Shown here piece after piece: positions 1-36,143 of a stretch of DNA of 36,143 nucleotides. Below the pieces are notes generated by a model. That model was given only the letters and a program-made list of their open reading frames with translations. It did not search any database and was not told where the DNA came from. A program made the translations under genes and the position numbers. Every line of letters begins with the position of its first letter. Position 1 is the stretch's first letter. The stretch is from Acidimicrobiaceae bacterium (lineage in GTDB: Bacteria > Actinomycetota > Acidimicrobiia > Acidimicrobiales > Bog-793), in NCBI GenBank assembly GCA_003136185.1, contig PLDN01000174.1:1-36143 (forward strand), written 5' to 3'.

Positions 1-718
1 ACACGATCGGGCCGGGCCATGAGGAGGCACGACGGAGAGCCTGTTCGACCTGGCTCAAGTCGTGCCCGTCGAGCGGGCCGGTGTAGCGGACACCGAGAGC
101 TTCGAAGAACACGTGCGGCTCCCGTCCGAGCCTCGAGATCGTCGGGGCATAGCTGCGGCCGTTGTCGTTCAAGACGATGACGACGCGCGACGCCGAGTGC
201 CCGAGGTTGTTGAGCGCCTCGTAAGCCATCCCACCGGTGAGCGCGCCGTCGCCTACTACCGCGACGACGTGCCCATCAGCATCCTCGTCCGCGCCGGTCT
301 GGGCGCGACCGGCCGCGACCCCATGGGCCCACGACAGTGCTGTCGAGGCGTGCGAATTCTCGATCACGTCATGAGCTGACTCGGCCCGGTTCGGGTACCC
401 CGACAGCCCGCCGGCTTGGCGCAGCTCGGAGAACTCACTCGCTCGGCCCGTCAGCAACTTGTGAACATAGGCCTGGTGGCCGGTGTCGAACAGCAACACG
501 TCAGAGGGCGAGTCGAAGACCCGGTGGAGCGCGATCGTGAGCTCGACCGCACCGAGGTTCGACCCGAGGTGGCCGCCGGTGACCGAGACGGCCTCGACGA
601 TGAACAAGCGGATCTCGGCCGCGAGCTGGTCGCACTCGCCTAGCGAGAGCGCCTTCAGATCGGACGGAGACGCGATGCGGTCGAGGATGGCATCTCCTCT
701 GTCCGCAGTACCGCCCAC
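1..718 (-). CDS. dxs: 1-deoxy-D-xylulose-5-phosphate synthase, N-terminal part (runs off left edge)
   Basis: Minus-strand translation from GTG at 718 (preceded by aggagg) reads [24 protein letters not shown]...[44 protein letters not shown]...[51 protein letters not shown], characteristic of DXS. Confidence 0.95.
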
Positions 719-869
719 CGTCAGCCTCCTAGCGATCGCCTGTTGCGCTCAGAGCACCGCCGGCCGAGCCCGTCTGCGAGCAGAGCGGGTGACCGGTCGG
801 TCGCACTGCTTGTTCACATGGTGGCAAACCATATCGCCGCCGTCAACAAATCGCACGGAAAACTATGGC

Positions 870-1733
870 TCAAAGCGCGGATTCGCCGGGAAAGAGCTCC
901 CTGTCGAGCAATGGGCTGACTACCACGCGCCGGATGCCGGCCACGAGAGCCCGCTCGAGGATCTCCTCCGCACCTCCAGTACCAGGGACGCCTGGAACCC
1001 CGGCGGCTCCGGACGGTGCGGCGACAGGCACCAGGCGGCTCCGGACGGTGCGGTAGAGGTAGGTGAAGATCTCCCGGAGCACACGGCCGTGACCTGGCCT
1101 GCGCTGTACGGCGAGAGCCATGAGGTCGAGCATCAGCGCGAGGTTCGGCTCGAGCGCGTCCGCCAGGATCGCGAGCGCCTCATCTGGCGTGAGAAGGCTC
1201 TTCCTGGCCTCCGAGGCGAGGAATCGCTTCCCGGCGACGTCTGCGACCTCGCGGGCGGAAGCAAAGAACAGCTCCTCTTTCGACGCGAAGTGCCGGTAGA
1301 AGGACCCTTTTGCGATCTTGGCCGCTTGGCAGACGTCGTCGACGCGGACTTCGGCGTATCCACGCCTCGTGAAGGCGTCAACCCCGGCCTCGAGCAGTCG
1401 GGCAGCCGGAGACGTCTTGGCACTCGAGCGCGCCCTTGCCTCCACAAGCTGCTCCCACATCTCGGGGCGAAACGCGCCGTCCGCCGGCAACTCGAGCAAT
1501 TCCGGCAGGATCTTGCGGATGGCAGAAAGCCGGAGTTTGCGGCGCTCCTTCAACAGGTGCACCAGCCTCAGCGACTCGACGTGCCGCTCGTCGTAGAGAT
1601 GACGGTTCGCGGCGACACGGTAACCGGGCGGCACGAGACCGGTCGAGATGTAGTACCGGATCGTCGACGGCGCGATTCCCGTGCGGGCCACCACCTCCGA
1701 CATGGTGAACGTCGGGCCAACCGTCGCTCTCAC
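870..1733 (-). CDS. Transcriptional regulator with N-terminal MerR-type HTH and C-terminal TetR-type domain
   Basis: TFTMSEVVARTGIAPSTIRYYISTGLVPPGYRVAANRHLYDERHVESLRLVHLL (MerR HTH) followed by RLLEAGVDAFTRRGYAEVRVDDVCQAAKIAKGSFYRHFASKEELFFA (TetR HTH). Start ambiguous: GTG 1733, ATG 1703 or ATG 1760. Confidence 0.85.
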   Translation of the reverse strand: MRATVGPTFTMSEVVARTGIAPSTIRYYISTGLVPPGYRVAANRHLYDERHVESLRLVHLLKERRKLRLSAIRKILPELLELPADGAFRPEMWEQLVEARARSSAKTSPAARLLEAGVDAFTRRGYAEVRVDDVCQAAKIAKGSFYRHFASKEELFFASAREVADVAGKRFLASEARKSLLTPDEALAILADALEPNLALMLDLMALAVQRRPGHGRVLREIFTYLYRTVRSRLVPVAAPSGAAGVPGVPGTGGAEEILERALVAGIRRVVVSPLLDRELFPGESAL

Positions 1734-1758
1734 CACCTCGGACAGTAGCCTTGACCGC

Positions 1759-2622
1759 ATGGCACGGGTTGCCGTCGTAACGGACTCGAGCACCTGCCTG
1801 CCGGCGGTGCTTATTGAGAAATTTGGGATCATCACCGTGCCTGTCACCGTCCACCTACCCGGAGCCGACGGAGTCGACGGCTCGGACCAGCTCTCGCGTC
1901 GCATCTCCGAGGCGGTCGAACGAGATCAGTACGTCCGATCGAGCCACCCTTTCATCACCGACTACCTCGCCGCGATCGAAGAGTCCGGGTCCGAAGAGGT
2001 CGTCGTCGTGACGCCGGCGATGGAGTTCGCCGGAATGTTCCGCAACGCGTCGCTCGCGGCGGAGCTGACTTCGCGCCGGGCGGTCGTGGTCGACTCGAGG
2101 ACGGCGGCTGCCGGTGAAGCGCTTGTTGTGCTCACCGGTTCGCAGGCCGCCCAAGCCGGCGCCTCGCTCGCGGAGGTTGTCGCCGCCATCGAGGAGGCCT
2201 CACGCCATGTGGACCTTGTCGCGACCCTCGAGACCTTGGACCCGATCCGCCGGAGTCACCGCGTCCCCGCACCGATCCTGAGCGGCTCGCCGCTCGCCGG
2301 AGTGCGGAGCTTGTTCCGGATGTGCGATGGCACCGTCGAACTGCTCGGGGAGGTGGGGGGCGAATCCGCCGCGTTCGACCGGATCCGCGCGGCTTACCTG
2401 GCCGGAGGAGGTGCGGGGTCAGCATGGTCGACCGTCTTTCATGCAGACAGTCCCGACGCCGCCGAGCGCCTGTGTGGGATCCTCGGTGACGTCGACTTCG
2501 TCTCTGGTTTCTCGGCAGCGATGCAGGTACACACTGGTCCGGGTGTCATCGGGGCGGCCTGGATCCCGGGCTCGGAGCAAGACGGGGCCCGCCAACGCCC
2601 AACAGACGTTGCAAACGGGTAA
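1759..2622 (+). CDS. DegV family (fatty-acid-binding) protein
   Basis: MARVAVVTDSSTCLPAVLIEKFGIITVPVTVHL...YVRSSHPFITDYLAAIEE...VVVVTPAMEFAGMFRNASLAAE...VVDSRTAAAGEALVVL; DegV pattern. Confidence 0.85.
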   Translation: MARVAVVTDSSTCLPAVLIEKFGIITVPVTVHLPGADGVDGSDQLSRRISEAVERDQYVRSSHPFITDYLAAIEESGSEEVVVVTPAMEFAGMFRNASLAAELTSRRAVVVDSRTAAAGEALVVLTGSQAAQAGASLAEVVAAIEEASRHVDLVATLETLDPIRRSHRVPAPILSGSPLAGVRSLFRMCDGTVELLGEVGGESAAFDRIRAAYLAGGGAGSAWSTVFHADSPDAAERLCGILGDVDFVSGFSAAMQVHTGPGVIGAAWIPGSEQDGARQRPTDVANG

Positions 2623-2683
2623 CTGATCGGGGTACTTCGCGCGAAGCGGTACCGTTTCCTACAGGAATTTGGGAGGGAGTGAA

Positions 2684-3451
2684 GTGAGGGCCGTGGACCC
2701 AGCGTCCGGAGTGAGCCGAACGATGATTGCGCCTGACTCTGGCGCGCTCCGGCGCTCGTACGGCGGAGGTTCTGAGACAGGCACATCCACGACCGTCACT
2801 GCGGAAATCCCAGCCGTGCCCGCCGGCCCAAACTACGGCGTCCTCCTCCCCGACGGGACGATCTGGTACCCCGGCTCTCAAAAGCGGCTGCCAGCTCCCC
2901 TGCTACTGCGAATCGTAGTGTGGTCCCTCGCCTTTCTCGTGCTGATCGCCGGCGCGGGCGACTTCGTCATCCACACACATCCGAACTGGGCGCAACCTCT
3001 CCGGCGGATGGTGCCCACAAGCGGTGGGACCGGGAGCGCTACGACGATCCCGACCAAGACCGGAGGAAGCACTCCAAAGACGGCCGCCGTGTCGGTCTCT
3101 CAGACGAAGCCTCAGCCTGCTGGACTGCCCTCTGAGACCACGGCCTACACCGTGACCGGGACATCGAGCTATCAGCTGATCGTCAAAGCTGCTGGCCTCA
3201 CCTGGATCCAGGCATGCAAAGTTGCTTACGGATTCATCGAGACAAGTTCGCCGCTTTTCAGCGGCGACATACAGCCTGGTCAGACTGAGACCATCTCCGT
3301 CTCGACCACCAGTCCGATTGACCTCCAGGTGGCCGCCTCGGGCGCTACGGTCACTGTGCTGTCCGGTGGCAAGCTGATTGGGACCGTTGCCGCTGCGCCC
3401 AACGCGCCGTGGCACTTCAGGTTCAACCAGGCCGTCGCCCACAAGCTTTAA
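2684..3451 (+). CDS. Single-pass membrane protein with RodZ C-terminal (DUF4115)-like extracytoplasmic domain
   Basis: TM segment LLLRIVVWSLAFLVLIAGAGDFVI, Ser/Thr/Pro-rich linker, then YQLIVKAAGLTWIQACKV...LFSGDIQPGQTETISVSTTSPIDLQVAASGATVTVLSGGKLIGTV. Start GTG 2684 preceded by gggaggg. Confidence 0.55.
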   Translation: MRAVDPASGVSRTMIAPDSGALRRSYGGGSETGTSTTVTAEIPAVPAGPNYGVLLPDGTIWYPGSQKRLPAPLLLRIVVWSLAFLVLIAGAGDFVIHTHPNWAQPLRRMVPTSGGTGSATTIPTKTGGSTPKTAAVSVSQTKPQPAGLPSETTAYTVTGTSSYQLIVKAAGLTWIQACKVAYGFIETSSPLFSGDIQPGQTETISVSTTSPIDLQVAASGATVTVLSGGKLIGTVAAAPNAPWHFRFNQAVAHKL

Positions 3452-3477
3452 ACACCCACCCCCCGACCAGGAGTGAG

Positions 3478-4212
3478 ATGACGAACGCCGCGCCGACTCC
3501 GTTGCAGACGGACCGGAACCTTGCACGCCAACAGCGTTTCTGGACGCGCCGGGCCGTCTCATGGGACCACGGCGCCGGGAACAACCCCGGACTTGTCAAG
3601 GTGGTGAACCAGGTCGTCGAGCAGGCTGCCGGCGCACCCGAGGACCACGCCGTCGACCTCGGTTGCGGGTCCGGCCAGGTGACGCTGGCCCTCGCGCCCA
3701 AGGTCGCGTCGATCCTTGCTGTCGACATCAGCGACAAGATGATCCGTCTACTCGTCGACAATGCACGCTCGGCAGGGATCACGAACGTGCAGGGCCGAGC
3801 GACGCCGGTCGAGCAACTCGAGTTCGCGCCGTCTTCGGTCGACGTGATCGTGTCGAACTACGCCCTTCACCACCTGCGTGACGCGGACAAGCCCGTCCTC
3901 GTACAACGTGCCTACGGATGGTTGCGGCCGGGGGGTCGCCTCGTCATCGGCGACATGATGTTCGGGCGCGGCGGAGACAGCCGGGACCGGGAGATCATCG
4001 CCTCCAAGCTGTCTCTCTTGCTCCGCAAGGGCCCTGGTGGCTGGTGGCGGATCGCTAAGAACGCCGGCCGTTACCTGCTCAGATTCCAGGAAAGGCCGGT
4101 CTCGATCGCGGCGTGGGAAAAGATGCTGTCCGAGGCGGGCTTTGTGAAGGTGGAAGCCACACAGGTCGTGAACGAGGCTGCCGTCGTGAGCGGGGTCAAG
4201 CCGGGCTCCTGA
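3478..4212 (+). CDS. Class I SAM-dependent methyltransferase
   Basis: VDLGCGSGQVTLALAPKVASILAVDISDKMIRLL...VDVIVSNYALHHLRDADK...LRPGGRLVIGDMM. Confidence 0.88.
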   Translation: MTNAAPTPLQTDRNLARQQRFWTRRAVSWDHGAGNNPGLVKVVNQVVEQAAGAPEDHAVDLGCGSGQVTLALAPKVASILAVDISDKMIRLLVDNARSAGITNVQGRATPVEQLEFAPSSVDVIVSNYALHHLRDADKPVLVQRAYGWLRPGGRLVIGDMMFGRGGDSRDREIIASKLSLLLRKGPGGWWRIAKNAGRYLLRFQERPVSIAAWEKMLSEAGFVKVEATQVVNEAAVVSGVKPGS

Positions 4213-4286
4213 GGTTCCGCCAGCGTTCTCGCGTCGGCAATGTCCCGTTCACACAGCTTCTCTACGGTACTTGTCTGGCTCGATAT

Positions 4287-4910
4287 GTGATCCGGGTGTG
4301 GGTGGCGGATCGGCCCGGCGCGCTCGGGATGCTGACGACAAGGCTCGGTGAGGTCGGAGCCGACGTGACCGGGATCAACATCCTCGAGCGCGACGGAGGC
4401 CGGGCCGTCCAGGTCGAAGATGTGCGCGGCGTCATCGACCGGTTGCCTTACCCAGGCTCGGATCCACTTGACGTCGCCGTCGAGCTCGGCCAGCATCGGA
4501 CTCCCCAGTCGGTCATGAAGACCTTGGCCCGCGGCGTCGCTTCGGTATTCGCGAGCGACTGCGCGGCGGTCCTGCGCACAGGCGAGAAAGGTCCCGAGGC
4601 CGTGGTGGCCGGGACGTCGCCCGCCATCGGGTGGCTATCGGCTTTCGTGTCGGGCGCAAGCTCGCAACAAGCGGGTCAATCCGGCGAGCTACGTGGGCCG
4701 ACCGATGTCGCGTGGGCCGTCCTCGAACACTGCGATGTGAGCGTCGTGGTCGGACGGGGAGGCCCTCCCTTCCGCGGCCGGGAACGCCACCAACTCGTCC
4801 AACTCAGCCGGATCGCCGACGTCAGGTGGCGAGAGCTCACGATCCGCGCCGGCATGGTCGCGCACCCGTCCGTCGGGCAGAGCGAGCGGCGCACGCACGC
4901 CGCCTCCTAG
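4287..4910 (+). CDS. ACT-domain protein with probable C-terminal GAF-like region
   Basis: VIRVWVADRPGALGMLTTRLGEVGADVTGINILERDGGRAVQ is an ACT domain; GTG 4287 is the likely start within ORF 4113..4910. Confidence 0.75.
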   Translation: MIRVWVADRPGALGMLTTRLGEVGADVTGINILERDGGRAVQVEDVRGVIDRLPYPGSDPLDVAVELGQHRTPQSVMKTLARGVASVFASDCAAVLRTGEKGPEAVVAGTSPAIGWLSAFVSGASSQQAGQSGELRGPTDVAWAVLEHCDVSVVVGRGGPPFRGRERHQLVQLSRIADVRWRELTIRAGMVAHPSVGQSERRTHAAS

Positions 4911-5642
4911 CTCTGCTTCCCGCTTGAGCCGGCCCGCCGGGCGGGTGCGTTCCCCCTCTTCTGCAAGCCTCGCGACCCTGGCCCGGCCTTGCCAGAACGG
5001 CAGATCGAGCAACGTGAAGAGCACTATGGCGACGCCCGCGGCCGACACCATGTACCACGGCCATGGACCGAGCACGCTCAAAAGCGTCCAGTTGCCAGGC
5101 GTTTGCCGCAGGTACATGTAGTTGCCGCCCGTCACCCAGTCGACAAGGCCGACGAAGGCCGTGTACCCGAGAGTGATCACGAAGACACGCGGCACCGCCC
5201 GCGGGCTCGGTCGGATCCGCTCGCCGACCACGAGCACCAGCGCCGCGCAAACTATGCCGGCGTGGGCCAACACGTATTCGAAGAACTCGAGTCTCGGGAA
5301 CGCAACGTTGAGGTCGGGAGTGATCAGTGACTGGATAGTCCCGGCCAGCCCCCAGAAATAGGTCAGCTCCACCAGGACCCGCGCCCGGGTGACAAGAGCG
5401 ACCGCGGCTACGAGCGTCGCGACGTCGCACAGCGCAAATGGCAGCGAGGTCGCCGCAGAGAACCGACCCGACGCGGTCGTCACGATCCACGCCGCGCTCG
5501 TCCCGAGCAGCACGATCGCGAGGCAGCAGTTGGCGACGATCGTCGGTCGCCCGGGGTACCGCCGCGCCAGCATGCACAGGCCGACAGCGGCGACGATCGT
5601 CGTAGCGAGCGTTGTCAGCCAGACCGCTGAGAGCGCGTGCAC
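4689..5642 (-). CDS. TIGR02206/YwaF-like integral membrane protein
   Basis: Multiple hydrophobic helices; LPFALCDVATLVAAVALVTR...YFWGLAGTIQSLITPDLNVAFPRLEFFEYVLAHAGIVCAAL...GLVDWVTGGNYMYLRQTPGNWTLLSVLGPWPWY. Confidence 0.85.
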   Translation of the reverse strand: MHALSAVWLTTLATTIVAAVGLCMLARRYPGRPTIVANCCLAIVLLGTSAAWIVTTASGRFSAATSLPFALCDVATLVAAVALVTRARVLVELTYFWGLAGTIQSLITPDLNVAFPRLEFFEYVLAHAGIVCAALVLVVGERIRPSPRAVPRVFVITLGYTAFVGLVDWVTGGNYMYLRQTPGNWTLLSVLGPWPWYMVSAAGVAIVLFTLLDLPFWQGRARVARLAEEGERTRPAGRLKREAELGGGVRAPLALPDGRVRDHAGADRELSPPDVGDPAELDELVAFPAAEGRASPSDHDAHIAVFEDGPRDIGRPT

Positions 5643-5645
5643 TTG

Positions 5646-6638
5646 CTAACCCGATGGGCCGGAGGCCGTCGGGGCATCGTCGGCCGGGTAGTGCCAAAGC
5701 CCGGTGCGCGGGTCCATGATGATGCCGCCCGCGAGGCCCCGCGCCGGATCCGTGCCGAGATGGCGATCGAGCGTGAGATCGCTGCTGAGGGCTTGGCGGG
5801 CGTCCAGTCCGGCCCACTTCCAGTACATGACAGCGATCCCCGCGAGGGTCACGAGCACGCTCACGCCCCAGAGCACGGCCCCACCGCTGTGGGTGTCCGA
5901 GACGGAGTAGAGCGACCTGTCGATCGATGCGGGGTTGAGCGTCAGCTCGACCCCGATAAGGGAGTTGATGGGGATTCCTGTCGCCAGGTAGGCGAGGCGC
6001 ATCGCGTAGCTCATCTTCCAACGCGTCGGGTCGAGGCCGACGACCGGCCACCAGTAGATGCATCCGACGACCAAGCCACCGAGCTGCAGGACGCCGTGCA
6101 GATAGGCATAGCGCTCGGAGATGCCGTAGAGCGGCGTCAGGAAGTAAAGCGCAGTCGTCAGGTAAGCGAGGATCGCTGCGAATACCGGGAAGGAGATCGT
6201 CTCGACGAATCCTGACTTGAGGACCGCCGAGATCCGGGACTGGACGCGGCCTCCGGACGCTTGCAGCGCGAGTGTCGCTGGGGCGCCGAGGGCGAGGAAG
6301 ACCGGAGCAAACGTCATGAGCAGCAGATGCTGGACCACGTGCATCGGGAAGCTCGAGTCCTCATAGGAGGCAAGTCCGGAGCCGGTCGCAACAAATATGG
6401 TCACGAGGCCCGCCGCGAAGCTGAGAGTCCTCCAGTTCGACCGTACCGAGCCCTCACGCCGGACTCGCAAGCGGAGCCCGAGGTAGATGGCGAGGACCGC
6501 GACTGCGACGGCGTCTGTGGCGAGCGCGAGTGGATCGCTCTGGAACGCCGTCAGGACCCGGTGGAGCTGGACCGGCGGCGAGAGCTGGCTGGCCAGCAGC
6601 AAGCCCGGGTGGAGGCCTGACGTAGCGAGCGATGTCAC
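5646..6638 (-). CDS. CtaG-like (Caa3-type) cytochrome c oxidase assembly protein
   Basis: SSFPMHVVQHLLLMTFAPVFLALGAPATLALQ...YLHGVLQLGGLVVGCIYWWPVVGLDP...SDTHSGGAVLWG with about 8 hydrophobic segments. Confidence 0.85.
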   Translation of the reverse strand: MTSLATSGLHPGLLLASQLSPPVQLHRVLTAFQSDPLALATDAVAVAVLAIYLGLRLRVRREGSVRSNWRTLSFAAGLVTIFVATGSGLASYEDSSFPMHVVQHLLLMTFAPVFLALGAPATLALQASGGRVQSRISAVLKSGFVETISFPVFAAILAYLTTALYFLTPLYGISERYAYLHGVLQLGGLVVGCIYWWPVVGLDPTRWKMSYAMRLAYLATGIPINSLIGVELTLNPASIDRSLYSVSDTHSGGAVLWGVSVLVTLAGIAVMYWKWAGLDARQALSSDLTLDRHLGTDPARGLAGGIIMDPRTGLWHYPADDAPTASGPSG

Positions 6639-6718
6639 TGGTCACAAGTTACGTCCCGGCCGTCAGCAATGGGCGCGCGACAGCGCCGGATGGTCAGGCG
6701 AGTCGATAGCCTGCATCC

Positions 6719-8485
6719 ATGCTGACGCGCCTCCCGTTGCGTCCGGACCCACCGCGGGTTCTTCTCATCCTCGCCGTGAACGCCCCTGCGGACGGCGACG
6801 ACCGCCGCGAGCAGCTCGAGGACGTGCTCACGATCGAGGGCGTCGAACTGCAGGTCCAACTGGTCGGCTCGAGCACCGGCGAGCTGCGAGACCCGCGGGG
6901 ATACGGTGCCGTGGTGCTCGACGGCGATCCCGGTCCTTCCGCATCGGCTGCCTGGTTGGCTGAGCTTCAGGGGGCCGTCGAGGGCGGCACCTCCGTGCTG
7001 GCCATCGTCGGATCACGAACAGCCCCTTCGCCGACACCCGGCTCCTCCCGCGGCTCCTCCCTGTTCTGGGAGTGGCTCGGGATTCGCGTCATCGATGAAA
7101 AGCCGAGTGGAGAGTGGTTCACCAAGGTCGCCCTGGCCAAGGTCGGCCTTACCGAGCGCGTGCCGGGCGAGTTCCCGATCGTCGATCGACCGTCCATCCT
7201 CGAGGCCACTCGCGGCGACGCCGTCCCCGTGCTGCAAGTGAACATCGCCTTCACCGATGAGACCGTGATGTTCGAACGCCGCCTGGGCGAGGGTCGGCTG
7301 ATCGTCTCGGGACTCGGCAACGAGCGCGCCGCTCTGTCGCATCCGGAGCTCAAGACTCTCCTACGCCGGGCGCTAGTCGGAGCTCGAGAGCTGATGCAGC
7401 GCGACCGGTCGATCGGATTCGCTGTCCTCGGGTATGGGCCGTACGGGGGGATGGGGCTGTATCACGGGCTTGCCGCGAGCGCGACTCCGGGTCTCGAAAT
7501 GATCGCCGCGTGCGACTTCGACCCTGCGCGACGCAAGGCCGCACAAGAAGAGTTCCCAGGGTTGCGACCGTACGCAGGTGTCACTGAGCTCACAGCAGAC
7601 GACGACGTAGAGGTCGTCGTAGTTGCCACGCCGCCCTCGACCCACTTCGAGCTCGCGGCGAACCTGCTCGGTGCTGGCAAGCACGTCGCTCTCGAGAAGC
7701 CCATGTGCCTGACCCTCGCAGAGGCCGGCGAGCTCATCGGACTCGCAAGAGCGAGCAACCTCGTCCTCACGGTCCATCAGAGCCGCCGGTGGGACCCCGA
7801 CTTCCTGGCCGTCCGGCGGGCGATCGACCAAGGGCTCGTGGGTGAGATATTCAATGTGGAGACGTTCGTCGGGGGTTTTGAGCACCCGTGCCGTGCATGG
7901 CACTCGGAGGTCGCCATCTCCGGCGGTGCCGTCTACGACTGGGGCTCGCATCACCTCGACTGGATCCTTCAGCTGATGGGGGGCTTCCCGAGCTCTCTCC
8001 AGGCCCACGGACACAAGCGCGTCTGGCGGGACATCACGAACCTCGACCAAGTGCGAGTCCGCCTCACCTGGCAAGACGGTCGTGAGGCAGAGTTCATGCA
8101 GAGCGACATCGCCGCGATTCGACGCCCCAAGTTCTTCGTCCAAGGGACGAGAGGGACGATCGCCGGTCACTACCGCCCGCTGCAGTTCGAACGGCTCGAG
8201 CCCGGAGTCGGCTACGTCGGCGAGCAGTCGCACCACGCGGAAGCTCCCGTGAATCTCATGCTCGCCCGCTACGAGGCAGGCTACGGCGTGACCGAGATGC
8301 TCCTTCCTCCCGTGCCGGCCGACCGCTACGGCTTTCACCGGAACCTCGCCGACCACCTCACACTCGGCGAGCCGCTCGCAGTGACACCCGAGTCGTCGAG
8401 GGACGTCGTGGCTCTGCTCGAAGCAGCACAACGCTCGACCGACGAGGGCAACGTCCATGTCGCGCTCAGCCCGCCGGTGGAGTGA
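6719..8485 (+). CDS. ThuA-like amidotransferase-fold domain fused to Gfo/Idh/MocA oxidoreductase
   Basis: N-terminal about 220 aa resembles ThuA (LFWEWLGIRVIDEK...HPELKTLLRRAL); C-terminal AVLGYGPYGGMGLYHGLAAS...VVVVATPPSTHFELAANLLGAGKHVALEKPMCLTLAEAGELI...WGSHHLDWILQLMGG. Confidence 0.85.
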   Translation: MLTRLPLRPDPPRVLLILAVNAPADGDDRREQLEDVLTIEGVELQVQLVGSSTGELRDPRGYGAVVLDGDPGPSASAAWLAELQGAVEGGTSVLAIVGSRTAPSPTPGSSRGSSLFWEWLGIRVIDEKPSGEWFTKVALAKVGLTERVPGEFPIVDRPSILEATRGDAVPVLQVNIAFTDETVMFERRLGEGRLIVSGLGNERAALSHPELKTLLRRALVGARELMQRDRSIGFAVLGYGPYGGMGLYHGLAASATPGLEMIAACDFDPARRKAAQEEFPGLRPYAGVTELTADDDVEVVVVATPPSTHFELAANLLGAGKHVALEKPMCLTLAEAGELIGLARASNLVLTVHQSRRWDPDFLAVRRAIDQGLVGEIFNVETFVGGFEHPCRAWHSEVAISGGAVYDWGSHHLDWILQLMGGFPSSLQAHGHKRVWRDITNLDQVRVRLTWQDGREAEFMQSDIAAIRRPKFFVQGTRGTIAGHYRPLQFERLEPGVGYVGEQSHHAEAPVNLMLARYEAGYGVTEMLLPPVPADRYGFHRNLADHLTLGEPLAVTPESSRDVVALLEAAQRSTDEGNVHVALSPPVE

Positions 8486-8495
8486 GGGAAAGAAC

Positions 8496-9464
8496 GTGAG
8501 CGCACCAGTCAGGGTAGGCATCCTCGGCTCGACCTCCACGATCGCCCGTCTCGCCGTCATCCCCGCCATCGAGAAGTCGTCGCGCTGCACTCTCGCCGCC
8601 ACCGCTAGCGGATCAGACAGAGGCGCTACCTACTCCTCCTATGACGCCCTGCTAGACGACCCCGACGTAGAGGCCGTCTATATCCCTCTCCCGAACTCCC
8701 TCCACCGCGAGTGGACCGAACGCTCCGCCTCGGCCGGTAAGCACGTCTTGTGCGAGAAACCCCTCGCAGCCACCGCCACCGACGCCCTCGCGATGGCCCA
8801 AGCGTGCGCCTCGGCAGGAGTGGTCCTGATGGAGGCTTACATGACGCGCTTCCACCCGCGAGACGCCAAGATCCAACAGCTTGTCACCCAAGGCGTCATA
8901 GGCGACCTGCTCTTCACGACTGCGGCGTTCACCTTCGAGCTCCGCCGCGCCGACGACCACCGTTGGAGGCCAGAGATGGGTGGAGGTGCCCTCCTCGACG
9001 TCGGGATCTACTGCCTCACTCCCATGTTGGCCGCCGCTGGCGTCAACCCCTCGAGCCTCGCGAGGCTCAGGCAAGTGACAGGTGTGGCCCACCGCGCGCC
9101 GCTCGGCGTCGACGCCAGCTACTCGGGATGGCTCGATCTCGGCGAGGGGCGGAGTGCTTCGTTCCAGTGCTCTTTCGAGGCCCCCGAGCGTCAGATTCTC
9201 GAGATCGTCGGCACCGACGCTGCTCTGTTCGTGAACAGACCGTTCACGCCCGGACCAGAAGACCGGGTCATCCAAGTAAGGCGCAAGGACCACTCGACAG
9301 AGGAGGTCACGACTGAGGGCGCTGATCCCTACCTCCTCATGGTCGAGCACTTCGGCGCCGTCGTCCGCCACGACGCCGAACTCGAGCGCACGCCGGTAGA
9401 GTCCGTAGCCCTCCAGCAGCTGGTCGACCGCTTCATCGAAGCAGCCGAAGTACCAACAACCTAA
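8496..9464 (+). CDS. Gfo/Idh/MocA family oxidoreductase
   Basis: VRVGILGSTSTIARLAVIPAIEKS...DDPDVEAVYIPLPNSLHREWTERSASAGKHVLCEKPLA...GGGALLDVGIYCL. GTG 8496. Confidence 0.88.
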   Translation: MSAPVRVGILGSTSTIARLAVIPAIEKSSRCTLAATASGSDRGATYSSYDALLDDPDVEAVYIPLPNSLHREWTERSASAGKHVLCEKPLAATATDALAMAQACASAGVVLMEAYMTRFHPRDAKIQQLVTQGVIGDLLFTTAAFTFELRRADDHRWRPEMGGGALLDVGIYCLTPMLAAAGVNPSSLARLRQVTGVAHRAPLGVDASYSGWLDLGEGRSASFQCSFEAPERQILEIVGTDAALFVNRPFTPGPEDRVIQVRRKDHSTEEVTTEGADPYLLMVEHFGAVVRHDAELERTPVESVALQQLVDRFIEAAEVPTT

Positions 9465-9474
9465 GGGAGTCCCG

Positions 9475-10392
9475 GTGGGCCCCGAGCCGGTCGACATCGA
9501 GTACGAGACGCGCCGCATCGCCGGGCCTGGCGGGGTCGAGCTGGCGGTCGACGTATGGGCGCTTCCGAGGAGAGCCGTGCCGGAACGCCCCGGCTTTGTT
9601 CTCATCCACGGCCTGGCATCGAATGCGCGCCTCTACGACGGCGTCGCCGCTCGCCTCGTCGACGCACACCACGCGACCGCCACTCTTGACCTGCGGGGCC
9701 ACGGGCGCTCGGACAAGCCTGACGATGGCTACGACTACGACACCATGTGCGCCGACGTGGCGGCCGTGCTCGACATTCTCACAGGCGACCTCGGCCAGGA
9801 AGCCTTCGGGCGCCCGGTGGTCGTCGGGCAGTCCTTCGGCGGGAACCTCGTCCTCGAGCTCGCCGCCCGCTACCCCGATCGCGTCTCAGGTGTGGCGTGC
9901 ATCGACGGCGGCACCATCGATCTCGGTCCGCGCTTTTCCTCCTGGGAGGAACTGAGTGAGGCACTCGCACCACCGAAGATCGAGGGCGCGAGGTATGAGG
10001 AGCTGGAGTCGCGTTTCTTCGAGTGGCACCCGGATTGGCCCGAAGCCGGCATCCGAGGCTCACTCGCGAACTTCGAGGTACGCCCGGACGGCACCGTCGC
10101 TCCTTGGCTCACCCTCGACCACCACCTGAAGATCCTTCGCTCCATGTGGGAGTCACCCGCGACGGCCCTCTATCCGAAGGTGAAGGTGCCCGTGCTGCTG
10201 TTGCCGGTGGACTCGCCAGGGGCGCCGGCTGCTTGGTCCGAGGCGAAACGTGAGGGCACCGACCAAGCCCTCGTCGCCCTGGAACAAGCGCAGGTCCACT
10301 GGTTCTCGCCGGCCGAGCACGACGTCCACGCGCAGCACCCCGACCAGGTGGCTGAGGTGCTGCTGGGGGCGCTCGGTAACCTCTTTACTTGA
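9475..10392 (+). CDS. Alpha/beta hydrolase
   Basis: FVLIHGLASNARLYDGVAARLVDAHHATATLDLRGHGRSDKP...VVVGQSFGGNLVLELAARYPDRV: nucleophile elbow GQSFGG and HG oxyanion motif. Confidence 0.88.
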   Translation: MGPEPVDIEYETRRIAGPGGVELAVDVWALPRRAVPERPGFVLIHGLASNARLYDGVAARLVDAHHATATLDLRGHGRSDKPDDGYDYDTMCADVAAVLDILTGDLGQEAFGRPVVVGQSFGGNLVLELAARYPDRVSGVACIDGGTIDLGPRFSSWEELSEALAPPKIEGARYEELESRFFEWHPDWPEAGIRGSLANFEVRPDGTVAPWLTLDHHLKILRSMWESPATALYPKVKVPVLLLPVDSPGAPAAWSEAKREGTDQALVALEQAQVHWFSPAEHDVHAQHPDQVAEVLLGALGNLFT

Positions 10393-13300
10393 CGCACGCC
10401 GGTTCGGCGGCTCCTCTCTCGCTTGCGTTGCTCGTGTTCCAGAGATCGTGGTGCTCCTCTGCCCACGATCCGCTCGAGTCACAGGCTGGAGTCGTGGTGT
10501 TCCAGGCAAAGAGCTCGCCTGAGCGGTTGCCGACCACGAGCGCCTGATCCGAGTTCGTCCCGAAAGGCCCGAGAACCGGTCCGTAGAGCACCCAGCCTCC
10601 GGTGAACTTCGGATACCCAGCAAGCTCGGTGCCTGTCGGGGTGTAGGCGCGTAAGTCGTACAGGCCGCTCGTCTCGATCAACTCGTCCTGCCCCTTGCCC
10701 GCGAGATCCGCCATCAAAGGCGCCCCGACGAACTGCAAGTCGTTCATGAGGTCAGGAGAGCCGTCGTCCATTTGCCCGTTGGACGACCACGAGGAGACCT
10801 GGTTGTCGTTTGGTCTCTGCTCACCTGGCTCCGCCTCGTCGAGGAGGCGGCCGAAGCTGGAAGCCGGCGCCGCGATGCTGACGCCCGAGCCCTTTATCGT
10901 GCCGAGATGGCCGACGACGGGTGAACCGAGCGCCGGGATGGAGGCTTGCAGGAGGTTCCCAAAGCCTACGGTCTGACCCTTCGAGACGAATGACGCCACG
11001 TTCGGCACGCCGCCGGTGTCACCGAGGTAGGAGGTGCCGTTGGCGTTGAGCTCGTAGATGGGACCGGCTGCCGAAGAAGTGACGACTTCGAGAGTCTTCT
11101 TGCCGTTCAAGCTGCCAAGCGCGGGGGTTCCCGTGACGCCGTCGCCGATAGTTGGGAGCAGGTTGGCATCGAGGTCCACGATCGACGCCGGCCAGCCCTT
11201 CAGGAAAGCACCCGGGTCGGGCATGCCGCTCGGGTCAGGGGCGCCCTTGGCTGCGGTGTGGAGGGAGCCGTTCGGCTCGATCGCATAGACGCGTGAGTTC
11301 GAGATGTTGAGATCGCTCCCGACAAGCGCGCCGAACGTGCCGAGGTCGGCGTTCGCAGGGCCGGCGTACTCCTCGTCGGCACCGACGATGACGTCAGGTG
11401 GTCCAGAGCCTCCAGAGAGATTGCCGATGGACGGAGTGTCGACGAGTTCTGAGCCCTCGTCCGGGTCGGCGTTCGCCTTGAACGTGATCTCGTTCGTGAC
11501 CGGGTCGACCGACTGCACCCTCGAGGGATCGACGACGAGGACCGGCCAGCCCGGGACCGCTTTGCCGTCGGGCTGGAAGGCGTAGACGTGGCGGTCCATC
11601 GAGGCCGCCACCACGTCGAGCGTCTTTTCGCCTTGAAGCTCGGCCAGGGCCGGCGCCGATACGAAGCCCGGTAATAGGCGATTGTTGGAGTTGCGTGCCG
11701 ACGGTTCGGAGAAGGCAGGGTTCACGTGTTGCGGCCAGCCGGGAAGCAGCTTGCCCTTCGAGTTCCAGGCGTAGACGTTGCCCATGGAATCGGTCGCGAC
11801 CACGTCGAGCGAGTGGCCCGAGGGGTCACTCAGGTCGCCGACAGCGATCCCTCCGATGATCTCTCCGTGTGGCAGGGATGTGATCGCGTGGGTCGCGAAG
11901 GCACGTTCCTTGCCGTGCACGTAGAACGACTTGGTCTCCACCGGCCAGCCCGGAAGCTCGGTGTGGTCGGGCAGGTAGGCGCCGATCGTCCCGTCCGACT
12001 GGGGGACGATGAGCACGTCCTCGCCACCCGGACCTATCGACGCGAGCCGGGAAGATGCGACGAGAGAACTCGAGTAACGCCACGGGAATCCGGGCAGCAG
12101 GCTTGGGTCGTCGTGCAGGAAGTCAGCTTGCTGCGAGACGCCGACGAGACCAGCGGAGTTCAGCACGAGCACTCGGATGCTGAAATCGAAACGGTCGTCG
12201 TTCGGCTCACCCGTGCTCGTGACAGGTCCGCCCTCGATCGACTCGTGCGCTGCCGCGAACATCGCCGCGAGCCGTGCGACGGGAATGGTGCCGAGCGTTC
12301 CGGTCTTCCCACCTGCAGAGGCGGTTCCCTCGGCGACGAGGTGCCAGGAATTGTCCGCCGGCGCGACACCAATGCCCACGTCGACCTGGTACTTGACGGC
12401 CCGTTGGCGGGGCGAGCCGACGGTGCCGATGACCGGGATGTTCGTGGAAGTGTTGAACGTAACAAAAGAGCCCGGTGAGGTTATGAGCGCCTGAGGGGGC
12501 ACTCGGCCCTCGCTCACCCACTGCACCGCGCGGGCGGCGTCGAGGCGCCCCCAGCCGGTGTAGATGTCGTAGCCCTTCGTCGTCGGGTACATCGTCGTGG
12601 TCCCGATCGGGATACCGGTGTTGCTGACGGCGAAGTTGTCGCGCGGTGCCGGCGGAGTCGCCTTCGGGGCGGCCGTCGTGAAGTCGACGTCATCGACTGA
12701 CATCGTGAGGATCTGCTTCACCTCGTTCGCCGAGAGCGGGACGGCTCGTCCGGTCGCCGAGGTGTAGCCGGAGGGCTTAAGTTTCCCGTCCGCCATCGCT
12801 GTCGCGGCCTCTGACTCGATCAGGCCGACAGTGCCGGAAGTCTTGCCGGTTGCTTCTGACGAGCAGCTCGCGCTTTCGACCGTCAGGTCGATCGACGCGC
12901 CGTAGTTCGTACAGCCGTTCAGGTACAGCGCTGACTCCGGTGTCCAAGAAGTCTCCTGCGTCGAAGAGTTGACATCGATGATGTCGGCGCTCGCAGCTGC
13001 CGGCAGGTTGGCGTGCTCGGATTCCTCGTCGGCCGCGCTGCCGACGATCGGCACCTGGTTGGCGGCCGCATACTCGATCGCCTGGGTGTCCGTCGGCGTC
13101 TCATCGGTCGTCCCAAGAGCCTCGGATATGACAGTGGCACCAGAGTCGACGGCAAAGAGCACGCCGTCGGCGAACGGGTTGCCGGTCGTGATGAAGCTCG
13201 TGCCGACTCGCACCGGCATGATCATGCAGTCGGGGCACGCCCCCACCTCGTCGTTGAGCGAGTCGGCGGAGCCCGCCATGTCGAGCGCCTCACCAGTGCC

Positions 13301-14299
13301 GTGCCCGTAGTGGACGTCGTCGTAGGCGTTGTCGTTGTTGTCGACGAAGTTCCAACCGGAGATCGCGCCCTCAAAGCCGGTCGGGCTCTCGGTCGTGATG
13401 GCGTAGGGGTTCTTCGCACCGCTCGGAAGGGTCTTGTCGCCGAAAGTCCGGATGAGGTCCTCCGGCGAGATCCCGGTGTAGCTCCCGTCCTGGTTGGCGG
13501 CGGTGGCACAGAACAAGCCGCCCGTGTAGTCGGCCGCGACGGCGGCGACGCGAGGGTCGTTCGCGTACTGACTGACGTTGAGGATCCCGCTGTCGTTCAG
13601 GTCGTACGGGTCGCTGTCGAGGAACTTCTGGCCGCCAGCCATGAGCTGTGCCTTCGTCTCGCCTGCGGAGTTCTCGGGCGGTGGCAGAGCGTTGCGGTTG
13701 AGGTAGAGCTTGTCGACGATGCCCGCATCACACCATTCGATTCCCGAGTCGAGCACTGCGATAACGGTGGTAGGTCGTCCAGTCGTCGTCTGCCAGGCGC
13801 TGTCGACGCTGTTGCCCTCGACGCCGCAGAGCTCCTGCGGGTTACTCGTGACAGACGTGTCGCTCGGGTAGCGCAAGCTCGTTAGCTTCCAGTTGTTGCC
13901 GTCAGTACCGAAGTTCGCTGGGACTGTCGGCGGCGCTGTCTTGGCCGTGTGGTCGTTCGCGGCGTAGCCCATAGGGTTCTTGCCCACCGGCGGCGCCGGC
14001 CAGAGGGGGATGCCGGTCAGCGAGTTGGTGTCGCTCGCCTTGTGAGCCTTCTTCTTGGCCCGCGTCGACGGTCCCGTCGTACCCGTCGTGAGGGGCGGGC
14101 AAGTCGCCGGACGCGTCGGCATGGCACCTGCCGCGTACTTCCAGGCTGGTGCGAGCGGGAGCGGCGGGGCTGCCTTGCCGGCCTGCGGGGTGGCGGCCGA
14201 GCCAGCACCGGCCAGCACCGGTACCAGCAACCCGGCACTGAGCAATGGGACTACGAGCGCCTTGCGAACAACCGAACCGAGACTTCTCCTGGTACCCAC
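10385..14299 (-). CDS. Secreted S8 subtilisin-like protease with C-terminal beta-propeller-like (FG-GAP/PQQ-like) repeats
   Basis: Signal peptide RRSLGSVVRKALVVPLLSAGLLVPVLAGAGSAA; Asp motif TTVIAVLDSGIEW; His motif YGHGTGEALDMAGSA; candidate Ser region TGKTSGTVGLI; repeats LPGFPWRY, LPGWPVETK, LPGWPQHV, VPGWPVLVV, LKGWPASIV, LAGYPKF. GTG 14299 preceded by ggagggg. Confidence 0.85.
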   Translation of the reverse strand: MGTRRSLGSVVRKALVVPLLSAGLLVPVLAGAGSAATPQAGKAAPPLPLAPAWKYAAGAMPTRPATCPPLTTGTTGPSTRAKKKAHKASDTNSLTGIPLWPAPPVGKNPMGYAANDHTAKTAPPTVPANFGTDGNNWKLTSLRYPSDTSVTSNPQELCGVEGNSVDSAWQTTTGRPTTVIAVLDSGIEWCDAGIVDKLYLNRNALPPPENSAGETKAQLMAGGQKFLDSDPYDLNDSGILNVSQYANDPRVAAVAADYTGGLFCATAANQDGSYTGISPEDLIRTFGDKTLPSGAKNPYAITTESPTGFEGAISGWNFVDNNDNAYDDVHYGHGTGEALDMAGSADSLNDEVGACPDCMIMPVRVGTSFITTGNPFADGVLFAVDSGATVISEALGTTDETPTDTQAIEYAAANQVPIVGSAADEESEHANLPAAASADIIDVNSSTQETSWTPESALYLNGCTNYGASIDLTVESASCSSEATGKTSGTVGLIESEAATAMADGKLKPSGYTSATGRAVPLSANEVKQILTMSVDDVDFTTAAPKATPPAPRDNFAVSNTGIPIGTTTMYPTTKGYDIYTGWGRLDAARAVQWVSEGRVPPQALITSPGSFVTFNTSTNIPVIGTVGSPRQRAVKYQVDVGIGVAPADNSWHLVAEGTASAGGKTGTLGTIPVARLAAMFAAAHESIEGGPVTSTGEPNDDRFDFSIRVLVLNSAGLVGVSQQADFLHDDPSLLPGFPWRYSSSLVASSRLASIGPGGEDVLIVPQSDGTIGAYLPDHTELPGWPVETKSFYVHGKERAFATHAITSLPHGEIIGGIAVGDLSDPSGHSLDVVATDSMGNVYAWNSKGKLLPGWPQHVNPAFSEPSARNSNNRLLPGFVSAPALAELQGEKTLDVVAASMDRHVYAFQPDGKAVPGWPVLVVDPSRVQSVDPVTNEITFKANADPDEGSELVDTPSIGNLSGGSGPPDVIVGADEEYAGPANADLGTFGALVGSDLNISNSRVYAIEPNGSLHTAAKGAPDPSGMPDPGAFLKGWPASIVDLDANLLPTIGDGVTGTPALGSLNGKKTLEVVTSSAAGPIYELNANGTSYLGDTGGVPNVASFVSKGQTVGFGNLLQASIPALGSPVVGHLGTIKGSGVSIAAPASSFGRLLDEAEPGEQRPNDNQVSSWSSNGQMDDGSPDLMNDLQFVGAPLMADLAGKGQDELIETSGLYDLRAYTPTGTELAGYPKFTGGWVLYGPVLGPFGTNSDQALVVGNRSGELFAWNTTTPACDSSGSWAEEHHDLWNTSNASERGAAEPACVK

Positions 14300-14350
14300 G
14301 GTGACTTCCCCTCCGACTCCTGCTCGGTGGAGGTTTACCACGAGGTTGGT

Positions 14351-15823
14351 TCAGCCTGTCGGGTTCTCGACCATCGACTCGAAGAGGATTGTGCCAGTCG
14401 CGTTGTCACGAACGAGGAAGAGGAACGGGTGGTTGATGACGATCGGGTGCACAGCTTCGACTGCGGATACGCCGATCGCGATGCCGGTCGCGGCGGCCGC
14501 GACGGTGCCCTTGGGCGAGACTTGAAGGTAGGCGTGCTGCTCGACTGCCTGCACCTGGAGCGCCACCTTGGGATTGATCCCGCCGAAGTCTGCGTCCGGC
14601 CCGAACGCCTGCGCCATGCCCATCGAGGACAAAGAGGCATTCAGCTGGTCGTCCGATCGGATCGTGAATGTCGGCATGGACAGCTCGACCTCGGCCGGCG
14701 AACTCAGGCCTTTCACGATCCTCGCGAGAGAGCTGGGCGTGAGAGCCGACACGAAGCTCGCGAGCGAGCCCGTGGTCGGCATCACGATTAGCGCGCTGAG
14801 CTTCTTGCCGCCGTACGGAAGCTCGACCGCGTCGTAGCTGTTGGTCTCAGCCACAGGGACTTTGAGCGGCTTCGGTGATCCCGTCGTGGCGGGGGCGCTA
14901 GGCGACTGGGAGGTCATGAACGGAACGCTCACGGTGGCTCCAGAAGGCAAGTAGAAGGTCCTGTCCTTCGTGGCGGTCTTGAACGCTGTCGCCCAGTGCG
15001 CGTCGAAGTACACAGCATCTGCAATCACGAGGCGCGTGAGGACGTCGAGCGCACCAGGGCTGAAGAGCTGCTTGATGAGTCCCTTCGTGTTCTCGCTCGT
15101 CCACTGGTTGATCGCATCGGTCGCGCCCGTGAGGTCGCTCTCGAAGTTCGCCTGCCACAGCCCGGTCCCGAAGTCGCTCGACAACGCATGGATGAAGGCG
15201 GGCTCGACGGCGAAGTGGTCCTGGACCCAGAGCGCGTTCGCCACGTTGAGCTCGGGCACCTTCGCAAGATCGCTGCCGCTCGTCGACGTCTCTTTTGCGA
15301 GGACCGCCGCGAGGCTGTGCCAGCCGGCTGCCTGCTCGCCAGCCGAGAAACCGGCTGTGCGAAGCGTCGCGGCGATGCCACTTGCCGTTGAGCCCTTCGC
15401 TCCGAGCTCGAGCATCGCAAGAGCCGTGGCCAGGCTGGAAGGTGAGACGAGCGTGTTGGTCGAGTTGCCCGAGCTGTCCAGGTGGTCGAGAAGATCGAGC
15501 GAGAAACCAACCTCGGCGCTCTCCACCCCGCCCAACACCCTCGGGGACGCGGCTGCGACGGCTTGCGGCGCTGCCGTCAGCTCGTAGGCACTGCCGATCC
15601 GGTCAGCGGTGTAGACGTGACCCCCGTGTGTCCCGCCGGGCCTTGAACTGCCCGGGATCAGAATGCCCCCGAGCACGAGCGCGAGAACTACCGCGACACT
15701 GCCGCCTGCGCCCAGCACCCGTCGGCGCCGGATCACGTAGCTGCGGTGCTTCGTGCGGGCAAGGAGCTGCTCGGGTGCGGCCGGTGAGTACTGCCGCTCG
15801 GACGATTCAGGCTTGGAGCTCAT
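14351..15823 (-). CDS. Membrane-anchored serpin (serine protease inhibitor family I4)
   Basis: Short Arg-rich cytosolic N-terminus, one TM (VLGAGGSVAVVLALVLGGILI), then serpin fold: NTLVSPSSLATALAMLELGAKGSTASGI...NALWVQDHFAVEPAFIHAL...VIADAVYFDAHWATAF...HAYLQVSPKGTVAAAATGIAIGVSAVEAVHPIVINHPFLFLVRDNATGTILFESMVENPTG. Confidence 0.92.
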   Translation of the reverse strand: MSSKPESSERQYSPAAPEQLLARTKHRSYVIRRRRVLGAGGSVAVVLALVLGGILIPGSSRPGGTHGGHVYTADRIGSAYELTAAPQAVAAASPRVLGGVESAEVGFSLDLLDHLDSSGNSTNTLVSPSSLATALAMLELGAKGSTASGIAATLRTAGFSAGEQAAGWHSLAAVLAKETSTSGSDLAKVPELNVANALWVQDHFAVEPAFIHALSSDFGTGLWQANFESDLTGATDAINQWTSENTKGLIKQLFSPGALDVLTRLVIADAVYFDAHWATAFKTATKDRTFYLPSGATVSVPFMTSQSPSAPATTGSPKPLKVPVAETNSYDAVELPYGGKKLSALIVMPTTGSLASFVSALTPSSLARIVKGLSSPAEVELSMPTFTIRSDDQLNASLSSMGMAQAFGPDADFGGINPKVALQVQAVEQHAYLQVSPKGTVAAAATGIAIGVSAVEAVHPIVINHPFLFLVRDNATGTILFESMVENPTG

Positions 15824-16331
15824 GGAAGTACTCCTCTTCGAAGTCGCTGCCGATGTTGGCGCGCAGTGCCGCCAACGCTCGGTGGAGATGGGTCTTGACG
15901 GTGCCGGTTGATAGGCCGAGTGCCGCCGCGACGTCTGCTTCGGGAAGGTCGCAGAGGTAGCGGAGGACGATCGTTTCTCGCTGGCGTCGCGGCAGGTGGA
16001 CGAGGGCCGCCGCGAGGGCTGCCCGCAGCACGACGTGGTCTGCCTCGTCCGGGCTGTGCTGGGGCGCGAGCATCAGAGGCTGGCGGCGCACGTGGCGCAG
16101 CGCCTCGCGGGAAGCGACTTTCAGGACCCAGGCGTCACGCCACGGGAGGGGTGCGACCCGTGACCAGCGGGCGTGCGTCCGAGCGAGGGCCTCGACAGCC
16201 ACGTCCTCGGCCGCCCAGGGGTCCCCGGTCACCCTGCGTGCCACGCGGATCGTGAGCGGGAGCATCCGACCGAAGAACTGGTCGAAGTCCTCGTCGGGCG
16301 GTGGTGCCGAGTTGCCGCCTTGGTCCATCAC
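15807..16331 (-). CDS. SigE-family ECF-type RNA polymerase sigma factor
   Basis: FDQFFGRMLPLTIRVARRVTGDPWAAEDVAVEALARTHARW...LVHLPRRQRETIVLRYLCDLPEADVAAALGLSTGTVKTHLHRALAALR: sigma region 2 and region 4 patterns. Confidence 0.92.
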   Translation of the reverse strand: MMDQGGNSAPPPDEDFDQFFGRMLPLTIRVARRVTGDPWAAEDVAVEALARTHARWSRVAPLPWRDAWVLKVASREALRHVRRQPLMLAPQHSPDEADHVVLRAALAAALVHLPRRQRETIVLRYLCDLPEADVAAALGLSTGTVKTHLHRALAALRANIGSDFEEEYFHELQA

Positions 16332-16371
16332 CTCTCTAAAGGCGTCGGAGCATCAATTGCGTTGACACAGA

Positions 16372-18102
16372 TCAAATGATTCGCCGAAGGCGTGCTGCCG
16401 GGTTCGCCGATGTTGGGACGGTCGTCTGCTTGGGTGGCAGGTGTCGGGAAGTCGTGGACGAGCCCGATGTCGCTGGCACGATCACCGTTACCGACTGCGC
16501 AGGCATCGTGTAGGAAAAGACATTCTTGCTCGATGTCTTGAGCCCCTTTGCGGCCTGTGCCGTCGAAGATGCCCTCGTGAGCTTGTAGACCGCCGCGCTC
16601 GTCGCGCTCTGCCCACCCTCGAGGTCGATGGTCGTCGGCGTGGCGGTCAGGCTCTTGTTGATCGCCACGATGACCACGTGACCGGGGTCGGCCTTGTCGA
16701 TCGACGCGTATACAGACGAGTCGACCTTGTTGGTGGTCGTCGCCGAGACCTCCATGTTCCCGAACGACGCGCCCTTGCCGTTGTAGTTGCGGTACATGGC
16801 AAAGGCGCCAAAGGTGTAGCTCTCGTTCGAGTTGAGCGGCCACACCGCCGAGGCGTGAACGCCGTAGCGGCCGAAGATCCCGAGCACGTCTGCGGTCGCG
16901 ATACCGCCGCTGATGGACTGGCCTCCCCCGTAGTTCCACTCACTCAAGTCCAGGTTCATGCCGGGGTTGTACTCCTTGATCATCCCTTGCAGGCGAGGGA
17001 TCAGGTCGATTCCCTTGTTATCGAGCGTGTCCTGCGTGATCCAGCTGTCCTCGACGTAGGACTTGTCCCAAAGCGAGCGTGGCGCTTGCTCGCGGGCCGC
17101 GACGACAGCAGGCGCCGTGCCGGTCCCGGTAATCCGAATGCCGCCGCCCGTAGCCTCGGGATACCAGTGCAGATCGAGGTCATTGACGAGCGTCTTTTTG
17201 GCTTTCTTGTCAGCCAGCCTCACCTCCCTCATCCACCAGTCGAGGAAATCCCCATCGGCTGCCGAGTCCGACGCGCTCTGAAGCGTGAGGTACCCCTCCC
17301 ATCCGTAGTTGACGGGCCCAGTCACGAGTGCGTCGGGCAACACGGCCTTGACTGCCTTCGCGTACTCGAGGTCCTTAGAGAGCAGCTCGGCGTAGGTGGT
17401 CGCCACGGGATGGATCTCGGAATGCGTCGAGTCCCACAGGTCCGGTTCGTTGTCGAGCGAGAACATGATCGGCTCTTTGGGCACCTCGTGGTGGAGGACG
17501 TAGACGAATTGGTCCTGGTAGACGTACTTGTCCTTCAGGTTTGGCGTCAGCGTGGGGCCACCGGGCTCGGTCGGCTCGTCGATCCGGAATCGCGTGGAGA
17601 GGTAGTCGGGCCCGGAGTTTTCGACATTTCCTGGCGGATTGCGATCTGCTGAGACGTAGCCGGCGATAGGGACAGTCACGAGCGCCGTCGCACCTTCGGC
17701 TTCGGCCGCCTTGACCGTGGGCACGACAGCTGCGGCCGGCTTCGTCGAGGCCGTGAGGAAGTCGTCGTTCTCGTACTCGTAGTCGCTGCCTGCGTTCGAG
17801 TCGTTGTTCTCCCAGTTGTACGCCGTCCAGCGATTGCCGCCCATGCGAATAAGACCCGGCCGGGTCTCGGCCACCATGGTGTTGAACGAGGACACCGAGC
17901 CGACGCTCTTATCGGCGTTGACTCCGTAGATCAACGGGGAGATCGCGCGCAAGCCCTTCGACGTGTTGATGACGAAGGTGACCGTCGCCGTCTTCGGGCC
18001 GCTTCGTGCCGTGGTTGCGGCGCCGAGGAGTGGGACCATAAGGATTGCAGCGATCCCAGCTGGGATTAGTTGCACCCGTCGCGCACCTACTTGCCGCTTC
18101 AT
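16372..18102 (-). CDS. Secreted glycoside hydrolase family 44-type enzyme
   Basis: Signal peptide MKRQVGARRVQLIPAGIAAILMVPLLGAATTARS; AISPLIYGVN...RPGLIRMGGNRWTAYNWENNDSNAGSDYEYEND...FSLDNEPDLWDSTHSEIHP...LDLHWYPEA...LDLSEWNYGGG, typical of GH44 (candidate acidic residues in NEP and SEW). Confidence 0.88.
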   Translation of the reverse strand: MKRQVGARRVQLIPAGIAAILMVPLLGAATTARSGPKTATVTFVINTSKGLRAISPLIYGVNADKSVGSVSSFNTMVAETRPGLIRMGGNRWTAYNWENNDSNAGSDYEYENDDFLTASTKPAAAVVPTVKAAEAEGATALVTVPIAGYVSADRNPPGNVENSGPDYLSTRFRIDEPTEPGGPTLTPNLKDKYVYQDQFVYVLHHEVPKEPIMFSLDNEPDLWDSTHSEIHPVATTYAELLSKDLEYAKAVKAVLPDALVTGPVNYGWEGYLTLQSASDSAADGDFLDWWMREVRLADKKAKKTLVNDLDLHWYPEATGGGIRITGTGTAPAVVAAREQAPRSLWDKSYVEDSWITQDTLDNKGIDLIPRLQGMIKEYNPGMNLDLSEWNYGGGQSISGGIATADVLGIFGRYGVHASAVWPLNSNESYTFGAFAMYRNYNGKGASFGNMEVSATTTNKVDSSVYASIDKADPGHVVIVAINKSLTATPTTIDLEGGQSATSAAVYKLTRASSTAQAAKGLKTSSKNVFSYTMPAQSVTVIVPATSGSSTTSRHLPPKQTTVPTSANPAARLRRII

Positions 18103-18204
18103 GCCCGCACTGCCTCTCCAACCGCGACCCACAAGGTCGCCGTTCACAGTCTCGCGCCGGTGATGACACAGAGACCGGCGATCCTCATGGGAGGCTTTCC
18201 CACC

Positions 18205-18669
18205 ATGTCGTCGACCGGAGAGCAGCAGTTCGTGCCGGACGGTTACGAGCCACCCGGAGGACTCACGACCGATGACTTCTGGCTAGAGCCGCTCGGACCA
18301 GAGCACAACAAGTCCGACCTCGAGGCCTGGACGTCGAGCATCTCGCACATTCAAGCGACCCCAGGCTTCGCGGGACGAGACTGGCCAGTCAGGCCTTTGT
18401 CGGTGGAAGAGAACCTCGCCGACCTGGTCCAACACGCCGAGGATTTCGAGGGACGCCGGGGTTACACGTACACGGTGTTGGACCCGACCAGTCGGGTTGT
18501 CATCGGCTGCGTCTACTTCTATCCGCCCCGCCGTGAGGGCTTCGACGTCGACGTTTGCTCCTGGGTGCGCTCAAGCTGCGGGAGCCTGGACCTTCGCCTC
18601 TACGGCGTCGTGACCGAATGGCTGGCGGCGGTGTGGCCGTGGAGCTCCCCCGACTACGCGTCGAGGTAA
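18205..18669 (+). CDS. GNAT-like N-acetyltransferase-family protein
   Basis: LTTDDFWLEPLGPEHNKSDLEAWTSSISHIQATPGFAGRDWPVRPLSVEENLADLVQHAEDFEGRRGYTYTVLDPTSRVVIGCVYFYP; start taken as ATG 18205 within ORF 18070..18669. Confidence 0.6.
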   Translation: MSSTGEQQFVPDGYEPPGGLTTDDFWLEPLGPEHNKSDLEAWTSSISHIQATPGFAGRDWPVRPLSVEENLADLVQHAEDFEGRRGYTYTVLDPTSRVVIGCVYFYPPRREGFDVDVCSWVRSSCGSLDLRLYGVVTEWLAAVWPWSSPDYASR

Positions 18670-18694
18670 GCATCCACCTGATCCAAGGACTTAC

Positions 18695-19447
18695 ATGCCT
18701 CTCGGTTCGTACCTCCCATTGCCCGAACACGGCCGAGTATTCACCGGAGAACGCCAAGTGCGTCTCGGCGACTCGACGCCGAGCGGACGGTTGCGCCTCG
18801 ACGCGATAGCCCGGTATTTGCAGGACGTTGCCGAGGACGATGCGACCGATGCGGGCTGGCCGTCGTCGATCGGTTGGCTTCTCCGACGAAGCGCCTTAAC
18901 GGTGCACCAATTCCCTACGCTCGGCGAACGTGTGCGGCTCGACACTTTCTGTTCGGCCAGCGCCTCCAGATGGGCCGAGCGCACCACCACGGTGACGGGG
19001 GCTGAGGGCGGTTCTCTACAAGCGACCGCAATCTGGATCGCGATAGATGCGACGAGCGGGCGACCGACGCGAGTCGGCGAGCTCTTCGAGCGCCTCTACC
19101 TTCCGTCGACCGACGGGCGGCGGGCTTCCGTGCGTCTCTCGCTCCCATCGCCACCGAGCGACGCCGTCGAGGAAGCCCGAGACTGGCCGCTCCGGAGGAC
19201 TGACCTCGACATCTTGGGGCATGTGAACAACGCCATCAGTTGGGCTGCAGTCGAGGACGAGATGGGTCGGTTGGATTGGCTGCCGCAACAGGCCGAGGTC
19301 GAGCACAACGGCGAAATCACCCTCGGCGACTCGCCCCGGCTCGCAAGCTTAAAGTCGGATACGGGACTCGACCTATGGCTCGTCGCTGCTGGCCGCGTGC
19401 TCACCTCCGCCCGCTTGCAACCGGGAGTCCCCGCAACGGACTCGTAG
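18695..19447 (+). CDS. Acyl-ACP thioesterase-like protein (double hotdog)
   Basis: GRVFTGERQVRLGDSTPSGRLRLDAIARYLQDVAEDDATDAG...WLLRRSALTV...RTDLDILGHVNNAISWAAVEDEM. Confidence 0.8.
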   Translation: MPLGSYLPLPEHGRVFTGERQVRLGDSTPSGRLRLDAIARYLQDVAEDDATDAGWPSSIGWLLRRSALTVHQFPTLGERVRLDTFCSASASRWAERTTTVTGAEGGSLQATAIWIAIDATSGRPTRVGELFERLYLPSTDGRRASVRLSLPSPPSDAVEEARDWPLRRTDLDILGHVNNAISWAAVEDEMGRLDWLPQQAEVEHNGEITLGDSPRLASLKSDTGLDLWLVAAGRVLTSARLQPGVPATDS

Positions 19448-19456
19448 TGTCACGGC

Positions 19457-20611
19457 GTGCTTGCCATCTTCAGTCTTGCGAGCCTCGGCGCGTTCGTCTC
19501 GGTCGTGGTCGCCCGTGGGAGGTTCTGGTTACCGGGTCCGTTCCTGCCACCGCGCTCGGAAGGCAAAGAGCAGGTGTGGCCGAGAGTCGTCGCGGTCGTT
19601 CCCGCCCGTGACGAAGCCGAGCTGATCGGCGAGACCCTCTCGGCATTGGCGACCCAGGACTATCTGGGTCCGTGGAGAGTCGTGCTCGTCGACGACAACT
19701 CGAGCGACGGCACGAGTGAGGCCGCGCGGAGTATCGGCGCTGAAGGACCGTTCACCGTGCTGACCGGTTCGGCGACACCCGAAGGGTGGGCGGGCAAGGT
19801 GTGGGCTCTTGCGCAGGGCGTGGAGAGCGCCGGAGACGCCGAGTGGCTGTTGTTCACCGACGCGGACATCTCCCACGACAATGACGTCGTGACGAGACTC
19901 GTGGCGCTCGCGCTCACGGACGACCGAGACCTCGTCTCGATAATGGCCGAACTCCGAACGGTCACGGTATGGGAGCGTCTCGTCGTCCCGGCATTCGTCT
20001 ACTTCTTCGCAATGCTGTATCCGTTCCGGTGGGTCTCCGGCTCAGAGCGCGTCGCAGCCGCGGCGGGCGGATGCGTAATCGTGCGGGCTGACCTGCTTGC
20101 CCGCTCAGGCGGACTCGCTGCGATGCGCGGAGCGATCATCGACGACGTGACGCTCGCGCGACAGATCCGAACGGCTGGGGGCAGGCTCTGGCTGGGCTTC
20201 GACCGCGGCGTGCAGAGCATCCGCGCCTATCCCCGCTTGGCAGACCTCTGGCAAATGGTCGCTCGAAGCGCGTATGACGAGCTCGACTACTCGCCCCTCC
20301 GGCTCCTCGGAGCCCTTGGAGGTCTGGGGCTGCTGTTTGCCGTGCCGCTTGTCACGCTGGCCGTCTCGCTAAGCCTCGCCGTCACTTCGGCGCTCACCTT
20401 CTGGACTGTGTCAGCAATGGCGGCGGCCGCTTTGACGCTGGCACTGCAAGCAGCCAGCTACCTGCCGACGATCCGGCTTTACAGGCTCAGTCGTTGGTGG
20501 GCGCTGACACTGCCAGCCGCAGGACTGTTGTACGGCGCAATGACGGCGTCATCGGCGCTCGCGCACAAGCGAGGCCGTGGCACCTCCTGGAAAGGGCGCC
20601 CGCTCGCATGA
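19457..20611 (+). CDS. Family 2 glycosyltransferase, HpnB-like (hopene-associated)
   Basis: RVVAVVPARDEAELIGETLSALATQDYLGPWRVVLVDDNSSDGTSEAAR...WLLFTDADISHD...GGCVIVRADLLARSGGLAAMRGAIIDDVTLARQIR plus C-terminal TM helices. Confidence 0.85.
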   Translation: MLAIFSLASLGAFVSVVVARGRFWLPGPFLPPRSEGKEQVWPRVVAVVPARDEAELIGETLSALATQDYLGPWRVVLVDDNSSDGTSEAARSIGAEGPFTVLTGSATPEGWAGKVWALAQGVESAGDAEWLLFTDADISHDNDVVTRLVALALTDDRDLVSIMAELRTVTVWERLVVPAFVYFFAMLYPFRWVSGSERVAAAAGGCVIVRADLLARSGGLAAMRGAIIDDVTLARQIRTAGGRLWLGFDRGVQSIRAYPRLADLWQMVARSAYDELDYSPLRLLGALGGLGLLFAVPLVTLAVSLSLAVTSALTFWTVSAMAAAALTLALQAASYLPTIRLYRLSRWWALTLPAAGLLYGAMTASSALAHKRGRGTSWKGRPLA

Positions 20612-21315
20612 GCCTGGCGCAACGATGGAGGATGCCACGACCTCGAGATCAGCCGTGCAGCTAGGGCGCTCATCAGGTGAGCAACTGCAGCTCACCGGGG
20701 CCACGTCGGCGAACCCGGTGAGCTGCAACGACACCCAGCCGGTTGAGGGGAAGAAGCCCGATGTGCAGATCGAGTAGGTGAGACCGTTTGGCGCCGCCGA
20801 CTGCAGATTCGGAAGTTCGAACGTCGTGACCCCGTCGCCGCCGTATTCGTGGCGATGGGCAGGAGCTGACCTTCTGCGATCGTGCCCTGATAAACCTCGC
20901 CTGCACTCAGGATGATCTGCCCGAGCGTGCAGGTCTCGACGTTGGTCGAGAGGCTCACCTGGTCGGTGTTCGACCCGAACGAGGTGTCAGCCGGACCGGC
21001 TGGACCCTCCGGACCGGTTGCGCCTGTCGCTCCTGGGGGACCCGTTGCGCCCGTTGCGCCCGTTGCGCCGCCCGGTCCTGCAGGGCCGGCAGGCCCCGCA
21101 GGACCGGTCTCATTGAAAGAGATGACCGCGTCGTGGTCGATGCACTTCGGCGTGCCGCTGGCCGTGACGTTGTAAAGGATCCCTCCGATGCCGGACACGC
21201 ATGCCGAGTAGGTCGTCGGCGTCGGGCTGGCTCCGGCTACGCCTGTAGCGGCTATCACAGCGACGACTATGGCCGCGGCTGCCGCAGCGGCAACGACGCG
21301 CTTGTTGAACTTCAT
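20549..21315 (-). pseudogene. Secreted collagen-like (Gly-X-Y) protein with phage-tail-collar-like C-terminus, interrupted by a frameshift/deletion
   Basis: Start MKFNKRVVAAAAAAAIVVAVIAATGVAGA at 21315; GPAGPAGPAGPGGATGATGATGPPGATGATGPEGPAGPA; IILSAGEVYQGTIAEGQLLPIATNTA, then the expected continuation GDGVTTFELPNLQSAAPNGLTYSICTSGFFPSTGWVSLQL is in another frame from about 20840 down to a stop at 20549. The as-read ORF ends at 20692. Confidence 0.7.
21030..21115 (-). repeat. Collagen-like GXY coding repeats including tandem 9-bp units (cccgttgcg on + strand)
   Basis: Three consecutive cccgttgcg-type 9-mers on the + strand, encoding GAT GAT GAT in the minus-strand collagen-like gene. Confidence 0.75.
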
Positions 21316-21542
21316 CTGGTCTCCTCTGATACTCGTGGAGGGCGCGCGGGGCACCCGGCTCCGCTATCTGCCGGCGAATCGCAGTGGTGAATCGGATCAA
21401 GCGCCATTTGCACTCTGACAGCGGGTCTCCGAAGGCGACTGAGTAATCAATACTCAAATCGGTGCCGGAAGCGGAGAATTGGTGAACGAAGCCGCCCCTC
21501 GTATAGACGCGAGGCTGTGATCGTTGTGAAAGCCAAGGATTC

Positions 21543-22862
21543 GTGACTGATCCAGAGGGACGCTCGCCGAAGCAAGAGCGAGCCACTCAATTGCTCAAAG
21601 GGCTGGTCGGTGAGGTGCGGGGTCCGCTCCGCAAGTCCTCGACAGCGAGGACCAACGCCGTCGCGGCACCGAAAGCGTTGATGGTTGCTCTCGCGATGAT
21701 TTCAGCGGGACTGCTCGACGAAGCCTCCATTGTGAACCTGCTTCGCGAGGGCCGTCCGCGGACAAAGGATCGGAAGAGTCGGCCGCGGGAGTTCCCGGTC
21801 GCAGACCCGTGGGCAAACGAGGAGGGCTTGATCGTCCCGTGCCCGGCGAGGGTGAAGCTGAGAAACGCAGTCGTCGACATCCAAGTCCTTTGCACCACTC
21901 CCAACAGCGCACGGCTCATCGCCAAGCTCACGAGCTTCAACGCGATGGCGCCCCGGTACTCCCCGAAGCTCGCACTCGATTCACTGCACGTCAGTGGCAG
22001 CGACGGGGTGACTCATCGGCTACGGGACCAAACGCGACAAATGGACGGTTCGTGGGTCTCGCTCGAGCTCGAGCCAGCACCCTCAACCTCGTTGTCGTGG
22101 CTCGAAATCACCGACGTCTCCGACGAGGTGACACGAGTTCCGTTTGGCGCCTCCCCGACGTCGCCGGCGAGCAGTTCCGCTACGTCAACTTCGATGTACG
22201 ACGGCGCCGAGCTGTTCGTTCTCCGCTGGGGAGGAACGTTGCTCTCTCTTAGTTCAACAGTGACGTCGGACGCCTTCGAAGAAGGTGGCTCGCTGGACGG
22301 CGCCGCTCGGGCCTTATGCGAGCTGGTGCAAGCACTCACGGACGTCGGAGCCTTCCGAGATCCGGCCGGAACAAAGCGTGCGATCGACGGACTGCTCGAT
22401 GCGCTGCGCGGCAATCGGCTCTCGAGAGACCTTCCCCCGACCTGGCGATCGATGCTCGACGCGGCCGGCGAGACGGACGGGCCCACTGGGGGCGTCGTTG
22501 TCGACAAGGAGATGACAACAATCGGCGCACGGAGCGTCTGGGTCGACGCCGTGGTCTCATGGCCGCAACGGTTCACGCTCTGGGCCTTCTGCGAGCCGGA
22601 CGCGACCGTCCGCGCCGATTACCTCCTCGCGCTGCCCGCGACTGGTTGGTCAGCCATTGACGACGTCGGCGGGACCTACGCCGGCTTTCCGGCAACGGTG
22701 TGGGAGAGCGGAACGGGCGAAGAGATCGTGGTCAGCTTCGCTCCTCGGCTGAACCCGCGGGCAACGAGCTTGGAGGTGACCTGTTTCCAGGGTACGGAGC
22801 AGTCGATCATGAGGATCCCATTGGACAGCTGGACGGCTCCGGCACGACGCCTCGCGCCCTAA
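21543..22862 (+). CDS. Hypothetical protein (439 aa)
   Basis: Long ORF with consistent high-GC coding pattern and no family recognised. Confidence 0.6.
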   Translation: MTDPEGRSPKQERATQLLKGLVGEVRGPLRKSSTARTNAVAAPKALMVALAMISAGLLDEASIVNLLREGRPRTKDRKSRPREFPVADPWANEEGLIVPCPARVKLRNAVVDIQVLCTTPNSARLIAKLTSFNAMAPRYSPKLALDSLHVSGSDGVTHRLRDQTRQMDGSWVSLELEPAPSTSLSWLEITDVSDEVTRVPFGASPTSPASSSATSTSMYDGAELFVLRWGGTLLSLSSTVTSDAFEEGGSLDGAARALCELVQALTDVGAFRDPAGTKRAIDGLLDALRGNRLSRDLPPTWRSMLDAAGETDGPTGGVVVDKEMTTIGARSVWVDAVVSWPQRFTLWAFCEPDATVRADYLLALPATGWSAIDDVGGTYAGFPATVWESGTGEEIVVSFAPRLNPRATSLEVTCFQGTEQSIMRIPLDSWTAPARRLAP

Positions 22863-22909
22863 CCCCACGCCGGTTGCGATCGACGACGACGCGTGTCATA
22901 ACTGACACC

Positions 22910-23641
22910 GTGAACGACTACCAGCCGATGGACAGCTTCGGCGACGACACCGCGGACATCTATGACACCGAGGCGCGGGGCGATGAGCTGTCGACGGTTG
23001 CCTTGCTGGACGAGCTCGCGCGAGGAGGTCCCACACTGGAGCTGGCTATCGGCACCGGGCGCATCGCCCTGCCCCTGGCGGCTCGAGGCATCCGAGTCGA
23101 CGGTGTTGACCTCTCGCCGGCGATGGTCTCGAAGCTCCGCTCCAAACCCGGGGGCGAGCAACTGTCGGTCACGATCGGCGATTTCGCAGATGTGCCGGTC
23201 GAGGGTAGCTACCGGTTGATCTACATCGTCTTCAACACGCTCTTCAACCTCTTGAGCCAGGAGGAGCAGGTGCGCTGCTTTGAGAACGTGGCCCATCACC
23301 TCACCGACGACGGACTCTTCGTCGTGGAAGCGTTTGTTCCGACCTACCTCACCAGGCTACGCGACGACCAGTACGTGGACGCCGAGCAGGTCGGCGTCGA
23401 CCACGTCTCATTCGACATCGGGCGCCACGATCCGGTCACGCAGCGGCTCGACGAGAGCCACGTCGTGCTTTCCACCGAGGGCGTGCGCCTCTACCCGATC
23501 GTCACGCGCTACGCGTGGCCAAGTGAGCTCGACCTGATGGCTCGAGTAGCCGGGCTGCGGCTGAAGGACCGATGGGCCGGTTGGGAACGAGAGCCCTTCA
23601 CCTCGACGAGCCGCAACCATGTCTCGGTCTATGGCCACTGA
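22910..23641 (+). CDS. Class I SAM-dependent methyltransferase
   Basis: LELAIGTGRIALPLAARGIRVDGVDLSPAMVSKLRSK...YRLIYIVFNTLFNLLSQEEQVRCFENVAHHLTDDGLFVVEAFVP. GTG 22910 is the likely start within ORF 22700..23641. Confidence 0.85.
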   Translation: MNDYQPMDSFGDDTADIYDTEARGDELSTVALLDELARGGPTLELAIGTGRIALPLAARGIRVDGVDLSPAMVSKLRSKPGGEQLSVTIGDFADVPVEGSYRLIYIVFNTLFNLLSQEEQVRCFENVAHHLTDDGLFVVEAFVPTYLTRLRDDQYVDAEQVGVDHVSFDIGRHDPVTQRLDESHVVLSTEGVRLYPIVTRYAWPSELDLMARVAGLRLKDRWAGWEREPFTSTSRNHVSVYGH

Positions 23642-24181
23642 TCCACGCTCCAGCGATGGAAGCTTACTTCGCGGCCTCCAATGAGCTGTGGAACCGTAAT
23701 CAGCCGCCCTCCTGGACTCGGTGGAAAGTCACTGGCTTCGTATTCTCCATGTGGGCGATGCCGCCGCCAACTTCGGGTGCCCGTTGATTCATTCCACGCT
23801 CGTGCCTGGCCCGGAGTAGCTCTTGGTAATCGAGAAGCCCGACTAGTTGTTCGACGTCTCGACGTTGGGGTTCCCGCGAACCCGGACCTCGGGAGTGCTC
23901 ACCAGCTTTGCCGTGCGCAGGGCGTGACCCCGCTGCTGGGATGCGGCCAGTGCCAGAGTCCGTGTCCCGCTGTTGACCGCCAGGCTCAGAGCCAGAGGCC
24001 CGAGTACCCCTACGCTGATGAAGCGTCTTGCGGGCGCGACGTCCCCCCGGTGCTGCTGGATGAGTTAGCTCGAAGACGCTGGCAGCGTGCTCCAGATTGA
24101 AGCGCGGGAACGCCGGGTTGCCGGTGCATCCCGGCCGTCTTCTTTGCTCAGACTTCGAGCAAAGCTCCGGGTAGGGACCAT

Positions 24182-24838
24182 TTACGAACCGAGGAACCGA
24201 AGCACGGCCAACACCCGACGATGATCGGTCTGAGATACAGGCAAGTCGAACTTCGTGAAGATGTTGGCGACATGCTTCTCGACTGCGCCTTCGGAAATCA
24301 CGAGCTCGCTCGCGATGGCAACGTTTGATCGGCCCTCCGCCATTAGTGAGAGCACATCTCTCTCGCGAACGCTCAACACCGAGATCGAGTCGGCGCGCCG
24401 CGACGCTCCTAACAACTGGGTCACGACTTCTGGATCGAGCGCCGTCCCCCCCGACGCAACTCGCACGAGCGCTTCGACGAAGTCGCCCACGTCGGCGACC
24501 CGATCCTTCAATAGGTAACCAATCCCGGCCGCGTCGTCCGCCAACAGCTCTGCGGCGTAGCGAGTCTCGATGTATTGGGAGAACATCAAGATCCCAAGTC
24601 CCTTATGCACGCGACGGAGCTCGATTGCCGCCCGCAAACCCTCGTCGGTGAAGGTTGGGGGCATGCGGATGTCCACGATGGCTACGTCGGGACGGTCTCT
24701 CTCGACGGACTCCTTTAGTGCATCGGGTCTGCTCACTGCGTCCGTGACCACGAAACCCCGATCGACCAACAACTGCACCAGGCCGTCACGCAAGATTGCC
24801 GAGTCCTCAGCAATGACGACGTGTATCGGCTCGCTCAT
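24182..24838 (-). CDS. NarL/LuxR-family response regulator
   Basis: HVVIAEDSAILRDGLVQLL...VAIVDIRMPPTFTDEGLRAAIELR...LSVRERDVLSLMAEGRSNVAIASELVISEGAVEKHVANIFTKF. Confidence 0.93.
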   Translation of the reverse strand: MSEPIHVVIAEDSAILRDGLVQLLVDRGFVVTDAVSRPDALKESVERDRPDVAIVDIRMPPTFTDEGLRAAIELRRVHKGLGILMFSQYIETRYAAELLADDAAGIGYLLKDRVADVGDFVEALVRVASGGTALDPEVVTQLLGASRRADSISVLSVRERDVLSLMAEGRSNVAIASELVISEGAVEKHVANIFTKFDLPVSQTDHRRVLAVLRFLGS

Positions 24839-26200
24839 CTAAGCGTGAAGCGGCAGGTCCACGGTGACCACCGTAGGGCCGCCCGGCGGGCTCACGATGT
24901 CGAACCCGCCATCGACGGCATGCAATCGATCGGCGAGGCCGGTCAGTCCGCTTGACGAGGACCCGACCCTCGAGAGCTGCGCCCCTCCGACTCCGTCGTC
25001 GCGCACGACCAGACGCAGCCATCTCCCGTGCTGGGCGCAAGTTATTTCTGCCCGAGAGGCGTTGGCGTGCTGCGCCACGTTCGCCAGTAGTTCTGCCACA
25101 CAAAAGTAGGCAATGGCCTCAATGGCAGGAGTTGGGCGAACGTTCATCGCAATCGTGACGTCCGTCGGAACGGTGCTGCGCGCCGCCAAGGTGGAGAGTG
25201 CTCCTTCGAGCCCGGTGTCAAGAGCCGGCGGGTGGATGCCGCGTGCGAGATCTCGCAACTCGACGATGGCCTCCTTCGCCCCGCGATGGGCGTCATCCAC
25301 GAGCTCGCGCACTTGATCAAGGTCGACGTGGTCGGTCTCCGCCAATTTTTCCTTGGCCATCCCGAGTCGCATGGCAAGGGCGACCAGTTGCGCTTGGGTG
25401 CCATCGTGGAGGTCGCGCTCGATCCGTCGCAAAGTAGCAGCAGACGCATCGACGCTCTGAGCACGGGAGTCTTCAAGCGAGCGCACCCGGGTGGCCATCG
25501 GATCGGGACTGAGCAGCGCACGCATCAAGAATCGGTCCATGTAGACCACGACTCGAACGGGCCACGGTGCCAAGAAGACCAGGATCACTCCGGTGCAAAA
25601 GATGGCCAGCCCATGGAGCCACCCGGGATTCCCGATCGAGAAATATCCCGGTTGGAAGACGACTCGGACCAAGCCAAATTCCTGGGGTTGATATCCCCCT
25701 CCGAATGGGGTGATGAGGCAAGTCAGCGCGTCGAACCACACGCTGAACGCAGCAAAGATCCCGAAGCTCGCTAACGGGACTTTCACGACCACGTAAGCCA
25801 CCGCTCGCCAGCCGGTGCGGTCCCGAAGCGCTGACTGAAGCCAGCCCAGGAATCCGCCGCGCGGCGCGAACGGATCTGGTTCTTCGATCTGTTCGCCGAG
25901 AAACGCTCGCGCGATTCCTCGTTGGAGGCCCCCGATTCCCCTCGCGGCACGAATAGAAAGCCCGAGAACCGCGAGCCCGAAGAAGGTGATGGCGAATACG
26001 ACACCCGCCGCCATCGTGAGCCCGATAATGGCGAAGCCGAAGCCTGCGAGCGCCGCCCCGAGGAGCAGGGAACAGAGCTCTGACCAGGTCCGCTTACTAA
26101 ACGGTGTACACAACATTGTGCGACCGAGCTCACGGACCTGGGTCTCGAGCTCTTGTGACACGATCACCATCTCGTCAATCCGCTCACGAAGACACACCAC
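24839..26200 (-). CDS. DesK/NarX-type sensor histidine kinase, multi-TM
   Basis: H-box RRIERDLHDGTQAQLVALAMRLGMAKEKL; ATPase C-terminus LLANVAQHANASRAEITCAQHGRWLRLVVRDDGVGGA...GLTGLADRLHAVDGGFDIVSPPGGPTVV; abuts the response regulator. Confidence 0.93.
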   Translation of the reverse strand: MVCLRERIDEMVIVSQELETQVRELGRTMLCTPFSKRTWSELCSLLLGAALAGFGFAIIGLTMAAGVVFAITFFGLAVLGLSIRAARGIGGLQRGIARAFLGEQIEEPDPFAPRGGFLGWLQSALRDRTGWRAVAYVVVKVPLASFGIFAAFSVWFDALTCLITPFGGGYQPQEFGLVRVVFQPGYFSIGNPGWLHGLAIFCTGVILVFLAPWPVRVVVYMDRFLMRALLSPDPMATRVRSLEDSRAQSVDASAATLRRIERDLHDGTQAQLVALAMRLGMAKEKLAETDHVDLDQVRELVDDAHRGAKEAIVELRDLARGIHPPALDTGLEGALSTLAARSTVPTDVTIAMNVRPTPAIEAIAYFCVAELLANVAQHANASRAEITCAQHGRWLRLVVRDDGVGGAQLSRVGSSSSGLTGLADRLHAVDGGFDIVSPPGGPTVVTVDLPLHA

Positions 26201-26416
26201 CTGATCTCATCGAACTCTCCCATTCATCGCGCCGTCGCACCGTCGAGGCGAACGAACACCTGACGCATTCCAACCTAAAGTTTGCGCGCAGGATTTAGAA
26301 GACTGCTAGCGGGTCTCTCCGGATGGGGCTAGCCCCCTACGGGAGTGCAGCGACCAGGTGCGACCTCGGCAGCTACGGCCATAGCCGGTCCGCTCCCGAG
26401 AGAATATGCTCGGCCT

Positions 26417-27439
26417 GTGCAACTGCCCGAGCGCCAAGCGATCCTCACGCCGCTCACCGAGGCGGCGATCTTCCTCGTACTTACGGTGGACTCCGGCTCC
26501 GAGGAAGAGGTTCGTGGGCTGCTCGCAGATGTCTCTGGCCTGACGCGATCGGTCGGATTTCGGATCCCCGACGGCGAGCTGACCTGTGTCGTAGGTCTCG
26601 GCTCGCTGATCTGGGACCGCCTCTTCGGCCAACCGCGTCCGGCCTCCTTGCACACCTTTCGTGAACTGACTGGGCCAATGCACACGGCAGTCGCGACACC
26701 TGGCGACCTGCTGTTCCATATCCGGGCTCATCGCCTCGACCTGTGCTTCGAGCTCGCCGAGCGACTGCTTGATCGACTCTTAGGACATGTGCGGGTCGTC
26801 GACGAGGTTCACGGGTTCAAGTATTTCGAGGAGCGTGACCTTCTCGGCTTCGTGGATGGTACGGAGAATCCGGCAGGAGCGGCGGCGGTAGCGGCGGTCG
26901 CAATAGACGACGACCCCGAGTTCGCAGGCAGTAGCTACGTCGTAGTCCAGAAGTACCTCCACGACCTTGCCGATTGGGACGCTCTGCCGGTCGAGCAACA
27001 GGAGCTAGCCGTCGGCCGGTCGAAGCTGTCCGACATCGAGATGGCGGACGACCTCAAGCCGACCAACTCCCACGTGGCGCTCAACACCATCGTCGATGAC
27101 AACGGTGAGCAGCGTCACATCGTGCGCGCCAACATGCCATTCGGTCGGGTCGGCGCACGCGAGTTCGGGACGTACTTCATCGGTTACACCTCCAACCCAG
27201 ACGTCATCGAGGAGATGTTGACGAACATGTTTCTCGGCAAGCCGCCGGGCAACCACGATCGGATCCTGGACTTCTCAACGGCCGTGACCGGCAATCTGTT
27301 CTTCGTGCCGACCGCCGACTTTCTCGACGACCCACCGCGCCGCCAGTCTGAGATGCCCGATGCCACAGCGCCAAGAGCCGAAGGCGTGAGCGAGGACGGG
27401 TCGCTCGGAATCGGCAGCCTGAAGGGAGCATTCACATGA
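26417..27439 (+). CDS. DyP-type peroxidase, predicted encapsulin cargo
   Basis: GFKYFEERDLLGFVDGTENP (GxxDG motif), FAGSSYVVVQKYLHDL, RANMPFG, YFIGYTSNPDVIEEMLTNMFLG; C-terminus DGSLGIGSLKGAFT resembles an encapsulin cargo-loading peptide. GTG 26417. Confidence 0.92.
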   Translation: MQLPERQAILTPLTEAAIFLVLTVDSGSEEEVRGLLADVSGLTRSVGFRIPDGELTCVVGLGSLIWDRLFGQPRPASLHTFRELTGPMHTAVATPGDLLFHIRAHRLDLCFELAERLLDRLLGHVRVVDEVHGFKYFEERDLLGFVDGTENPAGAAAVAAVAIDDDPEFAGSSYVVVQKYLHDLADWDALPVEQQELAVGRSKLSDIEMADDLKPTNSHVALNTIVDDNGEQRHIVRANMPFGRVGAREFGTYFIGYTSNPDVIEEMLTNMFLGKPPGNHDRILDFSTAVTGNLFFVPTADFLDDPPRRQSEMPDATAPRAEGVSEDGSLGIGSLKGAFT

Positions 27440-28236
27440 ACCATCTGCTTCGCCCAGTCGCGCCTCTCAGCGACACGGTTTGGAAACTTCTCGATGAGGA
27501 GGCACGTGCACGCGCGACTCCCGCGCTCGCCGCTCGCAAGCTCGTCGACTTCTCCGGCCCATTCGGCTGGGAGCATTCTGCAACGAACCTCGGGCGCACG
27601 ACCCGGCTGGCGTCGGGGCCGAGCGAGGGAGTGTCAGGGCTAAAGCGACGTGTACTTCCTCTCGTCGAAGTTCGTGCGGACTTCGAGTTGTCACGAGCAG
27701 AGCTCAGTGACGCGGATCGCGGCGCCGATGACACCGACCTCGAGGCGCTCGACAAAGCTGCCCATCAAATCGCCTTGGCGGAGAACGTCGCTGTCTTTCA
27801 CGGCTGGCCAAGCGTGATCACCGGAATCGCCGAGGCCTCGCCCCACAAACGACCGGCGCTCGGCGAGGAGACGGACGGCTATCCGCGGCAGGTGGCCGGC
27901 GCCGTGGAGCGGCTCCTCTCAAGCGGTATCACCGGGCCGTACGGTCTGGCGCTCGGCCCGGATCAGTACCGGCGGGTAGTCGAGACCGCGGAGCACGGCG
28001 GCTACCCGCTGCTGGACCACCTGCGCAAGATCCTGGAGGGCCCGATCGTCTGGGCACCTGGGGTGGAGGGAGCTGTCGTGCTCAGCATGCGGGGTGGCGA
28101 CTTCGTGTTCGAGTGCGGCCAGGATCTGTCGATCGGCTACGACTCACACGACAACGAGGTCGTGCGGCTGTATCTCGAGGAGAGCTTCAGCTTCCACGTT
28201 GCGACACCCGAGGCCGCGGTAGCGCTGAAGCCGTAG
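27436..28236 (+). CDS. Family 1 encapsulin shell protein (linocin M18-like)
   Basis: MNHLLRPVAPLSDTVWKLLDEEARARATPALAARKLVDFSGPFGWEHSATNLGR...ENVAVFHGWPSVITGIAEAS...GPYGLALGPDQYRRVVETAEHGGYPLLDHLRKILEGPIVWAPGVEGAVVLSMRGGDFVFECGQDLSIGYDSHDNEVVRLYLEESFSFHVATPEAAVAL. Confidence 0.95.
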   Translation: MNHLLRPVAPLSDTVWKLLDEEARARATPALAARKLVDFSGPFGWEHSATNLGRTTRLASGPSEGVSGLKRRVLPLVEVRADFELSRAELSDADRGADDTDLEALDKAAHQIALAENVAVFHGWPSVITGIAEASPHKRPALGEETDGYPRQVAGAVERLLSSGITGPYGLALGPDQYRRVVETAEHGGYPLLDHLRKILEGPIVWAPGVEGAVVLSMRGGDFVFECGQDLSIGYDSHDNEVVRLYLEESFSFHVATPEAAVALKP

Positions 28237-28369
28237 CAGAGGCGGGATGACGCCTTCGCGGCACGGTGGGAAGGGCTGATCCGGTTGCGCAAGCCGACTT
28301 ACACTCGCCTCGAGCTGAGTAAAGCGCAGTGCAGTTTATGCAACCCCTGCAAGTGCCCGCTGCTGCTCG

Positions 28370-29686
28370 TCAGACCGCCCCGCTCCCGTCGTCGAGGGCC
28401 GGATGCTTCGGTTGGCTATCGACGGCACCGAGCCGACGCGTCACCGGACGGGTGAGGAGGATAGCGACGACACACTGCGCGACACCCGCCAGCAGAAGCG
28501 GTAGCCGCAGGCCGCCGAGGATCGCGAGGCCTCCTGCGGCGAGCGCTCCGCATGGTGCGGCACCCCAGACGATGCCGCGCCATGCTGACCCGACGCGGCC
28601 CATGAGCCGATCAGGGGTGAGACGCTGACGCAACGAGATCGCTACGACGCCGCCGCATCCGACGGCGAAACCCACCACAGCAAACGCCCCGCCGGCGATC
28701 GCCCAGCTGTGAGAGGCGGCCATCACGAGATAGCCGACTCCGGACACCATGGCACTCCCGAGGAGCGTCCACACGGTGCCGAGGCGCTTCGCGACGCGAT
28801 TCGCCAGCAGCCCGCCGAGCACGTTCCCCGCTCCCTGGGTGGCGAGGAAAGCCCCGTACGCGCTCGCGTGCACGCCCCAGTCCCGGGTCGCGACAAGGAC
28901 GAGCACGCCGGAGACGAGGCCCTGCAGCCCGGCGAGTATGGCGATGAGCGAGACGAGGATTCGGAGGTTGCGGTCGTGAAAAAGCTGCCGAAGGCCATCG
29001 GACAGCTTGCCGCGATCCGTCTCCGGCTTCGGGCGATTCGTACGGAGGCCAAAGAGTGAAAAGCCCGATGTCACCATGGCAACCGCGTCAGCGAGGAACG
29101 GAACTGCCCGCGCCACACTGAACACGATGGAGCCGAATACGGGACCTGCCATGTTCTCCGTCGCAGCTTCTGTGCCGAAAAGAACGCCGTTGGCTCGGTT
29201 GAAGTCCGATGCGGCAATCAACTCTGGGACGGCAGCCTGAGACGCCGAGTAATAGATAGCGCGCAAGCTTCCGTTCGCCAGTACGAATACCAAGAGTGTC
29301 AGGAGGTCCATCTCGTGTAGGCCCACGAGGAGCGCCATCAACGACAACACGAAGCCCCGGGCAACGTTCGCGATCGCCATGACGCGACCCCGCTCGAAGC
29401 GGTCGGAGAGCGCGCCGGCATGCAGCGCGAGGAATAGCCACGGAAGACTGTTGGCTGCTACGACAGCAGAAACAGCGAGCGGACGCGGGTCCACGACGAC
29501 AGCCAACAGCGGCACGGCGCCGTAGATGAATCCGTCACCGAAGCTCGACACGGCAAACGTGGCCCACAGGCGCCGGAAGCGTGGGTTGAGCGGGCTCTGG
29601 TTGGTCGGCGTCCGGCGACCAGTCGCAGTGCCGCGGTGGCGCTTGCCGTTTGCTGGCTGTGCCACCGCGTCGACCATTTTCACCAT
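28370..29686 (-). CDS. Major facilitator superfamily transporter
   Basis: NPRFRRLWATFAVSSFGDGFIYGAVPLLAVVV... with about 12 hydrophobic segments; LSDRFERGRVMAIANVARG motif between TM2 and TM3. Confidence 0.9.
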   Translation of the reverse strand: MVKMVDAVAQPANGKRHRGTATGRRTPTNQSPLNPRFRRLWATFAVSSFGDGFIYGAVPLLAVVVDPRPLAVSAVVAANSLPWLFLALHAGALSDRFERGRVMAIANVARGFVLSLMALLVGLHEMDLLTLLVFVLANGSLRAIYYSASQAAVPELIAASDFNRANGVLFGTEAATENMAGPVFGSIVFSVARAVPFLADAVAMVTSGFSLFGLRTNRPKPETDRGKLSDGLRQLFHDRNLRILVSLIAILAGLQGLVSGVLVLVATRDWGVHASAYGAFLATQGAGNVLGGLLANRVAKRLGTVWTLLGSAMVSGVGYLVMAASHSWAIAGGAFAVVGFAVGCGGVVAISLRQRLTPDRLMGRVGSAWRGIVWGAAPCGALAAGGLAILGGLRLPLLLAGVAQCVVAILLTRPVTRRLGAVDSQPKHPALDDGSGAV

Positions 29687-29774
29687 CCTCGTGCATCACG
29701 GACCGGATTACCCGGGTAGCCCCTGTTCCGGTTGCGAGGGGACCGTCTCAATGCAGGTGCCGACGGTCGCGGCG

Positions 29775-29822
29775 ACGGCGACCGAGGAGCTGAGAAAAAT
29801 CCTAAGGCTCGCCGGTCGCCGT
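29775..29822 (-). promoter_or_regulatory. Strong stem-loop in the MFS transporter upstream region (candidate leader RNA element)
   Basis: Perfect 10-bp inverted arms acggcgaccg (29775-29784) and cggtcgccgt (29813-29822), with an additional internal gagc/gctc stem. Confidence 0.45.
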
Positions 29823-29880
29823 GCCGATACTTGTTGTGAGGGCCCCCCAGACTGTCATAGGGGGCTAGGAGTTACGTCTC

Positions 29881-29898
29881 AGGCGGCTAAAGCCGCCT
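29881..29898. promoter_or_regulatory. Perfect inverted repeat / hairpin aggcggct-aa-agccgcct
   Basis: 8-bp perfect arms with a 2-nt spacer in the intergenic region; no clear T-tract on either side. Confidence 0.5.
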
Positions 29899-30149
29899 CA
29901 GATCGGCCACTTTTCGTCACAGCTAGCCAAATCGACCACCTCCCTTCCAACCAATAAGGGGCCGCGGTCGGGGATCAGAGGGCGTCTTCACCGTGCTACC
30001 GGTGTGCCCTCGATTCCCCGCGCGGCAATCCTGCCAGGGAAAACGGGTGTCAAGCAATAGCTAATGCTTCATCGGCGCGCCGAAGGGGGCCCTCGTCTAT
30101 CGGCTGGCGGATCCCAGACTCGCCATGGCGAGACGGGACGGCAACGGCT

Positions 30150-32789
30150 CTAGGCCAGTTCTTCGAGCCTGCCCGCGATCACTCTCAGTGGGTGTACGGC
30201 TGGCAATTTGGTGAACTTGAGTCTCGGGTCGGTAGCCAACCAGCGGGCGAGATCATCAGCATAAAGCGGGGGTGACAGGTAATAACCCTGCATAGCGTCG
30301 CACTCGGCAACAGAGAGGATCGCGCAGGTCATCTCGTCTTCGGCCCCCTCGGCGACGACCGTCAGCCCGAGGGAATGCGCCATAGCGATTGAAGAGCGGA
30401 CGATAATCGCGTTGCTCTTGTCGGTCGCAATGTTGGCAACGAAGGAGCGATCGAGTTTCAGCTCGTTGATCGGCAAATGGTGAAGGTAGGCGAGCGACGA
30501 ATGACCGGTGCCGTAATCGTCGACCGCGATACGGACGCCGAGCTCGCCAATTTCAGCCAGCACTCGACTGGCTTCGCCGATATCGGCCATCACTGCGGTC
30601 TCGGTGATCTCGAGCGACAGTGCGTGCGGTGGTAGCTCGTTCTCCAACAGCCGGGCGGCGACCTTCGCCACGAGCGAGCGGTCCGACAGGTCGCGACCGG
30701 AGAGGTTTACCGAAAGATCGATTTCGATACCAGCTCGCCACAGCTCGCTGATCTGACGGCAGCCCTCTCGGAGGACAAAGTCCGTGATCTTCGTGATGAA
30801 GCCCATCTGCTCAGCGATGGTGATGAACTCGTCCGCCGGCACGTGGCCGTGATCCGGATGAAACCAACGAGCTAGGGCCTCGACGCGGACGATCTCACCG
30901 GTCGAGATATCGGCAATGGGTTGGTACATGAGGCTGAGCTGTTTCCCAGCGGAAACTGCCTCAGCAAGTTGTCCGCCAAGGAGAAGCCTGCGCTGCATAC
31001 TCTGGTCATGGGCGGCCGAGTACAGCTCGATGCCCGAGCGACGATCCTTGGCCTGATACATAGCGATGTCAGCTCGTTGCAGCAGAGTGGCAATGTTGTC
31101 GCCGTGGTCGGGAGCCAGTGAGATGCCGGCGCTGGCCGTGACGGCAAGCGCGATCCCGTCGACGTCCATTGGGCCTGAGATGGCCGCTGCGAGGTCCCGG
31201 ACGATGCCAATGGCCTCTTCCGGACCAATGATCCCGGCAATGACGAGGGCGAACTCGTCCCCGCCGAGCCTCGCCACCGTGGCCTTCCCATTTGCGGCTC
31301 GTACGAGGCACTCGGCGACCTCGCACAGGAGGCGATCCCCGGTGCCGTGGCCGAGGGTGTCGTTCACCTCCTTGAACCGGTCGAGGTCGAAGAGCGCGAC
31401 GGCGGCGCGGCCCGTGTCCGCCAACGACGCCGCCGCTCGCTCGAGGAAAAGTCGGCGGTTAGGGAGCCCGGTGAGGGCGTCGTGAGTCGCCTGATACGTC
31501 TTGCTTTCTGCCTCGAGGCGTAGTTCTTCCACGAGACGCGCCCTTTCCATCGTCGCGCTGGCATGCGCAGCGAGCGCTTCGAACAGGCGGAGGTCGTCCT
31601 CATCGAAAGGCTCGAATCCTTCGTCCCGGTCGAGGCCGACGAGCGCGCCGAGCACGCGGTCACCGCTCGTGAGTGGAACGACGATGGCATCCTGGAATTC
31701 TCCGAGCAATGAATCCAGAACGACCTCCTGACCCCGGGCGTTCCCACTGCCCACGAACAGCCGTGCCTTGTTGTGAGCGATCACCTCGGCGACGAGCGAC
31801 CGGTCGTCGAGAGCTGTTGCCTCGCTGCTCGATCGCTCAGCACCGTTGAGGCCGAGCCGGTGGACCATGCGCGTCTCGTCGAGAAGCACGAGCTCGGCGC
31901 GGCGGGTTCGCATTACCGTCTGCACCTGTTCGAGGATGACCCAGGCAGTGCCTGACGTCTCGAGCGACGTGACGGCCACGGACTTGCTGAAGTCGTACAG
32001 CTGCTGGAGCGCGCCGAACCGGTCGGTGAGACGCAGGTAACCGCGATAGGCGAACACGATGAGCGCCCCCACCAGCGCGAGCGGGATGATGGCCCACATG
32101 TCCCACCAGGCCGCGTCGAGCACGACGAAGGCGAGCCCGATCGATGCGATGAGAACCAGAGCAGAGACTATGGTGGCCGACGAGTACTGCTCCTGGCGGG
32201 CTTGACCATAGAGGAGTCGCACGACGCTGATGGAAAGGTGGGCGGCGATTGCCGCAGCCGCCAGTGCCACGACCCCGGCTGCCCAGCTGACAGGTCCGAC
32301 TGCGCTGTGTGAGCCGAGTAACTGGCGGTAGAGGCACGCGGCAATGGCGGCCGTCGCTACACCCGCCGAGAGGTTGTACGCGAGCTTGTGGAGAGGCTGA
32401 CGGCGGACGGCCCCGAAGACGATGCCTTCAGCAAACAACCGACTGGCCGCGAGCAGCCATGGAGCGACGATGACCAAGCCGAGCAGCAAGGGAATCTCGC
32501 TCAAAGCGACAAGAGAGACCTGGCCTCGCACGCGGACCGAGACCGGAGCGAGGTTCACGGCGGCGAACAGCACAACGAGCAATACGACGGCGATCGGCTC
32601 GGGCACGAGAGGGCGGATGGCCGCGAGGTTCGAGGCAGGCCCCCAGAGCAACAGCGCGGCAGTAGCCGCGAACAGGAATCCCGAGAATACGAAGACGCGG
32701 ATGACCGCGCCCGCGCCTCTAACCGAAGGGGCGCGCTTAGCGAAGCGGTCCTCTCTGGCCACGAAGAAGATTATCGGCAGGTCGACCAA
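30150..32789 (-). CDS. Membrane GAF-GGDEF-EAL protein (cyclic-di-GMP turnover)
   Basis: N-terminal multi-TM region; THDALTGLPNRRLFLERA...VARLGGDEFALV (GGDEF); LMYQPIADISTGEIVRVEALARWFHPDHGHVPADEFITIAEQMGFI...LDRSFVANI (EAL-domain pattern with EALAR). Confidence 0.93.
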   Translation of the reverse strand: MVDLPIIFFVAREDRFAKRAPSVRGAGAVIRVFVFSGFLFAATAALLLWGPASNLAAIRPLVPEPIAVVLLVVLFAAVNLAPVSVRVRGQVSLVALSEIPLLLGLVIVAPWLLAASRLFAEGIVFGAVRRQPLHKLAYNLSAGVATAAIAACLYRQLLGSHSAVGPVSWAAGVVALAAAAIAAHLSISVVRLLYGQARQEQYSSATIVSALVLIASIGLAFVVLDAAWWDMWAIIPLALVGALIVFAYRGYLRLTDRFGALQQLYDFSKSVAVTSLETSGTAWVILEQVQTVMRTRRAELVLLDETRMVHRLGLNGAERSSSEATALDDRSLVAEVIAHNKARLFVGSGNARGQEVVLDSLLGEFQDAIVVPLTSGDRVLGALVGLDRDEGFEPFDEDDLRLFEALAAHASATMERARLVEELRLEAESKTYQATHDALTGLPNRRLFLERAAASLADTGRAAVALFDLDRFKEVNDTLGHGTGDRLLCEVAECLVRAANGKATVARLGGDEFALVIAGIIGPEEAIGIVRDLAAAISGPMDVDGIALAVTASAGISLAPDHGDNIATLLQRADIAMYQAKDRRSGIELYSAAHDQSMQRRLLLGGQLAEAVSAGKQLSLMYQPIADISTGEIVRVEALARWFHPDHGHVPADEFITIAEQMGFITKITDFVLREGCRQISELWRAGIEIDLSVNLSGRDLSDRSLVAKVAARLLENELPPHALSLEITETAVMADIGEASRVLAEIGELGVRIAVDDYGTGHSSLAYLHHLPINELKLDRSFVANIATDKSNAIIVRSSIAMAHSLGLTVVAEGAEDEMTCAILSVAECDAMQGYYLSPPLYADDLARWLATDPRLKFTKLPAVHPLRVIAGRLEELA

Positions 32790-33499
32790 GTACTTGAGAG
32801 ATTATTCTCTGAAGCTCGGCGGCGTGTGCCACCTCGATGGCGATCGCGCCGACAGAGGTCGGGTACGCCGGCCAGCCGTGCTCGGCCGAGTAGCCGGCGT
32901 CGCCTGAGTGAGGTCCGACCTCGGCACGCTCGACTTGCCTTACCGAGCTGCGTGCACCACGTCGCGCATGATCGCTCACGGCGGGTAACGGGGCGTTACT
33001 GGCGTGCACGTATCGAAACAGCGACTTCAGCATGATCAGGCCACATGCCAACCGCGGCTGTAGCGGTTCTGAACAGGGGCTTTACGGCGCGATCGGGGGT
33101 TCAGGGACGGCGTGACTCCCACGTGACCCAAGACTCGCGGGCACGCTTTCGCCTAGTTGGTCGGGGCTCCCGATCTTCCTACCTGAGGCAAAAGCACCCA
33201 GTCACCGGAACTCGGTCCAGAGAACCTAAGCGGCACACGGCGGACGGCTCAGCCTGAGGCGGACGGCTCATTCAACTCTGCTCAATCCAGGGTCTCCGGA
33301 GTCGATTGGCGCTCGCAGACAGGTCTCCGCTTCATCCAGCCTGCACATCTGAGCAAGCAGGGCACCGAGCACGACGCCTACCTGCAGAGATTCGGCGGCA
33401 GCCGGAGTCAGTACCTGCTCCTCGTGCTGCGGAACGGCTCCGTGGTTGCTGATTGTCGGGTTCTAGTGCCGCACGCTGGGGTGCGGCGACACGGCGTGG

Positions 33500-33600
33500 T
33501 TACGGAGATGCTCGTAGATGACGCTGGTACGCACGTACAACGCCTGCCCGCCGAACGAGCTCCGTCTGCGACAGCGCCGCCCGGATGAGAAACGCGAGCC
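33500..33600 (-). pseudogene. Possible truncated XRE-type helix-turn-helix remnant
   Basis: Minus-strand peptide RLAFLIRAALSQTELVRRAGVVRAYQRHLRASP* matches the start of an XRE HTH (xxAGLSQxELARRAGV) but terminates right after it. Confidence 0.35.
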
Positions 33601-33824
33601 TTTCCGGTTGGATGCAACCGAACTCGAGTGCGGGTCGTGTTAAGTGTGTGGAGTTGGCCGAGGATCGGCAGGTGACGGATCGCTCCGCGAGAGAAGCCCC
33701 GCCCTCCCAGTTCAACTTGGTCGTGACGTTCGTGGATGGGACGACCGGCGTTGTGTTGGCCTCCAATGACGCGTACAACGCCCACCTGCCGGCTCTGCCG
33801 GTGTTCGGTTCATGACCAGATTCA

Positions 33825-34031
33825 GGGAGTACGTCGGAACGATTCCACTAGGCGGACGCGTCGGGAGGCGGCCGGAAGCTCTGCTTGAGACTGCAGCAAG
33901 AGCTCGGTCGTCGAGCTGACCTGGTCCGCCGGCAGCACTGCCGCGATCTGGCGCTCCAGGTTGGAGAGATCTCTTCCCGAGTAGCGCTCGGTCCAGCGGT
34001 CGAAGGCGTCGAGGAACCGGTCGACATCTAG
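33825..34031 (-). pseudogene. Start-less coding-like fragment
   Basis: Minus-strand frame DVDRFLDAFDRWTERYSGRDLSNLERQIAAVLPADQVSSTTELLLQSQAELPAASRRVRLVESFRRTP* has coding-like composition but is preceded almost immediately by an in-frame TAG with no start codon between. Confidence 0.35.
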
Positions 34032-34228
34032 CTAACTGAGCGGCACGACCTGTTCTGGCGAAGTCGGACGCGCCCTGGGAGACACCCCAACAGCGGCGTG
34101 GTGCGGGTACCGATAGCGTTTAAGCCACGGCGAGCGCCGCGTCGGGAGGACATACGTGCGAGCCGAGCCTTGCACCTATGACTCCGGCACGTTTCGCTGA
34201 GGTGCTGTCGACCGAAGGAGGCCCTTTC

Positions 34229-34717
34229 ATGGACATCGTCCGTAACCCGGATGGCACCCTGGTGGTGCCCGTCCAGCAGGAACGGCAACACGATACAGAC
34301 GAGTCCGCGGAAGCGTCATCCGGCGGCACTGATGGCGAGGCGACGCAGGCGAACGCGAAGCCTGCAACCCGGCTGATCCACCCGGGAGAAGGCGGGTATG
34401 ACGAGGCGCTAGCCGACTGGGATCTGCAACAGAACCCCGAACGTGCGCCGGTCATATCGACCGCGACCGGCCGGCAAGACGCCATGACCCTTGTGAACGC
34501 CGTGGCGACCTCGCCCGATCATGCGGTTGCGGCGGCAGTGAAGGCGCTCGAACACCCCGAGGCGACCGGCGAAGCATTGCGGCACGTTCTCGTCGGCGGC
34601 GTTCACTCGGTCGAAGACTTTGCCGCTGAGCTCGCAGAGGCGAAGGGCGGCGAGCCGCTACCCGCGCACGAGACGACGAAGATCATCGGTGAGGTGCTGG
34701 CTGAGCTCGATCGATGA
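34229..34717 (+). CDS. Small acidic hypothetical protein
   Basis: ATG 34229 with upstream aaggagg; MDIVRNPDGTLVVPVQQERQHDTDESAEASSGGTDGE...NAVATSPDHAVAAAVKALEHPEATGEALRHVLVGG...TTKIIGEVLAELDR. Confidence 0.65.
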   Translation: MDIVRNPDGTLVVPVQQERQHDTDESAEASSGGTDGEATQANAKPATRLIHPGEGGYDEALADWDLQQNPERAPVISTATGRQDAMTLVNAVATSPDHAVAAAVKALEHPEATGEALRHVLVGGVHSVEDFAAELAEAKGGEPLPAHETTKIIGEVLAELDR

Positions 34718-34989
34718 TCAAGTCGATCCACCTCGTCTCGGTCCGGCTAACTAGCTGGACGCCCGGCTGGACGTCGCCTGGATGGTCCGCGATGAGGATG
34801 CTCAAGGTCTCGTTGCGTCCTCCACCGATGTGTAGCCAAGGAACTCATCAATTCTGACCTTCAGCGCCATTGCTGAGGGATATCGATTGATATCTCATCT
34901 AGGACCGTGCCCCAGAGATCTCCTAGGCTCGTCATTTCCGATCACTTCGCACTGGGAGGCGCCTGACCCTGCTAGACGCCGCTTCCGGC

Positions 34990-35289
34990 TCAGCTGGCAT
35001 CGACCTGCTGCAGCAAACGTCGCACTGCTGCCTCGAGTTCCCGAAGGTCCTCGGTCACAGTGGCTTCCACGATGGCGTGTGAAGTGTCGACGTAAACGAT
35101 GAGCGAGTTGATCGCGCATCCTGGCGATCTGTGCCCAGGGCAAGCTCGGTTCACTCTCAAGGAGCTCGCTCGGCAAGGACTTGACGGCTTCGCCGATCTC
35201 GATGAGTCGAACCGTACAGCGTCGAAGACCAACCCATCGTCGAGACCTCCTCGTCGAAGGTGAGAACGGATGGCGTCGAGCGCCGACAC
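34990..35289 (-). CDS. HepT-like toxin reading frame with two compensating frameshifts (probably non-functional as read)
   Basis: Outer segments MSALDAIRSHLRRGGLDDGLVFDAVR and YVDTSHAIVEATVTEDLRELEAAVRRLLQQVDAS are in one frame; the middle VRLIEIGEAVKSLPSELLESEPSLPWAQIARMRDQLAHR is in another. Together they reconstitute a HepT protein with an R-x4-H-x-Y motif. Confidence 0.8.
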   Translation of the reverse strand: MSALDAIRSHLRRGGLDDGLVFDAVRFDSSRSAKPSSPCRASSLRVNRACPGHRSPGCAINSLIVYVDTSHAIVEATVTEDLRELEAAVRRLLQQVDAS

Positions 35290-35297
35290 GATGTCAA

Positions 35298-35825
35298 TCA
35301 GGCGCTGACGGTCTTGACGGCAACCACAACCGCCTCGACGAGCACGAAAGGCGCTAGCTGTGGTTTGAGATCACTGGCTGGAACGAGATCTACCTGGACA
35401 CCGAGGAGCTCCTCGAGCTCCTCTCGGCAGCGACCGAGGGTGAACAGTCCCACGCCTGAAGGTACATCGATGAGCAGATCTACGTCGCTGTCTTCTCGAT
35501 CCTCGCCCCGAGCGACGCTGCCGAACACGCGAGGAGTTCCCAACCCATAGCGCGCGACCACCTCGCGCACCTCGTGACGACGGGTACGTACGCGCTCGCC
35601 GAGCGGGCCCGTGAGTTGGTTGAGTCGCGGATCCGAAAGGCCGATGTCAAGCTCGAATCCGCTGGAGTTCACGAGGCGGGCCAGGGTTGGCAACGACGGC
35701 TGGCGACCGCCGGACTCATAGGCACTAACCACGCTTTGAGTCACGCCTGCGCGACGAGCGAGTTCCACCTGCGACAGCCCCGCGCGCCGCCTCGCTTCTC
35801 TGAGCAACGCACCAGCCGCCTCCAT
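35298..35825 (-). CDS. XRE-type HTH fused to MNT-type (MntA-like) nucleotidyltransferase, putative antitoxin
   Basis: LLREARRRAGLSQVELARRAGVTQSVVSAYESGGRQPSLPTLARLV (XRE HTH) and RVFGSVARGEDREDSDVDLLIDV (GSx10DxD NTase motif); immediately upstream of the HepT-like frame. Confidence 0.92.
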   Translation of the reverse strand: MEAAGALLREARRRAGLSQVELARRAGVTQSVVSAYESGGRQPSLPTLARLVNSSGFELDIGLSDPRLNQLTGPLGERVRTRRHEVREVVARYGLGTPRVFGSVARGEDREDSDVDLLIDVPSGVGLFTLGRCREELEELLGVQVDLVPASDLKPQLAPFVLVEAVVVAVKTVSA

Positions 35826-35981
35826 TAGTCCAATATAGCGGATCGTAGATGGCTAGCCATGACGAGTGCGCTGGCTGGGGGCACTGAGGTCAGACCAGCG
35901 TCGACCGGTATCACCAGTATCACTGCCTTCGCGCACGATCGCGCAGGGCTGCGGTCAACCAAGCCGAAACGGCCCCAGCCC

Positions 35982-36003
35982 AAGCCCTTGACCAGGGCTT
36001 TTC
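35982..36003 (+). terminator. Candidate Rho-independent terminator
   Basis: aagccct-tgacc-agggctt followed by tt (aagcccttgaccagggcttttcggg): perfect 7-bp stem with a short T run. Confidence 0.45.
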
Positions 36004-36007
36004 GGGA

Positions 36008-36143
36008 TAGGAGAGAGAGACAGGGGGAACCGGTACAGAGACGAGAGAGCGGAGAGAGGGAGAACGGCGAGAGCAGTAGGCAGTGCGAGAGCGGAGAGGA
36101 GCAGCCAGCCAAGCCAGGGGGGTGAGGCAGAACGGCGAGAGTG
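36008..36143. repeat. Purine-rich low-complexity tract with short direct repeats
   Basis: Strongly biased GA composition on + strand; agaacggcgagag occurs at 36061-36073 and 36129-36141, and gagagcggagag occurs twice. Confidence 0.6.

Follow-up and report, generated by a model that had tools for sequence, protein, structure and literature searches.

A stretch of 36,143 nt of an Acidimicrobiaceae bacterium (contig PLDN01000174.1 of assembly GCA_003136185.1; referred to as the window) carries on its minus strand the gene of a SigE-like ECF sigma factor, which overlaps the gene of a membrane serpin. We consider it fairly probable that the two proteins form an ECF sigma/membrane partner unit, in which the partner is of the anti-sigma type and its outer domain is a protease-sensing serpin. 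The gene overlap, the topology signals, the full serpin domain with an inhibitory-type hinge, the likeness of the N-terminus to that of the partners of related sigma factors, and the repeated pairing of the two genes were read from the sequence, and from them we infer sigma binding, the sign of the control, protease sensing, and the release step.

The sigma gene (15807-16331, minus strand) encodes a protein of 174 aa and starts with a GTG codon at 16331, with an alternative ATG at 16328. Regions 2 and 4 were identified by a Pfam search (PF04542, PF08281, PF04545), and TIGR02983 (SigE family) was the top NCBIfam model (E = 2.7e-40), its score of 137.9 bits being slightly below the curated cut-off of 141.55. 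The adjoining gene (14351-15823, minus strand) encodes a membrane serpin of 490 aa, the putative sigma-controlling partner, as defined by its open reading frame and Pfam. A 17-bp overlap of the sigma gene with a next gene starting at 15823 had been claimed in the preliminary description, and both open reading frames were in fact found at these coordinates; the overlap of the sigma 3′ end with the partner 5′ end extends from 15807 to 15823 (minus strand). An SD-like sequence, GAAGAGGAG (15831-15839, minus strand; position counted by hand), is located within the sigma gene 7 nt ahead of the partner ATG. Upstream, a GGAAC-type ECF promoter was not found in the window, and in the relative G020 there was a single weak match far upstream.

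Residues 1-37 of the partner (15713-15823, minus strand) are predicted to form a cytosolic N-terminus, based on hydropathy, an Arg cluster, and the fit to a profile of non-serpin sigma partners. Within it, the motif EQLLARTKHRSYVIRRRR (residues 18-35; 15719-15772, minus strand) is common to other SigE-linked partners, and 0 of 1000 shuffles scored as high. The sequence RRRR precedes the only hydrophobic segment, which is predicted to form a single TM helix at residues 38-57 (15653-15712, minus strand; Kyte-Doolittle value of 2.29 over 19 residues from residue 38). The short Arg-rich N-terminus of about 38 aa followed by one TM helix that had been described before was thus recovered as 37 residues and a hydrophobic segment at about 38-57, assigned by hydropathy. 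Hydropathy and the Arg cluster are the signals for an N-in single-TM topology, and in an AlphaFold2 model the N-terminus and the TM segment have no settled structure; a single helix at residues 17-30 was predicted with low confidence. Beyond the predicted TM helix, the model contains a membrane-proximal strand pair at residues 71-83 (15575-15613, minus strand; strands 71-76 and 79-83), and a comparable motif is present in relatives.

The claim of a complete serpin held true: the domain, predicted to be extracytoplasmic, comprises residues 106-488 (14360-15508, minus strand) and matches Pfam PF00079 over profile positions 5-370 of 370 (E = 1.6e-84). AlphaFold2, run with a 37-sequence alignment, modeled the serpin part with confidence (mean pLDDT 81.7), and a Foldseek search placed the model nearest to solved, loop-cleaved serpins, with MENT first and the bacterial miropin just after (E values from 3.6e-32 to 1e-30, TMt 0.91-0.94). 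The reactive center loop was assigned to residues 437-464 (14432-14515, minus strand), with the hinge PKGTVAAAAT and a predicted P1-P1′ bond Ser453-Ala454. Compared with the inhibitory hinge consensus ExGTEAAAA (P17-P9), the window sequence GTVAAAAT fits at P15-P8, whereas P17 is Pro instead of Glu, as it is in the window group of serpins. A P15-P8 hinge of the type GT..AAAAT is canonical in this group and retained in most sigma-linked serpins; of the alanines at P12-P9, some are missing in G008 (AGGG) and L224 (ATAA). A second serpin in the genome of the window is represented by the C-terminal 26 residues at a contig edge (L043, G000:C132, positions 3-80), and this fragment is 58% identical to the window serpin.

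The deviations in the hinge are relevant for an alternative that we regard as improbable, namely, that the partner controls the sigma factor but the serpin is a binding or structural domain rather than a protease sensor, or that the partner acts as an activator or a tether and not as an inhibitor. The proline at P17, the altered alanines in G008 and L224, the propeller domains of sister partners, which are not inhibitors, and an N-terminus that is not any known anti-sigma domain would all be in agreement with it. It accords poorly, however, with the canonical P15-P8 hinge in the window group and most of the other serpins and with the fit of the domain to loop-cleaved inhibitory serpins.

The search for serpins covered 147 related genomes and gave a match in 19 of them, including that of the window and five other members of its family. 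Adjacency to a sigma gene was found at 11 loci of Actinomycetota, comprising the window, nine other intact units, and G029 with a sigma remnant, and these loci belong to five lineages of sigma factors and to about three of serpins. At all nine loci where both gene ends were readable, the genes overlap by 1-29 nt. The unit of G020 is intact, with a sigma factor 78% identical to that of the window and the identical 17-bp overlap, and so is that of G008, whose genus is more remote within the same family (sigma about 37% and serpin about 35% identical, 29-bp overlap). In G218, G162, and G270, members of another family of the same class, the overlaps are 1-4 nt. Further units were found in named genomes, i.e., the Pseudonocardiales MAGs L195 and L224 and the Jatrophihabitans MAG L196, and in G600 (L305) from a phylum-wide sample, where inspection of the frames by hand gave an 11-nt overlap. 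In L224 (3-1778), the sigma regions and the TM serpin are located within one open reading frame, which may be a real fusion or the result of a one-base indel in a MAG contig that is cut inside the sigma gene. Conservation of the adjacency across Actinobacteria had been proposed earlier as a check, and the pairing is indeed kept in a related genus, in a more remote one of the same family, in a second family of the class, and elsewhere in the phylum.

These data also bear on the view that two unrelated genes became neighbors by chance. Sigma-adjacent serpins are few (11 of 193), and the glycoside hydrolase and subtilase genes flanking the unit in the window are not common to the relatives. On the other hand, a rough estimate from the 21 SigE-model matches in the 3.8-Mb genome of the window gave an expectation of about 1 adjacency in 193 serpins, compared to the 11 observed, and the pairs occur in five sigma lineages, overlap wherever this is readable, and share one distinctive topology. 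The sigma-serpin pairing is thus beyond chance; we consider chance adjacency extremely improbable and rejected it because of the recurrence in five sigma lineages.

The count included the 193 distinct serpins whose upstream sequence was long enough; a lipobox was present in none of the 11 sigma-adjacent ones and in 126 of the 182 others (Fisher P = 5e-6, a value that overstates the evidence because the relatives are not independent). This difference is left unexplained if the partner is an inhibitor that, anchored in the membrane, protects against environmental proteases, with an N-terminus that is a signal anchor and an operon simply driven by the sigma factor, as are its recurrent association with sigma factors of different lineages and an N-terminus like that of non-serpin sigma partners. 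We regard such a protective function as unlikely, albeit as a serious competitor, since most serpins of the class and the phylum are lipobox-anchored with no sigma gene nearby, and bacterial serpins in cellulosomes inhibit subtilisin-like proteases (PMC12484212). The window protein resembles miropin and the cellulosomal serpins in its full serpin domain, in the apparently inhibitory type of its hinge, and in the predicted location of this domain outside the cell; those proteins are, however, secreted or anchored inhibitors without a sigma partner, whereas the window serpin is predicted to form the outer part of a single-TM protein linked to a sigma factor.

A protective function is further supported by purifying selection on the serpin that persists after sigma loss. 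In G029, all that is left of the sigma gene is a 3′ remnant within a fusion with an unrelated ORF; the gene is degraded in G002, and in both the serpin is intact, suggesting that the serpin has a use without that sigma factor. Comparisons involving G029, G002, and G034 gave a dN/dS ratio of about 0.16-0.18 for the serpin domain, with about 0.18 for G029 and G002, which indicates purifying selection; the G034 contig begins inside the serpin, so that its sigma region is not covered. This survival of the serpin is the chief objection to the anti-sigma-type reading. A domain acting as both inhibitor and sensor would reconcile a serpin that outlives its sigma factor with a role as a sensor. The N-terminus changes faster than the sigma factor or the serpin domain even where the sigma factor is kept, which also counts against that reading, and its conserved part is therefore a motif rather than a stretch of strong identity. 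In the two relatives with sigma loss, the decay to a remnant beside an intact overlapping serpin gene was observed at L024 (4777-6159) and L023 (upstream of 9110).

Returning to the anti-sigma-type unit, we found that SigE-type sigma genes in the genome of the window repeatedly have, no more than a few bases downstream, the gene of a single-TM protein whose N-terminus is short and rich in Arg and whose outer domain is of another kind. These SigE-linked proteins of the window's family share with the serpin partner the N-terminus, the TM segment, and the overlap with a SigE-like sigma gene but differ in their outer domains, which are mostly BNR propellers and not serpins. BNR-propeller-like partners also predominate beside those sigma factors of the family that are most similar to that of the window; Pfam confirmed one such partner, and the rest were judged from repeated Asp-box motifs. 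We know of no tested function for the SigE-linked single-TM proteins of this family. At L095-L097 of G000 and at L160-L187 of the family, a SigE-type sigma gene commonly overlaps a following gene for a single-TM protein, and the outer domains of these proteins vary, BNR propellers being frequent.

When the N-termini of eight non-serpin partners were combined in a profile, the N-terminus of the window serpin matched it with E = 1.5e-6, a value to be read with regard to the fact that the N-terminus profiles were built from 8 and 5 sequences chosen after inspection. Its score was reached by 0 of 1000 full shuffles and by 0 of 1000 shuffles in which the Arg cluster was kept beside the membrane. 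With the same eight-sequence profile, six of eight sigma-linked serpins outranked every unlinked control, and the inclusion threshold was passed only by the window, G020, and G029. The N-terminus of G270, whose sigma factor belongs to another lineage than that of the window, scored 35.3 bits with the partner profile of its own sigma lineage (0 of 500 shuffles) compared to 8.1 bits with the window-type profile. G218, G162, G008, L196, and L305 gave no strong match to either profile. Where this can be tested, the N-terminus thus appears, by its sequence, to go with the sigma lineage.

In the sigma tree, the serpin-linked loci are scattered over five lineages. The serpin tree disagrees with it, as is expected if the sensor is exchangeable: the window group is placed together with G008, L195, L196, and L224 (support 0.84, moderate), the trio G218, G162, and G270 is separate (support 0.85, moderate), and G600 stands apart. 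An N-terminus that tracks the sigma factor and a separate phylogeny of the serpin suggest that the serpin moved from one sigma unit to another or was gained more than once. The data fit a chassis of the anti-sigma type whose sensor can be exchanged and in the window would be a serpin. We tentatively propose, as quite possible if short of probable, that membrane proteins controlling ECF sigma factors took up serpins as their outer domains on several occasions and that such a protein is a one-shot receptor, in which loop cleavage and the stressed-to-relaxed change relay a signal from the protease through the membrane.

A membrane anti-sigma factor adjoining the sigma gene is the commonest form of ECF control (PMC8103513). 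The preliminary description had placed the serpin in this position, a reading that is now partly supported by the conserved adjacency and by the N-terminus, whose likeness to that of the partners of closely related sigma factors favors an anti-sigma-type role. Its comparison with RsgI-type anti-sigma factors (Clostridium thermocellum) stood with respect to the layout, in which a protein with one TM helix is encoded beside the sigma gene and its extracellular sensor domains are exchangeable, but not with respect to the domains: the RsgI N-terminal domain is absent from the partner in Pfam-A, the sensors reported for RsgI proteins bind carbohydrates or are glycoside hydrolases and not serpins, and no class I, zinc finger, RsgI, or other known anti-sigma domain was detected at the partner N-terminus with Pfam or NCBIfam. 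In class II, to which the anti-sigma factor CnrY belongs, a domain of fewer than 50 residues can suffice to bind an ECF sigma factor, with two helices that contact sigma4 and sigma2 (PMC7406223); the N-terminus of the window partner, with its one low-confidence helix, is comparable in size.

Most likely, the N-terminus of the partner, held by the single TM helix, would bind the sigma factor and keep it inactive at the membrane, while the serpin would display its bait loop outside the cell. An extracellular serine protease cutting this loop would be trapped by the serpin, and sigma binding could then be lost through the stressed-to-relaxed change or through the presence of the trapped protease. 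Release of active sigma factor would probably involve regulated proteolysis of the stalk and the TM segment. The nearest precedent for enzyme sensing is RsiV of Bacillus subtilis, a membrane anti-sigma factor of SigV whose outer domain directly binds lysozyme, the enzyme it reports on, and from which regulated proteolysis frees the sigma factor (PMC6066255); the function of the window protein would be analogous. The outer domain of RsiV is, however, not a serpin and binds lysozyme noncovalently, and in a Pfam search RsiV-type outer domains were absent from the partner, PF00079 being the sole outer match.

The physiological role of many prokaryotic serpins, most of which have N-terminal transport peptides, is described as "enigmatic" (PMC8233489). 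If our proposal is correct, the sensing of extracellular proteases would be a concrete job for a subset of bacterial serpins, and an irreversible inhibitor would have been turned into a transmembrane signal receiver. To our knowledge, no other system is known in which an irreversible inhibitor has this role. In the open-access literature, we found no report of a serpin in the anti-sigma position or beside an ECF sigma factor, which is weak evidence of novelty, as subscription papers mostly lie outside it. The finding also draws attention to the SigE-linked membrane proteins as a set whose outer domains are swappable.

In the window, the unit is flanked by a gene for a GH44-like glycoside hydrolase (16372-18147, minus strand; PF12891), 40 bp upstream of the sigma gene, and by a gene for a subtilase-like protein (10385-14341, minus strand; PF00082), 9 bp downstream of the serpin gene. 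A conserved operon including these two genes was considered and rejected, as neither was found beside the sigma-serpin genes of the relatives within the flanks searched. The subtilase-like protein, which has a long C-terminal repeat region, seems to have SGTVGLIE in place of the usual catalytic Ser motif GTSxxxP and to lack the oxyanion Asn, as judged by eye; the alignment stops before the Ser region. It may therefore be an inactive protease, and for the same reason it is disfavored as the target of the serpin. Elsewhere in the window, a single ORF (870-1904, minus strand) combines MerR-type and TetR-type DNA-binding domains.
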